From NCBI RefSeq assembly GCF_030123105.1, contig NZ_CP126095.1, positions 3,348,001-3,412,000 of the forward strand: 64,000 nt of DNA, given 5' to 3'. Both the position numbers and the translations under genes were made by a program. Positions 1 to 64,000 of the stretch are shown here, piece by piece (within the stretch, counting starts at the first letter, position 1; each line of letters begins with the position of its first letter). The notes under the pieces are model-generated. The model was not told where the DNA came from and made no database searches. It was given only the letters and a program-made list of their open reading frames with translations. The DNA comes from Paenibacillus sp. G2S3. Its GTDB lineage: Bacteria; Bacillota; Bacilli; Paenibacillales; Paenibacillaceae.

Positions 1-577
<577 letters not shown>

Positions 578-598
578 TCAAACCATTATTATATCCAT

Positions 599-614
599 AT
601 TTGTATGTATATAT
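599..614. promoter_or_regulatory. AraR box 2 (degenerate)
   Basis: ATTTGTATGTATATAT matches the AraR consensus at about 13 of 16 positions. It lies 31 bp upstream of box 3, close to three helical turns, which suits cooperative binding of two dimers as known for B. subtilis AraR. The site is weaker than box 1, so the assignment is moderate. Confidence 0.55.
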
Positions 615-624
615 AACTATTCAA

Positions 625-654
625 TTGACAAATGTACGTACAAAAAATTATACT
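625..654 (+). promoter_or_regulatory. Arabinose operon promoter with AraR box 3 in its spacer
   Basis: The -35 TTGACA (625-630) and -10 TATACT (649-654) are 18 bp apart. The spacer holds AAATGTACGTACAAAA (630-645), a 13 of 16 match to the AraR operator with an intact TGTACGTACA core. A bound repressor would exclude RNA polymerase. Confidence 0.8.
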
Positions 655-697
655 ATAGCTGTCAATTAAGAAAGCAAATTATTATCATGACCTTTTA

Positions 698-711
698 AAA
701 AAGCGCTCTCA
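698..711. promoter_or_regulatory. Candidate catabolite-responsive element (cre)
   Basis: AAAAAGCGCTCTCA resembles the CcpA target TGAAAGCGCTTTCA at 11 of 14 positions. It lies between the promoter and the first gene of the arabinose operon, a usual place for CcpA roadblock repression. The match is imperfect and the function inferred. Confidence 0.45.
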
Positions 712-725
712 GAGAGGTGACAAAC

Positions 726-2333
726 GTGATATCGAATCGACTAAGCATCGAACAAGCGATTAATAAGGGAGAAACCTCGCTTGGTATTGAATTTGGGTCT
801 ACACGTATCAAAGTTGTACTTATTAATCATAGCTTTCAAACGATCGCTTCTGGAAGTTACGAATGGGAAAATCAGTTGAAGGACGGTTTTTGGACGTACA
901 ACTTGGAAGATATTATCAAAGGTCTGCAAGACGCCTATCGCGAGATGAAGGAAGAAGTTGCACAAAATTACGGAATCACCCTTCAAGCGGTTGGTTCCAT
1001 CGGATTTTCTGCAATGATGCATGGATACATGGCTTTCGACGGGCACAATGAGCTGCTTGTTCCATTCCGGACTTGGCGTAATGCAACAACGGGTGCGGCT
1101 GCTAAAGCATTGACCGATCTGTTTGGGTTTAATATTCCAGAACGCTGGAGCATTGCTCATCTTTATCAGGCAATTTTAAATGAAGAAGAACATGTGCCAC
1201 AAATTCGTTATGTTACGACGTTAGCAGGATATATTCATTGGCTATTGACTGGAAATAAAGCACTTGGTGTTGGGGATGCATCTGGTATGTTCCCAATTGA
1301 TGAAACGACACGAAATTATAACGTATCCATGATACAGCAGTTTGATGAGCTTGTTACAAGCAAAGGTTATCCGTGGAAGACCAGTGATCTACTTCCTAAG
1401 GTGTATATTGCAGGAGAGCAAGCAGGTGTTTTATGCGAAGCGGGAGCTAAAATTTTGGATCCATCGCTGCATTTACAATCGGGTATACCTCTTAGTCCTC
1501 CAGAAGGGGATGCAGGAACCGGGATGGTTGCTACGAATAGCGTGAGAAAACGCACCGGGAATGTCTCCGTAGGAACCTCTGTTTTTGCCATGATTGTATT
1601 AGAAAAAGAACTTTCAAAAGTTTATCCAGAAATCGATATGGTTACTACTCCGAACGGAAGTCCGGTGGGCATGGTTCATGCGAATAACTGTTCAAGTGAC
1701 CTCAACGCTTGGCTCGGCTTATTCCGCGAGTTCTATGAAGCCATGGGACACAAAGTGGATGCTAATAAATTGTACAGTGTATTGCTAAATACAGCACTGG
1801 AAGCAGATCCTGATGCCGGTGGATTACTCAGCTATGGTTATCTCTCAGGAGAGAATATTACCGGGCTTGATGAAGGACGTCCACTATTCGTCCGCTCGCC
1901 GGAGAGCAAATTCAATCTGTCTAACTTCATGCGTACGCATCTGTTCAGCGCCTTTGGTGCTTTGAAAATTGGAATGGACATTTTGACGAAGGAAGAGAAT
2001 GTAGCCATTGATAGTATTTTAGGTCACGGCGGCTTATTTAAGACTCCGGTAGTGGGCCAAAAAATGATGGCAGCTTCAATGAATGTTCCTGTTTCCGTAA
2101 TGTCAACTGCCGGTGAAGGCGGCGCATGGGGAATGGCTATTCTTGCCGCTTACATGATGAATAAAAATCAGGAAGAAAGTTTAGAAGACTTCCTCGATCA
2201 AAAAGTGTTCAAAGATGTTAAGGGTGAAGAAATTCATCCAGAGGCAACCGACATTAAAGGCTTTGAAACCTTTATCGAACGTTATAAAAAGGGTCTGGCG
2301 ATTGAGCAGTCCGCTGTTGACAATTTATTGTGA
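726..2333 (+). CDS. FGGY-family carbohydrate kinase, probable L-ribulokinase
   Basis: This kinase of about 535 residues has an N-terminal phosphate loop reading [10 protein letters not shown], where the usual Asp of the family is Glu. A C-terminal half carries the FGGY catalytic region (PEGDAGTGM, with Asp as likely base, and GHGGLFKTP). It should phosphorylate L-ribulose to L-ribulose 5-phosphate, because it is the only kinase in an operon with AraD and AraA. It does not look like classical AraB; it resembles the alternative ribulokinase (AraK) type known from Clostridium arabinose regulons. GTG 726 is preferred over GTG 717, because 717 lies inside the ribosome binding site AGAGAGGTG and 726 is 6 bases after it. 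araD follows 16 bases after the stop. Confidence 0.82.
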
Positions 2334-2349
2334 AAATGGAGGTAGCAAG

Positions 2350-3045
2350 ATGTTAGAACAACTTAAAGAAGATGTTTTTCAAGCCAATCTGGAATTGCCG
2401 AAACAAGGACTTATTAAGTATACATGGGGAAATGTGAGTGCGATTGATCGTGAAAGTGGGTTATTCGTAATCAAACCAAGTGGAGTAGGCTACGAGACAA
2501 TGAAGGCTAGCGACATGGTTGTTGTTGATCTCGATGGCAATGTGGTTGAAGGGGATATGAGGCCATCATCTGATACACCTACTCACGCAGTGCTTTATAA
2601 GCATTACTCCGAAATCGGGGGAATCGTGCACACGCATTCCACTTGGGCGACTATCTGGGCTCAAGCAGGGCTAGATGTTCCTGTCATGGGAACGACCCAT
2701 GCAGATACCTTCTATGGTTCCATTCCTTGTGCGCGTTTCTTGACGCAAGAGGAAATCGATCGTGGTTACGAAGCGGAAACGGGGAATGTCATCATCGAAA
2801 CCTTTGAACAACGTGGGATCGATATTATGGCGGTTCCCGGTGTTTTGCTAAAAGGCCACGGACCCTTTACTTGGGGAAAAGATGCGAAATCGGCGGTTAT
2901 GAACAGCGTAGTTTTGGATGAAGTATCCAAAATGAATTTATACGCAAGAGAGCTGAACCATTTTGCAGAGGAGTTGCCACAACGTATTTTAGATAAACAT
3001 TACTTGCGCAAACATGGAAAAGACGCTTATTACGGACAAAAATAA
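2350..3045 (+). CDS. araD: L-ribulose-5-phosphate 4-epimerase
   Basis: This 231-residue class II aldolase-fold enzyme interconverts L-ribulose 5-phosphate and D-xylulose 5-phosphate, feeding arabinose into the pentose phosphate pathway. Visible family features are TWGNVSA near residue 25, KPSG near 42, SSDTPTH near 73-79, the zinc ligands His94 and His96 in VHTHSTWA, and GHGPFTWG near 170 with the third His. The length equals that of E. coli AraD. The ATG at 2350 is 7 bases after GGAGG; longer forms starting upstream would run into the kinase gene. It is the second gene of the arabinose operon. Confidence 0.95.
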
Positions 3046-3077
3046 TCAAACTACAAAATCACGAAAAGAGGATGAAT

Positions 3078-4502
3078 ATGTCAACAGCAGTAGCAAAAGA
3101 ATTTTGGTTTGTCGTAGGTTCACAACATCTTTATGGGGAAGAAGCTTTAGCTGATGTTAAAGCACACGCACAAATCATGACAGATGCTTTGAATAAAAGC
3201 GGAGTTTTACCTTACCCACTAGTGTTGCAGGATTTGGCTGTCAGCGCAGATAAAATCACTAACATCATGAAAGAAGTCAACTACCGTGACGAAGTTGCTG
3301 GGGTCATCACTTGGATGCATACGTTCTCACCTGCAAAAATGTGGATTCGCGGAACTAAGATGCTGCAAAAGCCATTGCTTCATCTAGCTACGCAATATAA
3401 TGAAAGTATTCCTTGGGCAACAATTGATATGGACTTCATGAATCTAAACCAAGCAGCTCATGGTGACCGTGAATATGGTTTTATTAACGCCCGTTTGAAC
3501 AAACAAAACAAAGTGGTTGTAGGCTATTGGGAACGCCCTGAAGTTCAAAAGCAAATTGCGGAATGGATGGACGTAGCCGTTGCATATAACGAAAGCTTCA
3601 ATATCAAAGTTGCCCGCTTTGGTGATAACATGCGTAACGTTGGCGTAACCGAAGGAGATAAGGTTGAAGCCCAAATTCAATTTGGATGGACTGTGGACTA
3701 CTTTGGTATTGGCGATCTAGTGCAAATCATTAATGAAGTTAAAGAAGAAGAAATCGACGCTTTGTTCGCTGAATATTCAGAGCTGTATGAATTTGATTAT
3801 GGTACTAACAGCAAAGAAGCTTGGGAAGCTAGCGTAAGAGTTCAAGCAAGCTATGAAATCGCTATTAAACGTTTCCTTGATCAAGGTGGTTATAATGCCT
3901 TCACGTCAAACTTCGAAGATTTACATGGCATGAAACAACTTCCAGGACTTGCTGTTCAACGTCTGATGGCACAAGGCTATGGTTTTGCTGGTGAAGGCGA
4001 TTGGAAGACTGCAGCACTTGATCGTTTGCTTAAAGTGATGAGTCATAATCAATCCACAGGCTTTATGGAAGATTACACTTATGAATTGACGGTTGGACAA
4101 GAATCGATCCTCCAATCCCACATGCTTGAAGTAGATCCTACTTTGGCAAGCAATAAACCAAAAATCATCGTATCTCCGCTAGGTATTGGTGGAAAAGACG
4201 ATCCAGCACGTTTAGTATTTGATGGCAAAGCAGGAGACGGTGTAGTAGTTTCCATGGCTGACTTCGGTACTCATTACAAGCTTCTGATCAACGAAGTTAC
4301 TGCATTTGAACCGACGGTTCCTGCGCCAAACCTTCCAGTAGCTCGTGTACTTTGGAATGTTAAACCAAACTTCCAAGACGGGGTTAAAGCTTGGATCGAA
4401 AATGGTGGCGGTCATCACACCGTTGTATCATTAACTCTTACAACAGACCAAATTATTGCTTACGCAAAACTTGTTAACTTGGAATATGTAGTTATAAAGT
4501 AA
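3078..4502 (+). CDS. araA: L-arabinose isomerase
   Basis: This 474-residue cytoplasmic isomerase converts L-arabinose to L-ribulose with a divalent metal. Catalytic and metal ligands expected for the family fall at Glu306 (GFAGEGDWK), Glu331 (FMEDYTYEL), His348 (QSHMLEVDP) and a C-terminal His in GGGHHTVV. Glu306, Glu331 and His348 lie at or within two residues of their E. coli counterparts. The ATG at 3078 sits 6 bases after AGAGG; the alternative ATG at 3072 abuts that site and is unlikely. It is the last gene of the operon, and no arabinose transporter is linked in this window. Confidence 0.96.
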
Positions 4503-4549
4503 TAGCAAAGAAAATTTTATTTACTAATTTATACATCTAAAGGTAAGTT

Positions 4550-4685
4550 GTAGCTACGGAGAATATTTGGACTTCCGGCCGCTGTTGTCTCCAGATTTCT
4601 TGAATTGTACCGCTGTTAGCGGTTGAAATCCGGAGACAAAGGCGGTCGCTTTCGCTCCTACAGTTCCAAATTTCCCCTTCGCTAC
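4550..4685. repeat. Long imperfect palindrome, probable dispersed intergenic repeat
   Basis: The left arm (4550-4615) and right arm (4617-4685) are imperfect inverted copies. GTAGC at the outer ends pairs, GGAGAATATTTGG faces its counterpart CCAAATTTCCCC, TTGTCTCC faces GGAGACAA, and ACCGCT faces AGCGGT at the tip. One arm carries about 13 extra bases, the other about 9. It encodes no evident protein and has no T-run, so it is not a simple terminator. It resembles REP/MITE-like palindromic units; its copy number elsewhere cannot be judged here. The 317-base gap after araA holds only this element and the next terminator. Confidence 0.7.
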
Positions 4686-4758
4686 ATACCTCTGATATTT
4701 TTTAAGTTCAAGTTATACAAGTCTCTTCTGTGGTTTATGAACGCTTCATTACGATTAA

Positions 4759-4807
4759 TAGGACTCCATTCCTCGAAAAGGTCGAGGAATGGAGTCCTAT
4801 TTTTTTG
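4759..4807 (+). terminator. Rho-independent terminator, arabinose operon
   Basis: A perfect stem begins with AGGACTCCATTCCTCG, has a seven-base loop, and is followed by ATTTTTTTG on the plus strand. It lies about 260 bp after the araA stop, beyond the palindromic repeat, and 12 bp before the end of the convergent GH8 gene. Confidence 0.88.
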
Positions 4808-4818
4808 TTCGATTTCCT

Positions 4819-5961
4819 TCAATAAATGCGATAATTCCCACTCAGGGCCAGTAAACTAAAGAAGTACAGACAGTTATCATAATAACGACGTTGTCCAGTA
4901 CGCAAAGGTGTATCCCAAAACAAACGGATAAAATGCTCTGCCTCCGGCCCATCAGAAGCAAGGGAAGCCATGGCATTGGTCGCCAACAGACCTATCGGAT
5001 GCAGCGCCGGTTCGTTGAAGGGCTGTCCCTCAATGGTATACCGCCGGTAATCGGAAACTTCGATATTTCTAAAAAAAGCCTGAATCCGGTTACATTGATC
5101 GACCTGCCAGCTGTCCTTTTGGAACCATGCCCAGTCCAGACCGATATTAGCCGCAACCCTGTAAGCATCACTGAAAAAATGGCTGAAATCACCATGAGGC
5201 TGGGGTTCTGCCGGGGTTCCATTAAAATTAGCATATTCGGGAGCAAGACCAGTTATAGGATGGCATGTAGTGTGTAGATATGTGCGGCTGGCTTCCGCCG
5301 CTTCTCGCCAAAACATATGATCACCTTCATCAGCCCACAAAGCGAACAAATCATAGAAATGGGGGAGATGGTAAGAGGGATCACTGAAGGTGGATTCCGG
5401 TACGAATTTAATCAGTTTCGTTTCCGCGTCCCACATTGAGTCACCAGCGCCTGTTTCAGTTTTATGTACACAAGCACGCAATATTGTTCGAGCCTGCTCA
5501 GAATAATTATAAGGCTCCGATCCGTTCCCCCAGCGTTTTGAGGCGAAAAACAGGGCCATGGCGAAAAACTCTTCCCCGTCCGGTGCGGGTCCCTGAGAAA
5601 TCCTTGTACCGTCAGGCTTGCAGTGCCAAGCAAAGTAATTGGCATAACGACCTTCTTTATGCTGCATAAACGTCTTTGAGAAGTTCCATAAACGATCAAA
5701 CTCTTCTTTTTTATTCATTTGAACGGCCATCATCATTCCGTAGGACATTCCTTCTGACCGTACGTCTAGATTACCTGTATCCAGAATATAGCTTTTATCC
5801 TCGTCCTGCGGATAGTAGATTCGTACGTTCGGATCTCCATAAAATAAATCATTCCAAGTTTCATTGAGTTTAGCGTTGATCTCATCTTCAGAAAAGCCAA
5901 GCTCCTTAAATAAATTGCGATATTCCCCCGTATAAAAAGCACCTTGTTGTGTCATTGACAT
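4819..5961 (-). CDS. GH8 reducing-end xylose-releasing exo-oligoxylanase (Rex)
   Basis: This 380-residue (alpha/alpha)6-barrel hydrolase lacks a signal peptide, so it should act in the cytoplasm, removing xylose from the reducing end of imported xylo-oligosaccharides. The general acid is Glu70 in RSEGMSYGMM. Asp128 (GPAPDGE) and Asp265 (FFSDAYR) fit the other family carboxylates. Residues Leu320-His321-Pro322 match the kink that in Bacillus halodurans Rex blocks the +2 subsite and gives reducing-end specificity. The start ATG follows a GGAGGGGG site by about 9 bases. It lies 50 bases downstream of the GH43 gene in the same operon. Arabinose recovery genes next door make an arabinoxylan-degrading locus likely. 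Confidence 0.92.
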   Translation of the reverse strand: MSMTQQGAFYTGEYRNLFKELGFSEDEINAKLNETWNDLFYGDPNVRIYYPQDEDKSYILDTGNLDVRSEGMSYGMMMAVQMNKKEEFDRLWNFSKTFMQHKEGRYANYFAWHCKPDGTRISQGPAPDGEEFFAMALFFASKRWGNGSEPYNYSEQARTILRACVHKTETGAGDSMWDAETKLIKFVPESTFSDPSYHLPHFYDLFALWADEGDHMFWREAAEASRTYLHTTCHPITGLAPEYANFNGTPAEPQPHGDFSHFFSDAYRVAANIGLDWAWFQKDSWQVDQCNRIQAFFRNIEVSDYRRYTIEGQPFNEPALHPIGLLATNAMASLASDGPEAEHFIRLFWDTPLRTGQRRYYDNCLYFFSLLALSGNYRIY

Positions 5962-6011
5962 CAGAATCCCCCTCCAGTAAACTACAGCATGCAGCCTATT
6001 TCGATAAAAAA

Positions 6012-6986
6012 CTAAGGATGGATGGTTTGAATAGTGCCGTCATCGTTGTATTTCAGCTCCGTATATTTTACTGAACGCTTATTGTCAGCTCCACCCGACA
6101 AAGAACTGTCATGATAAAATAAATACCATTTCTCTTTAAACTGAACAATTGAATGGTGTGTTGTCCAGCCTAGCACAGGTGAAAGTATTTTTCCTTGATA
6201 TACAAAAGGTCCAAGCGGATCTTTACTGATAGCGTATACAATATTGTGGGTAGTACCCGTGGAATAAGAAAGATAATAATACCCGTTGTATTTATGTACC
6301 CATGGACCTTCAAAATATCTTCTCTCTTCATCTCCAGCAAGAATCGGATTTCCGCTCGTATCAATGATGGATATTTCTCTAGGTCCACCGTCAAAGCTCA
6401 GCATATCCTCGCTCAACTCCGCTACGATAGGTCCAAGAGCTGGTGACGTTTCAGACGGTCCCTCGGCATCCGGAACAAATGAGCCGGTTTGCCATTTTTC
6501 AAGTTGACCGCCCCAAAGACCCCCAAAGTATATATACGATTTACCATCATCATCAACGAAAACGGCGGGATCAATGCTATAACTGCCGGGAATGTAGCTT
6601 GGTTCAGGTGTAAATGGTCCGGAAGGTGAAGAAGAGGTGGCGACCCCGATTCGGAAAATATCGTCATGGTCTCTAGCTGGGAAAAACAAATAGTAGGTAT
6701 TGTTTTTGTATGCTGCATCCGGAGCCCACATTTGCTGCTTAGCCCATGGAACATCCTTCACATGAAGCACTTCACCGTGGTCAACACAAGGGGAGCCATC
6801 TCCATCAATAGAAAGAACATGGTAATCCTCCATATTATATTGGTCACCGTTGTCATTAGAGATCATTTCGTGATCCAGGTCATGTGAGGGATAAATATAT
6901 ATTTTGCCTTCAAATACATGAGCGGAAGGATCCGCAGTATAAATATGAGTTACGAGAGGTTCATTGGGTTGCACAGGCTTTGTCAA
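6012..6986 (-). CDS. GH43 glycoside hydrolase (beta-xylosidase or arabinofuranosidase)
   Basis: This 324-residue, five-bladed beta-propeller hydrolase has no signal peptide. The N-terminal ADPSAHVFEGKIYIYPSHD carries the likely catalytic base Asp. SIDPAVFVDDDGKSYIYFGG carries the pKa-modulating Asp, and YFEGPWVHKYNGYYYL the general-acid Glu, in the order known for GH43. It probably trims xylose or arabinose from short oligosaccharides, complementing Rex downstream. Translation most likely starts at TTG 6986, 7 bases after AGGAGG; the nearby ATG is out of frame and hits a stop at once. Exact substrate cannot be told from sequence. Confidence 0.9.
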   Translation of the reverse strand: MTKPVQPNEPLVTHIYTADPSAHVFEGKIYIYPSHDLDHEMISNDNGDQYNMEDYHVLSIDGDGSPCVDHGEVLHVKDVPWAKQQMWAPDAAYKNNTYYLFFPARDHDDIFRIGVATSSSPSGPFTPEPSYIPGSYSIDPAVFVDDDGKSYIYFGGLWGGQLEKWQTGSFVPDAEGPSETSPALGPIVAELSEDMLSFDGGPREISIIDTSGNPILAGDEERRYFEGPWVHKYNGYYYLSYSTGTTHNIVYAISKDPLGPFVYQGKILSPVLGWTTHHSIVQFKEKWYLFYHDSSLSGGADNKRSVKYTELKYNDDGTIQTIHP

Positions 6987-7006
6987 GTCATTTCCTCCTA
7001 TAAAGT

Positions 7007-7021
7007 TAATCGCTTACAAAG
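7007..7021. promoter_or_regulatory. Weak cre-like site upstream of GH43
   Basis: On the minus strand TTGTAAGCGATTAAC has the TGTAAGCG half of a CcpA site, but the second half departs from consensus at two positions. It lies about 20 bp upstream of the GH43 start, a plausible place for catabolite repression. The assignment is tentative. Confidence 0.3.
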
Positions 7022-7147
7022 CTAATGGTATAAGAACTTTAGGACTCTGTATATATAGTAACTATAGTTTATACCCCACAAAGTTTAGATGTTTCTTTCT
7101 CGACCGATTTATTTAATTAATTAAGATAATAAAAGGAATTAGGACAT

Positions 7148-7178
7148 AAAAAAGAACCTTTATTCAAAGGTTCTTTTT
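7148..7178 (-). terminator. Terminator after the deaminase gene
   Basis: The stem AAAGAACCTTT / AAAGGTTCTTT has a four-base loop and T-runs on both sides. It lies directly after the minus-strand deaminase stop and works best in that direction. Confidence 0.85.
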
Positions 7179-7184
7179 ATTTTA

Positions 7185-7667
7185 CTACTGTCTTTTTCCA
7201 TGGAATTGTCGATGAAGTTCCCGTACTTGTTCTGCTAGCTCCGGTACAGGGCCATCTAAGACCGCATTATGGATAACTTCCTGAATGGTCAAAGTACGGA
7301 CGGGTGATGCTGCAATGCCCATTTCGCTTAACCACAGTGATAATTGCTGCGAAGAGCTCGCATAAACAATTCGTCCTAATTGAACCCAACCGTGAGCTGC
7401 TGCACACATAGGACAATGCTCTCCCGAAGTATATACAGTTGCCTTATTACGTTCTGCCGGTGTCATATTCTGAGCCGCCCAGCGGGCCAAAGCAAATTCC
7501 GGGTGCTGAGTATGATCACCACCGCCTACATGGTTGCGGTCTTCGGCCAAGACTTCTCCGTTTGCTGCAACCAGGATGGAGCCGAAAGGCTCGTCTCCAG
7601 CGTCAAGAGCAATTCTGGCAAGTTCAATACAGCGCTGAAGATGTTTGATATCCGTATCGTTGATCAT
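7185..7667 (-). CDS. Nucleoside/guanine deaminase-family protein
   Basis: This protein of about 160 residues belongs to the zinc-dependent cytidine/deoxycytidylate deaminase superfamily, closest in layout to guanine deaminase and TadA-like nucleoside deaminases. The HPE motif (His55, catalytic Glu57) and CPMC (Cys85, Cys88) supply the zinc site. Two departures from the common pattern are HPE instead of HAE and SGEHCPMC instead of TxEPCPMC, so the substrate is uncertain. I chose ATG 7667 (MINDTD), about 10 bases after GGAGG, rather than the longer frame to 7715, whose N-terminus looks like untranslated leader. It is a single-gene unit. Confidence 0.82.
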   Translation of the reverse strand: MINDTDIKHLQRCIELARIALDAGDEPFGSILVAANGEVLAEDRNHVGGGDHTQHPEFALARWAAQNMTPAERNKATVYTSGEHCPMCAAAHGWVQLGRIVYASSSQQLSLWLSEMGIAASPVRTLTIQEVIHNAVLDGPVPELAEQVRELHRQFHGKRQ

Positions 7668-7818
7668 AATGATAGAGCCTCCTTTGTTTAAATTATCGAA
7701 AAATAGAGTCAACAAGTAGAACTGACCCTGTTTGTTCGCTGCATTCTTCTATGTTAGCATGTAAAGTATTCGATTAAAAATATGTCATGCAATTTCAAAA
7801 TAGGGAGGACATCTAGAA

Positions 7819-8268
7819 ATGAAACACCCATTTATATTAAATGCCGTATGGAACGGCGGTCGTAATAGTGATGGAACGATTGAAGCCGGACAGCTCAAGG
7901 CACAAATCTCCATTCCGAAGGAAATGGGCGGGCCCGGAGTTGGAACGAATCCAGATGAGATGCTTCTGGGCGCAGCAGCAACCTGCTATCTCATTACACT
8001 TGCAGCCATGCTGGAGCGATCTGAGCTTATAACTTCAAATCTGACCTTAACATCAGAGGCGACGGTGGATGTAACGAATAACATTTTTACATATGAAGCG
8101 ATTAAACATTCACCTATAATCACTCTTTCTAAAGACGCGTCACAGGACGATATCGATAAAGCTATTCGTATTGCCCATAAAGCAGAAGGCTCTTGCATGA
8201 TCTCCAGAGCTGTAGCAGGAAACGTACAAATCACTACAGAGCCAACAGTACTGACAGCAAGTATGTAA
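7819..8268 (+). CDS. OsmC/Ohr-family peroxide-detoxifying protein
   Basis: This 149-residue protein has the two redox cysteines of the family, Cys56 in GAAATCYLIT and Cys126 in EGSCMISRA. It also has the GTNPDEMLLGA motif before the first Cys and the long central helix. Family members reduce organic hydroperoxides with thiols in the cytoplasm. It resembles the SACOL1771-type OsmC subgroup of Firmicutes more than Ohr; that subgroup assignment is by impression. GGGAGGA precedes the ATG. The next gene starts 56 bases later on the same strand with its own ribosome binding site. Confidence 0.88.
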   Translation: MKHPFILNAVWNGGRNSDGTIEAGQLKAQISIPKEMGGPGVGTNPDEMLLGAAATCYLITLAAMLERSELITSNLTLTSEATVDVTNNIFTYEAIKHSPIITLSKDASQDDIDKAIRIAHKAEGSCMISRAVAGNVQITTEPTVLTASM

Positions 8269-8324
8269 GGGTAGGTTCTAAAGGAGTAGTTATCCCTTAG
8301 ATAATCAGAGAGGAGACGTTAACT

Positions 8325-8687
8325 TTGAACGTTGAGTTGTATAAAGATTTGATCAAGGATGAACGTGGAAATTATTACGTAGCGGTACAAAAAGAGGGCA
8401 ATGAACTCACTTTGGTAAATGCAATGGTTGAGCGCTCTTACCAGGACCTAGTGGAATTTAATGAGGAGTTCAAAAAGAAATATGCGGAATACGAGCGCCA
8501 ATTCATCGGCAAAGTGATTATGGATAAGCTGCGGCATGATATTGTATTCGCATCCAAAGATGACGGCCATGGACGAATGTATGACCTGGCAGCGGTAGCC
8601 GGTAATTATAAGGTTAGTTTTATCGATATGATTGAATTTTACCGAAACCCTCGAGTAGGACGTAGCCATGACAGCGACAGCCATTAA
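8325..8687 (+). CDS. Small uncharacterised protein coupled to a monooxygenase
   Basis: This 120-residue soluble protein belongs to no family I recognise. It is acidic to neutral, rich in Glu, Lys and Tyr, with a probable amphipathic helix at 35-60 (DLVEFNEEFKKKYAEYERQF) and no signal peptide or cysteine. It starts at TTG 8325 about 9 bases after AGAGAGGAGA. Its last 20 bases overlap the start of the following luciferase-like monooxygenase, which suggests translational coupling and a possible working partnership. The strong ribosome binding site and the overlap support it as a real gene. Confidence 0.75.
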   Translation: MNVELYKDLIKDERGNYYVAVQKEGNELTLVNAMVERSYQDLVEFNEEFKKKYAEYERQFIGKVIMDKLRHDIVFASKDDGHGRMYDLAAVAGNYKVSFIDMIEFYRNPRVGRSHDSDSH

Positions 8688-9618
8688 GCTTAGCGTATTG
8701 GATCTTGTCCCTGTATTTGATAAGGCAGATGCAAGTTTCGCATTGGGACAAGCGGTGGAGCTGGCTCAGACAGCTGAAAGACTGGGATATACTCGTTATT
8801 GGGTTGCGGAACATCATGATATGCCGGGCTTAGCTTGTACCTCCACAGAGGTGTTTTTGTCGCATATTGGAGCGAAAACACAGCATATCCGCATCGGGTC
8901 GGGAGCGTTATTGCTGCCACACTATAAACCACTGAAGGTGGTAGAATCTTTTCATTTGCTGGCAAGTTTATATCCGGGACGCATCGACCTTGGGCTAGGC
9001 CGGGCTCCTGGAGGTGCAGCTGAAGTAAGCTTAGCGCTGAGCGGAAATTTTCTAGAAAATGTTTGGAAAATGCCGGAGCTGCTTAAGGGAGTCACCGAAT
9101 TATTGCAAGGGACCTATTCATATGAAGGACGTCAGATAACCGCCCGTCCGACACCACCCGAGTCACCAGAGCTGTGGATGCTGGGCACTAACAAGAAGAG
9201 TGCGGCATATGCTGCCGAGTTTGGCGCAGGCTATGTGTTTGGTCAATTCATGAGCGATGTAGCTGGGGAGGAGATTTTGCAAGCTTACCGAGAAGATTTT
9301 ATTCCTTCTTCAATTGCACCTGTTCCGCGGGCTATCGTAGCTGTTGGTGTCATCTGCGCAGATACTGAGGAAGAAGCAGAGAAGCTCGCCTCTACGGGTA
9401 TGACATTATTTCAACAAGAAGGCTCAGCTGAAGAGAAATCCAAGCTCTTGGAACGTAAGCTGCTGATAGGCACACCCCAAAGCATTAAAGAAAAGCTGGA
9501 ACAGTTATCTCATTTATATGGAGTTGATGAATTCATTATCGTTACTATGATTCCAGACTATGAGAAACGGCTGCATTCGTTTGAGTTGCTTGCCCGTGCT
9601 TGCTTGAATTCTAACTAG
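8668..9618 (+). CDS. Luciferase-like flavin-dependent monooxygenase (LLM class)
   Basis: This 316-residue TIM-barrel flavoprotein opens with KLSVLDLVPV and carries RYWVAEHHDMPG, IRIGSGALLLPHY and PGRIDLGLGRAPGG, the signature of the YceB/YhbW-like LLM group with one alpha-subunit-type chain. These enzymes use reduced FMN and oxygen; the substrate is unknown. It overlaps the preceding small gene by 20 bases and has no separate ribosome binding site of note. It resembles the CmoO-like protein at 49513 over its length, so the two may be distant paralogues. An AraC-type regulator follows 40 bases later. Confidence 0.88.
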   Translation: MTATAIKLSVLDLVPVFDKADASFALGQAVELAQTAERLGYTRYWVAEHHDMPGLACTSTEVFLSHIGAKTQHIRIGSGALLLPHYKPLKVVESFHLLASLYPGRIDLGLGRAPGGAAEVSLALSGNFLENVWKMPELLKGVTELLQGTYSYEGRQITARPTPPESPELWMLGTNKKSAAYAAEFGAGYVFGQFMSDVAGEEILQAYREDFIPSSIAPVPRAIVAVGVICADTEEEAEKLASTGMTLFQQEGSAEEKSKLLERKLLIGTPQSIKEKLEQLSHLYGVDEFIIVTMIPDYEKRLHSFELLARACLNSN

Positions 9619-9658
9619 CCCTTTCTCCATGCGTTCATGCTAAAGGAGGTCCATATAG

Positions 9659-10687
9659 ATGCAGTCTCATCCCTCTGACTCCATTAAAATCCCTCCCGGA
9701 TTTTGGTCTGGATTAGTTCAATTAGGGATAACCGCTCAAGATATAGCTAGTAAAACAAGTCTCTCCCTGAGCCTTATCACGGAGTCAGAAGTCACCACAG
9801 CCCAATATTTTGCCATCTGGCAGGCCTATTCCGACCTCGTTGGAGATACCGCTGAGGGAATCATCAAGCTGGCAACCGTCTTTGAAACCACACAATATCC
9901 GCCGACTGTCTTAGCCACTTATCATGCGAAAGATTATCGCGACGCTTTAAACCGAATGGTCCGTTACAAACGAATGTGCCCTCCAGAAAGCTTGCATATC
10001 ACGGAGGAGGGAGAGCTGTGCACAATCGAATTGGATTGGCAACATCCCGAGTATTCCGGTCCACCGCTGCTACTTGGCCTTACACTGGCGTTTTTACTGG
10101 AACTGGGACGACGAGGTACAGGCATACCTGTGACAGCACAGTTTGTAGAATTTTCACAACCTATAGGGAATTTAGAGGTTCTTGAAGCTTATTTCGGCTG
10201 TCGAATCCAGATCGGCACTGAGACTAACCGCTTAACACTACGACGAAGTGATTTGGACCTGCCCTTTATCTCGTATAACGAAGAGTTGCTAGAGATTCTG
10301 ACTCCTGTTCTGGATCGGACACTTGCTGAACAGCAGGGCAGTCGCTCAATTACTGAAAGGGTCAAATGGATTATGAAACGCAGCCTTAGCGGAGGGCCAC
10401 CCGAAATTCAAACTGTTGCTAAAGAGCTAAGAATGAGTGCTCGTACCTTACAGCGGAGGCTTACTGAAGAAAATACGAGCTTCAAGCATTTGCTGACACA
10501 AGCTAGACATGAGCAGGCGCGAGCGTATTTAGTAGATCCTTCTCTCGATATTAAAGAGGTGGCTTTCTTGATCGGATATGAAGATCAGAACTCGTTCTAC
10601 CGTGCCTTCCGACTTTGGGAAGGAGATACTCCTTCGAATTGGCGTGTTAAACAAGAAGTTTGGCGCAAGACACTAGTTACTGAATAA
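9659..10687 (+). CDS. AraC-family transcriptional regulator with Arabinose_bd-type sensor domain
   Basis: This 342-residue regulator has an N-terminal sensor domain (about 20-205) of the Arabinose_bd/OruR/VirS type and a C-terminal AraC double helix-turn-helix (about 235-335). Recognisable parts are VAKELRMSARTLQRRLTEEN in the first helix-turn-helix and IKEVAFLIGYEDQNSFYRAFRLWEG in the second. It lies 40 bases after the monooxygenase on the same strand behind AAAGGAGG, and probably controls that gene or the downstream SDR. Members of this sub-family often sense hydrophobic or amino-acid-like effectors; the effector here is unknown. Confidence 0.88.
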   Translation: MQSHPSDSIKIPPGFWSGLVQLGITAQDIASKTSLSLSLITESEVTTAQYFAIWQAYSDLVGDTAEGIIKLATVFETTQYPPTVLATYHAKDYRDALNRMVRYKRMCPPESLHITEEGELCTIELDWQHPEYSGPPLLLGLTLAFLLELGRRGTGIPVTAQFVEFSQPIGNLEVLEAYFGCRIQIGTETNRLTLRRSDLDLPFISYNEELLEILTPVLDRTLAEQQGSRSITERVKWIMKRSLSGGPPEIQTVAKELRMSARTLQRRLTEENTSFKHLLTQARHEQARAYLVDPSLDIKEVAFLIGYEDQNSFYRAFRLWEGDTPSNWRVKQEVWRKTLVTE

Positions 10688-10779
10688 TCCAGGTAAGATA
10701 GTATAAATACTAGCCGGTGCACAGAAAAGTTCTTGAGAAACTACTAATTAACTCGCCATGATAAAAGGAGAAATGAAGT

Positions 10780-11574
10780 ATGGATATGGGATTAAACAAT
10801 AAGACAGCTTTAATTACAGGATCTACAAAAGGTATTGGTAAAGCTATCGCCTTTGAACTTGCCAACGAAGGTGTTAATGTACTAATAAATGGACGGAACT
10901 ATGAGAAGGTAGAACAAACTGTAAATGAAATTAAAGCAAAATTTCCAGAAACTTCACCACGGAATGCTGCAGCTGATATTGTAGATATGGAGCAAAGAGA
11001 AGCTTTATTTGAAAAATACCCCCATATCGATATTTTAGTTAATAATATGGGGATTTATGAACTGATGAGCTATGACGACGTTGACGATGAAATATTTGAA
11101 AAATACATCCGTACGAATGTTCTTGCTGCAAATGGTTTAACAAAATTTTATTTACCTAAAATGTTAGAAAACAATTTTGGTCGCGTGATCTTTATCGCTA
11201 GTGAAGAAGCAATAATGCCGTCAGCTCAAATGCCACAATATGCAATGACCAAATCAATGCTATTATCATTGGCAAAAAGCTTATCTAAATTAACAATTGG
11301 AACAGAAGTAACCGTCAATACTATCATGCCAGGACCAACACTCTCGGAAAATGTGCAGCAAATCATCGATGGAATGTACCCAGATGAAGCGTTGACTTTT
11401 TCAGAAAAAGAGAAAAAATTTATGACTACAAACCTACCGCAATCTGAAATACAGCGATTTATTAGACCTTATGAAATAGGCAGACTAGCAGCATTTGTGT
11501 GCAGTCCTTATGCCTCTGCATTTAAAGGTTCTCCGATCCGTATGGATGGGGGCATGGTACCAACCATTTTCTAA
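10780..11574 (+). CDS. Short-chain dehydrogenase/reductase (SDR)
   Basis: This 264-residue classical-type SDR has a Rossmann nucleotide site TGSTKGIGKA near residues 14-23, a structural NNMG in place of the usual NNAG, a catalytic-region Ser in IFIASEEA, and YAMTK with the catalytic Tyr and Lys. Preference for NADP is suggested by the basic residue after the glycine motif and NGRN later. The substrate is unknown. Base composition is slightly richer in A+T than its left neighbours. AAAAGGAG lies about 10 bases before the ATG. It ends in a terminator shared with the convergent sensor kinase. Confidence 0.88.
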   Translation: MDMGLNNKTALITGSTKGIGKAIAFELANEGVNVLINGRNYEKVEQTVNEIKAKFPETSPRNAAADIVDMEQREALFEKYPHIDILVNNMGIYELMSYDDVDDEIFEKYIRTNVLAANGLTKFYLPKMLENNFGRVIFIASEEAIMPSAQMPQYAMTKSMLLSLAKSLSKLTIGTEVTVNTIMPGPTLSENVQQIIDGMYPDEALTFSEKEKKFMTTNLPQSEIQRFIRPYEIGRLAAFVCSPYASAFKGSPIRMDGGMVPTIF

Positions 11575-11591
11575 ATGTAGTATTGATACAC

Positions 11592-11622
11592 AAAAAGCCA
11601 CTCCTTATGGAATGGCTTTTTT
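11592..11622. terminator. Bidirectional terminator between SDR and sensor kinase
   Basis: AAAAAGCCACTCC and GGAATGGCTTTTT form a stem with one mismatch and a four-base loop, with A/T runs on both flanks. It sits between two convergent genes. Confidence 0.88.
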
Positions 11623-11632
11623 AATTGATATA

Positions 11633-14600
11633 TTATTCGTTGTCCTTCGGTATAACAAAGGATACCAAAGTGCCTTCTCCTTGTTTACTTTGAATCAAAA
11701 GACCTTGACCATACAATTGCATCAGTCTTCGATGAGTATTAGCTAGTCCAATGCCGCCTTTTTCTTTCATGGTCGGTTCCAGCAACAAAGCAAGTGCTTT
11801 TGGGTCCATACCTAATCCATTATCCTCCACTTCGATCTTTACAGCCTTGTTCAGACGAGTGATACGGATATAAACGGTACCACCTTGTTGACGCTTGAGC
11901 AGACCATGCTTGATAGCATTTTCTACCAAGGGTTGAATGGATAGAGGGGGTAACAGGATATTAATGTCTGGTTCTACCTGCCAAACAACGGATATTCGTT
12001 CTGCAAATCGTGTCTGTTCAATATACAAATAAGATTCTACCAGCTCTAGCTCATGGGAGAGGTTCACTAGTTCTCCAATATTTAAAAAGTCAAAGCTAAT
12101 ACGCAAAAAGGATGTAAATGCAGTAATGAGCTCTTGCATCTTTTTAGTATCCAGATCACTGAGCGCCGAAATAGAGTTCAACGTGTTGAACAAAAAATGG
12201 GGTTGGATCTGTGCCTGTAGATAAGCTGCCTCAATACGCACCCGTTCATTAAAGGATATCTTCATCGCAGTTAAGGCCCGAATTCGATATTTGAGTTCTA
12301 CTGCATCCACAGGCTTGGTAACATAATCATTGGCGCCTGAGTAGAATCCAGTGTAAATATCCTCAGGTTGACTGCGAGCAGTCAGTAATAGCACTGGGAG
12401 CTCATATAACGAATAACGTGCGCGAATCTTTTGCGTTAATTCATATCCCGACATCTGCGGCATCATTACATCACTAATAAGCAAGTCCCAGCTTTTTTTA
12501 TCTAACCAATCCATTGCCTCTTGAGCTGAGTTCACTGTGGTAATCAGATAAGGCTCGTTTTCGAGAATGCCCTTAAGCACATTTAGATTAACAGGATCAT
12601 CATCTACCACCAAAAGATTTAACTTCGCGTCTGTAAAGAGCGGTGGGATTTTTTCAGAGTGATGATTGTGTTGTTCGGAAATCCCCCATTCAGCCATCTG
12701 CTTATAAATCTCATCTGGCGTATACGTTGCATTAGGTGCAGCCTCTCTATGTGTCTGGTGGCTATATGAATCAGCAAGGGGTAGAGCAAAGCTGAAGATC
12801 GATCCTTTACCAGGTTTAGATTGTATGCTCAAATTACCCCCATGCAGTTCAACCAACTGCCGACTGATGCTTAAACCCAGCCCAATCCCGCGTCCGTCAT
12901 TTATACCGTGAGGACCTTGCTCATAAGGTAGGAATACCCGTTCCATGGTGTCTTTGGTCATGCCTACCCCAGTATCAGTCACATAGATAAAGACATGACC
13001 GTCTTTTTCCTCAGCAGAAACAGAAACAAGTCCTTGCTCGGTGTATTTTAGCGCGTTGTGCACCAGATTTAATAATACTTGTACTAGTCGTTTCTCATCC
13101 GCAAGAATAGGTGGCATAGATTCTGGTATATTCATGGATAACTGTACCGGTTTGCCTTCAATCATATATTGCAGCATGTTAATGACTCCGGGAACTACCG
13201 ATTGAACTGAAACAGGCTCCTTTTGCAAAATAACGCGATGCTCCTGAAGACGTACCACATCCAGTAAATCCCCAAGCATATGGGACATACGGCGGCTGAT
13301 AGTAATCAGTAACTCCATATCCTGCCGACTACTCTCGTAGAGTCTATCCTTTTCCTTCGTTATTATATTTTGCGCGATATTCATAATTCCATGAACTGGT
13401 GTTCGCAGCTCGTGAGAAGTATTGGCGAGAAACTGATCCTTGAGTTTGTCCGCTTTTTTCAGCTGCTCATTTAGCTTCATGTTCTCTTTGGCATTCTGAA
13501 AATACTTTTTAAACCAATAAGCTGAGAAGCCCACAATGGAGGCGATAATATCCACAGGATAGTAGACAATTGAATAGTGGCCGTTACTATCCCACAAATT
13601 CCATAACAAATTAGAGATGATGGCCGCTCCTGATATCAGTAGAAAAACAACATCTTTATCATCTTGCCTTTTGAACAATAAGCGGCCCAAGCTATAGATC
13701 AACCAGATGAAGGGAATATACTGAAACACTTGAATGATTCCCCAATGAATCGATGTACTGACCAGATAAGCAGGTACGATGAATATGAATAAGGTATAGA
13801 GGAAAAGACACCATGTGTAAGCGCGTAACCATTTGTTGACTTCGGCAACGGAGGTGAATTTCCTGAATACAAGCAGAATAAAAAGGTTTTGCCATAAGAA
13901 AGCGATTAAACGGATTTTTAATGACCAAGTGTAATTTATCGGCAGTAAAGCAAGAACTAAGTTATCATTTCGGGCTAACAGGATTACGGCTACAGATAAT
14001 GTCATTAACCCTACAAGAAACAGGGCACGTTCTTTAGGATTAAATAAATACAGAATACAAGCATAGAGTCCATGCAGTAGCAGGATGATTGCGGTAAGCA
14101 TTTGAAATCCAACGGTATAAAAATTTGTCCGGTCAACCACTTTTTGAGAGCCAAAGAAAATAGGTCCACTAATACCGCCTTTAAAGGGATGATCAAAGTT
14201 TACTACGTGAATAATGACTTCAATTTCAGTCGTATTCTTTGAAAAATAAGCTGCTGTATATGAGGTGGTTTTTGGTACATATGTATTGGCATCGAGAGTG
14301 ATTGTTCCGTTATTATGAATAGGAGTACCATTAATTTCCACGCTGGAGGCGGAATAAATTTGTTTGATCCACAATGAGACAGGCTGCTGAAGCGGTTCTA
14401 CCAAAATGCGCAGACGGTAACTGCCAAAACCATAGGAAGATTTCTGATCAGTTCCCATGGCGTGGTTCCAATTTCCGGGAACTTGAAGCGAATGGGTTAG
14501 CTTTGGTATAGTCGAAGTTTTGGACGACACGAATTGCGAAGGATAGAAGCTCCATTCACCATCTAGCCTGATTAAGTTAGCCTTCTCCAGATCCTGACCA

Positions 14601-14743
14601 CGTAAATCCAGTACGCCGTTGTTAATCATAGGTACATTGTTGGAAACCTTAAATATGCTGAACCAAATGCAGCGTAAGCCAAAGAGAACGCTGATAAAAA
14701 GTAGAATGATAGCTAATTTATTTAGGATCGTATTATTTTTCAT
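11633..14743 (-). CDS. Hybrid sensor kinase with two kinase cores (7TMR-DISM / HisKA / REC / LytS-type)
   Basis: This is a 1036-residue membrane sensor. An N-terminal helix (about 8-30) is followed by an extracellular beta-rich domain (about 40-200, 7TMR-DISM extracellular type), then some seven membrane segments (about 210-410). The first kinase has the HisKA phospho-acceptor His444 (NTSHELRTP) and an HATPase with NLVHNALKY, DTGVGM and GIGLGLSI. A receiver domain (about 708-828) has Asp758 and Lys810. A second, LytS/YesM-type kinase has His849 in QPHFLFN and an ATPase with ENAIKHG, DNGLGM and GGIGLANTHRRL. No DNA-binding output is present, so the partner regulator is elsewhere. The start shows no Shine-Dalgarno but a TGCTATAAT six bases before ATG, suggesting a leaderless transcript. 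Confidence 0.9.
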   Translation of the reverse strand: MKNNTILNKLAIILLFISVLFGLRCIWFSIFKVSNNVPMINNGVLDLRGQDLEKANLIRLDGEWSFYPSQFVSSKTSTIPKLTHSLQVPGNWNHAMGTDQKSSYGFGSYRLRILVEPLQQPVSLWIKQIYSASSVEINGTPIHNNGTITLDANTYVPKTTSYTAAYFSKNTTEIEVIIHVVNFDHPFKGGISGPIFFGSQKVVDRTNFYTVGFQMLTAIILLLHGLYACILYLFNPKERALFLVGLMTLSVAVILLARNDNLVLALLPINYTWSLKIRLIAFLWQNLFILLVFRKFTSVAEVNKWLRAYTWCLFLYTLFIFIVPAYLVSTSIHWGIIQVFQYIPFIWLIYSLGRLLFKRQDDKDVVFLLISGAAIISNLLWNLWDSNGHYSIVYYPVDIIASIVGFSAYWFKKYFQNAKENMKLNEQLKKADKLKDQFLANTSHELRTPVHGIMNIAQNIITKEKDRLYESSRQDMELLITISRRMSHMLGDLLDVVRLQEHRVILQKEPVSVQSVVPGVINMLQYMIEGKPVQLSMNIPESMPPILADEKRLVQVLLNLVHNALKYTEQGLVSVSAEEKDGHVFIYVTDTGVGMTKDTMERVFLPYEQGPHGINDGRGIGLGLSISRQLVELHGGNLSIQSKPGKGSIFSFALPLADSYSHQTHREAAPNATYTPDEIYKQMAEWGISEQHNHHSEKIPPLFTDAKLNLLVVDDDPVNLNVLKGILENEPYLITTVNSAQEAMDWLDKKSWDLLISDVMMPQMSGYELTQKIRARYSLYELPVLLLTARSQPEDIYTGFYSGANDYVTKPVDAVELKYRIRALTAMKISFNERVRIEAAYLQAQIQPHFLFNTLNSISALSDLDTKKMQELITAFTSFLRISFDFLNIGELVNLSHELELVESYLYIEQTRFAERISVVWQVEPDINILLPPLSIQPLVENAIKHGLLKRQQGGTVYIRITRLNKAVKIEVEDNGLGMDPKALALLLEPTMKEKGGIGLANTHRRLMQLYGQGLLIQSKQGEGTLVSFVIPKDNE

Positions 14744-14749
14744 GAGAAC

Positions 14750-14758
14750 ATTATAGCA
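14750..14758 (-). promoter_or_regulatory. Extended -10 promoter for the hybrid kinase
   Basis: Read on the minus strand, TGCTATAAT is an extended -10 element six bases before the ATG at 14743. No good -35 is seen at 17 bp. Initiation would fall at or next to the start codon, giving a leaderless mRNA. Confidence 0.5.
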
Positions 14759-14887
14759 AATGCAGTATTCGAAAACTGGATTTTATTGAAATGAAAATAT
14801 ATGTTCCGGTATGATTGAAATAGAATGATCACAATAGGTCTTCTACTATCTAGATTCGTTTGGGAATACAACAGAGAGGTGAGTAAG

Positions 14888-15415
14888 ATGACGGAACAAA
14901 GGAATGCACCAAAGGTAATCATTGAACTTTGGGATGAAGGAGATCTAGATTTGCTTCGCCAATTAAATTCGCCAGAGATGACCGTGCACTTTGGAGGTCC
15001 AGAAACTGAGGAGAAAATCCTATCTCGCCATAAGCGCTACTATGAAATCGCTCAAAAAGGAACAGGACGAATGTTTAAGATTCTCCTGCTTCCGAATCTT
15101 GAAGTCGTTGGCAGTGTGGGCTATTGGGATCAGACTTGGCACGGAGAATCTATTTATGAGGTAGGCTGGAGTGTTTTACCAGCATTCCAAAGCAAAGGGA
15201 TAGCGACAGAAGCAACAGCGAAAGCCATAGATTCCATCCATTCTGAAATGAAACATAGATTCATTCATGCTTTTCCTAAAATCAACAATCCTGCTTCTAA
15301 TGCCATTTGTCGTAAGCTCGGCTTCTCGTTTATCGGTGAATGTGATTTTGAATACCCCGTTGGCAATACCATACGATGTAATGACTGGAGGTTAACGGTC
15401 GGGGAGAATGAATAA
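14888..15415 (+). CDS. GNAT acetyltransferase, RimJ/RimL-like
   Basis: This acetyltransferase of about 175 residues has GNAT motifs: VGSVGYWDQTW (beta 4), YEVGWSVLPAFQSKGIATEATAKAI (acetyl-CoA binding, with Q-S-K-G-I-A in place of RGxGxA) and HAFPKINNPASNAICRKLGF with the C-terminal Asn-rich helix typical of the RimJ/RimL branch. The substrate is unknown. ATG 14888 is preferred over an in-frame upstream ATG at 14825 because it follows AGAGAGGTGAG by 4-6 bases. It is divergent from the hybrid kinase. Confidence 0.87.
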   Translation: MTEQRNAPKVIIELWDEGDLDLLRQLNSPEMTVHFGGPETEEKILSRHKRYYEIAQKGTGRMFKILLLPNLEVVGSVGYWDQTWHGESIYEVGWSVLPAFQSKGIATEATAKAIDSIHSEMKHRFIHAFPKINNPASNAICRKLGFSFIGECDFEYPVGNTIRCNDWRLTVGENE

Positions 15416-15481
15416 TAAATGGCTTATCCTTAACTAAGAGGATAATATTTAGGAGAATCATGAAATAGGAGGAAGATGGTG

Positions 15482-16226
15482 ATGTTTTTTTGAAAGATAA
15501 GAAGGTCATTGTTACAGGTGCAGCATCTGGAATCGGAAAAGAGGTTGTAAAGCAGTGTTTAAATAAGGGAGCTGAAGTTATAGCGTGTGATATAGCTGAA
15601 GAGTCCCTCTTCAATTTGAAGCAATCTATGTCTGAGCCCCACAACAAGAGGCTATTTACATACAGGGTGGATGTTAGCAGTTATGAGCAAGTCTCCCGTT
15701 TTTTTGAATATCTTGAGCATGAGCATACAGATGTAAACACATTGGTTAATAATGCAGGCATTTATCTGGCAAAGAATATCATGGATTACGACACTGAGGA
15801 GATAGATCGAGTACTTAATATTAATATCAAAGGATGTGTCTACTTCTCACAGCTTTTTGGTAAAAAGTTATACAAAAATAAGCATTACGGGGCCATTGTT
15901 AACATATCTTCAGTTTGGGGCATGAAGGGAGCTCTGACGCCATTTATGGTTTATCGAAAGCAGCTATCCTAGGTCTTACCAAAAGCTGTGCAATGAACTT
16001 CTCACCCTATATTAGAGTGAACGCAGTTGCTCCGACGATGGTTAGTACACCGATGATGGAAAGTATACCAGAGTGGAGGAAGAAAGAGTATCTAAGCCAC
16101 CAGCTCATTCAAACCCCTGTACTGCCAGAAGACGTTGCTGATACTGTTATCTTTTTGCTGTCTGATCAATCTAAACATTACACAGGTGCGACGTTTGATA
16201 TTAACAATGGTGGATATCTGAGGTAA
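15482..16226 (+). pseudogene. Short-chain dehydrogenase broken by a frameshift
   Basis: Two overlapping frames together encode one classical SDR of about 245 residues. The first holds VTGAASGIGKEV (nucleotide site), NNAGIYLA and NISSVWGMKGA; the second resumes with SDAIYGLSKAAILGLTKS (catalytic Tyr and Lys) and a normal C-terminus ending in FDINNGGYLR. The switch is at about 15933, where one base is missing from GGAGCTCTGACGCC; a single insertion restores the family reading. A second defect may lie at the start: ATG 15482, 9 bases after AGGAGG, runs into seven T then TGA, while eight T would be in frame. TTG 15490 could serve instead but is 17 bases from the site. It could be a decaying gene or a sequencing error. 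Confidence 0.8.
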
Positions 16227-16291
16227 ACCACACGTAAGAGTTATTATAGGCACCCATATTTATTTTGTCGCATTATTTTATAAAAAAAGAC

Positions 16292-16328
16292 CGCAGAGTT
16301 GAAACCAACAAATCTGCGCTTTTTTTTG
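16292..16328 (+). terminator. Terminator after the broken SDR
   Basis: CGCAGA pairs with TCTGCG, and inside it GTTG pairs with CAAC around a four-base loop. Eight or more T follow on the plus strand. Confidence 0.75.
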
Positions 16329-16447
16329 TGCGGATTACCTACATTGGAAGCTGCAAAATAAATAAAAAATCTTCTTGTTTAACTAACGGGCAGTTTTGCA
16401 TAAATACATATTGGAGTCAATGATCGAACATAATTCACATGTTTATA

Positions 16448-16476
16448 TTGACATAATATTCCTGTTATTTTATATT
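16448..16476 (+). promoter_or_regulatory. Promoter of the T-box leader
   Basis: TTGACA (16448-16453) and TATATT (16471-16476) are 17 bp apart, a near-consensus vegetative promoter. Transcription should begin near 16483, just before the T-box stem I. Confidence 0.75.
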
Positions 16477-16483
16477 GTATCTA

Positions 16484-16750
16484 ATTATATTGCATTCAAA
16501 TGCGACGAAGAGGACAAGTAGATTCGGAAATGTCGATCAGGGAACTGCCGGTTGGTGCGAGGCAGCCGACAACCGAATTGAACAATCGCCTCAGAGCTGG
16601 CCCCCGAAATAACAGTAGACGGGCCCGGGATTCTGCCGTTACAAGGAAGCATCGTTGTTGGACGATGACAGAGAGGGTGTATTCATGAATACGCCAATCA
16701 GGGTGGTAACGCGGAATCAACTCCGTCCCTTAGGGGACGGAGTTTTTTGC
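16484..16750 (+). promoter_or_regulatory. T-box tRNA-sensing riboswitch
   Basis: This leader binds uncharged tRNA and lets transcription pass a terminator. The T-box sequence AGGGTGGTAACGCGG is at 16700-16714, and the terminator CTCCGTCCC-TTA-GGGGACGGAG with T6 is at about 16721-16748. Stem I is visible: GAGG with an AGTA loop-E strand near 16508-16526, and ATTCGG pairing with CCGAAT, then GAACAATCG and CCTC on the return side. The specifier reading is ambiguous: AAC or AAT (both Asn), or CAA (Gln), depending on register. The variable base in TGGT fits a discriminator A, or G by wobble. The regulated gene is the GNAT at 16783. The 557-base gap before it holds only this, its promoter and the preceding terminator. 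Confidence 0.92.
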
Positions 16751-16782
16751 GTTCTAATAAATAACTTTAAGGAGGAATAACT

Positions 16783-17610
16783 ATGTTCCAAAAAATCAAT
16801 GCATCCGATCGAATTCTGAGCCAGGATATGTTTATTGCTGATGAGGTTCAATACAACCTGGTTCATCGCATTTGCGAGACAAAAAATTCTACCTGCATAA
16901 AAGATTCTGATGAGTCAATGATTTATGCCCAGTCCGTTGGACACAATGCGTGGCTTTGGATTTCTAAAGAGACTGCTGTGGATAAGAAAAACTCCCTCTT
17001 CCACAAGCTTATAGAATACCTTGAAGGGACTACATTGCCAGGAGTAACTGGGGAACCAAAGGTAACAGAACGTTTTGCGCAGCTGTATTCTAAGGCAAAT
17101 AAACTGCAATATGAGCCCAACATGACTATGGAATCTTATTTTTGTATAGAACCAAAGAAACCAATGAATGTAAGGGGAACAATGCATCAAGCCACTAGAA
17201 AAGATTTGGAGATCGTGGCAGCATTTTTGGCTGGATTCTCAGAAGGGGCTTACGGGATCACGGTGGATGCGGAAAGTAAAATTTCGGAAGCTAACGCAAT
17301 CATTGATACGGGTGATTTGTATCTCTGGTTTGTTGATCAAAACCCTGTATCCATGGCAAACATCGCACATCGTTCCTCAAGATACTCCAGAATCAATGCG
17401 GTATACACGCCATCTTCTTGCCGAAAGAAAGGGTATGCGAGTGCACTGGTAGCAGAGTTATGTTCGCTTCTTTTATCAGAGGGCTTAATACCTATGCTAT
17501 ATGCTGATTTTAAGAATCCCAATTCAAATAAGGTCTACCGAACGATTGGTTTTGTGGAAAGCGGGAAGCTTGTTGACATCAAATTCAATAGTATTTCACA
17601 TATTTCATAA
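16783..17610 (+). CDS. T-box-controlled GNAT-family acetyltransferase
   Basis: This 275-residue protein has a C-terminal GNAT/FR47-like domain (about 130-270). Its acetyl-CoA loop reads YTPSSCRKKGYASALVAELC, and LYADFKNPNSNKVYRTIGFV forms the last strand and helix. The N-terminal 125 residues form a second, weakly recognisable domain with several Trp and Lys, as in two-domain GNATs. It lies behind AAGGAGG 33 bases after the T-box terminator, so it should be made when a particular tRNA is uncharged, implying a role tied to an amino acid: modification, export or detoxification of an amino-acid-like compound. Its last 26 bases overlap the convergent double-MerR gene. Substrate unknown. Confidence 0.85.
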   Translation: MFQKINASDRILSQDMFIADEVQYNLVHRICETKNSTCIKDSDESMIYAQSVGHNAWLWISKETAVDKKNSLFHKLIEYLEGTTLPGVTGEPKVTERFAQLYSKANKLQYEPNMTMESYFCIEPKKPMNVRGTMHQATRKDLEIVAAFLAGFSEGAYGITVDAESKISEANAIIDTGDLYLWFVDQNPVSMANIAHRSSRYSRINAVYTPSSCRKKGYASALVAELCSLLLSEGLIPMLYADFKNPNSNKVYRTIGFVESGKLVDIKFNSISHIS

Positions 17611-18304
17611 GCTCAGCAATCCCCAAAAACTGCTTCATTAATTGACTATTCAATTTTTGCAAGGCAAGCTCGAAGGACATTTCAACTTTTTTGTAGTTTT
17701 GTGCCTCTATTTCATTCAGCAGCTGTTTCATATTCTCGATAAAATACACGGTCTTCCTTAAACTGCTGATCAATATAATCTTTCTTAATTCCGTTAAAGT
17801 ATAGACTCTATAGCCGTTATCTTTGTTTCTGTTCGAAGTAATTAGTCCTTCTTGTTCCCAATGGCGAATGGCTGAAGGCTTAACGCCTGCCATTTGTGCA
17901 ACTTCACCAATAGTCATTGCATTTGTTACCTCTAAACCTTTGTATTTTGATAAATCTGCATTCCGGACCATGCGTAATACTTCCTCTAACCTAAGTTTTT
18001 CCGCTTGCGTATTATGCTGCTCCTGATTGATTGTCCAAAGTGCATATTCAATTTGCCGAGCTTTAATCTTTCTCATCACATCGTACACAACTGGAATCTC
18101 ATATCCTTGCAAAAGTGCCCGAATTGTACTAAAAGCTTGGTCATGGATGGCAGTGTAGCATCTGCGATTGCTAGCGGTTCTGGATACGTCGGGAACTAAG
18201 CCTTGATCTTCGTATCTTCTTAACGTTGTAGTACTTACATTTAATTTCTTAGCTATCATTGTTGGTGTATAAATATCTTTCATAATGTCCATCGCTCCAA
18301 ACAT
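17585..18304 (-). CDS. Regulator with two MerR-type DNA-binding domains
   Basis: This 239-residue protein holds two MerR winged helices. The first (about 10-75) reads YTPTMIAKKLNVSTTTLRRY then DQGLVPDVSRTASNRRCY. The second (about 130-195) reads MTIGEVAQMAGVKPSAIRHW then EQEGLITSNRNKDNGYRVYT. A helical tail follows. MerR proteins usually have one such domain and dimerise; a tandem pair suggests pseudo-symmetric or two-site binding. It overlaps the convergent GNAT gene by 26 bases and is divergent from the alpha/beta hydrolase at 18440, its likely target. ATG 18304 is about 10 bases after GAAGG; in-frame ATGs at 18292 and 18283 are alternatives. Confidence 0.85.
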   Translation of the reverse strand: MFGAMDIMKDIYTPTMIAKKLNVSTTTLRRYEDQGLVPDVSRTASNRRCYTAIHDQAFSTIRALLQGYEIPVVYDVMRKIKARQIEYALWTINQEQHNTQAEKLRLEEVLRMVRNADLSKYKGLEVTNAMTIGEVAQMAGVKPSAIRHWEQEGLITSNRNKDNGYRVYTLTELRKIILISSLRKTVYFIENMKQLLNEIEAQNYKKVEMSFELALQKLNSQLMKQFLGIAELMKYVKYY

Positions 18305-18439
18305 TAAAGTTAAACCTTCAAGTGCTACAACAACATTAAATCTAATTTAACAAGATATATCAAGGTATAGGATGGTATAAACCGAAAGATTGCATGAATG
18401 TTATATGATAAATGTATAAGACAGTAGGGAGAGGATTAT

Positions 18440-19303
18440 TTGAAAAAAATCATACAATTAACTAACCACTCAGCCATAGAAGTAGGATTAACCGGAGTCT
18501 CAGGTCGTCCAACGATCATGTTGCCCATTGCTAAAAAATCTGTGTACAATCAGGAGGCGGAGAATCTAAGGCTATGGGGAGTAGACCCTGAATTAGGTAA
18601 GCATTTTGTGGAAGGTCTCGCGGATACGTTTCAAGTGCTTTACTTTGATTATGAAGGTCATCTTTTTCAACATCCAGTTGAGAACCTAACTGTAGATCAT
18701 ATTGTGAAGGATTTCCTCCTCATTGCTGATGAGATGAATATTACTAGCTTTAGTTACTACGGTTATTCCTGGCTAGCGTTAATTGGACTACAATTGGCTA
18801 TAAGAACAAATCGTCTAGAAAGCTTGATAATGGGAGGTTTTCCGCCTTATGATGGGCCCTATCAAGAGATGATGATTGTCACCCACAAAACACATACCCA
18901 AGCCTTGAATAATCAAAGTGAGGCAGCTAAAAGTCCTGTTGAAACAGAGAATCCAGATGAGATAGACTGGGACAACATAAAGGTATCAATAGATACCCGT
19001 GTAACAGCTCAATTTGTTGCCTTATACGAGAGCCTCACTACTTTTGATGATCGCAGTATTCACCATTTGCTTAGTCTCCCAAAACTAGCTTTTGCAGGAG
19101 AAAATGATACCATCGTATATGGTGAGGATTTTGGGAATGTTACCGTTGATATTGCTGGGATATTAAAAAAGAATAGAACAAAGTTGACTGATTTAGGCTG
19201 GGATGTTGAAATCCTGACGGGAACCCAAATGGATCATACAAAAGCTATGCAACCAGCCGTTGTTTTACCATTGATTAAGTCCTGGTTTATACAACAATTA
19301 TGA
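18440..19303 (+). CDS. Alpha/beta hydrolase-fold protein
   Basis: This 287-residue protein starts at TTG 18440 about 8 bases after GGGAGAGG. The nucleophile elbow appears as YYGYSWLALIG (G-Y-S-W-L, Ser near residue 111). An acidic residue in LAFAGENDTIVYG and His in TQMDHTKAMQP near the end complete a likely triad. There is no signal peptide, so it should be cytoplasmic. Substrate is unknown; similar proteins are annotated only as alpha/beta hydrolases. It is divergent from the double-MerR regulator, which may control it. Confidence 0.82.
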   Translation: MKKIIQLTNHSAIEVGLTGVSGRPTIMLPIAKKSVYNQEAENLRLWGVDPELGKHFVEGLADTFQVLYFDYEGHLFQHPVENLTVDHIVKDFLLIADEMNITSFSYYGYSWLALIGLQLAIRTNRLESLIMGGFPPYDGPYQEMMIVTHKTHTQALNNQSEAAKSPVETENPDEIDWDNIKVSIDTRVTAQFVALYESLTTFDDRSIHHLLSLPKLAFAGENDTIVYGEDFGNVTVDIAGILKKNRTKLTDLGWDVEILTGTQMDHTKAMQPAVVLPLIKSWFIQQL

Positions 19304-19371
19304 ATAAAGACAAAACTGTATTCAAGAAGAGTGCAAAACGATTCATCTATAATTTCTGTGCTCAATATATT

Positions 19372-19408
19372 AGCCGGTGTTGCCTACTAAGGGGGACATC
19401 GGCTTTTT
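19372..19408 (+). terminator. Terminator after the alpha/beta hydrolase
   Basis: AGCCGGTGTTGCC pairs imperfectly with GGGGGACATCGGCT around a short loop, followed by TTTTTAT. The rest of the 306-base gap up to the sigma factor shows nothing else I can support. Confidence 0.72.
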
Positions 19409-19609
19409 ATATGCACATTGTCTGTTGAAGATGACTCAGTAATCAAAAGGATAAGATCACACGTCATATTATTAGCTTTCAATGTCGAAGCTTATGAAGA
19501 TATAAAATGATTTCCCGCACTAGTACATAAAAAAACTTTTTTGCAACCAAAACCCTTCTTTTCTTACTTTATAAGTGAGGCCTTAATCAAACTGAACGGA
19601 AGTGATGGA

Positions 19610-20167
19610 GTGGACGATAGTGAAATCATACAGCTGTACTTTGCCCGCAATGAAACAGCAATAGAAGAAACATCCAAAAAATATAGAAATTATTGTACCA
19701 AGATTGCTCATAACATTCTGTCTAATTTTGAAGATTCGGAAGAATGCGTGAACGATACCTTTCTAGGAGCGTGGGAAACGATACCGCCGAAGACTCCTGC
19801 TAAGCTCTCATCTTTTCTGGGGAGGATCACACGAAATATCGCGTTAAATAAACACGATTATTACATGGCCAAAAAACGGAATAAAAAATTCGATACGATT
19901 CTTGATGAATTAAATGATTGTTTATCCTCGCCAGACAATGTCGAAAGTCAATATGAGGAAGAACAAATCGCTGAATCCATAAGCAATTTTCTGCTTAAGA
20001 TTAACGAAGATCATCGGAACATTTTTCTGAGACGTTACTGGTATTCCGATTCTTTGGCTGATATCGCAACACGATTCTCAATAAGTGAAAGTAAAACGAA
20101 ATCGGTTCTTTTTAGAACAAGAAAAAAACTCCAATTATACCTTATGAAAGAGGGCTATATCCTATGA
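19610..20167 (+). CDS. ECF-type RNA polymerase sigma factor
   Basis: This sigma-70-family factor of about 185 residues has region 2 at about 5-75 (YFARNETAIEETSKKY then FEDSEECVNDTFLGAWETIPP) and region 4 at about 125-182 (EDHRNIFLRRYWYSDSLADIA then FSISESKTKSVLFRTRKKL). Region 3 is missing, as in ECF factors. GTG 19610 is chosen because the family normally begins at (M)DDSEIIQLY, and GGAAGTGAT lies just upstream. A longer frame from TTG 19541 adds a non-conserved segment. It overlaps the next gene by four bases (ATGA), and that gene probably encodes its anti-sigma partner. The target regulon is unknown. Confidence 0.88.
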   Translation: MDDSEIIQLYFARNETAIEETSKKYRNYCTKIAHNILSNFEDSEECVNDTFLGAWETIPPKTPAKLSSFLGRITRNIALNKHDYYMAKKRNKKFDTILDELNDCLSSPDNVESQYEEEQIAESISNFLLKINEDHRNIFLRRYWYSDSLADIATRFSISESKTKSVLFRTRKKLQLYLMKEGYIL

Positions 20168-21072
20168 ATAATAAAGATCTATTTAAGACTATTGGTTATG
20201 TAGACGGCAATCTGGTGGAAAAGGCCAACACTGCGAGGAGCACTAATAAGAGAACCTATGCGAAGTGGGGAACCATGGCTGCTTGCGCTGCACTTGTGTT
20301 AGGAGTGGCCATTTACTCTTCACCTTTGAAGCAATCTTTAACGAATTCACCACAAATCTCGCAGCAAACGCCAGTCTCAGCTCCTACCGGAGTTCGGAAA
20401 ATTTTAAATTACAACGGATTTCGTTATGCGTTCGTAAGTGATGGTGCTCAGTTTAAGTTCACAGGAATGAAACCTGAAAAATCACTTGGAACCATAGATT
20501 TTGATCTTAACCAAGAGATGGGGAAGAACGACGGAGGAGAAGTTGTAGAAAAGGATTTTTCGTCTACGTTCGCTGTTGGAGGACAGTTATATGAAATTCC
20601 GACGTACCCATCCCAATTCCGCATTGCTGTTAAAGTTGAGGAGCATTATTATTTGGCAGAAATCGTGGCGAAGACTAACAATTCTACGATGACTGCTAAG
20701 GAATATCTGGACATGTCTAATCTAAAAGAGCATGCAATAGATATCCATGTTCTTAATCATGTGGGAAATGACGTGTTAAAGAAAATGACAGATCATGCTT
20801 CTGTGGAGTCTATCATTGAGGGGCTGTACAGCGCAAAAACAGCTGAATTAAGTAATAAGGAATACGAGGCTATTGCAGAGGCGCAATCCCAAGGGAAATC
20901 GTATCAGTTAAAGTTCAACCTCAAGGATGGAACCTATATGGGCATGTATATTATTCCCGAATTAAAAATCGTATCTATGGGAGATGCTTATTATCATTTG
21001 CCTGACAACTTCTTTGAACAATCCGGAGATCTTTTTTCAGGGCTAAAACAAGAAGTGTTGCCGCTTTACTGA
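20164..21072 (+). CDS. Probable membrane-anchored anti-sigma protein
   Basis: This 302-residue protein has a short cytoplasmic N-terminus (about 1-36, with a basic stretch just before the membrane), one transmembrane helix (about 37-52, MAACAALVLGVAIY) and a long extracytoplasmic domain of beta-rich character. It starts within the sigma factor gene (ATGA overlap), the standard arrangement for an anti-sigma factor that holds its sigma at the membrane. I see no zinc HxxxCxxC motif, so it is not a ZAS-type anti-sigma. Function is inferred mostly from topology and coupling. Confidence 0.72.
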   Translation: MNNKDLFKTIGYVDGNLVEKANTARSTNKRTYAKWGTMAACAALVLGVAIYSSPLKQSLTNSPQISQQTPVSAPTGVRKILNYNGFRYAFVSDGAQFKFTGMKPEKSLGTIDFDLNQEMGKNDGGEVVEKDFSSTFAVGGQLYEIPTYPSQFRIAVKVEEHYYLAEIVAKTNNSTMTAKEYLDMSNLKEHAIDIHVLNHVGNDVLKKMTDHASVESIIEGLYSAKTAELSNKEYEAIAEAQSQGKSYQLKFNLKDGTYMGMYIIPELKIVSMGDAYYHLPDNFFEQSGDLFSGLKQEVLPLY

Positions 21073-21135
21073 GTAAAGGAATTCGGAGCTAGATAATTAC
21101 CGGAACACAATTAACCTGGAATAAGAACGAGTAAT

Positions 21136-21160
21136 AGGAGGGCGTTTAGTCCTCCTTTTT
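21136..21160 (+). terminator. Terminator after sigma/anti-sigma operon
   Basis: AGGAGGG and TCCTCCT form the stem with a loop of about seven bases, followed by T5. Confidence 0.8.
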
Positions 21161-21275
21161 CGAATGCTATCGTAAATTAGAAATTGAAATCAAAATACAT
21201 CAGATAGAACGTCTTCGAAAATCAAATATTCACTCCATATTTCGTTAAAAAATTAGATAATAAAATTTAAGATCA

Positions 21276-21327
21276 TTGACACGACACCATTTGGTGTCCT
21301 ATAATCAATATGACACTAAATGGTGTC
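21276..21327 (+). promoter_or_regulatory. Promoter with two GACACCA-type operators (ArsR autoregulation)
   Basis: TTGACA (21276-21281) and TATAAT (21300-21305) are 18 bp apart. The spacer holds the palindrome GACACCATTTGGTGTC (21283-21298; perfect 7-bp arms). A second copy, GACACTAAATGGTGTC (21312-21327, one arm mismatch), lies 29 bp downstream over the start region. Two phased dimer sites across the promoter fit repression by the ArsR protein encoded just downstream. Confidence 0.85.
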
Positions 21328-21395
21328 CGATTGGGTACTGATGAAGTATAATCGGTTACACTACAGGTAATATTACGGAAAAGGTGGGGGTGGTT

Positions 21396-21719
21396 TTGAA
21401 CGATAATAGTCAAGTGAGGGATGTATATGACGCTGTTGCAGATCAAACAAGGCGAAAATTACTTCAAATCCTGGCTGATGTTGATGAATTACCCCTACAT
21501 GAAATCACGGTTCATTTTGATATGGGCCGTACTGCAGTTTCTAAGCACTTGTCTATTCTTAAAGAGGCTGATCTTGTAGTTGCTCGAAAGGTTGGTAGAG
21601 AAACGAGGTATCGTTTAAATGCCAATCCATTGAAAGAAATTCGGGATTGGGTATCTTTTTACGAAGGCTTTTGGAAAGAAAGAATCGATAAACTAAAACT
21701 TTTATTGGAGGAAGAATAA
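21396..21719 (+). CDS. ArsR-family regulator (SdpR-like)
   Basis: This winged-helix repressor of about 107 residues reads VYDAVADQTRRKLLQILADVDELPLHEI, then the recognition helix region MGRTAVSKHLSILKEADLV and the wing ARKVGRETRYRLN. It has no metal-binding cysteines, as in SdpR/YvbA-like members paired with SRPBCC proteins. TTG 21396 is preferred to GTG 21384, because the latter lies within the purine-rich GGTGGGGGTGG ribosome binding site. It overlaps the AHSA1 gene by one base, forming a two-gene operon under the paired operators. The signal it senses is unknown. Confidence 0.88.
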   Translation: MNDNSQVRDVYDAVADQTRRKLLQILADVDELPLHEITVHFDMGRTAVSKHLSILKEADLVVARKVGRETRYRLNANPLKEIRDWVSFYEGFWKERIDKLKLLLEEE

Positions 21720-22135
21720 TGAAACCAGATGTATCCTTAGATTATCAATTTACAAGCTCCATCGAGAAGGTATGGAACGCTTTGACGGATTCAGATACAC
21801 TCGCGAAATGGATTTGGAGCAATGACTTTAAACCAGTCGTAGGGCATAAATTTCAATTTCGTGCAGAGCCAAATGAATGGTGGGATGGTATTGTGAATTG
21901 CGAGGTTCTCGTAGTAGACGAGCCACATACATTATCCTATACTTGGCATAGTGCTGGAGAAGGCACTACGGTTACTTGGACTTTGAGCAAAGAGGAAGAT
22001 GGTAAGGTTCATCTGCATCTTGGTCAATCTGGATTTAGTGAAGAGACCAAAGCTCGCCAAGGCGCTATCGAGGGTGCTAAGTATGCTTGGGCGAATATGG
22101 GCAGTCAGCTTGAAAAAGTATTAGCAGAACTTTAA
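21719..22135 (+). CDS. SRPBCC/AHSA1-domain protein
   Basis: This 138-residue START-like fold protein has SLDYQFTSSIEKVWNALTDSDTLAKW at its N-terminus and a C-terminal long helix (ARQGAIEGAKYAWANMGSQLEKVL) with the Trp typical of the AHSA1 family. Such domains bind hydrophobic ligands in a deep cavity; in Firmicutes they are commonly paired with a small ArsR repressor, as here. Its start ATG overlaps the TAA of the ArsR gene by one base. Ligand unknown. Confidence 0.87.
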   Translation: MKPDVSLDYQFTSSIEKVWNALTDSDTLAKWIWSNDFKPVVGHKFQFRAEPNEWWDGIVNCEVLVVDEPHTLSYTWHSAGEGTTVTWTLSKEEDGKVHLHLGQSGFSEETKARQGAIEGAKYAWANMGSQLEKVLAEL

Positions 22136-22145
22136 ATTCAAGAAT

Positions 22146-22180
22146 AGGGCGCTTTTCTGAAAATGGAAAGTGCCCTTTTT
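22146..22180 (+). terminator. Terminator after ArsR-AHSA1 operon
   Basis: AGGGCGCTTTTC and GGAAAGTGCCCT pair around a seven-base loop, followed by T5. Confidence 0.85.
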
Positions 22181-22237
22181 AATGGAATAAATGATGGCAA
22201 TACTAAATGAAGAGAATGGAGATGAGATGATACCACT

Positions 22238-25200
22238 ATGAAAATAAACCGATTAATTGCGAACAATATTAATAAGCTAGATGCAGTATTACCTGTAGAT
22301 CAATCCCTGGGGATTGCTGGTTTATCCGGATCTGGTAAAACAACTTTTTGTCAAACCATCGGCGAAGAATCCAAGAAACGTCTCGTTTCTTTATTGCCAA
22401 AGGCAGAATATCAGTATTTATTCCCTAATATTATGGAAACTAATTTCAGTGCGATCCTGATGGAAGAAATGCCACTTGTTCTTTTTCTAGGGAGATCATC
22501 CATTTCATCCAATCCTCGGTCAACCATTGGCACACATACGGGTGTGTTCACAGAGATTCGTGTTGCGATTGCTGAACAATATAACCTATCGCCAGAGGTT
22601 TTTTCATTTAATAATGAATTAGGCTGGTGTCCAGATTGTAAAGGTCGCGGCACTACTAAAAATGTCGAATGCAAAAAGTGTAAGGGCAAGCGCTATAATC
22701 ACGAAACTGAACAATACAAAATGGAGTTATTGGATCAAGACATGAGTATTTCCGATATCAACGACTTAAGTGTTGAAACCATTTTATCACTAGCAGAAGT
22801 TCTGAAAATTAGTGAGGGTAAACAAAACATTCTAAAAAACATAATCCATATGAATATTGGTTATTTAACCTTAAATCGCATTATGGGTACCTTGTCAGGT
22901 GGAGAGTTAACACGTCTTTACTTAGCAGAATTTATGGCAACTAGTGAGAATACAGTCATTATCATTGACGAAATCTCTGTGGGTCTGGATCACCAAACCC
23001 TTTTGAAAATATTAGAACAAATTAGACAACTAGGATTTAAAAATCAAATTTGGCTCATTGATCATTCAGATACGGTATTAGACATAACGGACGAGCAATT
23101 GTTCTTTGGACCAGGTAGTGGTAAATACGGCGGGAAAATCGTTGAAGAATCGCCACGACCTAGGCCGATCAATGGTGAAATAAATCAAGCAGCTCCCACA
23201 GAATATTATCATTTTCAAGATCTTTACTGTCGTAATATTCAAATGGCTGAACTTCAGATTCCCCGTAATAGACTTGTAACGTTTACTGGTGAATCTGGCT
23301 GTGGTAAATCCACACTGGTCAATGAGTGTATGTCCAAAGATTTTGTGAAGCGATATCCCAAGGATAAGCTGGTCATCGTAGGGCAAGATCGAAATCAATC
23401 GATTACTAGTAGATCTACGGTTGCGACTTTTCTTGATATTAAAAGAAAGCTCACAAAATATAGTGAAGAGATTGATGATATTTTCCAGCGCTCGATTGAA
23501 GATATTATTGAAGAACTGCCAAATGAAGACATCGCTCATAAACGCTTAAGTTTATTGATCAAGCTTGGGCTGGGTTATTTAACGTTGGAAAGAAAAACAC
23601 AGTCTTTATCCACAGGTGAATTTCAATGTGTTCATTTAGTCTCCGAGCTATTTGCAGGTTCAAGAAACCCCAATACACTTTTCATTTTTGACGAGCCTTC
23701 CAAAGGGTTATCACAAAATATTCTAAATCAATTCATTGATAGCATTAGAGTCATTCTTCAGGATGTATCTGTCTCCATTATGATGATTGAACATAACTCC
23801 TATATGCTGGAAAACTCTGATTTTATCGTTGATTTTGGCAAAAGGCAGCTTGAACCGGTGGAGCAACTCGATGTTGTTAGCCATGAAGATTATTATCGTC
23901 AACAAAACAGTGAAGATCATGTCACCCCATTACAGATTTCTTCAACACTGCGTCAACAAAAAGGCATTAACTATTTAAAAGAAGATCATATTCCTTATTT
24001 TAAAAATGCGGAAAACGTCTATAAAGGTGGCATCTTAAAAAGCTTATCCTCTATGGCACGTTTGATTTATGGTGAATACGAATCGGATACCATTGCACCT
24101 GTCATTGCCATTGATCTGGAGCGGCACTTGTACAGCCAATATACTTTTCTCTATGAAATTGGAGGCTTGATCAACCATATTGTAACGGCGCATCCAACTA
24201 ATAAAGATACCAGTAGCTTCGATTTCTATTATCAAGACAATCATTGTCCATGCTGTAAGGGACGTCGAGTCATTGAGAAATTTGATTTTGAAGTTGTTCT
24301 TCAGGACAAAAATGTACCGTTTTGGGATGGCTTATTGCATCCAGATGCGATGGATATTCTGAAGTTCTATCAATTCCCCAAAATAAAATTTATCTTTGAA
24401 GAGATTAAGAATGAACTCGGTCAAGATATCAGTAAGAGTTATAATGAGCTGACGGATGCAGAAAAGCATACTTTTTGGTATGGGTATTGGGAGAAGTCAT
24501 TTTATGATAAAGCAAGCAAAGCAACGAGGACTTGGGAAGGCTTTAATTACATTATTGGGAACTACATGGTGATATCGAAAGCAATCATTAAAGAGCATAT
24601 TAAACAGTCCAAAATAATGATTACCTGTCCAATCTGTGAAGGAACCGTACTAAATCATCATAAAAAGCTAAAATTTGGTGACACAGATATTCGTGAGATC
24701 ATTGGACAACCTCTTGATCAAGTGATTAGTACCGTTGGCTCATTACAGGTGCTTGAAAAAATGAAAGCCATTGTCGGCGGCAATAGGGTTCTAACAGAGG
24801 ATGTCTCTCTATTGCCAAGGGAAACTCAAGCTGCTCTGAAAATGCTTGAACTAGAGCTGGCAAGCTTTGCGCACTATGAAATGGTATTGCAAAATGCTCT
24901 GCCATTCTGGGACAAGATTAGTAGTAGCGTTGAATCCATAAGCATTAATAATCAAATCACGATTTGTGATTTTGAGAATATCACTGAAACCAGAGACAAC
25001 ATCATTGATAAGTATTTCACGAATGGAAAATACAAAAAGCTGACCTATGTCTACGAAGCGTTTGGATACAAAAAGCTGATCACTTTAATTAATAAGATAA
25101 AAGCTAGTCAGCCATGTCCATTCTGTAAAGGAAAGAAAGTCATATCAGAAGATGGACTCCATGATGGAGTTTATAAGTTAACGATTCCATGTGTAAGCTG

Positions 25201-25405
25201 CTATGCTAGTGGTATTAATGATGAAGGTCGTAAGGAAATCGTCGAGGGCATCGACGTACAAACTTGGCTAACAGGCAATGTAAGTGATGTTATGTCTGAA
25301 AGCTCAAATATTGAGGCTGTAGCAGATATTCCAATCTTCAATCGTATTCGGGAGTTGAATAAACAAGAAATGATGGCCGTTTATCAATACCTTGAGAATA
25401 ATTAG
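22238..25405 (+). CDS. UvrA-like ABC ATPase with a novel cysteine-rich C-terminal half
   Basis: This 1055-residue soluble protein has two ABC modules laid out as in UvrA. Module 1 has Walker A GLSGSGKTT (28-36), a zinc finger with Cys131/134 and Cys145/148, signature LSGGE (219-223) and Walker B IIIDE (241-245). Module 2 has Walker A GESGCGKST (351-359), signature LSTGE (457-461) and Walker B FIFDEPS (483-489). Only about 97 residues separate Walker A1 from the zinc finger, against about 220 in E. coli UvrA, so the UvrB-binding domain appears missing. Residues about 590-1055 match no family I know and hold CxxC pairs at 670/673, 797/800, 960/963 and 985/988. It is probably not classical repair; UvrA-like drug-resistance proteins are one comparison. 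It is a single-gene unit, and the start has only a distant GGAG. Confidence 0.8.
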   Translation: MKINRLIANNINKLDAVLPVDQSLGIAGLSGSGKTTFCQTIGEESKKRLVSLLPKAEYQYLFPNIMETNFSAILMEEMPLVLFLGRSSISSNPRSTIGTHTGVFTEIRVAIAEQYNLSPEVFSFNNELGWCPDCKGRGTTKNVECKKCKGKRYNHETEQYKMELLDQDMSISDINDLSVETILSLAEVLKISEGKQNILKNIIHMNIGYLTLNRIMGTLSGGELTRLYLAEFMATSENTVIIIDEISVGLDHQTLLKILEQIRQLGFKNQIWLIDHSDTVLDITDEQLFFGPGSGKYGGKIVEESPRPRPINGEINQAAPTEYYHFQDLYCRNIQMAELQIPRNRLVTFTGESGCGKSTLVNECMSKDFVKRYPKDKLVIVGQDRNQSITSRSTVATFLDIKRKLTKYSEEIDDIFQRSIEDIIEELPNEDIAHKRLSLLIKLGLGYLTLERKTQSLSTGEFQCVHLVSELFAGSRNPNTLFIFDEPSKGLSQNILNQFIDSIRVILQDVSVSIMMIEHNSYMLENSDFIVDFGKRQLEPVEQLDVVSHEDYYRQQNSEDHVTPLQISSTLRQQKGINYLKEDHIPYFKNAENVYKGGILKSLSSMARLIYGEYESDTIAPVIAIDLERHLYSQYTFLYEIGGLINHIVTAHPTNKDTSSFDFYYQDNHCPCCKGRRVIEKFDFEVVLQDKNVPFWDGLLHPDAMDILKFYQFPKIKFIFEEIKNELGQDISKSYNELTDAEKHTFWYGYWEKSFYDKASKATRTWEGFNYIIGNYMVISKAIIKEHIKQSKIMITCPICEGTVLNHHKKLKFGDTDIREIIGQPLDQVISTVGSLQVLEKMKAIVGGNRVLTEDVSLLPRETQAALKMLELELASFAHYEMVLQNALPFWDKISSSVESISINNQITICDFENITETRDNIIDKYFTNGKYKKLTYVYEAFGYKKLITLINKIKASQPCPFCKGKKVISEDGLHDGVYKLTIPCVSCYASGINDEGRKEIVEGIDVQTWLTGNVSDVMSESSNIEAVADIPIFNRIRELNKQEMMAVYQYLENN

Positions 25406-25416
25406 CTAACCTAATG

Positions 25417-25441
25417 AAACCGCGCATAGCGCGGTTTTTTT
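25417..25441 (+). terminator. Terminator after the UvrA-like gene
   Basis: AAACCGCGC-ATA-GCGCGGTTT is a perfect nine-base-pair stem with a tight loop, continuing into a T-run. Confidence 0.93.
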
Positions 25442-25443
25442 GT

Positions 25444-25459
25444 TGTGACATAACTCACA
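25444..25459. promoter_or_regulatory. Perfect Fnr-type box upstream of nosD
   Basis: TGTGACATAACTCACA is an exact TGTGA-N6-TCACA, the Bacillus Fnr target. It lies about 140 bp before the nosD start. A candidate -10 (TTTAAT) near 25475-25480 is roughly where a class II Fnr-activated promoter would have it. This suggests induction when oxygen is scarce. Confidence 0.72.
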
Positions 25460-25600
25460 ATTCAGACACATCTTTTTAATAGGGATAGCTACATTGAGCT
25501 ATAGGCATGTATCTTCCTTTTCTTTACAATTAGGCATATTGATCGTTCTTTGAATGGGATTGATTGATAAGAGAATGAATCGCTGACAAGGGGGTGAACA

Positions 25601-26968
25601 ATGGTTATATCCAAACGTTTCTGCCACTCAGGCATTTTTAGAGTAATGATGTTATTCAGCTTTATATTAATAATCACGACCTACAGTGGGAGTGGGAGCG
25701 CTAGTGCAAATACAAATTCGGAAGCGGTTCCACTCCAGCCGATTATTAATGCAGCCCAAATCGGAGATTCAATTACTTTAGCTCCAGGTACTTATCTCGG
25801 CCCGGTTTATATTAACAAAAGACTGACGATAAGCGGGGAAGGTAGGGCGACACTATTAAATTCATCTCCCGATGCTGAGGATGCAGTTATGATTCAGGCG
25901 GATGGGGTAAAGCTTCAAGGACTTAATATACAGCAGGATAACGGGGGAGAAGCAGCAGCGATTCGGGTGGAAGCCGATCAGGTGACTTTGAAAGATTTAG
26001 TCATACATACATTTGGCTTTGGCATTATGCTACGTGAGGCTGATAGTGGAGTTGTAGTAAACAATAAGATCCGTTGGTTTATACCTAAAGGTGCTGCTCC
26101 GGGAAAAAGAGGTAATGGCATCGATCTCTATAACTCTCATGGTTCAGATATCAGAGAGAATGAAATCTCTTATCTCCGAGATGGCATTTATTTAGAGAAG
26201 AGTCGCAATACAAAGGTTGATCACAATCGGCTCTATCATTTGCGATACGGTGTTCACTGTATGTATATCAATGGATCATCTGTAACGAACAATATTGGAG
26301 AATACAACATCACTGGCGCGATGGTGATGGGAGTGAGCGACGTTATGGTATCAGGAAACTCTTTTCGTAAACAAAATCAGAATGTTCATTCTCAAGGAAT
26401 CCTGCTCTTTGACGTTCGTACCTCTCAGATTGTAAATAACGTCGTGGAAGGAAATCGGGTAGGAATCTATATGCAACAATCCTCCGATAACACTCTCCAG
26501 AATAATATGGTGCTCCGAAATTATATTGGGATTCAATTTGAGGGCTCTGAAGGTAACCGCTTTCAGAAGAATTCTTTTATTGCAAATGTGATTGAAGCAC
26601 AGGCAACGGATTCCAAGAATAATAAGATGACGAGAAATTTTTGGGATTCATTCGAAGGTCTGGATGTATCGGGTGATGGCGTAAGTGATCTGCCATATGC
26701 TATTAATCCATTTTATCAGCAATTAGTTACAGAAAATGCTGCTTATCAGCTCTTTTTTCAATCACCAGGCATGACGTTTTTAAGCGATCTGTATACAAAT
26801 GATAAAGAACAATGGTCCACTGATCCAGAGCCACTTATGCAATTGGATTCAGTTCATGCAAATGTTGGACAAGTGAGTGAGGGGCAAGGGTCAGTAATGG
26901 TGGTGGGTTGGCTGCTTTTGTTTTTCTCTGTGATCACAATACTATATATGGGGGTATTAAGGTTATGA
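25601..26968 (+). CDS. nosD: NosD, periplasmic-type copper-site maturation protein for nitrous oxide reductase
   Basis: This 455-residue exported protein has a signal/anchor sequence at about 12-37. A right-handed parallel beta-helix follows, made of CASH/NosD repeats (for example NNKIRW, ENEISYLRDGIYLEKS, NNVVEGNRVGIYMQQSSDNTLQNN). A C-terminal membrane helix (about 430-453, VVGWLLLFFSVITILYMG) anchors it. NosD works with the NosFY ABC transporter to supply sulfur for the CuZ centre of nitrous oxide reductase. AAGGGGGTG precedes the ATG, and the stop overlaps nosL by four bases. The identification is strong because nosL, nosY and nosF follow directly, although nosZ itself is absent from the window. 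Confidence 0.9.
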   Translation: MVISKRFCHSGIFRVMMLFSFILIITTYSGSGSASANTNSEAVPLQPIINAAQIGDSITLAPGTYLGPVYINKRLTISGEGRATLLNSSPDAEDAVMIQADGVKLQGLNIQQDNGGEAAAIRVEADQVTLKDLVIHTFGFGIMLREADSGVVVNNKIRWFIPKGAAPGKRGNGIDLYNSHGSDIRENEISYLRDGIYLEKSRNTKVDHNRLYHLRYGVHCMYINGSSVTNNIGEYNITGAMVMGVSDVMVSGNSFRKQNQNVHSQGILLFDVRTSQIVNNVVEGNRVGIYMQQSSDNTLQNNMVLRNYIGIQFEGSEGNRFQKNSFIANVIEAQATDSKNNKMTRNFWDSFEGLDVSGDGVSDLPYAINPFYQQLVTENAAYQLFFQSPGMTFLSDLYTNDKEQWSTDPEPLMQLDSVHANVGQVSEGQGSVMVVGWLLLFFSVITILYMGVLRL

Positions 26969-27444
26969 AAAAATGGAGTTTAGTACTGATGATGATGATG
27001 GGTTTGTTAATTCTGGCGGCTTGTGGCCCCAAAAAGTTTGAACCGTTAGCGATTAATGAAAAAGTTGATATTTGCGCGATTTGCAATATGCAGATTAAGG
27101 ACGATGCTTTTGCTACACAACTAACAACAAAAGACGGGAAGAATTATAAGTTTGATGATATTGGTTGTATGAATGAATGGAAGAACAAGAATGGAACCAA
27201 AAACATCGGAATGGACTATGTCCGTGACTATAATGACAAAGAATGGGTAGAATTCAGTAAGGCCAGCTTTGTCTATGATGAGACACTACGCACACCTATG
27301 GCTTATGGAGTTATCAGCTTCAAAGACACTGCTTCAGCCGAAGCTTTTGTGAAGGAACAAGGTGTTGGCAGCGTTCTGTCAGCAAATGATCTGTCCAAGC
27401 ATGAATGGAAACAAAATACGGATATGATGCAAATGGATATGTGA
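26965..27444 (+). CDS. nosL: NosL, copper-binding lipoprotein
   Basis: This lipoprotein of about 159 residues has a lipobox LILAAC with lipidated Cys20, then the NosL copper motif DICAICNMQIKDDAFATQ (Cys and Met ligands). The conserved FDDIGCMNEW and VRDYNDKEW segments follow. NosL delivers Cu(I) to apo-NosZ on the outer face of the membrane. ATG 26965 overlaps the nosD stop (ATGA), which supports this start over longer frames. It is part of the continuous nosDLYF unit. Confidence 0.93.
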   Translation: MKKWSLVLMMMMGLLILAACGPKKFEPLAINEKVDICAICNMQIKDDAFATQLTTKDGKNYKFDDIGCMNEWKNKNGTKNIGMDYVRDYNDKEWVEFSKASFVYDETLRTPMAYGVISFKDTASAEAFVKEQGVGSVLSANDLSKHEWKQNTDMMQMDM

Positions 27445-27446
27445 TA

Positions 27447-28268
27447 ATGGTTGATATCCTGCAAGTCGCACGCAGAGAGATTAAAATGGGTTTTCGGAAT
27501 CCATGGGCTTATTCTTTTTTGGCATTATTTTGTGCGTTTAGTCTAGGCTTACTGCTGATTAATGCACAAAATGAGATTCAAGGGTATACCGCAGTTACAG
27601 GTTCTATGCTAAGTCTGATTTTGTATCTGCTGCCGCTTATGACCTTATTTCTAGGCTCTTTTTCACTGACTTCAGAGAAGGAAGAGGGTAGCTGGCAGCT
27701 TTTATCTACTTATCCAATAGGAACGTTCTCATTTATTCTTGGCAAGTATGTGGGTCTAGCTGTCGTACTACTTACGGTTGTGGCTTTCGGCTATGGTTTA
27801 ATGGGAATGATGAGTGGATTCATGGGCATGGCCTATGATTCTACTACTTACTTTCTTTTTTTGTTTTTTTCCGCAGGACTTGTTTTATTATTCTTGACCA
27901 TTGCTTTGTTTATCGGTTCATTATCACGTAACCGCTGGCAGGCGCTGACTGTTTCTGTTGCTGTGTGGTTTTTCACAGTAATAGGTTGGCCGACCTTTTT
28001 AATCGCCTTCTTAGGTTTAATGCCTTATCTCTGGATTAAGCCCTTGCTGGTCGCATTCACAATACTCAACCCAGCAGAGCTTGTTCGGTTATTCGTTGTA
28101 ATTAAGCTGGGCGGAGGTTCAGTGCTGGGACCTGAATATTACCAATGGGTAGAATGGATAAATGGTTCGAAGGGTAGCTTGTTGATTATGGGAGTCTGTC
28201 TAGTCTGGATGTTGAGCTCGATCCTGTTTGTATATTGGATATGGGAAAGGGGGCGCTCTCGTGGATAA
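27447..28268 (+). CDS. nosY: NosY-type ABC transporter permease
   Basis: This membrane protein of about 273 residues has six likely transmembrane segments (beginning near 20-40, 55-75, 105-125, 140-165, 170-195 and 245-265). The cytoplasmic start REIKMGFRNPWAYSF and the loop TSEKEEGSWQLLSTYP are typical of NosY/ABC-2 permeases. With NosF it forms the transporter that moves a sulfur species to NosD. ATG 27447 lies two bases after the nosL stop. Its 3' end overlaps nosF by eight bases. Confidence 0.9.
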   Translation: MVDILQVARREIKMGFRNPWAYSFLALFCAFSLGLLLINAQNEIQGYTAVTGSMLSLILYLLPLMTLFLGSFSLTSEKEEGSWQLLSTYPIGTFSFILGKYVGLAVVLLTVVAFGYGLMGMMSGFMGMAYDSTTYFLFLFFSAGLVLLFLTIALFIGSLSRNRWQALTVSVAVWFFTVIGWPTFLIAFLGLMPYLWIKPLLVAFTILNPAELVRLFVVIKLGGGSVLGPEYYQWVEWINGSKGSLLIMGVCLVWMLSSILFVYWIWERGRSRG

Positions 28269-28980
28269 CCCCTTAGTGAATGTAAAAGGAATCTCAAAGG
28301 TTATTAAAAAGCAAACAATAGTTGAAGAGATTAGCTTTCAAATCCCCAGTGGGAGCATACTTGCACTATGTGGCGGTAACGGGGCTGGCAAAAGTACCGT
28401 TTTGCGAATGGTTGCGGGTATTCTACAGCCTTCGATGGGCGAAATCTCAGTGGGTGGCTTATACTGGCACAAATCACGCAAACAATTCTCGAAACAAATT
28501 GGATATATGCCGGATGATTATCAATTCAATCAGGGGCTGTCGGCAGAGGAAGCTCTAACTTTTTGGGCAGCTCTCCGTAGGGTACCCAATCGCAAAGCGA
28601 GAGTCAACGAAGTCCTTGCCTTAGTTGGTCTAGAAGATAAACGAAATCGTCTGGTCAACACCTTTTCAAAGGGAATGCGTCAGCGTATCTTATTTGCACA
28701 GGCCTTGCTCGCCAAACCTTCGTTGCTAATTATGGACGAACCCACAAACGGTCTTGACCCTTTCTGGATGAATGAATTCGTAGACCTACTCCAAAGAATC
28801 AAGGAAGAAGGGCATAGCGTTATTTTCTCCACACACCAGTTAGAAATCGCTGATAAGATCGCAGATCAGATTGTCTTTCTAAGTCATGGAAGAAATGTTG
28901 GTTCAGGTCCTACCAAAGAATTTCATGCGAAATTTGGTTCTCTGTATACAGCCTTTAATCATAGTCTGGGTCTGAAATGA
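28261..28980 (+). CDS. nosF: NosF-type ABC transporter ATPase
   Basis: This ATPase of about 239 residues has Walker A GGNGAGKST near residue 37, signature FSKGMRQR, Walker B LLIMDEPTNGLD, and the switch His in IFSTHQLEIADK. It pairs with the NosY permease just upstream. GTG 28261 is eight bases before the end of nosY and follows AAAGGGGG by about 7 bases; a longer frame from 28228 would start deep in nosY. The TGA overlaps the ATG of the thioredoxin-like gene. Confidence 0.92.
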   Translation: MDNPLVNVKGISKVIKKQTIVEEISFQIPSGSILALCGGNGAGKSTVLRMVAGILQPSMGEISVGGLYWHKSRKQFSKQIGYMPDDYQFNQGLSAEEALTFWAALRRVPNRKARVNEVLALVGLEDKRNRLVNTFSKGMRQRILFAQALLAKPSLLIMDEPTNGLDPFWMNEFVDLLQRIKEEGHSVIFSTHQLEIADKIADQIVFLSHGRNVGSGPTKEFHAKFGSLYTAFNHSLGLK

Positions 28981-29504
28981 GCATGCGTCGAATCATTGCC
29001 TTACTAGTGATTATCGCAGCTGTCACGACTGTTGTATGGGTATTTAGCCATAATGAAACAAGAGATTCATCGGAGAGGATTGCAGTGGGCTCTATCGCTC
29101 CCGAATTTGAAGCTACAACTATAGAAGGCAAAAAGGTTCGTCTAAGCGATTTCCAGGGACAGATTGTGGTGCTTAACTTTTGGGCTTCCTGGTGCACGTC
29201 ATGTGTGCGAGAAATGCCCCTTCTGAATGACATTCACAAATCCACTAGTTCTCAAATTGAAACCTTGTTTATTAATGTTGGTGAGTCTAAAGGGACTGTA
29301 TCAGAATATCTTAAGGATCATAGTTTTTCTTTTCCAGTTGTCATCGATGTTACCGGAAAAATCTCTACTGCATACGGAGTTAGTGCGCTTCCTGCCACGT
29401 TTATTATAAACGGAGAGGGAAAGATCAAAGAGGCTATATTAGGCGAAATCACAGATTTCCCCTTAATGCAGCAGTGGCTGGAGGATGCCAGAAATCCTAA
29501 CTAA
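28977..29504 (+). CDS. TlpA/ResA-like membrane-anchored thioredoxin
   Basis: This 175-residue protein has an N-terminal membrane anchor (about 5-24) and an extracytoplasmic thioredoxin fold with the active site WCTSC (Cys73, Cys76) and cis-Pro region VSALPATFII. It probably keeps cysteines or copper-binding thiols reduced during maturation of the copper enzyme served by nosDLYF, as Sco/TlpA proteins do for cytochrome oxidase. The start overlaps nosF by four bases. Its stop directly abuts the stop of the convergent PocR-AraC gene, with no terminator between. Confidence 0.88.
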   Translation: MSMRRIIALLVIIAAVTTVVWVFSHNETRDSSERIAVGSIAPEFEATTIEGKKVRLSDFQGQIVVLNFWASWCTSCVREMPLLNDIHKSTSSQIETLFINVGESKGTVSEYLKDHSFSFPVVIDVTGKISTAYGVSALPATFIINGEGKIKEAILGEITDFPLMQQWLEDARNPN

Positions 29505-30542
29505 TCAACTCATATACATATTCCGGTATACAGCTGGAGTGAGATTCTCGAACCGTTTGAATGTTTTAATAAAATAGCCGGTATCACAAAATCCTAAATC
29601 ATCACTCACTTGATGAATAGGTGCGTCGGTGGACTCCAGCAGCTGCTTGGCCCATTCAATCTTAAGCCTGGCAACAAAGAGGGAGAAATTTTCACCTGTT
29701 TCTTTTGTAAATATGCGACTGAAATAACTAGAACTGATATGACAAAGCTTGGCCATTTCTTTTAGGCTGAAATTTTCATTCTTATGCGCATAGATGTAAT
29801 CAAACGCAGGCTGAAGCACTGAATTTATAGAGAGGAACTTTTGAGCCCCATTCTTCAATTTGGTCTCAATTAGCGCCCCTGACAATTCTTGCTGAATGGA
29901 TTGGATGTTGCGATACGCTTGATCTGTCTCGTCGAAAGTCTCTGCTGAAGCAGGTGTGTCAATATTTGAGGACAGCACTCTTTTGTACAGATCGATTGTT
30001 GTACGTTTCTGAATGGCTTCTTCTACGATATAAGTGCTTAATTGTAATAATAGCTCAACACATTTCGTTACTTCATCGAAGGATAACACAGGAAGTGCCT
30101 CATAATCCTCTTTGAGTGCTTTAAACTTCATATTCGCCTCAACATTAGGTGGCCTGGATACAATCTGCTCCAAATGTGATACGTCAGGTTCACGAAGCTT
30201 AAGCTGTCCGGCCATAATTGCACCCAGATATTGGTTATCAATAATAATTGGAATGGCAATATCAATAATGTTGAAATGGCATAAATAAATATAAGGCTTG
30301 TTCTGGCGAACAGCTTCAATACCCGCACGAGCATCACATTTTTGACAGTACTCTGAGAGGATAGAATCCTGGCGCACGCCTTGACAAAAAGGTTGACAGA
30401 AGCTGTGCTTTGTCACGGGAACGCCTTTATAATCAACGGTAAGGATGGCCATTTTAGTAACAAGCGATAAAGAGTCCTGCAACTTCTCCCATTTCTTCAA
30501 ATCAATAATTTCTTCTAAATTAAATCGAGATTTGGGCATCAC
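29505..30542 (-). CDS. AraC-family regulator with PocR sensory domain
   Basis: This 345-residue regulator has an N-terminal PocR domain (about 8-175), which shows FCQPFCQ and EYCQKCDARAG cysteine motifs and IYLCHFNIIDIAIPI. A linker helix follows, then an AraC double helix-turn-helix (about 245-343; LKEMAKLCHISSSYFSRIFTKE and DDLGFCDTGYFIKTFKRFE). PocR domains sense small hydrocarbon diols or polyols. The gene is divergent from glycerol dehydrogenase and dihydroxyacetone kinase, so it is probably their activator in response to glycerol or dihydroxyacetone. GTG 30542 or ATG 30539 both follow AGGAG. Confidence 0.9.
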   Translation of the reverse strand: MMPKSRFNLEEIIDLKKWEKLQDSLSLVTKMAILTVDYKGVPVTKHSFCQPFCQGVRQDSILSEYCQKCDARAGIEAVRQNKPYIYLCHFNIIDIAIPIIIDNQYLGAIMAGQLKLREPDVSHLEQIVSRPPNVEANMKFKALKEDYEALPVLSFDEVTKCVELLLQLSTYIVEEAIQKRTTIDLYKRVLSSNIDTPASAETFDETDQAYRNIQSIQQELSGALIETKLKNGAQKFLSINSVLQPAFDYIYAHKNENFSLKEMAKLCHISSSYFSRIFTKETGENFSLFVARLKIEWAKQLLESTDAPIHQVSDDLGFCDTGYFIKTFKRFENLTPAVYRNMYMS

Positions 30543-30704
30543 AATATTCTCCTAGGAAAGTTATAGAAACATAATGATTATTATAGCGAATTTTTCTACA
30601 AAAGGACAAGATAATACAATTTCTTAAAGAGAAGACAAAAAAACTCGATGAGAAAACGCTTTATTTAGACCTTATTGTTTCATGCATACTGAAATTGAGC
30701 AATC

Positions 30705-30710
30705 TATAAT
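30705..30710 (+). promoter_or_regulatory. -10 of the glycerol/dihydroxyacetone operon
   Basis: TATAAT lies 32 bases before the gldA start with no convincing -35 at 16-18 bp, which fits a promoter dependent on an AraC-type activator such as the divergent PocR protein. A degenerate cre-like AGAAAACGCTTTAT is at about 30651-30664. Confidence 0.5.
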
Positions 30711-30741
30711 AATAACTATATACAACCTAGGAGGAATGAAA

Positions 30742-31878
30742 ATGAGAAGAGCGTTTATCAGTCCGACGAAATATGTGCAAGGTGAGAATGAACTTTTGAA
30801 TTTAGGTTATTTTGTAAAAACCTTCGGTGATTCCGCACTGCTCATTGCACATCCAGATGATGTTACACGTGTGAAAGATAAATTGGAGTCAACTAAACAG
30901 AAATTTAATATAACGCTAGTTGAAAGCGGCTTCCATGGGGAATGTTCAAGAGAAGAAGTAGCAAGATTGCAGGCTCTGGCTAAGGAGCATCAATGTGCAT
31001 GTACGATCGGTTTGGGTGGAGGTAAGGCGATCGATACGGCAAAATGCGTAGCAGAAGGAGAAGCGCTGATTATCGTTCCAACCATAGCTGCCACTGATGC
31101 ACCAACAAGCCACTCCGCGGTCCTCTATACCCCAGAAGGCGAATTCGATGATTATGCTTATTTCAAGCAAAGCCCGAGTGTAGTCATGATCGATACAACA
31201 GTCATTGCCAAAGCGCCAACAAGATTTCTTGTTGCAGGAATGGGAGATGCACTCTCCACTTATTTCGAAGCAAGAGCTACAGCAAATTCTTATTCCAATG
31301 TGAATGCAGGTTTACCTTGCGGGGTTCGTGAAGGTGTTTGTGGGGAAGCTAAGGGAACAATAACAGCACTTGGTCTTGCCAAACTGTGTTATGACACCTT
31401 ACTTGAGAATGGGTTCAAGGCGAAGCAGGCCTGCGATCTGAATATCGTAACGCCAGCTTTGGAGAATATCATTGAAACGAATATTTTGCTATCGGGACTA
31501 GGCTTTGAAAGTGGAGGATTGGCAGCGATTCATGCGATCCATAATGGTTTAACAGCTTTAGAGGGCACGCATCATTATTATCATGGTGAGAAGGTAGCTT
31601 TTAGTACGATTGCACAATTGGTACTCGAAAATGCTGACCGTACCGAATTAAGAGAAGTGTTGGACTTCTGCCTGTCTATTGGTCTTCCAGTATGCTTAGC
31701 GGATATCGGAGTGGAGCAAGTAACTTACGAAGAACTTCTTGAGGTTGCCAAAAAAGCATGTATTGCCGAGGAATCAATTCATTCGATGCCGTTCCCAATT
31801 ACGGAAGAAGCGGTAGCATCGGCGATTATGGCTGCCGATCAATTAGGTCGTCAATACAAATTAAGTAAGGAGCTTTAA
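30742..31878 (+). CDS. gldA: Glycerol dehydrogenase
   Basis: This NAD-dependent, metal-containing alcohol dehydrogenase of about 378 residues oxidises glycerol to dihydroxyacetone in the cytoplasm. Visible motifs are GLGGGKAIDTAK (NAD site), VPTIAATDAPTSHSAV, GMGDALSTYFEA (metal-binding Asp), GGLAAIHAIHNGLTAL (metal His) and THHYYHGEKVAF (second His). ATG 30742 follows TAGGAGGA by 6-7 bases; ATG 30736 is too close to that site. The DHA kinase starts one base after its stop, so product and next enzyme are co-translated. Confidence 0.93.
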   Translation: MRRAFISPTKYVQGENELLNLGYFVKTFGDSALLIAHPDDVTRVKDKLESTKQKFNITLVESGFHGECSREEVARLQALAKEHQCACTIGLGGGKAIDTAKCVAEGEALIIVPTIAATDAPTSHSAVLYTPEGEFDDYAYFKQSPSVVMIDTTVIAKAPTRFLVAGMGDALSTYFEARATANSYSNVNAGLPCGVREGVCGEAKGTITALGLAKLCYDTLLENGFKAKQACDLNIVTPALENIIETNILLSGLGFESGGLAAIHAIHNGLTALEGTHHYYHGEKVAFSTIAQLVLENADRTELREVLDFCLSIGLPVCLADIGVEQVTYEELLEVAKKACIAEESIHSMPFPITEEAVASAIMAADQLGRQYKLSKEL

Positions 31879-31879
31879 G

Positions 31880-33640
31880 ATGAAGAAAATTATGAATAAG
31901 CCGGAAACGCTAGTCCGGGAAATGTGTAATGGACTTGTCTTAGCGCATCCGGAGCTGGATTTTAACGATAAATTTAAAGTAATTTCTAAAAAAGAGATCA
32001 ACTCCGATAAAGTTACACTTATTAGCGGTGGTGGAAGTGGGCATGAACCGGCCCATGCCGGGTTCGTAGGTAGCGGTATGCTGGATGCAGCCGTGTGTGG
32101 CGATGTGTTTGCTTCTCCATCTCAGATTCAAGTTTATCAAGCGATCCGCCGATCTGCGAGTCAAAAGGGAACACTGCTTATTATTAAGAACTACAGCGGC
32201 GACATCATGAACTTTAAAAATGCGGCCCATCTCGCAAGCGAAGACGGCATACAAGTGGAATATGTCAAGGTGGACGATGACATTGCCGTCGAGGACAGTC
32301 TCTATACGGTAGGGAAACGAGGGGTTGCCGGAACGGTTCTTGTTCATAAGGTAGCCGGGGCTGCAGCAGAAGCTGGACTGTCCCTGACAGAAGTGAAAGA
32401 AGCGGCGCAGCATGCGATTGACCATGTTCGCACCATCGGCTTCGCCTTTACTTCTTGCACCGTTCCTGCCAAAGGAACCCCGACGTTTCATATCGAAGAG
32501 GAAGAGATGGAATACGGTGTCGGTATTCACGGTGAACCTGGAATACGCAGAGAAAAAGCCGTGTCAGCAGATGAACTGGCGCAGCGGATGGTTACATCTT
32601 TACTGAGTAACTTGCAAATGAATGATGAGACGCAGCAAGAAGTTGCTGTTCTAGTCAACGGATTTGGTGGAACACCACTGCAAGAGCTTTATTTGTTGAA
32701 TAATTCTGTGATCCGTGAATTAACGGCCAAGAATAAGAAAGTGTTTAAAGTATTTGTGGGCAACTATATGACCAGCATCGATATGGCTGGCGCATCAGTG
32801 TCGATTATGAAGCTGGATGAGACGCTAAAGAAATGGTTGTCTGCTCCGTGCGATACACCAGCATTGTCGGTAAAAGGTTCATTTGAGCCTGTGAACTATA
32901 CGGAAGTCATCAAGGAAGAGAAAGCAGACAGCACGGTATCCTTTAAGAATAATACGGATGCTGAAGCAGCGGTAATTAAGAACAACCAGTTTTCCTTGCA
33001 AAATATCGTATATTTGATCGATCAAATGAGTGAGGTCATTATCGAGAATGAAGTACCGTTTTGCGAGCTGGACGCCCACGCCGGAGATGGTGATTTTGGG
33101 ATGAGTGTAGCCAAGGGCTTTAAGCAGTTGAAAGTAGAATGGGAAGATATTCTAGCTAATCATCTCAGCAATATCGGTGACTTCCTTGATGCTTGTTCAT
33201 TGATCATTATGGAGCATTGTGGAGGAGCTTCTGGACCGATCTGGGGATCGGGCTTCCGCGCAGCGAGTAAGACTGCACAGCAGAAGCAGGAGTTATCCAT
33301 TCAGGAATTTGCCGATATGATGCAAGCCGTCGTCAAAGGAATTCAAGATACGGGCGAAAGATCTTTCGGGAGAGGTGCTGTCGTTGGAGACAAGACTTTA
33401 ATTGATGCGCTTGTACCCTTTGCAGATGCCTGGACACAAAGCGCCGATCAAAGCGAAGAATTTAAGCTGGCAGCTATCAAAGCTGCTGAGGCGGCAGTTC
33501 TCGGTGCCCGGAAGACTTCGGATATCGTTGCCCGTATGGGAAGAGCAGGCACGGTAGGTGAACGCAGCATTGGTTATCCGGATGCGGGAGCTTACGCGCT
33601 TGGGGTTATTTTCACAGAGCTAGCTAAAGCGATGAGATAA
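31880..33640 (+). CDS. Fused DhaK-DhaL dihydroxyacetone kinase (ATP-dependent type)
   Basis: This 586-residue two-domain kinase converts dihydroxyacetone to dihydroxyacetone phosphate. The DhaK domain (about 1-330) has GGGSGHEPAHAGFVG and His217 in VGIHGEPG, the residue that binds the substrate covalently. The DhaL domain (about 375-586) has DAHAGDGDFG with the magnesium-binding Asp cluster, plus GGASGPIWG and GDKTLIDAL. Fusion of both domains in one chain is the layout of ATP-using enzymes such as that of Citrobacter freundii. PTS-type enzymes use separate DhaK, DhaL and DhaM, and no dhaM is present here. AAGGAG lies 8 bases before the ATG. The pair GldA-DhaK gives a complete oxidative glycerol route. 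Confidence 0.92.
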   Translation: MKKIMNKPETLVREMCNGLVLAHPELDFNDKFKVISKKEINSDKVTLISGGGSGHEPAHAGFVGSGMLDAAVCGDVFASPSQIQVYQAIRRSASQKGTLLIIKNYSGDIMNFKNAAHLASEDGIQVEYVKVDDDIAVEDSLYTVGKRGVAGTVLVHKVAGAAAEAGLSLTEVKEAAQHAIDHVRTIGFAFTSCTVPAKGTPTFHIEEEEMEYGVGIHGEPGIRREKAVSADELAQRMVTSLLSNLQMNDETQQEVAVLVNGFGGTPLQELYLLNNSVIRELTAKNKKVFKVFVGNYMTSIDMAGASVSIMKLDETLKKWLSAPCDTPALSVKGSFEPVNYTEVIKEEKADSTVSFKNNTDAEAAVIKNNQFSLQNIVYLIDQMSEVIIENEVPFCELDAHAGDGDFGMSVAKGFKQLKVEWEDILANHLSNIGDFLDACSLIIMEHCGGASGPIWGSGFRAASKTAQQKQELSIQEFADMMQAVVKGIQDTGERSFGRGAVVGDKTLIDALVPFADAWTQSADQSEEFKLAAIKAAEAAVLGARKTSDIVARMGRAGTVGERSIGYPDAGAYALGVIFTELAKAMR

Positions 33641-33679
33641 GAGATAAAATAAGCTGAATCCGGATTAACAGAAAACGAC

Positions 33680-33707
33680 AACCCCTTATCCTTTAGGATG
33701 AGGGGTT
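33680..33707 (+). terminator. Terminator after the glycerol operon
   Basis: AACCCCTTATCC and GGATGAGGGGTT form a 12-bp stem with one mismatch and a four-base loop, followed by ATTTGTATTTG, a weak T-tract. Confidence 0.75.
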
Positions 33708-33790
33708 ATTTGTATTTGATACTATACGCTAACGCTCCTCATAAACTGTCCGTTGCAGTTTAGCTAATATCTCGAATATAATGATCTAAA

Positions 33791-33805
33791 TGATAATCGT
33801 TATCA
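33791..33805. promoter_or_regulatory. Fur box upstream of the AraC-type regulator
   Basis: TGATAATCGTTATCA matches the Bacillus Fur consensus TGATAATNATTATCA at all but one position and has perfect six-base arms. It lies about 90 bp before the start of the AraC-family gene, indicating derepression under iron limitation. Confidence 0.85.
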
Positions 33806-33893
33806 TTTAATACAAGGATAAAGGTGATTTCCTCATGATAAAACACTACATTGGGACTACAGCGTACTGCAGCTCTGCTGAGGGTATAACTTA

Positions 33894-34868
33894 ATGACAA
33901 GAAAATCAATTCATAACATCTATAACGGGTATTTCAATGCATTGTTTGAGACACCGGCTATAAGGGACACCACAGAGCGAATGCATTTTTCACAACCTAG
34001 TGACCATGGATACGTCGATAGGGTTATCACACCTTCCGGGATCGAAATTGTAGATAGTGAATACCGTTTCACTGAGGATCGTTTAGTCCGTGTTCAATCC
34101 GAAGCAGCTATGATTGAGCTGAGCTTTTGTCTACAGGGCAGTGGAGAAGTTCATGTAACAGACAACAGTCACGAGTTAGTGCCCGACAGTTGTTCGTTGC
34201 AGCTCATGCGAGATTTCCAAGCCGAATTTCACTACCGTAGTGCTGAACCCATCCGTTTACTATCCATAGGTGTACCAGTAACACTGTTCGATTCGTGGAT
34301 GGTAGAGCAAGGATCTCCACGTACATGCAGTTTATCCGGGCTGTTAGATACACAATCTTTTCGTATGTTCCGTATGCCTATTCTTCCAGAAACCTCTCGA
34401 CTATTGGTACAATTGAGAGATTGCCCATATCATATCTCGATGCGTAGGTTATCCGCAGAGGGTAAGGCATTAGAACTCCTTTCCGCATATTTCGGCGCTT
34501 TTCTTTTTGAACAGAAGCATACAAAACGTAGCTTGCATTTATCTCGCACTGACCGTGAAAGCGTTAGGAGAGCCAGAGATATCATACTCGAGCAAATGGC
34601 AAACCCTCCATCACTCATTGAGCTGTCCAAGCTGGCGGGTATTAACGAATACAAATTAAAAGTTGGTTTTAAGGAAGAGTACGGTACGACTGTATTTGCC
34701 TATTTACGGAACAAACGTTTAGAAAAAGCATGGGAAATCATGCGTTCCGGGGACAGTAGTGTTAGTCAAACCGCGACGATGGTAGGTTACAACAACTTTA
34801 GCCATTTTGCGGAGGCGTTTCGGAAGCAGTACGGAATAAATCCTTCTGAAATAATAAAAAAACGTTAG
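33894..34868 (+). CDS. AraC-family regulator of iron-siderophore uptake (PchR/YbbB-like)
   Basis: This 324-residue regulator has an N-terminal beta-rich sensor region (about 30-200) and a C-terminal AraC helix-turn-helix pair (about 225-322; LIELSKLAGINEYKLKVGFKEE and VSQTATMVGYNNFSHFAEAFRKQYG). The second motif NxxKLKxGFK is characteristic of PchR-type activators that respond to ferric siderophores. A Fur box is upstream, and the next gene encodes a siderophore-binding lipoprotein with its own Fur box, so it probably activates that gene when the siderophore is present. Effector not identifiable. Confidence 0.87.
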   Translation: MTRKSIHNIYNGYFNALFETPAIRDTTERMHFSQPSDHGYVDRVITPSGIEIVDSEYRFTEDRLVRVQSEAAMIELSFCLQGSGEVHVTDNSHELVPDSCSLQLMRDFQAEFHYRSAEPIRLLSIGVPVTLFDSWMVEQGSPRTCSLSGLLDTQSFRMFRMPILPETSRLLVQLRDCPYHISMRRLSAEGKALELLSAYFGAFLFEQKHTKRSLHLSRTDRESVRRARDIILEQMANPPSLIELSKLAGINEYKLKVGFKEEYGTTVFAYLRNKRLEKAWEIMRSGDSSVSQTATMVGYNNFSHFAEAFRKQYGINPSEIIKKR

Positions 34869-34959
34869 ACAACAAATAAATATCCGCCAAACCGTTATTC
34901 AATCCCTCTGTCGGTAGTTCAGCCCTATCAGCAGAGTGTATGATCGGACTTGCTAGTAG

Positions 34960-34974
34960 TGAGAATGATTATCA
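34960..34974. promoter_or_regulatory. Fur box upstream of the siderophore-binding lipoprotein
   Basis: TGAGAATGATTATCA matches TGATAATNATTATCA at every position but one. It lies 25 bp before the lipoprotein start, close enough to block transcription or sit over the start site. Confidence 0.85.
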
Positions 34975-34998
34975 ATAGATTGGAGAGGGTTGGAAAAA

Positions 34999-35988
34999 AT
35001 GTTCAGTTTAAAACGTATCTCTTTTGTCGGAATCGCCTTATTCATGATGGTGATGTTGTACGGATGTGGGAATTCAGGGCAGGAGGCTCAAGGAGAAAGC
35101 TCCCAAAGTGCGCTGAAATCTGAATCCGTCGCTACGAATTCCTTCGAAACACGTACCATCAAGGACGCCAAGGGAGATGTTGAAATACCGGTAAACCCGG
35201 TTAGAATTGCCGATATCTCTGGCTCAACCGAAGAACTTTTGGTGCTAGGATATAAACCTGTGATTACCGGGAATACAGACATGGCTAATTCACTGGAAAT
35301 CACGCCTATTCTAAAAAAAGAACTGCCAGATGTAACGCCTGTTGGATGGTTTCAAACGGAAGTTAACTTGGAAGCGATCAGTGCAGCAAGTCCTGACTTA
35401 ATACTGGCAGGGCCTACGCAAGAGAAAATCTATGATCAACTAAATATGATTGCTCCAACAGTAAGGGTTCCTTATGGCTTTAATGCTTTTAGAGAGCGAT
35501 TTGCCTTTGTTGCAGAGGTACTTGATAAAAAAACAGAAAAGGATGAGTGGCTGAAGGCCTATGATCAACGTGCTCAAGAGCTGCATGATCAAATCACAAA
35601 GATAACTAATGAAGAAACGTTTGCGGTAATCGAAGCAACTGAGAAAGAAATTCGGATTTATTCCCGCACAGGCATTGCAGATATGATTTTTAATGATCTT
35701 GGATTACTCATCGCGCCAGGTACACCGGAACCAGACCCATGGGGAGGCAAAGTAACAAGTCTAGAAGCACTGTCTACCTTTAATCCAGACCATATCATTT
35801 TATTATCTGATAATGACCAGAATGTTCTCGACCAAAGTAAGGTCTGGAGTAGCTTAAAAGCTGTAAAATCGAATAATATATATCGCATGACAAGCAGACA
35901 AAATTACAATGAAGCATTCTTTGCATTAGGGAAAGAGGCGTTGCTGGAGCAAATCGCTGAACAAATCAAGGAACATATCAACAAGTAA
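34999..35988 (+). CDS. Iron-siderophore ABC transporter substrate-binding lipoprotein
   Basis: This lipoprotein of about 329 residues has a lipobox MLYGC (Cys near residue 23) and a FecB/FhuD-type (cluster A-II) binding fold. Examples are RTIKDAKGDVEIPVNPVRIA, then DISGSTEELLVLGYKPV, and ISAASPDLILAGPTQEKIYD. It captures a ferric siderophore or ferric citrate outside the membrane. ATG 34999 is chosen because TTG 34990 abuts the GGAGAGGG ribosome binding site. It stands alone: no permease or ATPase gene is nearby, so it probably shares a transporter encoded elsewhere. Confidence 0.9.
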   Translation: MFSLKRISFVGIALFMMVMLYGCGNSGQEAQGESSQSALKSESVATNSFETRTIKDAKGDVEIPVNPVRIADISGSTEELLVLGYKPVITGNTDMANSLEITPILKKELPDVTPVGWFQTEVNLEAISAASPDLILAGPTQEKIYDQLNMIAPTVRVPYGFNAFRERFAFVAEVLDKKTEKDEWLKAYDQRAQELHDQITKITNEETFAVIEATEKEIRIYSRTGIADMIFNDLGLLIAPGTPEPDPWGGKVTSLEALSTFNPDHIILLSDNDQNVLDQSKVWSSLKAVKSNNIYRMTSRQNYNEAFFALGKEALLEQIAEQIKEHINK

Positions 35989-36020
35989 AGCTATTCTTTT
36001 TAAAAATAAGTAGCTATAAG

Positions 36021-36051
36021 ACGCTGATCCTAACGGGGTCAGTGTTTTTTT
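36021..36051 (+). terminator. Terminator after the siderophore-binding gene
   Basis: ACGCTGATCC and GGGGTCAGTGT form the stem (one loop of TAAC) followed by T7. The rest of the gap up to 36270 shows nothing I can support. Confidence 0.85.
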
Positions 36052-36269
36052 GTTTTGAGAATGACAGAAACTATAAAGGTTTTTCATGAAATTCAAAGAA
36101 TTTGTATATGCTGCATTGTTCGCCGGAAGTTAGAACTTAAAAGCTGATTGTCATCCATTTGATTTTTGGTGTAATGTTGATTAATCTGAAAGGTGCCCCT
36201 ACCATAGCGTTGATTAAAAATAGCACCAAGTAAACAACAATAAATTATTGAAAAGAAGAGGGAAGCTTT

Positions 36270-37169
36270 ATGCAAAGGATTCAACATTCTAAAATGTACT
36301 TTATATTTATTCACATATTTTTGTTGATCTTATTATGTACCTCAATGTATGCCTATTCTCCATGGATTCGTACGAAAGTGAAGGAAATTCTAGAGCCTGC
36401 GGACAAAGTCTATACCATTGCTCACCGTGGCGCTTCGGGATATGCTCCTGAGAATACTATACCTGCATTCGAACTAGCCATTAATATGAAGACCGATTAT
36501 ATCGAGTTAGACATTCAGTTAACTAAGGATCGTGTTCCTGTTGTTATTCACGATGAGACTATTAATCGCACGACAAATGGGATGGGTTATGTTAAGAATT
36601 TCACCTTAGAGGAGCTGTCGAAATTAGACGCTGGCACATGGTTTAACGAACAGTATCCCATGTTTGCTAGGGATCAATATGCTGGATTACGTATTCCGAC
36701 TTTAGAAGAGGTATTTGAAAGGTTTGGAAAAGACGTGGACTATATGATTGAGATTAAAGATCCCGCTTTGAATCCGAATATCGAAACCATATTAAACGAA
36801 CAAATTGAAAAATATAATCTGTCTGATCATGTTTCCATACATTCATTTAGTGAGTCGAGTTTACGTAAGCTTCATTCGATTAACCCAGAGATCCCGCTTT
36901 ATCAAATTGTTTGGTATAATATTCCGGTTTATAAAGTTCCAGAATCTTTTATCAATCGGGTAAAAACTTACGCGGTTGGTATTAGTCCTAACTTTCAAAG
37001 AATAAATTCGTCCTATGTTGCACAGGTGAAAAATTCTGGTCTAAAGGTATTTCCGTACACAGTAAATTATCAAGTCAATATGGACAAAGCCGTGGTTTGG
37101 GGTGTAGACGGGGTACATACCAATTTTCCTGACCGTTTTAATGAAGTGATTAAGAATAATAAAAAGTGA
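36270..37169 (+). CDS. Membrane-anchored glycerophosphodiester phosphodiesterase
   Basis: This 299-residue protein has an N-terminal membrane helix (about 9-30), then a GDPD TIM barrel. Catalytic residues are His52 and Arg53 in AHRGASG, Glu61 in PENT, Glu79 and Asp81 in IELDIQLTKD, and His94 in VVIHDETINR. It hydrolyses glycerophosphodiesters to glycerol 3-phosphate and an alcohol, probably on the outer face of the membrane, in phospholipid or teichoic-acid recycling. AAGAGGGAAGC precedes the ATG. It is a single gene, convergent with the next. Confidence 0.92.
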   Translation: MQRIQHSKMYFIFIHIFLLILLCTSMYAYSPWIRTKVKEILEPADKVYTIAHRGASGYAPENTIPAFELAINMKTDYIELDIQLTKDRVPVVIHDETINRTTNGMGYVKNFTLEELSKLDAGTWFNEQYPMFARDQYAGLRIPTLEEVFERFGKDVDYMIEIKDPALNPNIETILNEQIEKYNLSDHVSIHSFSESSLRKLHSINPEIPLYQIVWYNIPVYKVPESFINRVKTYAVGISPNFQRINSSYVAQVKNSGLKVFPYTVNYQVNMDKAVVWGVDGVHTNFPDRFNEVIKNNKK

Positions 37170-37198
37170 GGAAATAGGGAAACAAGACTATCGGAAAT

Positions 37199-37768
37199 TT
37201 ATATGCCAAATACATCGATTTCAGAGACAGGATACCAAGTTTTTGAAGCTACATCTTTAAAATACACTTGAATAGTATAGGTACCCTTTGTATTAAAGGA
37301 ATAAGTAAACTCGTTGGTTTTGAACCAAAAGTTTTCTTCACTTTTCTTGATTTGTTGATTATCTATAGTTTCTGTTTTATCCGCAGGATCGGTGATCGTA
37401 AGTTTTATGTCTGAGATTTCTGTTTTTAAATGATCCACTTGTAATAAGGTAGAAAAGGCAAAACGGGCAGGGCTTTTTACCTTACCGAAAATCTCTCCAT
37501 TGTTATCAAGCAATACCATGTTCACATTGGGCTTGTAGATTCGAACCGATTTACTTGTCTCGTCCAAAGCGATTAAAGCAAATAAACTTTTAGAGAGCTG
37601 TTCAGCAGGCAAAAGAATATCCCCCTCGGACAATATTGCTGCTTGTTTTTGTGCTAGATTATTGAAATATAATGAAACTTCTGATTGATTCGATGCGGCA
37701 TAAATCATTGTTCCCGGTAGAATCATTATGCAAAGTACTAATATAGTCAGTTTAATTATTTTTCTCAA
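37199..37768 (-). CDS. Secreted protein of unknown function
   Basis: This 189-residue protein has a signal peptide at about 1-25, with likely cleavage after MIYAAS. The mature part begins like a stalk (copper-amine-oxidase N-terminal-like) domain, with EGDILLPAEQLSKSLFALIALDETSKSVRIY. It ends in a beta-sandwich-like stretch (FNTKGTYTIQVYFKDVASKTWYPVSE), as in Ig-like domains. I recognise no enzyme motif. ATG 37768 follows AGGAGGAGATTTC. It lies between the GDPD and an AraC regulator and is probably transcribed alone. Confidence 0.78.
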   Translation of the reverse strand: MRKIIKLTILVLCIMILPGTMIYAASNQSEVSLYFNNLAQKQAAILSEGDILLPAEQLSKSLFALIALDETSKSVRIYKPNVNMVLLDNNGEIFGKVKSPARFAFSTLLQVDHLKTEISDIKLTITDPADKTETIDNQQIKKSEENFWFKTNEFTYSFNTKGTYTIQVYFKDVASKTWYPVSEIDVFGI

Positions 37769-37857
37769 TGAAATCTCCTCCTATATATATGTTATGTTAA
37801 TTATACCCATAAGATGGAAGATAGTTTCTTTTATGCAATTAATAAAATAACCCCTAA

Positions 37858-38727
37858 CTAAAACCCTCTCACACTGCTAGGGGTTACTTTTCTATGTTTT
37901 TTGAAAGTCCGGCTGAAATAGTAGATATCGCTGAAGCCAGTAGTGGTAGCGATTTCAGATATCGTTAGCTGGGTATGCCTTAGCAAATAATCTGCACGGT
38001 CTAAACGGACAGCATTTATATATTCCGATATCGTATGCCCAGTTAATTCCTTGAAGAGACGACTGAAATGGAAACGGCTTAGTCCTGTTAGTGCCGCAAG
38101 TTCGTCAACTTGAATCGGTTCCTGGTAATGGGTATCGATATAACGTAAAACAGGCGCGAAGCGTTCAACGGTCTGAATACGTCTTTCTTGATCAGCCTGT
38201 GAGAGTACGGTGACGATATGTCTGCGGAGTAGCAGCGTTAGCAGGCGGTATAGCTCGGACTTGACGGCCAGCTCATATCCAAATTCGCGAAGTTCCAGTT
38301 CCCTAATAATCGCCAGTGCACAGTCTGTAATGTGCTGATCACCTCGGATATGATTACGCAACAGCAGCTGGTTCTGCTGAATCGGGGCGATGAACTTGGT
38401 CTCGGCAGCGTCGCTTACTGCACTATGCAGTAAAGAAGTATCTACAATAATCGCATAATACAATAAATCAGAAGAAGCGCTCACCCCATAATGCAGCTCG
38501 TTGCTGTTTACTGCAACTAAATCACCAGCCCTTACGTTGATCGGTGTTCGTCCGCATTCAAAAACAGCCTCACCGCTTTCAATAAACAGAAACTCAAGAT
38601 GCTCATGCCAATGATGTGGGAACAACATAACTCCCTCTTGGTTGAAGCGCTGGGTATGTACTTTAATCGGAAACTCGGGATTTGGCATGTCCATGGGTTC
38701 CTGTAGATGTTTATCATAGTCCAACAT
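37858..38727 (-). CDS. AraC-family regulator with cupin sensor domain
   Basis: This 289-residue regulator has an N-terminal cupin (about 20-120; FPHHWHEHLEFLFIESGEA, then VRAGDLVAVNSNELH) for sugar binding and a C-terminal AraC helix-turn-helix pair (about 190-287; VDELAALTGLSRFHFSRLFKEL and ISEIATTTGFSDIYYFSRTFKKH). It is divergent from a Gfo/Idh oxidoreductase and two isomerase genes, so it probably activates that operon in response to a sugar or polyol such as an inositol-like compound. GGAGGTG lies about 12 bases before the ATG. Confidence 0.9.
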   Translation of the reverse strand: MLDYDKHLQEPMDMPNPEFPIKVHTQRFNQEGVMLFPHHWHEHLEFLFIESGEAVFECGRTPINVRAGDLVAVNSNELHYGVSASSDLLYYAIIVDTSLLHSAVSDAAETKFIAPIQQNQLLLRNHIRGDQHITDCALAIIRELELREFGYELAVKSELYRLLTLLLRRHIVTVLSQADQERRIQTVERFAPVLRYIDTHYQEPIQVDELAALTGLSRFHFSRLFKELTGHTISEYINAVRLDRADYLLRHTQLTISEIATTTGFSDIYYFSRTFKKHRKVTPSSVRGF

Positions 38728-38850
38728 TTATAGACTGCACCTCCTATAGCACAATTGTACAAATGAAACCGCAAGGCTCTGCATGGTGTTTAGGGTTGAA
38801 ATCATTATAATACGAATCATAACCTATGCAAAATAAAGGAGAGAGAATTG

Positions 38851-39909
38851 ATGGATATGATCAAAATTGGCGTAATAGGTACGGGCTCTATCTCCGGCAT
38901 GCACTTAAGTGCTTATCGGAATAATCCGCAGACCACCATATATGCGGTATGTGACCTGAATGAAGAGCGTGTACGCGCTGTTGCTACTGAGTACAACGTC
39001 GAAAAAGTATACACGGATTATCGTGAATTGCTGGCTAATCCCGAAATAGCTGCAGTCAGCATCTGCACATGGAACAACTCTCATGCTGAGATCAGCATCG
39101 CGGCACTTGAGGCAGGCAAGCATGTACTTGTGGAAAAGCCGCTTTGCCGCACGGTTGAAGAAGCGCTTCAGGTTCAGCAGGCAGTTGAAAAGAGCGGTAA
39201 GATTTTGCAAGTAGGCTTTGTAAGACGTTATGACTCCAATGCTCAGCTACTTCAGACATTGGTGGAGCAAGGAGAATTCGGCGAAATCTACTATGCGAAG
39301 GCAACGACGTTCCGGAGACTTGGCAATCCCGGGGGCTGGTTCAGTGATATTGAACGTTCCGGCGGCGGACCACTGATTGATATCGGCGTACATGTGATCG
39401 ATCTATGCTGGTATTTGATGGGCCGTCCGAATCCAGTATCAGTAAGTGCCAATACCTACCGGAAGCTCGGCAATCGTTCTAATATCAAGAATCTTTCTTT
39501 CTATAAAGCCGCTGATTACGACGCAGCGAACAATACGGTGGAAGATTTAGCAAATGCACTAATTCGCTTTGAGAATGGAGCTTCGCTGATGGTCGATGTT
39601 AGCTTTACACTGCATGCCAAGGAAGACGAGCGCTCGGTGCGCCTGTACGGTGACAAGGGTGGTTTTGAAATTGATCCTGAGATAGTCATCGTTAAAGAAC
39701 AGTCGGATACGATCGTCAATACCTATCCGCAGACCGATCATAAGGGGTTTGAGTTTAACAGTGCATTCCAGAATGAGATTAATCATTTTGCGAACAACAT
39801 CAGCAACGGCTCTACACCGATTAGTCCTGTGCAGGACGGCGTTACAATCATGAAGATTCTCGGCGCGATCTATGAATCCGCTGCCAAAGGCGAAGAGGTG
39901 AAACTATGA
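38851..39909 (+). CDS. Gfo/Idh/MocA-family oxidoreductase
   Basis: This NAD(P)-dependent sugar oxidoreductase of about 352 residues has an N-terminal Rossmann domain (IGVIGTGSISGMHLSAY) with VEKPLCRTVEEA (catalytic Lys of the EKP motif). Its C-terminal half carries GGGPLIDIGVHVIDLCWYLMG, with the conserved Asp and His. Family members act on inositol, glucose derivatives and other cyclic sugars; the substrate cannot be assigned. ATG 38851 follows AAAGGAGAGAG by about 6 bases. It overlaps the next gene by four bases. Confidence 0.9.
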   Translation: MDMIKIGVIGTGSISGMHLSAYRNNPQTTIYAVCDLNEERVRAVATEYNVEKVYTDYRELLANPEIAAVSICTWNNSHAEISIAALEAGKHVLVEKPLCRTVEEALQVQQAVEKSGKILQVGFVRRYDSNAQLLQTLVEQGEFGEIYYAKATTFRRLGNPGGWFSDIERSGGGPLIDIGVHVIDLCWYLMGRPNPVSVSANTYRKLGNRSNIKNLSFYKAADYDAANNTVEDLANALIRFENGASLMVDVSFTLHAKEDERSVRLYGDKGGFEIDPEIVIVKEQSDTIVNTYPQTDHKGFEFNSAFQNEINHFANNISNGSTPISPVQDGVTIMKILGAIYESAAKGEEVKL

Positions 39910-40763
39910 AGCTAGGAATCAGTACCTACAGTTTGCATTCAGCTTTTTCAACGGGTGAGCTCACGCTTGAAGGAGTCATTGAGACGATCGCCGATCTGGG
40001 CGCGGAGCATGCGGAGATTGTACCCTTGGGCATCAATTTGGTTGAGAATCCTGAGCTAATTGATCAGATTGTACGAACGGCAGCGGGTCGTGGACTAGAG
40101 TTGTCCAATTATGCCATCGGGGCAAACTTTTCTGGGCTGGAGACAGCGGAAAGACAGCGGGAAGTCGAGCGGGTAAAGCGGGAAGTAGACGTCTGTGCGG
40201 CATTAGGTATTCAGCGTATGCGGCATGATGTAGCCTCGTCAAATGATCTATCAATCACGCATTTTTTGGAAGAGCTTCCACGTTTGGCTGAAGCCTGCCG
40301 AGAAATTGCCGATTATGCCGCAGGTCTGGGCATTACGACCAGCGTGGAGAATCATGGATACTTTATTCAGCACAGCGATCGTGTACAGGCGTTGGTTCAC
40401 GCTGTAGGAAGAGATAACTTCCGTACAACACTCGACATTGGGAACTTCCTGTGCGCAGATGAGAATCCACTTATTGCTGTGACTAACAATATTAAGCTTG
40501 CTTCGATGGTACATTTTAAAGATTTCTATATTCGTCCGCAGGATCGCCAGCCTGGCGAAGGTTGGTTCCAGTCCACTGGTGGGAACTGGTTGAGGGGTGC
40601 CATCGTTGGTCAAGGAGACATCGACATGCCGAGTGTAATTCGAATCGTTAAGGAAAGCGGTTACGACGGATATATCTCTGTAGAATTTGAGGGAATGGAA
40701 GAGTGCCGTAAGGGGACAAGACTCGGGCTCCAATACATCAAGCGGGTTTGGAACCAAATTTAA
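39906..40763 (+). CDS. Sugar phosphate isomerase/epimerase (IolE/IolH-like TIM barrel)
   Basis: This 285-residue AP-endonuclease-2-like TIM barrel carries metal-site residues in HAEIVPLGINLV, TSVENHGYF, TTLDIGNFL, MVHFKDFYI and ISVEFEGMEE. Such enzymes isomerise, epimerise or dehydrate sugars and inositol derivatives. Its ATG overlaps the end of the oxidoreductase by four bases, so they are translationally coupled and probably act in sequence. A second, related protein follows 25 bases later. Substrate unknown. Confidence 0.88.
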   Translation: MKLGISTYSLHSAFSTGELTLEGVIETIADLGAEHAEIVPLGINLVENPELIDQIVRTAAGRGLELSNYAIGANFSGLETAERQREVERVKREVDVCAALGIQRMRHDVASSNDLSITHFLEELPRLAEACREIADYAAGLGITTSVENHGYFIQHSDRVQALVHAVGRDNFRTTLDIGNFLCADENPLIAVTNNIKLASMVHFKDFYIRPQDRQPGEGWFQSTGGNWLRGAIVGQGDIDMPSVIRIVKESGYDGYISVEFEGMEECRKGTRLGLQYIKRVWNQI

Positions 40764-40788
40764 TTCATTATAAAGGAGGATTATTGCC

Positions 40789-41682
40789 ATGGTTAAACCA
40801 ATTATTACTAACAAAATCGGCGTTATCGTAGACAGTTTTCAGGTCGGAGTGAAAGAGGGATTGCGCAAGGCAAAAGAAGCAGGGGCTGATGGAGTTCAGA
40901 TTTATGCGGTGCAAGGTGAATTTGATCCCGCAAACCTTTCTCCGTCTGCCCGCCGTGAATGGAAGGAATACATCGCTTCACTGGGTCTCGAAATCTCTGC
41001 CCTCGTTGGAGATTTAGGAGGACATGGCTTTCAGGACCCTGCACAGAACCGTGCCAAAATCGAAAAGTCCAAACGCATTATGGAGCTGGCCAAGGAGCTA
41101 GGTACAGATATAGTAACTACACATATCGGTATTGTTCCCTCTGACCCGGCCAGTAAAATTTATGAAACTATGCACATCGCCTGTGAGGAACTTAGCAGAT
41201 ACGCGCATGAGATGAATTCTTACTTTGCGATTGAGACTGGTCCAGAACCCGCTGCGCGTCTGAAGACGTTCCTCGACGGTTTGGGTTCCAAAGGGGTTTC
41301 TGTTAATTTCGATCCGGCCAATATGGTGATGGTGACTGGTGATGATCCCGTGCAAGGTGTTCATACACTAAAAGACTATATTGTACACACCCATGCTAAA
41401 GATGGTCTCAAACTTGCCGATATCGATCCGCGCGATGTGTACGGTCAATATGGTTATGAAGCACCAGCATTAGACCATGAGAAGATCGCTGAAATGGCCG
41501 AGACAGGCTCAGCATTTCGTGAAGTTCCGCTCGGAGCGGGTTCTGTTGATTGGAACAACTATCTGCAAGCGTTGAACGACATCGGTTATACAGGATTCCT
41601 GACCATAGAACGGGAAGTTGGTACTAATCCAGAGGAAGATATCCGCCAGGCTGTGAATTTCTTAAAGGCTTTTCGGGTCTGA
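40789..41682 (+). CDS. Second sugar phosphate isomerase/epimerase
   Basis: This 297-residue TIM barrel of the same superfamily as its upstream neighbour, though only distantly similar, has DGVQIYAVQGEFDP, VTTHIGIVP, YFAIETGPEP, SVNFDPANMVM, IVHTHAKDG and LTIEREVG, giving the usual Glu/Asp/His metal ligands. The strong AAAGGAGGA lies 7-8 bases before its ATG. It completes a three-gene catabolic operon with the Gfo/Idh enzyme, controlled by the divergent AraC protein. The exact sugar is not evident, and no transporter is linked. Confidence 0.88.
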   Translation: MVKPIITNKIGVIVDSFQVGVKEGLRKAKEAGADGVQIYAVQGEFDPANLSPSARREWKEYIASLGLEISALVGDLGGHGFQDPAQNRAKIEKSKRIMELAKELGTDIVTTHIGIVPSDPASKIYETMHIACEELSRYAHEMNSYFAIETGPEPAARLKTFLDGLGSKGVSVNFDPANMVMVTGDDPVQGVHTLKDYIVHTHAKDGLKLADIDPRDVYGQYGYEAPALDHEKIAEMAETGSAFREVPLGAGSVDWNNYLQALNDIGYTGFLTIEREVGTNPEEDIRQAVNFLKAFRV

Positions 41683-41735
41683 ACATGGTAGTGATAATGA
41701 TTAAATAGTTCATCCAACCTTTGGGATAAAAGAGA

Positions 41736-41777
41736 AGCTGCCGTACAGGAGAACAGGCCTGTACGGTGGCTTTTTTT
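41736..41777 (+). terminator. Terminator after the isomerase operon
   Basis: AGCTGCCGTACAGG and CCTGTACGGTGGCT form a 14-bp stem around an eight-base loop, followed by T7. Confidence 0.92.
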
Positions 41778-41941
41778 ATTGCTACAAACACTTTAACTTA
41801 GTTCAGGACAATAATCTGATCCAATTGCTACAGGCTAGGTTTGATCTAATTAATTCTTTTTTATAGGTACTAAATCTCATTTTTTGCAACTTTATCCTCT
41901 ATTTGGCGTTAAAGAAGAGAGAATACGAAGGGGGAGCCTAT

Positions 41942-43879
41942 ATGAAAAAGATAAATCTACTAGCCCTTTTAGTAGTCATTTCAGTAATCATTGTTGGATG
42001 TATCAATACAGGGAATAAGGATAAAGCGAATCAACCACTAATCGAACTGAGTTCTGTTAATTCCATTAAAGTCCAGAATGCTAGCGGTGAATCGATAACC
42101 ATAACGGACAGCAATTTAATAGAACAATTCAATGAAGCTATACATACTGCTGAGTATGACAGCGCAAAGCTTGATATTACAGCATCTGATTATGAAGCTA
42201 CTGTTGAATTAAAGAATAAAGAAAACGAAAAGTTCTCATTCTGGATTATGGGCGAGAGTAATGGTCTTTTCACCAAATCAGGACAAAATGGACATTACAA
42301 GCTGCCGGAAACAAAAAAAGCAGTTTTACTTGACTTATTTCAACCCAATGAGCAACAAGTAGAAGCCGATAATCTAAAAATTGACGAGGAAATCAAGCGA
42401 ATCACAGTAGCGAAATCTCTAGCACATGGTTCAGTAAATGCTAACATAAAGGCTGAATACATAGATCATGAAAGCATAGAAACTTTCGTCCGAGCCATCC
42501 GTACCGCTGTAGAAATACCAGGGAATTTAAATACCGCAACGCCTAACTATGATATTGTTCTAATTTCAAATAATAATAAATATGCCTTTCATCTATGGAT
42601 TAACGAAACAAGCGAGCAAGGCATGTTAATGAATGTGAACGTAACAAGCACAGGCTACACACTTACTAAGGAATCAACTGTCGAGTTAAAAAAGCTTATA
42701 TTCTTGGAAGCAAACTTTAAGGGTCTGGAGTTTAATGCAGTACGGAGCTCAAATGGAGAACTGGTGGCTAAACCAATTGGTATAACCGAAAATAACTATC
42801 TATTAAACGGTGGGGCAGTGGTTGAATTACAAGGAATCTTATATCACACCATTCATTTTTTCTATGGCGACCATAATGCAGTTAACGCTTTACTAGCCCA
42901 TGATCCTGCTACGGATGAGGTGATGGTGAAATGGAGCGATGAACTGATCGATACCGATAACCGTTGGAACAATGCATTTATGAACAACTATAATATGCTA
43001 ATCCCGCTAGACGAGGATCATCTATTATTTCTGGAATCGGATCTGACGAAAGAAGCCGGGCAATATCATTTGTCCTCATTTAATGTTGTTACAGGAAAAA
43101 TCGAACGACTTCGGGAAGACTTTTGGCCGCTTTCTGATAATTCTGACTACATCTATAAATTTCAGTGGAATGCTGATGAACAAAAATTATTTATGCAAAG
43201 TTACCTCGGCAATGTATGGTTCTTTGATCTGAAGGATGGAAAGGACGATGTCCATCTTCTAAAATATCCGGTAATCCCTCACTCGACGACTGGTGCGCCA
43301 TCCCTGTTTCTTTCACCAACCTTTAAGAGATTTGTACATGATGATGAGAGCGGTCAATTAACCTTTTACGATAAAAAAGGAGTTTCACTTCATACTGTAC
43401 CGCTACCACAAGAGCGATATGTACCTTCTGAGAAAATAAAGTGGAACCCAGCAGGCACGATTGCTTGGATGGATACAGCAAAGATCAACCAAAACCGAAT
43501 CCTTGACATCGATATCGATTATTTGAAAATCGCTCCACAAAAAATTAATTTTTATAATCAGGATGGTCTTTACATCGGGTCCATTAAGACTGAAAGTGAC
43601 CGTGAAGATGCGGCAGTTGAAGTTGTGGGATGGATGGATGCTAATATAGCCGTGATGAAATCGTATACTGTAGAACTTTTGTACAAGGATTCTATAGGAC
43701 TGAAGGTTAAGAATGTTTCTTATTATCTTTATGATGTAATAAAGAAGCAGAAGGGGGCTAGCTTTTCGTCCATCCCTTCCAGTGCAACCGTTACGTCAGA
43801 TCAACGAATGGGCGATGCCGATAATGAGGGGAATATCACTGTAAGCTTTAAAGAAATTACCTATAAAAAAGAGAAATAA
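41942..43879 (+). CDS. Large lipoprotein of unknown function
   Basis: This lipoprotein of about 645 residues has a signal peptide ending in IIVGC (Cys near residue 20). The mature N-terminal half holds two similar alpha/beta segments (about 35-130 and 150-270) with repeated phrases such as NSIKVQNASGESITITDSNLIEQF and KSLAHGSVNAN. The C-terminal half (about 300-640) is beta-rich with repeated W-N and D-x-x-x-G turns, suggesting a propeller. I see no catalytic motif. ATG 41942 follows AAGGGGGAG; a longer frame from 41903 would precede that site. It is a single gene with its own terminator. Confidence 0.8.
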   Translation: MKKINLLALLVVISVIIVGCINTGNKDKANQPLIELSSVNSIKVQNASGESITITDSNLIEQFNEAIHTAEYDSAKLDITASDYEATVELKNKENEKFSFWIMGESNGLFTKSGQNGHYKLPETKKAVLLDLFQPNEQQVEADNLKIDEEIKRITVAKSLAHGSVNANIKAEYIDHESIETFVRAIRTAVEIPGNLNTATPNYDIVLISNNNKYAFHLWINETSEQGMLMNVNVTSTGYTLTKESTVELKKLIFLEANFKGLEFNAVRSSNGELVAKPIGITENNYLLNGGAVVELQGILYHTIHFFYGDHNAVNALLAHDPATDEVMVKWSDELIDTDNRWNNAFMNNYNMLIPLDEDHLLFLESDLTKEAGQYHLSSFNVVTGKIERLREDFWPLSDNSDYIYKFQWNADEQKLFMQSYLGNVWFFDLKDGKDDVHLLKYPVIPHSTTGAPSLFLSPTFKRFVHDDESGQLTFYDKKGVSLHTVPLPQERYVPSEKIKWNPAGTIAWMDTAKINQNRILDIDIDYLKIAPQKINFYNQDGLYIGSIKTESDREDAAVEVVGWMDANIAVMKSYTVELLYKDSIGLKVKNVSYYLYDVIKKQKGASFSSIPSSATVTSDQRMGDADNEGNITVSFKEITYKKEK

Positions 43880-43882
43880 ATG

Positions 43883-43949
43883 AGCCTCGGGAGTTCGCCG
43901 TAATGATCACATAAGATCATTGGGCAAGCTTCCCGAGGCTTCTTTTTTA
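43883..43949. terminator. Long terminator hairpin after the lipoprotein gene
   Basis: GCCTCGGGAG pairs with CTTCCCGAGGC at the base, and ATGATC with GATCAT near the tip. T6 follows on the plus strand. It lies between convergent genes. Confidence 0.85.
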
Positions 43950-44009
43950 TATTTTCAAGACAAATGTTTAATCTTCGCCACGCAATGAGTTAGCCTGTTC
44001 TCGGAGTTT

Positions 44010-44546
44010 TTATTGTCCTGCAATAGTACTGAGCGAGGAAAGTAGATCAAGTCGGAAGCCTTGTACCAGAGTTTCGCCGTTCATAAGATCGGTCTCATAT
44101 GCGCGTTTGAAGCCCAAGCGCTGGTACAGTTTAATGGCTGAAGCCATCATTTCTGAGGTGTGCAGATTTAAAGTGGTGGCACCCAAATCGCGAGATCTTC
44201 TTGCAGCTTCATGAATTAGCTGGGTTGCAACGCCGAGACCCCGAGCGGACGGAGATACGGCAAGTAGACGTAGGATAGGGGAGTGAATGCCTAGCTCTGG
44301 TTTACCGTATGCCGTTTCCGAGGAGCTGAACAAGAGTGCGCTACCAATGATTTTCTTGTCAATTTCAGCGATGATCCGCACGATCGGGGCATCACCATGG
44401 ACGGATTCAAGAAGTGATTTCCGGTACTCAAGCCACAACGGCTCAGGCATGACCTCGGAATATTGATGGTATGCGTCCAACATTACTTCTGCGATGGCAT
44501 CACGGTCATTGTTCTCGGCTTCACGAATAATAATCTTTTGTGACAT
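44010..44546 (-). CDS. GNAT-family N-acetyltransferase
   Basis: This 178-residue GNAT carries motif A as ILRLLAVSPSARGLGVATQLIHEAARRSRDLG (acetyl-CoA loop S-A-R-G-L-G-V-A) and a last segment LHTSEMMASAIKLYQRLGF. The substrate is unknown. It is convergent with the lipoprotein and divergent from the LysR regulator of the sulfur operon, but nothing ties it to that operon. The start ATG has only a distant GGGG as ribosome binding site. Confidence 0.88.
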   Translation of the reverse strand: MSQKIIIREAENNDRDAIAEVMLDAYHQYSEVMPEPLWLEYRKSLLESVHGDAPIVRIIAEIDKKIIGSALLFSSSETAYGKPELGIHSPILRLLAVSPSARGLGVATQLIHEAARRSRDLGATTLNLHTSEMMASAIKLYQRLGFKRAYETDLMNGETLVQGFRLDLLSSLSTIAGQ

Positions 44547-44836
44547 ATTCTCGCGATCCCCTTTCAGTCAAATGTATAGTCATACGATTGAAGTTATTAT
44601 AAATGATAATTCCGATTGATATAAGGGGTATTTTATAATTTTGATAATTGAATAGAAAAGCTCTATATGAAAATTAGTGAGCGTTTATAGAAATCCGATT
44701 ATTTTACATGGAATTTAAGTTGACAAAAAAAGGGGGCGTGAATAAGATATAAACAAAATCTATAGGAAAGTAACGCCGTATTTCATTGTTTTTTCATCGG
44801 AATAGTAAAATTAAAATTAGTTTAGGGGGATTAGGG

Positions 44837-45730
44837 ATGAACATTGAAAATATTGAGGCCTTTGTCTACATCAACCATTATGGAAGCTTCAATAAAGCGG
44901 CCGAAGTCCTATATATCTCACAGCCGACAGTTACAGCCCGGATTCAATCGCTAGAAAGGGAACTGGATTGCAGAGTGTTTGATCGGTTGGGTAAGCAGAT
45001 TAGCCTAACGGAGAAAGGTAAGCAGTTTCTTCCTTATGCCCAGCAGATTCTCCAGATCTATCAGAACGGTAAATATCAGGTTCAGGCGAAGGGGCATATT
45101 CCGAATGAATTGAGAATCGGCAGTACCGTCTCGGTGTCCAATTATTTAATGCCGCATCTGATGCTTCATTTGAAGCGCAGGTATCCGCATATCACGATCA
45201 AGCTGACGACAGCTTCTACGGAAGTATTGATTGATAAGCTGAAATCGAAAGAGCTAGATCTGGCTTTTATCCGTAAGGTCGTAAATCCAGCCATTCAAGC
45301 CTTTCCTTTCTGCGAAGACCCCATTTCGCTGTATGTAGAGAAGGGGCATCGCTTAGCTAAGGCACAACGCACATCGCTGGAAGATATTCGCCAGGAGACG
45401 TTAGTCTTTTTTGAATGCGGGTCTTTGGATTGGATGCGACTGCATCGTGTATTTGAGAGCATGGAACAGCCGCCGAAGATTGAATATCAGGTGGATAACC
45501 TGGAAACGGCCAAAAAGCTTGTGTTGAAAAAAGCAGGTATCTGTTTCCTTCCGGCACTTAGTGTGCAAGAGGAAGTAGCAGCTGGGATGTTAGTACGGGT
45601 GGATATTGCGGAGACGGAAGGCATCTCCTTACGTACCAGCCTGATTTCACTAAATGGGGAGAACGCTGAATTCATAGAAACTCTACTTGAACTCGGGATT
45701 GGTAAAACGGGAGATCGACTAATTGTATAG
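44837..45730 (+). CDS. LysR-family regulator of the S-modified cysteine operon (YtlI/CysL-like)
   Basis: This LysR regulator of about 297 residues has a helix-turn-helix at about 1-60 (VYINHYGSFNKAAEVLYISQPTVTARIQSLERELDCRVFDR) and a two-lobed effector domain (about 90-290). It lies directly upstream of, and on the same strand as, the acetyltransferase and cystine-type transporter genes. That is the place of YtlI, the activator of the ytm operon in B. subtilis under sulfur limitation. ATG 44837 follows AGGGGGATTAGGG; an upstream in-frame ATG at 44786 lacks such a site. The effector is likely a sulfur metabolite, by analogy only. Confidence 0.85.
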   Translation: MNIENIEAFVYINHYGSFNKAAEVLYISQPTVTARIQSLERELDCRVFDRLGKQISLTEKGKQFLPYAQQILQIYQNGKYQVQAKGHIPNELRIGSTVSVSNYLMPHLMLHLKRRYPHITIKLTTASTEVLIDKLKSKELDLAFIRKVVNPAIQAFPFCEDPISLYVEKGHRLAKAQRTSLEDIRQETLVFFECGSLDWMRLHRVFESMEQPPKIEYQVDNLETAKKLVLKKAGICFLPALSVQEEVAAGMLVRVDIAETEGISLRTSLISLNGENAEFIETLLELGIGKTGDRLIV

Positions 45731-45753
45731 ATGTATTAAAAAACTCTATTAGC

Positions 45754-45792
45754 GCATGGACACATGCAGTGATAAAGTTAATTGCATATAAT
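45754..45792 (+). promoter_or_regulatory. Candidate LysR site and -10 of the sulfur operon
   Basis: GCATGGACACATGC (45754-45767) is an inverted repeat, followed 20 bp later by TATAAT (45787-45792). There is no good -35 at 17 bp, as expected for an activator-dependent promoter. Assignment to the upstream LysR protein is inferred. Confidence 0.45.
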
Positions 45793-45848
45793 GACGACTA
45801 TTTCGATAGGAATTATAAATTTAATTTCGGAAGGATGGAGGGCTTGCG

Positions 45849-46364
45849 ATGAGTGAGACATACAGACTGGCAGAACTGAAAGATGCGGAGATTTTGCTTG
45901 AGGTTACATATCGTGCGTATGAGCTGATTCGTGAGCTCGGGCTGCATTGGCCAGCGGCTACAGCTGACTTGGCACTTATTGAAGACAATATTGCTACGAA
46001 TGAGTGTTATGTGCTTGAAGTTGATGGAACGATCGTTGCGACGATAACCCTCTCAAAAGAAGAAGATATTAAGAAGATTAGTCCATTGCCTTTTATTAAA
46101 TGGTTCGCTGCACATCCGGTTTACAGTAACAGAGGTTATGGTGGAAAGCTTCTAGATTGGGTGGAAGAGCACATTATTGCTGGACAATTGGGTTCGGCTG
46201 CGGTCACGCTGGCAACGGCGAAGAAGCACCCATGGTTAGTTCAAATGTATGAACGCCGGGGGTATGAACGGTTTCTGGAGCTGGATCAGCAGAATGGTGA
46301 TGGCATTATGTATCTGATGAAAAAAACACTAACAAACAAACCACAATTCATCCAAAGGGGATAG
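45849..46364 (+). CDS. N-acetyltransferase of S-modified cysteine salvage (SnaB/YtmI-like)
   Basis: This 171-residue GNAT carries KWFAAHPVYSNRGYGGKLLDWVEEH (acetyl-CoA loop N-R-G-Y-G-G) and VQMYERRGYERFLEL. It is the first gene of the operon, as ytmI (snaB) is in B. subtilis, where the enzyme N-acetylates S-alkyl cysteines before oxygenation. By position it should acetylate the amino group of an imported S-substituted cysteine. GGAAGGATGGAGG lies upstream of the ATG. The binding-protein gene begins five bases after its stop. Confidence 0.85.
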   Translation: MSETYRLAELKDAEILLEVTYRAYELIRELGLHWPAATADLALIEDNIATNECYVLEVDGTIVATITLSKEEDIKKISPLPFIKWFAAHPVYSNRGYGGKLLDWVEEHIIAGQLGSAAVTLATAKKHPWLVQMYERRGYERFLELDQQNGDGIMYLMKKTLTNKPQFIQRG

Positions 46365-46368
46365 AAAA

Positions 46369-47226
46369 ATGAAAAAGTCCATTTCACTAGTAATTGCATC
46401 GTTATTGACACTGGCGATTGCCGGTTGCGGAAATAACAGCAACAGCGCGAGCAGCAGTAAGAATGGTAATGCTGCTGAGGCCGCAACACCCGCCAATGCT
46501 TCGACAAAGGTAACTAAGATTATCGTAGGCACGGGTACTGCTTTTCCGAAGGTCTGCTTCATAGATGAGAACGGCAAGCTTACAGGCTTCGATGTGGAAC
46601 TGCTCAAAGAAATTGATAAGCAGCTGCCGGAATATGAATTTGAGTTTCAAACCATGGATTTCAGCAATTTGCTACTGAGTCTGGAAACTAAAAAAATCGA
46701 TCTGGTCGCCCATGTCATGGAGAAGAATCCGGAGCGGGAGCTGAAATATTCTTTTAATAAAGAAGCCTATGCCCACTGGAGAAACCGCATCGTAGTGGCG
46801 AAGGATAATGATTCGATCCAATCACTGGATGATCTTAAAGGGAAAAAGGTGCTAGTCGGTGCGACAAGTGCACAAGCGCAAATTCTAGAGAACTACAATA
46901 AAGAGAATGACAATGCAATTAATATCGTGTATCAGAACGGTGCAGCGAATGACACCGTGGCACAGATTAGTTCTGGACGTGTGGACGCTACACTAGCTGC
47001 AGATTTTGTCCTGCCGATCATTGATCCGCAGAGTCAGCTAAAGGCTACAGGCGACGAGCTGTCCTCCGCGGACATTCTCTATGTTTTCCGTAAGGATGAT
47101 GCCGATTCACAGAAGCTGTCAGATGCAATTGACGGTGCGATTAAAGAGCTGAAGACGGACGGAACACTGGGTAAGCTGAGCACGGAATGGCTGGGTGCGG
47201 ACGTTACAGCAGATTCAGTTAAATGA
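46369..47226 (+). CDS. Substrate-binding lipoprotein of a cystine/S-modified cysteine ABC importer
   Basis: This 285-residue lipoprotein has a lipobox LAIAGC (Cys20) and an amino-acid type-II binding fold (ENGKLTGFDVELLKEIDKQL, MDFSNLLLSLETKKIDLV, VLVGATSAQAQILENYN). It matches TcyJ/TcyK-type proteins of the ytm operon, of which B. subtilis has two; only one is present here. It delivers cystine or an S-modified cysteine to the TcyL-TcyM-TcyN complex encoded next. AAAGGGGATAG lies before the ATG. Confidence 0.9.
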   Translation: MKKSISLVIASLLTLAIAGCGNNSNSASSSKNGNAAEAATPANASTKVTKIIVGTGTAFPKVCFIDENGKLTGFDVELLKEIDKQLPEYEFEFQTMDFSNLLLSLETKKIDLVAHVMEKNPERELKYSFNKEAYAHWRNRIVVAKDNDSIQSLDDLKGKKVLVGATSAQAQILENYNKENDNAINIVYQNGAANDTVAQISSGRVDATLAADFVLPIIDPQSQLKATGDELSSADILYVFRKDDADSQKLSDAIDGAIKELKTDGTLGKLSTEWLGADVTADSVK

Positions 47227-47259
47227 TTGAACCAATGAGTACGGGAAGGGAGGGAATTT

Positions 47260-48045
47260 ATGGGCGCACAGTTTGATATCAGCTTTGTATTTTCGTTTTT
47301 GCCTAAGTTACTTGGGACTTTAAGCACCACGCTTCTGATTGTCGCCGGTTCTCTCCTGACAGGGATTATTGTCGGCTTTCTCGTAGCTCTGCCAAGACTT
47401 TATAAAATACCGGTATTGAAGATTTTCTCAGAAATCTATATCTCCTTTTTTCGAGGAACGCCGATTCTTATCCAGCTCTTCCTGTTTTATTACGGTCTGC
47501 CTGAAATCATGAAGCTGGTCCATGTGGATATGACCCGAACTCCTGTACTTGTCTTTGTGATTCTTACCTACGGTCTGCATACAGGGGCATATATGTCTGA
47601 AATGATCAGGGCTTCTGTGATGGCGGTGGATAAGGGGCAGGTGGAGGCGGCTTATGCTACGGGGATGACGGGGTTCCAAGCTTTTACACGAATCGTGCTG
47701 CCGCAAGCGCTTGGAATCGCAGTTCCGGTATTCTCCAATCTAGTAATTGCACTCCTGAAAGATACGTCATTAGCTTTTACCCTCGGGGTGATGGAAATGT
47801 CAGGAAAAGCGCAGACGCTTGGCAGTTTAACCCAGCATTTTATTGAAACATATATTGCGCTCGCGCTGATCTATCTGGTCATCAGCTTTACGATTGAGAA
47901 GCTGCTGCTAGTAGCTGAACACCACCTGCTGCGGCATGAAAAGAGGAATACGCCGGAGAAAAAATCGTTTAAGATCAACAAAAACTGGTCCTACCGCCGC
48001 ATTATTGCAGAATTAGGACCGGGCAAAGGAGGCACCGGATTATGA
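47260..48045 (+). CDS. tcyL: ABC importer permease, TcyL-like
   Basis: This 261-residue polar amino acid permease has five likely membrane helices, FRGTPILIQLFLFYYGLPEI near the start of the conserved region, and the EAA loop QVEAAYATGMTGFQAFTRIVLPQAL that contacts the ATPase. GGGAGGG lies 6-7 bases before ATG 47260. It ends by overlapping the second permease by four bases. The C-terminus (about 225-261) is longer and more basic than usual. The symbol follows the B. subtilis operon order; the orthology is not proven. Confidence 0.87.
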   Translation: MGAQFDISFVFSFLPKLLGTLSTTLLIVAGSLLTGIIVGFLVALPRLYKIPVLKIFSEIYISFFRGTPILIQLFLFYYGLPEIMKLVHVDMTRTPVLVFVILTYGLHTGAYMSEMIRASVMAVDKGQVEAAYATGMTGFQAFTRIVLPQALGIAVPVFSNLVIALLKDTSLAFTLGVMEMSGKAQTLGSLTQHFIETYIALALIYLVISFTIEKLLLVAEHHLLRHEKRNTPEKKSFKINKNWSYRRIIAELGPGKGGTGL

Positions 48046-48752
48046 AGCTGGACCCATCGTTTATATGGACTGCTCTGGTGCAAATTCTGAGTGCAATTCC
48101 AACGACATTATATATTACCGTTGTCTCTGTATTGATTGGTTTTGTGATTGGAGTGGCTGTTGCCTTGATCCGGCTCTACAGAGTTCCACTGCTGTATCCG
48201 CTGGCCGTCGGTTATGTAACGTTTATCCGGGGGACACCGATGCTGACGCATCTGCTGCTTATTTATTTTGGACTTCCCGTGCTGATTGATGGTCTGGCGG
48301 CACATTTCGGCTGGAGCTTCAGATCGGTGTCGATTCCAATGATCGGTTTTGCCTATATTTCGTTCTCGATTACTGCGGGAGCTTATATGTCCGAAGTTGT
48401 CCGTTCCGGCTTGCTCGCTGTGGATCGTGGTCAGCTAGAAGCGGCCCATTCTATCGGAATGACTACACCCCAAGCACTGAAGCGGATTGTTTTTCCTCAG
48501 GCGTTGGCGGCAAGTCTACCTAATCTTTCGAATTCGGTAATCGGTATGCTGCACGGATCTACCCTTGCTTTTACCGTTTCGGTGGTGGATATCAATGCCA
48601 AGGCGCAGATTGTGGCTTCAACGAACTGGAAGTTTTTTGAGGCTTATCTAGCGGCGGCGTTGATCTTCTGGGCACTTACGTTTCTGATCGAACGCGTAAC
48701 CTCAGTAATTGAAAAAAGGATTAATCTGTACAATCGAGGTGGAGTAGCATGA
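48042..48752 (+). CDS. tcyM: ABC importer permease, TcyM-like
   Basis: This 236-residue second permease has [21 protein letters not shown] and the EAA loop [25 protein letters not shown], with about five membrane helices. It forms a heterodimer with the preceding permease. Its ATG overlaps that gene by four bases, and its stop overlaps the ATPase gene by four bases, so the three transporter subunits are translationally coupled. Confidence 0.87.
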
Positions 48753-49501
48753 TCAAGCTTGCGCAAATTTCGAAGTCATTCGGACGGAATCAGGTATTGA
48801 ACAATATAGATTTAACAGTGACGAAGGGTGAGGTTGTCGTCATTCTCGGTCCCAGTGGCTCAGGCAAAACAACACTCTTACGCTGTGTGAATTATCTGGA
48901 GAGGCCAAGCAGCGGAGAGATCGCCATCGGCGATTTCAAAGTGAACTGCAAACATGCCCGCATAAAGGAGATTCATCAGCTCAGACAAAAAACGGCAATG
49001 GTATTTCAGCAGTACAATTTGTTCCGTCATAAAACCGCGCTGGAGAACGTGATGGAAGGGCTGCTAATTGTCAAAAAGCTTCCGAAGGATGAAGCGAGAA
49101 AGCGGAGCATTGCGCTACTTGAAAAGGTTGGTCTTGCCAGCAAGCTGGACGCCTATCCGAGTCAGCTGTCTGGAGGTCAACAGCAGCGGGTAGGGATTGC
49201 CCGTGCCTTGGCTCTCGAGCCAGAGGTTATCTTATTCGACGAACCAACATCGGCGCTGGACCCAGAGCTAGTGGGTGAAGTGCTGGCTGTTATCCGCAAA
49301 ATTGCCAAGGAAGGCATCACAATGATTGTGGTGACCCATGAAATGGGCTTTGCTCGCGATGTGGCGAATCATGTGGTTTTTATGGACGGAGGCGTCATTG
49401 TTGAAGAAGGAACTCCGACAGAGCTGTTTAACCATCCGCGTGAAGAAAGAACGAAGCAGTTCCTGAAGCGGATCACACCTGAATTTAACTATTCGATATA
49501 G
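48749..49501 (+). CDS. tcyN: ABC importer ATPase, TcyN-like
   Basis: This 250-residue polar amino acid ATPase has Walker [10 protein letters not shown] (34-42), Q-loop in [10 protein letters not shown], signature [15 protein letters not shown], Walker [13 protein letters not shown], and the switch His in [12 protein letters not shown]. It energises the importer formed with the two upstream permeases. The first monooxygenase of the pathway begins 11 bases after its stop behind AGGAGG. Confidence 0.92.
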
Positions 49502-49512
49502 GAGGCAACATT

Positions 49513-50529
49513 ATGGCTATTACAATCAGCGTACTCGATCAAAGTCCGATCTATCCGGGAGAAACGCCAGAGGAAGCATTCCAGCATACGATTAAGCTGG
49601 CACAACTGTCTGAGGAGCTTGGATTTCATCGATTTTGGGTTTCGGAGCATCATGACTCTGAGCAGGTAGCCGGTTCTTCCCCGGAAGTACTCATCTCACA
49701 TCTGCTGGCCAAAACGGAGCGTATCCGCATTGGCTCCGGTGGAATCATGCTCCAGCATTACAGCCCGTATAAGGTGGCGGAGAATTTCAATGTGCTGGCT
49801 ACGCTGGCTCCTGGCCGAGTGGATCTCGGTGTGGGACGCGCTCCCGGCGGTCTTCCACGCAGTACACAAGCGCTTCAGCAGGGAAGAGAAGAATCCCCTA
49901 GCTTAACGGACAAAATCATAGAGCTGGAGAAGTATGTACATAACCGGCTCGAAGAAAACCATCCGCTGGCAGGGCTGAAGGCAGGTCCCCTCCCTGGACT
50001 TCCGCCCGAGCTGTATGTGCTTGGCGCGAGTGTAGGCAGTGCAGAGATTGCCGCTGAACTTGGGTTACCTTATGTGTTCTCCCTGTTTATTAACAGCGAT
50101 AAGGCAGTAGCGCTAGATGCCATTCGTGCTTACCGCAGCAGTTTTGTTTCTACACAGGGCAGACAACCGCAAGCGATTATCGCTTTAGCGCTAGTGGTGG
50201 CTGAGACCGAGGAGGAAGCGAAAGAACTGGCGGGCGCGCATAAGTTGATTCGGATACAACTAGCAAGCGGGAAGAAGCTAACCGTTGGGACCCTGGAACA
50301 GGCGGAGGAATTTGCCCGCCAGAGCAATGAAGCCTACACAATTGAAGAGCTGGAACCAGAGATTACCAAAGGAACGAAAGCATCTGTGCGTGAACAGCTG
50401 TTGGCACTTTCAGAGGCTTCCGGTGTTGATGAATTCATCATAACAACGAATGTGCAGCCATTTGATAAACGGCTCCGCTCTTTTGAACTGCTGAGCGAAG
50501 TAATTGCTGAAGTGCCGGCAGAGGCATAA
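49513..50529 (+). CDS. Flavin-dependent monooxygenase, CmoO/YtmO-like
   Basis: This 338-residue LLM-class TIM barrel reads SVLDQSPIYPGETPEEAF, HRFWVSEHHDSEQVAGSSPEVL, IRIGSGGIMLQHY and PGRVDLGVGRAPGGLP. It matches YtmO in the B. subtilis ytm operon, which with reduced FMN and oxygen acts on N-acetyl S-alkyl cysteines. It follows the importer ATPase within 11 bases. The reduced flavin source is not encoded in the operon. The residue-level substrate specificity cannot be read from sequence. Confidence 0.85.
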   Translation: MAITISVLDQSPIYPGETPEEAFQHTIKLAQLSEELGFHRFWVSEHHDSEQVAGSSPEVLISHLLAKTERIRIGSGGIMLQHYSPYKVAENFNVLATLAPGRVDLGVGRAPGGLPRSTQALQQGREESPSLTDKIIELEKYVHNRLEENHPLAGLKAGPLPGLPPELYVLGASVGSAEIAAELGLPYVFSLFINSDKAVALDAIRAYRSSFVSTQGRQPQAIIALALVVAETEEEAKELAGAHKLIRIQLASGKKLTVGTLEQAEEFARQSNEAYTIEELEPEITKGTKASVREQLLALSEASGVDEFIITTNVQPFDKRLRSFELLSEVIAEVPAEA

Positions 50530-50582
50530 GGCAGGTGAGATCAGTTTCACACAGGAAATCGTGTAAAGGAGGTTGACTGCAT

Positions 50583-51764
50583 ATGGCAAGTAACGCTACA
50601 GAGCTAAGCGCGGAAGCGCTTGGAGAAGAATTAATCGGGATACGCCGTCATCTGCACCGGCACCCGGAACTGTCCAATGAGGAGCATGGTACAACAGAAT
50701 ATATTATTTCCCTGCTGGAGCGGGCAGGAGTCAGGGTCGTAGATTACGGTCTGTCTACCGGAGTGATTGCAGAGATTGGGGGCAAGCAGCCGGGTCCGGT
50801 CATCGCGCTGCGCGCAGATATCGACGCCTTGCCGATTCAGGAGGAAACCGGAGTAGCCTATGCTTCGTTATTTCCCGGTAAAATGCATGCCTGCGGACAT
50901 GATTTCCATACGGCTGCCTTAATCGGAGCAGCCTATCAATTGAAGCAGCGAGAGCAGCAATTACAGGGAACGGTGCGCCTGTTGTTCCAACCGGCTGAGG
51001 AGAAGGCGCAGGGGGCACAGCGGATCATTGCTAGCGGGGCGCTAGAAGAAGTCCGGGCAGTGATCGGGCTGCATAACAAGCCGGATTTGCCGGTCGGAAC
51101 GATCGGTATTACGGCGGGTCCTTTAATGGCAGCGGCTGACGGCTTTGTGATTGAAGTGCAGGGTGGCAGTTCTCATGCTGCCGTTCCAGAAGCTGGGATA
51201 GACCCGATTGTAGCTGCTTCGCATATCGTGACCGCATTCCAATCCATTGTAAGTCGCAATGTCAGTCCACTGCAAAGTGCGGTGGTCAGTGTGACGCAGA
51301 TTCACAGCGGGAATTCATGGAACATTATCCCCGAAAAAGCCGTGCTTGAGGGGACGATCCGCACCTTTGATGAAACGGTGCGAAGCAAAGTGCTGGACCG
51401 CTTTCAGGAAGTGGCGACCGGTGTAGCGGCTGCTCTTGGAGCAGAAGCCACTGTTCGCTGGATAGAAGGACCGCCTCCGGTTATCAATGATTCTGCCTTA
51501 GCGGTGTTAGGGGTAGAGTCGGCCGAAGCTCTTGGGTACCGAGCGGTCAAGCCAGAGCTTTCTCTGGCCGGAGAGGATTTTGCCTTCTATCAGCGCGTGG
51601 TACCGGGACTGTTCGTCTTTGTAGGTACTGAAGGAAGCCAAGAATGGCATCATCCAGCCTTCAATCTAGATGAACGGGCGCTCCCTGTGGCGGCACGTTT
51701 CCTAGCGGATGTGGCTGTACGTTCCCTTGAGTACTACAATTCCGGTGGAGGTGCAGAATTATAG
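50583..51764 (+). CDS. M20-family deacylase/amidohydrolase, YtnL/YxeP-like
   Basis: This 393-residue metallo-hydrolase has the metal ligands ALRADIDALP, MHACGHDFHTA (Cys104, His106), FQPAEEKAQGA, GLHNKPDLPVG and SLAGEDFAFY. It probably removes the N-acetyl group added by the first enzyme, releasing the amino acid after the sulfur side chain has been oxidised. AAAGGAGGTTGACTGCAT precedes the ATG. It ends seven bases inside the apparent start of the oxidase gene. A second M20 protein closes the operon, so the two may serve different acyl-cysteines. Confidence 0.87.
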   Translation: MASNATELSAEALGEELIGIRRHLHRHPELSNEEHGTTEYIISLLERAGVRVVDYGLSTGVIAEIGGKQPGPVIALRADIDALPIQEETGVAYASLFPGKMHACGHDFHTAALIGAAYQLKQREQQLQGTVRLLFQPAEEKAQGAQRIIASGALEEVRAVIGLHNKPDLPVGTIGITAGPLMAAADGFVIEVQGGSSHAAVPEAGIDPIVAASHIVTAFQSIVSRNVSPLQSAVVSVTQIHSGNSWNIIPEKAVLEGTIRTFDETVRSKVLDRFQEVATGVAAALGAEATVRWIEGPPPVINDSALAVLGVESAEALGYRAVKPELSLAGEDFAFYQRVVPGLFVFVGTEGSQEWHHPAFNLDERALPVAARFLADVAVRSLEYYNSGGGAEL

Positions 51765-52936
51765 CTGAACATAAAAGTTACGATGTAATTATTGTAGGCG
51801 CAGGTTCGATGGGCATAAGCGCTGGTTATGACCTTGCGAGGCGCGGAGTGAAGACGTTGCTGATTGATGCCTTTGATCCACCACATACACAGGGGAGCCA
51901 TCACGGGGAATCCCGGCTGATCCGGCATGCTTACAGCGGTGATCCCACCTACATTGATTTGGCTCTGCGGGCAGATACGCTATGGAAAGAAGTGGAGCTG
52001 TTGAGTGGAAGCGAATTGCTTATCCGCTCAGGTGTGCTGAATCTTGCGGATAGCGCAGTGTATTCCTTCAGCGACCGTCTCGAGGTAGCGAAGAAACGGA
52101 AGGTGCGGGTAGAGCATCTGGATGCCGAAGAGATCCGGCGGCGCTGGCCAGCATTGAACATTCCGGAAGCATTCGCGGCGATGTATGAACCAGATGCCGG
52201 GTATTTGTACAGCGAGCGATGTATTTCCGCCTACCGCCAGCTTGCGCTTGGACATGGTGCGGAAGTGTTGACGAACACTCCATTAGTGAACATCACCGCA
52301 CGCGAAGGCAGCGTTACGGTTCATACGATAAATGGCGATTATCACGGAGCGGCAGCTATCCTTAGTGCCGGAGCCTGGTTTGACGCGTTGGCGCCTTTTG
52401 TACATTTGCCGATCAAGGCGATCCGTAAAGTTGTCGGCTGGTTTGAGAGTTCTCCTGCTTTTGCTGCCGGTAGCTTCCCCGGTTTCACGCTGGGAGCAGA
52501 GGAAGGTGGCTATTATGGCTTTCCCAGCATTAATGGAGCTGGTCTGAAGATCGGCCGTCACGATACGGGGCTGGAATGGAAGCCGGGTACACAGCTTGCT
52601 CCGTTCGGCAGTGAAGCCAGCGATGAGGGTGACCTCCGTAAGGTACTGGAGTCTTACATGCCCGGTGCAGCTGGCCGATTGCTAAAAGGTTCTGCATGCA
52701 AATATGAGCATTCGCCTGATGAAGATTTCATTATAGACCGCCATCCGCTCCACTCTAATGTGTTGATAGCTGGAGGGTTTTCGGGGCATGGTTTTAAATT
52801 TTCTAGTGTTGTGGGTGAAATACTGGCCGACTTAGCGATCAGCGGAGTTACCAATCATAACATCGAGCCTTTTTCGTTATCTCGTTTTGCACCACCGGAT
52901 CATTCGCTAACAAGTCTTATATTGGAGGGGATTTAA
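51758..52936 (+). CDS. FAD-dependent amine oxidase, monomeric sarcosine oxidase/SolA-like
   Basis: This flavoprotein of about 392 residues has an FAD site YDVIIVGAGSMG at its N-terminus, then GSHHGESRLIRHAYSGD. Cys in SACKYEHSPDEDFIIDRHP matches the covalent-FAD Cys of monomeric sarcosine oxidase, and VLIAGGFSGHGFKFSS is its C-terminal motif. The family oxidises N-methyl or cyclic secondary amino acids to imines, making hydrogen peroxide. The first ATG (51809) would delete the FAD motif. Upstream in frame, back to a TGA at 51728-51730, there is no ATG, GTG, TTG or CTG. ATT 51758 or ATA 51761, 5-8 bases after GGAGGT, must therefore serve. This gene is not part of the B. subtilis operon. Confidence 0.85.
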   Translation: MIAEHKSYDVIIVGAGSMGISAGYDLARRGVKTLLIDAFDPPHTQGSHHGESRLIRHAYSGDPTYIDLALRADTLWKEVELLSGSELLIRSGVLNLADSAVYSFSDRLEVAKKRKVRVEHLDAEEIRRRWPALNIPEAFAAMYEPDAGYLYSERCISAYRQLALGHGAEVLTNTPLVNITAREGSVTVHTINGDYHGAAAILSAGAWFDALAPFVHLPIKAIRKVVGWFESSPAFAAGSFPGFTLGAEEGGYYGFPSINGAGLKIGRHDTGLEWKPGTQLAPFGSEASDEGDLRKVLESYMPGAAGRLLKGSACKYEHSPDEDFIIDRHPLHSNVLIAGGFSGHGFKFSSVVGEILADLAISGVTNHNIEPFSLSRFAPPDHSLTSLILEGI

Positions 52937-53415
52937 TGAGCAGAGTTCAAATCAGTGATTATCTCAGTACGTACCATCAACTGGTGCAGAAGACCGCCGG
53001 GTTAACAGAGGAACAACTAAAATGGAAGGCGGAACCCGCCAGTTGGAGTGTGACTGAGGTACTGACTCATCTGGCTGATCACAGCATCGTAGTTTCATTC
53101 CGCATTCGTGATATTCTCGCAGCTACGACATCGCAGCTTCCAGTCTTCAATCAGGATGCTTGGGTCAGCGGTCAGTACGCCAACAGCGGCAATGCTTCCG
53201 ACAATCTGGAGCTGTTCCGCAGCCTGCTTTACTATAACAGCCTTTTGTTTGAACGACTTAGCGAAGAGGATTGGGAGAAAAGCGGAATTAATTTCAAGGG
53301 GGAGACCGTGAAAATTTCAGATATCGTGCGCGGCTTCACTGCACATGTGGAGAGACATCTTGGCCAGATCGAGCGAATCAAACAGGGCGCAGCTAATGCA
53401 TCGTTTGTGCAATGA
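52936..53415 (+). CDS. DinB-fold protein
   Basis: This 159-residue four-helix bundle of the DinB/YfiT type has KAEPASWSVTEVLTHLADHS with one metal His, and TAHVERHLGQIERIK with two more His near residues 135-139, the classic three-His site. Such proteins include mycothiol- and bacillithiol-dependent S-transferases, so a thiol-transfer or thiol-adduct role fits the sulfur operon, but this is inference. Its start overlaps the stop of the oxidase by one base. It has no counterpart in the B. subtilis ytm operon as I know it. Confidence 0.85.
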   Translation: MSRVQISDYLSTYHQLVQKTAGLTEEQLKWKAEPASWSVTEVLTHLADHSIVVSFRIRDILAATTSQLPVFNQDAWVSGQYANSGNASDNLELFRSLLYYNSLLFERLSEEDWEKSGINFKGETVKISDIVRGFTAHVERHLGQIERIKQGAANASFVQ

Positions 53416-53490
53416 TTGCTTCCGAAGTCAGTTTTTCATGAAGTGAAATCTAGGAAGCGTATGCTCACAAAACTTTTAGGAGGAATGAAC

Positions 53491-54828
53491 ATGACCAAAC
53501 CAAGACAACTGAAGCTGGGTGCACTGCTGCATGGGGTAGGAGGCAGCACGTCGATGTGGCGCCATCCAGATGCCAAACCAGATGCCAGTGTAAACTTTGA
53601 ATTATACAAAGGGTGGGTACAGAAGGCAGAAGAAGGCAAGCTGGACCTGATCTTCATCGCAGACGGTCTCTACATTAATGAAAAGTCCATTCCTCATTTC
53701 CTTAACCGGTTTGAGCCGCTGACCATCCTTAGCGCACTCGCAGCCGTCAGCACTAATATCGGGTTGGTTGGTACCTTGTCTACCTCCTACAGTGAACCGT
53801 TTACTGTAGCGCGTCAATTCGGATCACTGGATGTAATCAGCGGAGGCCGAGCCGGCTGGAATGTGGTGACTTCACCGCTGGAAGGCTCTGCCTCGAATTA
53901 CAGCAAAAAAGAGCATCCTGACCATGGCAAGCGTTACCGCATTGCCACCGAATATTTGCAGGTCACGCGCGGATTATGGGACTCTTGGGAGGATGATGCG
54001 TTTGTCCGAGACAAGGAATCAGGTGTATTCTTTGATCCGCAAAAAATGCATACCCTGGACCATCAAGGAGAGTTCTTCTCCGTGAAGGGACCGCTGAATA
54101 TTGCTCGTTCGAAGCAGGGGCAGCCAGTCGTGTTTCAAGCAGGCTCCTCGGAAGTCGGTAAGAATTACGCCTCCAAGGAAGCGGATGCTATCTTCACTGG
54201 ACACGAAACGCTAGAAGACGCCCAGACATTCTACAGCGATGTTAAGACACGGGTAGCATCGTTTGACCGGAATCCGGATGAGGTGCTGATCTTTCCTGGA
54301 ATTGCTCCAATCATCGGTGACACGCCGGAGGAGGCAGAGCGCAAATATCAGGAGGTTGCTGGCCTTGTAACGATTGAGAATGCTCTGAACTACTTAGGTA
54401 GATTCTTCGAACACCATGATTTCTCGCAATATCCGCTGGATGAACCGTTCCCTGAGCTTGGCGAGTTGGGGCGCAATAGCTTTCAGAGCGGTACAGATAA
54501 AATCAAAAAGGATGCGAAGGAGAAAGGCTTGACGCTTCGACAGGTCGCATTGCAATCGGCTACCCCGCGCAGCAGCTTCATTGGCACACCGGAGCAAGTA
54601 GCTGATCAGATTCAAACTTGGTTTGAGAGTCATGGGGCAGACGGATTTATGATCGCGGCTGCCGTCCCTAACGGACTGGAGGAATTCATTGATCGGGTGG
54701 TGCCGATTCTGCAGGAGCGGGGTTTGTTCCGCACTGAATACGAAAGTGACACGCTGCGTGGAAACCTCGGCATTCCGTTACCAGAGAACCGCTATTCCAA
54801 AGCTTCTCAGCCAGCAGGGCAAATTTGA
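53491..54828 (+). CDS. Flavin-dependent monooxygenase, CmoJ/YtnJ-like (NtaA/SnaA/DszA family)
   Basis: This LLM-class monooxygenase of about 445 residues is of the long NtaA/SnaA/DszA type: [20 protein letters not shown], then [12 protein letters not shown], then the [19 protein letters not shown] signature. It fits CmoJ (YtnJ), the second oxygenase of the S-alkyl-cysteine pathway, which acts after N-acetylation. ATG 53491 follows AGGAGG by 7 bases; the longer frame from 53416 is leader sequence. It overlaps the second M20 gene by four bases. Confidence 0.87.
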
Positions 54829-56096
54829 CGGTTGATCCAGTATTGGCTATCAATCAAAATTTGGGTATTGCGGAGATGATGGATTACGTAGGCCAGCTAC
54901 AGGATGAAATGATTGAACACCGTCGTGATTTGCATGCCCATCCGGAGCTACTGTACGATGTCGTCCGTACTTCTGGTAAAGTAGCGGAATTGCTGGAGGA
55001 GTGGGGGATCACAGTACGGAGAAATGTCGGCAAACATTTCGGAATGGGGGTGGTCGGCCTCCTGCAGGGGTTGGCCGGCAATGGTTCAACTCTTCTTCTA
55101 AGGGCAGATATGGATGCCCTGCCAATACGAGAGGGTAATGAGTTGCCATACAAGTCAGTGAATGACGGCATCATGCACGCCTGTGGCCATGATGCTCATA
55201 CCGCTATGCTGTTGGGTGCTGCCCGAACCTTGGCAGCCTTCCGGGAGCGATTGTCCGGTACAGTCATCTTCGTCTTTCAGCCGGCTGAGGAAGGCGCAGT
55301 CAAAAGTCCGCGTGATGGCAGACTACTCTCGGGTGGACGCGATCTCATTGAAGACAGCGTACTGGAAGGTGTGGATTACGCTTACGCACTGCATGTCATG
55401 CCTGAGCTTCCGGTTGGTACGCTTGGTATTCATCCTCATTATGCCATGGCAGCATCCAGTCATTTTAAGGTGGGATTTCAGGGAACATCCGGTCATCATA
55501 GTGCTCCGCACCAAGCTGTAGATGCAATCCAGATGGCGGCACGATATATTGGAGAGATCAACGGAATGATGGCTAATCGAATCGATCCGCAGGAGGCGGC
55601 AGTGTTGGCCTTCGGTACGTTGCAAGCAGGTACTGCTATTAATGTGATCGCTGAACACAGTGAACTGACAGGAACGTTCAGAGCATTTACCAAGCGTACG
55701 GTAGCTGCGATTACAAATGGTTTACAGCGCCATGCTTCAGCTATAGCTGAGTCTTACGGAGGGAAATACAAGCTGGAGCTGCGTGAAGGAATTACAGTAG
55801 TGAACAACGCGGAAGCGGTTCAGCAGGTGCTTCACGCAGCCCTTGCAGTTCTAGGAGAGGACCAGGTAATACTGCTGGAGCAGCCAAGTCTGGCTGGTGA
55901 GGATTTTGGTTGGTATCTTGAAAAGGTTCCCGGTGCCTTCGCCTTTATTGGTTGCGGTAATAAGGAGAAGGGAATTGTCCATGCTATTCATCAGCCACAG
56001 TTTAATATCGATGAAGCGATGCTAGTTCATGGTGCGAGGATACTGGTTAGACTCGCAATACAGCATAATGGATCGGCCAGCGGTAAACAAAAGTAA
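54825..56096 (+). CDS. Second M20-family amidohydrolase
   Basis: This 423-residue metallo-hydrolase starts at TTG 54825 within the end of the monooxygenase. Metal-site motifs are [46 protein letters not shown] and [10 protein letters not shown]. It is about 30 residues longer than the first M20 protein and shares only family-level similarity. It may deacylate a different N-acyl amino acid or the pathway product. It is the last gene of the sulfur operon, and a terminator overlaps its stop. Confidence 0.86.
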
Positions 56097-56132
56097 AAGG
56101 TACCCCAATGGGATACCTTTTACTTTTGTTTA
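56088..56132. terminator. Bidirectional terminator at the end of the sulfur operon
   Basis: CAAAAGTAAAAGGTA and TACCTTTTACTTTTG form a stem of about 18 base pairs with a short loop. The TAA of the last M20 gene lies inside the left arm. It separates two convergent genes. Confidence 0.88.
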
Positions 56133-56143
56133 GGCTTGTCAAC

Positions 56144-57190
56144 TCACCAGAAATACGTTTCGAATGTGTAACCGTTTTTCCCAAAGAATGTTATCTCCCC
56201 GCTTGTCACGCCCTCAGGAATGTCAAAAAACATGCCTTGTTTACCCGAGATATCATAGGTATGAGTTACTCTCTTATCATGAACTTTGTAACTTACCTCG
56301 AAATGACTGAATTTCTTCTTAAGTCCTTGATCGAACATACCGACACTAACGAGTTGTCCGCACCTCTTCACTTGGACGTCGTCTCCATCATCCCCCATGC
56401 CTAAATCCATACTCCAGTCCAAACTCCCGTTTTTTAAACGATCGATGTATTTCAACGTAAGCGATTCTACGCCATCTTCCTCTTCGATATGTAAGAGTAC
56501 AGCTGTATATTTATCAATAATCCGAGAGTCCAGAACTGGAATTCCGCTCAAAATAGCAAATTCAGTTAACTCCTGCTCTGTTATTGCCTCTCCTGAGGGG
56601 TCATCCAGCTCGATAGGCTTCATTCCTAGCCAATCTTCCCACTCCTCAGGAGATTCGAGTTCAGCACGAAAGTCATCATCCGTGGTAATGATCGCTGTTC
56701 TAGTTGCTACATCCCAATCAACAGAGATCCCGATTCGTTCGGCAATAGCGCGCAATGGAACCATAATATCACTGCCGGAGAGATAAGGTGTAGGACTCTT
56801 CCAATCGATCCAGATATCAGAATCCTCTATATCTTCGTTGTAATCGCTAAACATATAATCACTTTTATCCGGATAAATAGAAAGTGCTCCATTAAAATGT
56901 GAAATAAACACGTGTGGATATTCATTATCTATAAACTTCGTAATATCGGCTTGAATGTCGGGATGCTCAAAAATTTGGGTTGGAACGAATGTTTTTCCGT
57001 CTATTAACGTTGGTAACTCATCTTGAAAGGAAAAGTTCATGCCATTAATTGTGACGGAGGGGTGGATTACAGAACGTTCGATAGAATCAGATAGTTTCGG
57101 TGAAACAGAAGCCGATGCGAAGATTGGAGTCGAATAGGAGGTCAACAAGATAAGAATAATCAATACGTTTATGAAGCGGCGGTTGTGCAT
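56144..57190 (-). CDS. Secreted protein with copper-amine-oxidase-like stalk domain
   Basis: This 348-residue exported protein has a signal peptide of about 26 residues. Two stalk-type segments follow: PSVTINGMNFSFQDELPTLIDGKTFVP and SDIMVPLRAIAERIGISVDWD, the latter with the family's VPLR..AE..G..V.W pattern. The rest is acidic and of unknown fold. Stalk domains are common in Paenibacillus surface proteins and are thought to anchor or space other domains. I see no catalytic motif. It is a single gene, divergent from the monooxygenase pair. Confidence 0.8.
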   Translation of the reverse strand: MHNRRFINVLIILILLTSYSTPIFASASVSPKLSDSIERSVIHPSVTINGMNFSFQDELPTLIDGKTFVPTQIFEHPDIQADITKFIDNEYPHVFISHFNGALSIYPDKSDYMFSDYNEDIEDSDIWIDWKSPTPYLSGSDIMVPLRAIAERIGISVDWDVATRTAIITTDDDFRAELESPEEWEDWLGMKPIELDDPSGEAITEQELTEFAILSGIPVLDSRIIDKYTAVLLHIEEEDGVESLTLKYIDRLKNGSLDWSMDLGMGDDGDDVQVKRCGQLVSVGMFDQGLKKKFSHFEVSYKVHDKRVTHTYDISGKQGMFFDIPEGVTSGEITFFGKNGYTFETYFW

Positions 57191-57355
57191 GATTGTAACT
57201 CTCCTTTAATTGTTCATCATGTTAATTACGAAATCAATATGCTAAATATACCATATAGAGATTATTATAGGGCTTTCAAACAGCCATTCTGGAAAAGGGG
57301 ATTCTTAGCACAAAGGCTGAATTCGAATATTTTGTTCTTAACAAGAATCATTAGT

Positions 57356-57384
57356 TTGACATTATGCAAGCATTTAACTATACT
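57356..57384 (+). promoter_or_regulatory. Promoter of the monooxygenase/flavin-reductase pair
   Basis: TTGACA (57356-57361) and TATACT (57379-57384) are 17 bp apart, close to the consensus. The palindrome TTGTT-CTT-AACAA lies just upstream (57332-57344) and could be a regulator site. The remaining 273-base gap is AT-rich without other clear signals. Confidence 0.72.
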
Positions 57385-57463
57385 TATTATAGTCACTTAC
57401 TTAAATATATTAATAAGGAAAATCATAAACGAATTCAAACTTCTTAAAGAAAAGAGGATAATC

Positions 57464-58522
57464 ATGGACCAATATCGGATCACTGCAGACAATGGCTTAG
57501 AGTTTGGACTTTATACATTAGGTGATCATCTAGCGAACCCTGAAACTGGGAGCAGAATATCTGCCAAACAACGCATACGTGAAATCATTGACTTGGCTCA
57601 ATTAGCGGAGCAAGCAGGAATTGATTTTTTTAGTGTAGGAGAGAGTCATCAAGAGTATTTTGCTACTCAGGCGCATACCGTTGTGCTATCAGCGATAGCT
57701 CAGGCTACTAAAAAAATGAAAATAGGTAGCTCGTCTACGATTATAAGTACCTCTGATCCGGTAAGAGTGTACGAAGATTTCGCTACAATTGATTTGATCT
57801 CCAATGGTCGAGCTGAAATTATAGCTGGGCGTGCCTCCAGAGTGGGGTTATATGAATTGTTGGGTTATGATCTTAACAATTATGAGGAATTATTTGAAGA
57901 AAAATTCGACTTGTTATTAAAGATAAATGAAAACGAAGTTATGAATTGGAAGGGGGAATTTCGTAACCCTCTCAAAAATGCAAGAATCCTCCCCCGTCCT
58001 GAAGAGGGAAACTTACCGATATGGCGAGCTGTAGGGGGGACTTCTGCCAGTGCGATCAAAGCAGGCATTGCAGGTGTTCCTATGTTTTTGGCCCATTTAG
58101 GGGGTCCCGCTGTCTTGTTCAAAAGATCCATTGATGCTTATCGTGAAGCTGCAAGTCAGAACGGATTCGATCCGTCGAAGCTACCTGTAGCGACTGCTGG
58201 ATTCTTTTACGCGGATGAAACGACACAGAAGGCACAAAGAGCCTATTATCCATATATAAACGAAGGAATGAAATTAACAAATGGACGTGGTTTTCCTAAA
58301 CAGGCTTTTGCTCAAGGAGCCGATCCGCGCGATGTTATGAATATTGGCAGCCCACAGGAAATCATTGAAAAAATTCTATATCAACATGAACTCTTCGGCC
58401 ATCAACGATATATCGCACAAATGGATTTTGGTGGTGTACCTTTTGAGAATTTAATGAAAAACATAGATTTAATCGGTTCTGAAATTCTACCAGCTATTAA
58501 AAAATATACGGCGAAAAAATAA
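57464..58522 (+). CDS. LLM-class flavin-dependent oxidoreductase
   Basis: This monooxygenase of about 352 residues is of the bacterial luciferase superfamily: GLYTLGDHLANP, then FFSVGESHQEYF, MKIGSSSTIISTSDPVRVYEDFATID and GRAEIIAGRASR. The ATG at 57464 follows AAAGAGGAT by 6-7 bases; the frame extends upstream to 57185, but that part lies in the promoter region and is not coding-like. An NADPH-dependent FMN reductase follows 19 bases after its stop, so together they look like a two-component monooxygenase. Substrate unknown. Confidence 0.88.
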   Translation: MDQYRITADNGLEFGLYTLGDHLANPETGSRISAKQRIREIIDLAQLAEQAGIDFFSVGESHQEYFATQAHTVVLSAIAQATKKMKIGSSSTIISTSDPVRVYEDFATIDLISNGRAEIIAGRASRVGLYELLGYDLNNYEELFEEKFDLLLKINENEVMNWKGEFRNPLKNARILPRPEEGNLPIWRAVGGTSASAIKAGIAGVPMFLAHLGGPAVLFKRSIDAYREAASQNGFDPSKLPVATAGFFYADETTQKAQRAYYPYINEGMKLTNGRGFPKQAFAQGADPRDVMNIGSPQEIIEKILYQHELFGHQRYIAQMDFGGVPFENLMKNIDLIGSEILPAIKKYTAKK

Positions 58523-58541
58523 TCTCCAGGAGGTCAGAAAT

Positions 58542-59108
58542 ATGAAAATCGTAGCGTTATCAGGGTCAATGATAGGCTCGAAAACCCGAATTGCCATGAA
58601 TTATACAGTAAATTCGTTTCAAGAAAAATATCAGGATGCAGAAGTTACACTTCTAGATCTGGCGGAGTATGATGTTCAGTTCAGTGATGGTCGCAATTAT
58701 CTGGAATACGAAGGGGACACCAAGTACGTCATTCAAACGATCATGGAAGCAGATGTAATCGTAATCGGAACGCCTATATTTCAAGCTTCCATCCCAGCAA
58801 CCCTAAAAAATATATTCGATTTAGCGCCCGAAAAAGCATTTCATAATAAGGTAGTAAGTATGCTGGTCACGGCAGGTTCTGCACGACACTATCTGGTAGC
58901 TGAGCAGCAATTGAAACCAATATTGTCCTATATGAAAGCGCAAATTGTTCAAACGTATGTTTTTATAGAAGAGAAGGATTTTCATAGAAAAGAAATAGTA
59001 AACGATGATGTGCTATTCCGTATAGACCGCTTAGTGGAAGATACTTATGTACTATCTGAGACTTATGCCAAAATTCGAGAGGCTGAAGAAGCAAAATATG
59101 GTTTCTAA
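58542..59108 (+). CDS. NAD(P)H-dependent FMN reductase
   Basis: This 188-residue flavodoxin-fold protein starts KIVALSGSMIGSKTRIA (FMN phosphate loop) and has VIVIGTPIFQASIPATLKNIFDLAP, the SsuE/ArsH-type motif, and MLVTAGSARHYL. It should supply reduced FMN to the monooxygenase immediately upstream, from which it is separated by 19 bases that include CCAGGAGG. It is the last gene of the pair and is followed by a terminator. Confidence 0.9.
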   Translation: MKIVALSGSMIGSKTRIAMNYTVNSFQEKYQDAEVTLLDLAEYDVQFSDGRNYLEYEGDTKYVIQTIMEADVIVIGTPIFQASIPATLKNIFDLAPEKAFHNKVVSMLVTAGSARHYLVAEQQLKPILSYMKAQIVQTYVFIEEKDFHRKEIVNDDVLFRIDRLVEDTYVLSETYAKIREAEEAKYGF

Positions 59109-59141
59109 GGAAAATCAATATATCCTGACATTTCGCAAACT

Positions 59142-59178
59142 AAATCACCCTTCATCCATTAGGATGAGGGGTGATTTG
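59142..59178. terminator. Terminator between FMN reductase and TetR gene
   Basis: AAATCACCCTTCATCC and GGATGAGGGGTGATTT form a 16-bp stem with one mismatch and a four-base loop. It serves two convergent genes; the T-tract is short. Confidence 0.78.
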
Positions 59179-59209
59179 TGTACGAAAAGATTACATATAC
59201 CAAAACTTA

Positions 59210-59785
59210 CTACTCACAATTTCTATCCAACAAGGCTCCCAGCTGTTCTGCTAAAACTTGATAAGTTACAGGTCTTTCATTCGTAAACCACCATTCAACG
59301 ACACCCACATACGATGAAGCTACAAATTGTACGACTAGATCTTTATTTAAGCCTTCGTTTTTACCCTTTGTGATATCGACTTCGTCTTTGAACTCTTCTT
59401 TTAGAAACTCCAGAAAACGACTTCGGAAGAAAGGTGCTCCTTTACTAGCTAACATCATGGAGAAAAAGGCATAATTACTCTCAAAGTATTCCGTCCAAAT
59501 CACAGACCCCGTTACAAAATCCAGATCAGAGACTGATGCACATCGCTCACGAAGTTCATTGATATGGCTCTCGATAAGCTTATCCAGTAGATCATATTTA
59601 TCCATATAGTGAAGGTAAATGGTACCACGGCTCACATTTGCTTTATCTGAGAGTTCCTGAAGGGTTATATCATCAAAATTTTTCACGCTCATTAGGTCAA
59701 TTACTGCTGTCTTCAAGGCTTCCTGCGTTTTAAGGATTCTTCGATCGACTTTAGACAATTTGCTCACCGAACTTTCTTTATTCAT
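59210..59785 (-). CDS. TetR-family transcriptional regulator
   Basis: This 191-residue regulator has a TetR helix-turn-helix at about 15-65 (RRILKTQEALKTAVIDLM, then FDDITLQELSDKANVSRGTIYLHYMDKYDLLDKL) and a variable ligand-binding helical domain (TetR_C family typical of Firmicute DhaS/YxbF-like proteins). It is divergent from the CMD-SDR-cupin-AKR operon, with a 25-bp palindrome between them, and so probably represses that operon. No clear Shine-Dalgarno precedes ATG 59785. Confidence 0.88.
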   Translation of the reverse strand: MNKESSVSKLSKVDRRILKTQEALKTAVIDLMSVKNFDDITLQELSDKANVSRGTIYLHYMDKYDLLDKLIESHINELRERCASVSDLDFVTGSVIWTEYFESNYAFFSMMLASKGAPFFRSRFLEFLKEEFKDEVDITKGKNEGLNKDLVVQFVASSYVGVVEWWFTNERPVTYQVLAEQLGALLDRNCE

Positions 59786-59890
59786 AAAAAATAGAGTAAG
59801 AATTCTTTATATAACATACTATAACAAACTCAACAATGGGATATCTGTTTATATATTTATATAAAAGAATCGCGAATACGTAGTAGGAAA

Positions 59891-59915
59891 TAAACAAATT
59901 CGATGATTTTGTTTA
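59891..59915. promoter_or_regulatory. Candidate TetR operator
   Basis: The 25-bp palindrome has arms TAAACAAATTC and GATTTTGTTTA around a three-base centre, with one mismatch. It lies between the TetR gene and the operon it faces, 30 bp upstream of the operon's -35. Confidence 0.6.
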
Positions 59916-59944
59916 TTAATATACAAATCGCATCAAATTAACAA

Positions 59945-59972
59945 TTGGCACAAAATTTAATCCGATTATAAT
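59945..59972 (+). promoter_or_regulatory. Promoter of the CMD-SDR-cupin-AKR operon
   Basis: TTGGCA (59945-59950) and TATAAT (59967-59972) are 16 bp apart. A GATTG-type ribosome binding region (AAGAAAGGA) precedes the first gene. Confidence 0.65.
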
Positions 59973-60043
59973 AATAGACATGTGATCATTATTGTAATTA
60001 TGCGTATTAAATATTCATTATCCTAAGAAAGGATTGTTGTACC

Positions 60044-60784
60044 ATGGATAAACATCAAGAAAGAATGTTTCCAGGCTATGAATCTAAGCTGTTGGAAACA
60101 GATCCTGAGTTTATAGAGCTTTTCGATAACTTTGCATTTGATGAAGTAGTAAATCAGGACGATTTGGATGATCATACTCGTATGATGGCTATTCTGTCCG
60201 TTTTAATTGGCTGTCAAGGCATTGACGAGTTTAAAGCCTTGCTTTCAGCAGCACTTAACTTTGGTGTTACTCCAGTGGAAGTAAAGGAAATTGTATATCA
60301 ATCAGTCCCTTATCTTGGCATTGGGAGGGTATTTCCCTTTCTACAAGCAGTGAATGAGATTTTGACTGCTCAAGGCGTTGAACTACCTTTACCTGGTCAG
60401 GGGACTACAACCACAGAAAATCGTTTAGAGGCGGGAATTCAAGCACAAGTAGATATTTTTGGAGAAGGCATGAAGCATTTCTGGAAATCAGGTCCGGAAG
60501 AGAGTCAACACATCAATCATTGGCTTGCAGCTAATTGCTTTGGTGATTACTACACCCGAAATGGACTCGACTACAAAGAAAGAGAAATGATTACATTCTG
60601 CTTTCTTTTTGCGCAAGGTGGATGTGAACCCCAATTGATTAGTCATGCAGCTGCCAATATGAGACTTGGAAATGATAAGTTGTTCCTTATCAAGATTATA
60701 TCTCAATGCCTGCCTTTTATAGGGTATCCGCGCAGTTTGAATGCTCTTCGGTGTGTGAATGAAGCAGCAGCTACATCGGAATAA
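60044..60784 (+). CDS. Carboxymuconolactone decarboxylase-family protein (two CMD domains)
   Basis: This 246-residue all-helical protein has two AhpD/CMD-like halves: MMAILSVLIGCQGIDEFKALLSAALNFGVTPVEVKEIVYQ (about 45-90) and REMITFCFLFAQGGCEPQLISHAAANMRLGNDKLFLIKII (about 170-215). The peroxidatic CxxC of AhpD is absent, so it is not a classic alkylhydroperoxidase. It leads an operon of redox genes and is divergent from a TetR gene. The true reaction is unknown. Confidence 0.85.
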   Translation: MDKHQERMFPGYESKLLETDPEFIELFDNFAFDEVVNQDDLDDHTRMMAILSVLIGCQGIDEFKALLSAALNFGVTPVEVKEIVYQSVPYLGIGRVFPFLQAVNEILTAQGVELPLPGQGTTTTENRLEAGIQAQVDIFGEGMKHFWKSGPEESQHINHWLAANCFGDYYTRNGLDYKEREMITFCFLFAQGGCEPQLISHAAANMRLGNDKLFLIKIISQCLPFIGYPRSLNALRCVNEAAATSE

Positions 60785-60805
60785 GAAGTTTAGGAGGAAA
60801 TGATT

Positions 60806-61644
60806 ATGAACAATCGCACATGGCTTATTACCGGTGTGAGCAGTGGTTTTGGTTATGAGATGACGAAACAGCTTCTTGAGAAGGGCAATAAGGTTATCGG
60901 TACTGTTCGTAACAAAAGCAAGGTCGCCGACCTCATTGAGAAGTATCCCGAAACCTTCACTTGCGAGATTCTAGATGTAACCGATTTTCCTGCTATTCGT
61001 AATCTTGTCGATAGATCTTTTGAAAAGTTTGGACGTATCGACGTTATCATAAGCAATGCCGGCTATGGTCTTTTCGGGGCCGCTGAAGAACTATCTGATG
61101 ACGAGGTAAATCACATTATCGCTACGAACCTAACGGGATCCATCCAGCTTATCCGTTCTGCGATTCCGCATTTGCGGACACAGGGTGGTGGCCGCATTAT
61201 CCAGATCTCCTCCTATGGTGGTCAGGTAGCCTTCCCCGGCAATTCGTTATATCATGCAACCAAGTTTGGTATTGAGGGCTTTTGTGAGTCCGTTGCTCAG
61301 GAGGTTTCAGCTTTTAACATCGGTATTACATTGGTGGAACCGGGAGGGGCCCGTACCGAGTTCCGTTATGGGAGCGCACAGGTAGCAAAACTCATGTCAG
61401 AATACGAAGGCAACCCAGCACATAGCTTTTTGAACATGCTGGATGCTTCTAAGAGTTTAGCTCCTTGAGACCCTGTGCGAATGGCTGCCCGCATCATAGA
61501 AAGTGTCGAAGTAGAGCCGGCACCGATACGAATGGTACTCGGATCTCAAGCACTGTCAAGCACGATTTCGACCCTAAAAGCTAGAGTTGCTGATTACGAG
61601 ATGCAGAGCGAACTAGCAGCTTCTACTGACTTTCCAGCAGAATG
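60806..61644 (+). pseudogene. Short-chain dehydrogenase with an in-frame stop codon
   Basis: Residues 1-220 form a good SDR: LITGVSSGFGYEM (NADP site), SNAGYGLFGA, IIQISSYGGQ and YHATKFG with catalytic Tyr and Lys. The sequence then hits TGA at 61466-61468 (after SLAP). The same frame continues open for about 58 codons (DPVRMAARIIESVEVEPAPIR onward) to a TGA at 61642, in a manner typical of the SDR C-terminus. A GGA to TGA change would restore a 279-residue protein. The core fold and active site survive, so a truncated enzyme is possible. ATG 60806 follows AGGAGG by 8 bases. Confidence 0.8.
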
Positions 61645-61673
61645 AAAAAATAGACAGAAAGTAGGAATCAACG

Positions 61674-62069
61674 ATGAAAAATGAACAACTTAGTAACAGC
61701 ACTATTTTTCCTTTAGGAGAAAAAGTGAAAGCAAACTTTACGGGTGACGCTTATTTGCAAATGGTGTTTACAGATCCGAAGCCGCTTAATACCGCAATTG
61801 GTAATGTAACCTTTGCTCCAGGCGCCCGCAATAACTGGCATGCTCATCAGGTTGGACAAGTTCTGTTAGTCACTGGTGGAAATGGCTGGTATCAGGAAGA
61901 AGGAAAACCTGCTCAATTGCTAGAAACAGGTGATGTGGTCAACATCCCCCCTAATGTGAGACATTGGCATGGTGCGACAAAGGACAGTTGGTTTGTTCAT
62001 TTGGCTATGACACCAGGCGAAACAGAATGGTTTGAAGTAGTCAATGACGAATGGTTTGAAGCACTGTAG
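61674..62069 (+). CDS. Cupin-domain protein
   Basis: This 131-residue protein has a single beta-barrel. The first cupin motif reads NWHAHQVGQVLLVTGGNGWYQEEG, with His ligands, and the second GDVVNIPPNVRHWHGATKDS. It resembles the small cupins that accompany aldo-keto reductases and CMD-type proteins. The function is unknown, though a metal-dependent isomerase or dioxygenase role is common. It follows the broken SDR by 29 bases, behind AGAAAGTAGG. Confidence 0.88.
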   Translation: MKNEQLSNSTIFPLGEKVKANFTGDAYLQMVFTDPKPLNTAIGNVTFAPGARNNWHAHQVGQVLLVTGGNGWYQEEGKPAQLLETGDVVNIPPNVRHWHGATKDSWFVHLAMTPGETEWFEVVNDEWFEAL

Positions 62070-62110
62070 AAATCGAACGTTGCTTAACCTTAGAAATGGA
62101 GGCTTATTCT

Positions 62111-63091
62111 ATGGAATACATCAAATTTGGAAATACGGGAATGGACGTCTCTCGGATTTGCCTTGGTTGTATGAGCTTTGGAAAGGTGCTGCCTGGCGGG
62201 CACCAATGGGTGCTTGATGAGGAGAACAGTCGTCCTATCATTAAAAGAGCGCTTGAGCTCGGGATCAATTTTTTTGATACAGCTAATATTTACGCAAGTG
62301 GTTCCAGTGAAGAGATTATCGGCCGTGCGCTTAAGGATTATGCGAATCGAGATGAAATTGTTCTCGCCACGAAGGTCTGGGGTCGCATGCGTCCAGGTCC
62401 AAATGGTGGTGGGCTTTCTCGAAAAGCTATTTTGGGCGAAATAGATAACAGTTTGAAGAGACTTGGGACTGATTATGTGGATCTCTATATCATTCACCGC
62501 TGGGATTACAACACACCCATTGAAGAAACCATGGAGGCCTTGCATGATGTGGTAAAGTCTGGAAAGGCTAGATATATTGGTGCTTCTGCTATGTATGCAT
62601 GGCAATTTCAAAAAGCATTACATGTAGCCGAGAAAAAGAACTGGACTCGCTTTGTATCCATGCAAAATCACCTTAATCTCATCTACCGAGAAGAGGAAAG
62701 GGAGATGATGCCGCTTTGTCAGGATCAAAAAATTGCGGTAACCCCTTATAGTCCTCTAGCATCAGGAAGATTGATTCGAGATTGGTCGGATACGACGCGT
62801 AGATCCGAAACCGATCTCATTCAAAAATCAAAGTATGATTCAACTGCTGATGTAGATCGATTAATCGTTGAGCGAGTAGCGTCATTAGCAGAGAAACGAG
62901 GCGTAACACGTACTCATATCGCACTTGCATGGCTGTTGCAAAAAGCTTCTGTAGCTGCTCCAATTGTGGGTGCGACGAAAATTGCTCAGCTCGAAGATTC
63001 AGTAGATGCTCTTTCGGTGAAATTATTACCTGAAGAAATTTCATTTCTTGAAGAGTTGTACGTTCCTCATCCAATAGTTGGAGCTCAGTAA
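62111..63091 (+). CDS. Aldo-keto reductase
   Basis: This AKR barrel of about 326 residues reads GNTGMDVSRICLGCMSFGK, FFDTANIYASGSSEEIIG (catalytic Asp and Tyr), ATKVWG (Lys) and YIIHRWDYNTPIEET (His). The NADPH site near the end reads VAAPIVGATKIAQL. The overall pattern matches the YajO/AKR11-like bacterial group. ATG 62111 follows GGAGG by 8 bases; the frame continues upstream only to 62096, inside that site. It ends the operon. Confidence 0.9.
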   Translation: MEYIKFGNTGMDVSRICLGCMSFGKVLPGGHQWVLDEENSRPIIKRALELGINFFDTANIYASGSSEEIIGRALKDYANRDEIVLATKVWGRMRPGPNGGGLSRKAILGEIDNSLKRLGTDYVDLYIIHRWDYNTPIEETMEALHDVVKSGKARYIGASAMYAWQFQKALHVAEKKNWTRFVSMQNHLNLIYREEEREMMPLCQDQKIAVTPYSPLASGRLIRDWSDTTRRSETDLIQKSKYDSTADVDRLIVERVASLAEKRGVTRTHIALAWLLQKASVAAPIVGATKIAQLEDSVDALSVKLLPEEISFLEELYVPHPIVGAQ

Positions 63092-63156
63092 TAACTACTT
63101 TGCAAGCTGTCACTTAAACGTAGACCTTTTCGCCGTCTTTGTGCATCCGAGTATTA

Positions 63157-63199
63157 AAAAAAAGCCGATGATCTGAACCAAAAGATCATCGGCTTTTTG
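63157..63199. terminator. Bidirectional terminator after the aldo-keto reductase
   Basis: AAAAAGCCGATGATCT and AGATCATCGGCTTTTT form a 16-bp stem with a short loop and A/T runs on both flanks, between convergent genes. Confidence 0.92.
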
Positions 63200-63204
63200 T
63201 TTGC

Positions 63205-64000
63205 TTAACGTAATTCACTTGGAGTCCGTTGTTTAATCTGTTTAAATACTCTGTTAAAGGTACGGATATTAGTGAAACCGCATTCCAGTGCGATATCTAA
63301 AATGGATTTGTCTGTAGTCAGCAGCAGCTGTTCTGCCTGATTGACTCGGATGTTGCTAAGGTACGCAATATAGCTCATCCCCGAAAGACTCTTAAAGAAG
63401 CGGGAGAAATAAAAGAGGCTCATATTGGCTTGCCTTGCAGCGTCAGCAAGTGTGATGGGATGCATGTAGTTGACGTCGAGGTATTCAAGAACCCCTTGCA
63501 TAATTTTCATGTTAGTGATGCGTCTTTTGTCTTTCTGCGGATTAATCTTATCCAAAGGAACATGCCGTAAAATGAGTCCACTCCACTCGTGCAACAAGCC
63601 AATGATTAGCTGTTCATGATATTCCAGCTTCTGATTATATTCGACCATAAGTTCCTGCAGGATCAGTGAAAGACGGTTGTTGATACGCACTTCATCTTCT
63701 CGTGTAGCTATCCGTTTCTCCATAAATGGGGAAGTCAGTCTCACATTCAGAGGCCATCCTCCAGGAAAACCGATTAACGAAGGATTGAATATCACCATCA
63801 TTATCTTGGAGCTGCTGTCTTTACTGTCATAGTAGTGGATGTCTCCGCTGCTGCATATAGCCATATCTCCCGCTTTCAAGATCCTCGTTTCGGAGTTAAT
63901 TCCCATCCGAATTGAGCCTTCAAATACATAAACTATCTCAAGATCGTTATGCCAGTGGGCTAGAAAATCAATATTATCAGACACTATTACAGTGAAAGGG
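63205..64000 (-). CDS. AraC-family regulator with cupin sensor (5' end cut off by window edge)
   Basis: The frame is open from the right edge; GTG 63984 could start translation, but upstream codons (PFTVIV) read as normal family sequence, so the true start is probably beyond 64000. The N-terminus is a cupin (HWHNDLEIVYVFEGSIRMGI, then LKAGDMAICSSGDIHYY). The C-terminal AraC helix-turn-helix pair reads LADAARQANMSLFYFSRFFKSLSG and ILDIALECGFTNIRTFNRVFKQ. Sugar or polyol sensing is likely; the target lies outside the window. Confidence 0.9.
   Translation of the reverse strand, partial: PFTVIVSDNIDFLAHWHNDLEIVYVFEGSIRMGINSETRILKAGDMAICSSGDIHYYDSKDSSSKIMMVIFNPSLIGFPGGWPLNVRLTSPFMEKRIATREDEVRINNRLSLILQELMVEYNQKLEYHEQLIIGLLHEWSGLILRHVPLDKINPQKDKRRITNMKIMQGVLEYLDVNYMHPITLADAARQANMSLFYFSRFFKSLSGMSYIAYLSNIRVNQAEQLLLTTDKSILDIALECGFTNIRTFNRVFKQIKQRTPSELR

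Follow-up and report, generated by a model that had tools for sequence, protein, structure and literature searches.

The closest described relatives of the protein reported here are the class II UvrA proteins, among them Ecm16 (PDB 7SH1), DrrC and UvrA2 of D. radiodurans (2VF7). According to PMC10192343, Ecm16 is an echinomycin-resistance protein that acts without UvrA, UvrB, UvrC or UvrD, and its insertion domain is required for both DNA binding and resistance; this domain lies inside the first nucleotide-binding domain (NBD-I), and zinc module 3 (Zn3) lies inside NBD-II. The same paper describes both of the characterised class II proteins, Ecm16 and DrrC, as acting in resistance.

Our analysis covered a window of 64,000 nucleotides from the genome of Paenibacillus sp. 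G2S3 (the whole stretch of DNA that was analysed), which encodes a rearranged UvrA-like ATPase (Table 1). Like the class II proteins, it has two UvrA-type NBDs, no UvrB-binding domain, a predicted insertion domain with zinc module 2 and one more UvrA-type zinc site, and an Ecm16-like protein fills its slot beside an ArsR-AHSA1 gene pair in five sister loci. However, its insertion domain sits after NBD-II, with a bare knuckle left in NBD-I, and its NBD-II has no Zn3; because of these two differences in layout, we set it outside class II UvrA. With canonical UvrA it shares a colinear ATPase core, an insertion domain and UvrA-type zinc modules, but it lacks the UvrB-binding domain, it belongs to a separate tight family whose host genome also encodes a canonical UvrA, and it falls below the cut-offs of the canonical models (TIGR00630, 251.3 versus 729.8 bits; PRK00349, 254.2 versus 1147). 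A likeness to the double-length UvrA of NCBIfam PRK00635 (1809 positions), which we take to be chlamydial, would lie in the occurrence of UvrA-derived sequence twice, if the C-terminal half is a decayed second copy, whereas our protein has 1055 residues, reaches 151 bits where the model's cut-off is 3054 and has a second half in which no ATPase motifs were found. Its architecture can be read firmly from the sequence as that of a UvrA-family ATPase in which the ATPase parts come first and the predicted DNA-reading parts follow.

Table 1. Features of the UvrA-like locus, by position in the window
Feature	Position	Strand	Details
Sigma-70-type promoter before arsR	21276..21305	+	TTGACA, 18-base spacer, TATAAT
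Operator-like palindrome 1, GACAC-N6-GTGTC	21283..21298	.	Between the -35 and -10 hexamers
Operator-like palindrome 2	21312..21327	.	Downstream of the -10 hexamer
ArsR-type winged-helix regulator, 111 aa	21384..21719	+	Pfam HTH_5, 5e-10
AHSA1 (SRPBCC fold) protein, 138 aa	21719..22135	+	Pfam AHSA1, 4.6e-20
Terminator-like hairpin between AHSA1 and UvrA-like genes	22146..22176	+	12-pair stem, T tail
Rearranged UvrA-like ATPase gene	22238..25405	+	ATG start, 1055 aa
NBD-I, residues 1-305	22238..23152	+	Walker A 28, LSGGE 219, Walker B DE 244-245, His 276
Zinc module 2 knuckle without insertion domain, residues 131-148	22628..22681	+	Profile alignment, invariant Cys
NBD-II without zinc module, residues 323-540	23204..23857	+	Walker A 351, LSTGE 457, DE 485-486, His 519
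Possible island resembling UvrA 45-88 (directly following Walker A1), residues 592-626	24011..24115	+	Suggestive only
Predicted second zinc module 2 carrying UvrA insertion (DNA-binding) domain, residues 670-800	24245..24637	+	Profile matches
Predicted further UvrA-type CxxC/CxxC zinc site, residues 960-988	25115..25201	+	0/40 shuffles reach score
Terminator-like hairpin 3' of UvrA-like gene	25416..25438	+	

The ATPase core in the N-terminal half

The original prediction, made from the DNA letters without database searches, had assigned the protein to the UvrA family with both ABC modules intact, and this is borne out by the motifs of the two NBDs and by UvrA profile matches. In a profile-profile comparison, NBD-I is colinear with NBD-I of UvrA, and residues 7-535 as a whole are colinear with residues 12-905 of the genome's own UvrA (E 4.9e-62, for this one pair). 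Single-sequence searches also align NBD-I with UvrA NBD-II, and the signature of NBD-II, LSTGE, is non-canonical. The UvrB-binding domain with its zinc module 1 is absent, as had been predicted: about 96 residues separate Walker A1 from C131, and UvrA residues of about 117-258 have no counterpart in the profile-profile alignment. The protein lacks the usual means of recruiting UvrB, and its proposed UvrB-independence is probable on the sequence analysis. What had been described as UvrA's first zinc finger is indeed present at residues 131-148, but it aligns with zinc module 2 of UvrA, and at the position expected for the insertion domain there is a 10-residue loop between C134 and C145. A motif scan for zinc module 3 in NBD-II found no CxxC between Walker A2 and LSTGE. 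Residues 7-535 thus read firmly as a minimal UvrA core that retains two intact ABC sites but has neither the UvrB-binding domain nor the insertion domain nor the zinc module of NBD-II.

Conservation was assessed on a chosen set of 62 aligned rows with 77-95% identity to the window's protein (44 of 121 proteins from the protein search, the window's protein included, and 18 of 58 loci from the contig search); frameshifted and stop-bearing copies were excluded from this alignment (A1), as from alignments A2 and A3. Both Walker lysines, both catalytic glutamates, both H-loop histidines and 12 of 12 finger cysteines are invariant in all 62 rows.

UvrA-type parts in the C-terminal half

Apart from the pairs at 131 and 145, the CxxC pairs of the protein begin at residues 670, 797, 960 and 985, where they had been reported. 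Residues 590-1055 contain 10 cysteines, and four or more CxxC pairs in this half were reached by 1 of 20,000 shuffles (shuffle mean 0.2). The CP.C.G pattern ascribed to these pairs is present in three of the four, while the pair at 985 reads CVSC. The original prediction could not place this half of the protein, but the profile search that it proposed finds the UvrA insertion domain there, a match that it had named as one that would settle the class. Searched alone, residues 555-1055 pick up UvrAs from genomes of the same phylum at E values down to 3.1e-9, and a profile built from 29 UvrA-type proteins gives 52 bits over residues 658-859. A profile-profile comparison pairs residues 616-873 with UvrA 230-481 at a probability of 98.7, and the family profile matches UvrA chains in the PDB at E 5.2e-6. 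The Pfam model of the UvrA DNA-binding domain (PF17755) matches 20 of 20 family members at E values of up to 0.1 (best 3e-5), the window's copy reaching E 0.037, under the model's cut-off; Pfam zinc-knuckle models outscore the UvrA domain on this half (Lar, 2e-7; DnaJ CXXCXGXG, 1.5e-6). There are 123 residues between C673 and C797; between C179 and C296 of Ecm16 there are 116 (PMC10192343).

When compared with the whole of UvrA, the stretch 640-835 has its best place at 264-443 with a score of 126, the best of 40 column shuffles scoring 25, and a restricted column-shuffle test gave this match as well; profiles are needed for it, since residues 640-840, when aligned to UvrA as single sequences, did no better than shuffles (39 of 1000). 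The stretch 945-1055 scores 36.5 at UvrA 247-309 (best of 40 column shuffles, 24), and its third-best place is Zn3 (737-785, score 29.7). For residues 592-626, the top local match in whole UvrA is 45-88 (reached by 20 of 1000 shuffles), and the profile of stretch 575-640 has its top place at UvrA 56-89, as colinearity predicts (reached by 1 of 40 column shuffles); in a restricted test of this post-Walker-A island, 0 of 60 shuffles reached the score. Stretch 835-945 did not exceed shuffles against whole UvrA (9 of 40), nor did the signature/Walker B region in a restricted test (29 of 60), and neither a motif scan nor the profile tests found ATPase motifs in this half. Two structure models were obtained, both of low confidence (pLDDT 60), and the helix-strand order seen in one is not repeated in the other.

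Because of the whole-UvrA shuffle results, we consider the predicted insertion domain and the additional UvrA-type zinc site firm assignments within the C-terminal half, and descent of the entire half from a second UvrA copy plausible but not proven. The two further zinc sites anticipated for this region are thus recovered as predicted sites of UvrA type, through shuffle-controlled profile matches. It is possible, but in our judgement doubtful, that two UvrA copies are joined in one chain as an asymmetric pseudodimer, which would serve an inducible response to small molecules bound to DNA under the control of ArsR-AHSA1. Just as tentatively, copy one would have kept the ATPases and lost the DNA-reading inserts, and copy two the reverse. 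We lower the probability of this pseudodimer because the last zinc site prefers UvrA 247-309 over Zn3 and the island is suggestive only. If true, the reading of ligand or lesion would be split from ATP hydrolysis inside the UvrA fold.

Family distribution and the ArsR-AHSA1 neighbourhood

A protein search, in which the 7999 candidates sharing most words were scored, gave 4599 matches, of which the best 120 are 82-98% identical to the window's protein. As these best 120 relatives are of like length (1053-1071 aa) and align across the full protein, the altered layout is the family's own, and the protein is not an ordinary UvrA. A contig search gave 58 loci with 75-95% identity. At an identity of at least 73%, the full-length C-terminal half was present in 3/398 genomes of the phylum and 11/398 of the class, and the C-terminal half was present in 15/100 genomes of the same genus, one broken copy counted. 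Only short decayed fragments with 48-51% identity (genomes G465 and G842) fall between the family and the UvrAs (about 20-32%). The family is therefore tight (75-98% identity) and patchy in Bacillales. It is also under purifying selection, with a dN/dS of 0.05-0.12 in both halves for the 9 of 11 pairs where it was computable. In the family tree, built from the window and 24 of the 58 loci, some Paenibacillus join Viridibacillus and Shimazuella joins a Psychrobacillus, and the UvrA tree of the same set differs. Paenibacillaceae as a single clade in the family tree was rejected (p-AU 0.014), for a group named after the tree had been seen and with the exclusion of locus L024, from a 'Paenibacillus' that has its UvrA among those of Bacillaceae. 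The family has moved horizontally between genera.

Upstream of the UvrA-like gene, the AHSA1 gene overlaps arsR by one base. The arsR promoter matches the consensus at 12 of 12 positions and the other 13 promoter-like sites of the scanned stretch score 9; the total of 14 is no excess over the 15.8 found in shuffles. Co-transcription of the AHSA1 and UvrA-like genes is only putative because a terminator-like hairpin separates them. The neighbourhood survey of homologues that had been proposed, carried out on 59 loci, found AHSA1 upstream of the UvrA-like gene in 35, with ArsR also in 34; for L051, L052, L057 and L059, which have no intact anchor ORF, a default position was used, and L050 has a shortened one only. 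In five Paenibacillus loci, a different ArsR gene follows the UvrA-like gene at a distance of 165-170 nt and adjoins an AHSA1-type gene (by clustering, and by Pfam for L034), and L025 has two AHSA1 genes downstream. The pair was not found in 18 of the 59 loci, including L026, which has only 273 bases upstream; in L060, another of the 18, there is an upstream ORF of a weak polyketide-cyclase-type SRPBCC match. Within the genus, an AHSA1 at least 84% identical occurs in 14/15 genomes with the C-terminal half versus 0/85 without it, counts that are non-independent owing to relatedness (one of the 85 holds a decayed fragment). One genome, G491, carries the UvrA-like gene without the ArsR-AHSA1 pair.

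The palindrome GACAC-N6-GTGTC occurs at 37 sites in the 59 loci, which are related sequences, versus 1.06 expected at even base use. Of the 35 loci that have the pair upstream, 24 carry it close to arsR and 11 have no exact copy there; of the other 24 loci, only L034 has it, 134 bases ahead of the UvrA-like gene. In its own genome it is found in three places, two of them at the arsR promoter, and a reversed control occurs once. The AHSA1 fold often binds small molecules. ArsR and AHSA1 probably make the module inducible through these candidate operators at the arsR promoter.

We also inspected all 13 same-genus loci in which an AHSA1 with 55-63% identity adjoins an ArsR. In five of them the pair is followed by a class II UvrA (751-760 aa), and in two further loci such a UvrA follows ArsR alone; the palindrome is present in four of these seven class II loci. 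Among solved structures, Ecm16 comes closest to the one sister UvrA that was tested (L141), at 789 bits and ahead of canonical UvrA (645) and UvrA2 (542); the remaining six sister UvrAs are 87-91% identical to the L141 protein. As no UvrA adjoins 8 of the 13 sister pairs, the ArsR-AHSA1 pair has other uses too.

Possible roles of the module

By analogy with Ecm16 and DrrC, we favour, with a confidence that is about evenly balanced, an inducible and UvrB-independent ATPase of the class II UvrA-like kind that would clear or tolerate DNA-bound small molecules. A drug-tolerance role, in line with the drug-resistance protein among the original suggestions, is our best guess, from the ArsR-AHSA1 partners and the Ecm16-like protein in the slot of the sister modules. 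In such a response, a ligand would relieve ArsR while AHSA1 binds or delivers it, and the module would then be expressed through the palindromes of the arsR promoter. The insertion domain of the C-terminal half would sense DNA carrying the bound small molecule, presumably an intercalator or similar; through a presumed contact of the two halves, sensing would be coupled to ATP hydrolysis by the N-terminal core, which would remove or tolerate the ligand without UvrBC.

A rather unlikely alternative is a DNA repair accessory: instead of acting on bound drugs, the protein would detect covalent lesions and pass them on to a different repair pathway, or would compete with UvrA. Its domain content matches that of a lesion sensor, and 24/24 genomes examined also have a canonical UvrA, so the protein would add to nucleotide excision repair and not replace it; the ArsR-AHSA1 partners and the palindromes point instead to a chemical signal, and the sister protein is nearest to Ecm16. 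The tight link to the regulator pair, with a palindrome nearly confined to this genomic place, would also suit a sensor that acts on transcription or chromosome structure when AHSA1 has bound its ligand, with no removal of a drug. We regard this as less probable again, since the catalytic residues are invariant in both ATP sites and Ecm16 and DrrC act in resistance (PMC10192343). An anti-phage defence ATPase, suggested by a match to the PADLOC model of the MADS defence protein mad3 at 103 bits, is very improbable: the match is unspecific, as this model gives 355 bits for the canonical UvrA of the genome, inspection (not PADLOC) recognised no defence gene among the listed ORFs adjoining the UvrA-like gene, and of 16 phage records with a match none contains 80% of that gene. 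Least credible is a ribosome-associated protection protein of the ABC-F type, which we disfavour, although the original prediction had considered a ribosome-associated ATPase. The two ABC modules on one chain speak for it, but the ABC-F models give 44-68 bits where their cut-offs are 380 or higher (NF000355, 68.2 versus 380; NF000168, 56.7 versus 680; TIGR03719, 46.9 versus 806.75), UvrA models score 251-254, and the predicted insertion domain and UvrA zinc modules are present.

In UvrA, the coupling between DNA reading and ATP hydrolysis is difficult to test, since the insertion domain is buried in NBD-I and the working form is a homodimer. With a natural chain in which the reading parts come after the motor parts, simple truncation makes this coupling testable. 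The UvrA-like ATPase may help the bacterium to cope with DNA-binding small molecules, and a mobile module beside its own regulator in Bacillales suggests that UvrA-type tolerance of such compounds may extend beyond antibiotic producers.

Genes adjoining the UvrA-like gene

Downstream of the UvrA-like gene, the window encodes NosD, NosL and a thioredoxin-like protein, along with a membrane protein assigned as NosY and an ABC ATPase assigned as NosF, both from their position. Using a single model for NosZ (TIGR04246), we found no match in the genome of strain G2S3, and likewise none above the cut-off in the control genomes. At another locus, L060, the usual pair of ArsR and AHSA1 genes is missing, and a weakly matching SRPBCC ORF lies immediately 5' of the UvrA-like copy.

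Features of the window and of the compared loci
Feature	Location	Remark
UvrA-like gene	window 22238-25405 (+)	
NosD, NosL, NosY/NosF (by position) and thioredoxin-like genes	window 25601-29504	3' of the UvrA-like gene
Polyketide-cyclase-type (SRPBCC) ORF	L060 7415-7876	weak match; directly upstream of UvrA-like copy
FAD/NAD oxidoreductase	L141 6763-7461	Pfam
FAD/NAD oxidoreductase	L144 6462-7166	ORF text
844-aa UvrA-like protein	G000:C1:2538225-2540756 (L158)	own genome
UvrA-like gene, Niallia taxi	NZ_CP102590.1 455270-458425	full-length, 78.7%

Other UvrA-type proteins

Some of the same-genus sister modules with an Ecm16-like class II UvrA are adjoined by an FAD/NAD oxidoreductase gene, which may be part of them. 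The strain also encodes an additional UvrA-like protein with 36% identity to the 754-aa class II protein, and nothing matching the window's ArsR or AHSA1 was found in the 9 kb of sequence covered at this locus.

Carriers and damaged copies

The replicon that carries the Niallia taxi copy is listed as a plasmid and measures 1.44 Mb. Locus L062 is titled Arthrobacter, but the canonical UvrA of its assembly clusters with those of Bacillota, and the assembly is therefore probably mislabelled or mixed. Elsewhere, the UvrA-like gene is frameshifted, split, lengthened or fragmentary (loci L050, L051, L052, L057, L059 and L060; genomes G439, G465 and G842), which suggests either that it has been lost repeatedly or that some assemblies contain errors.
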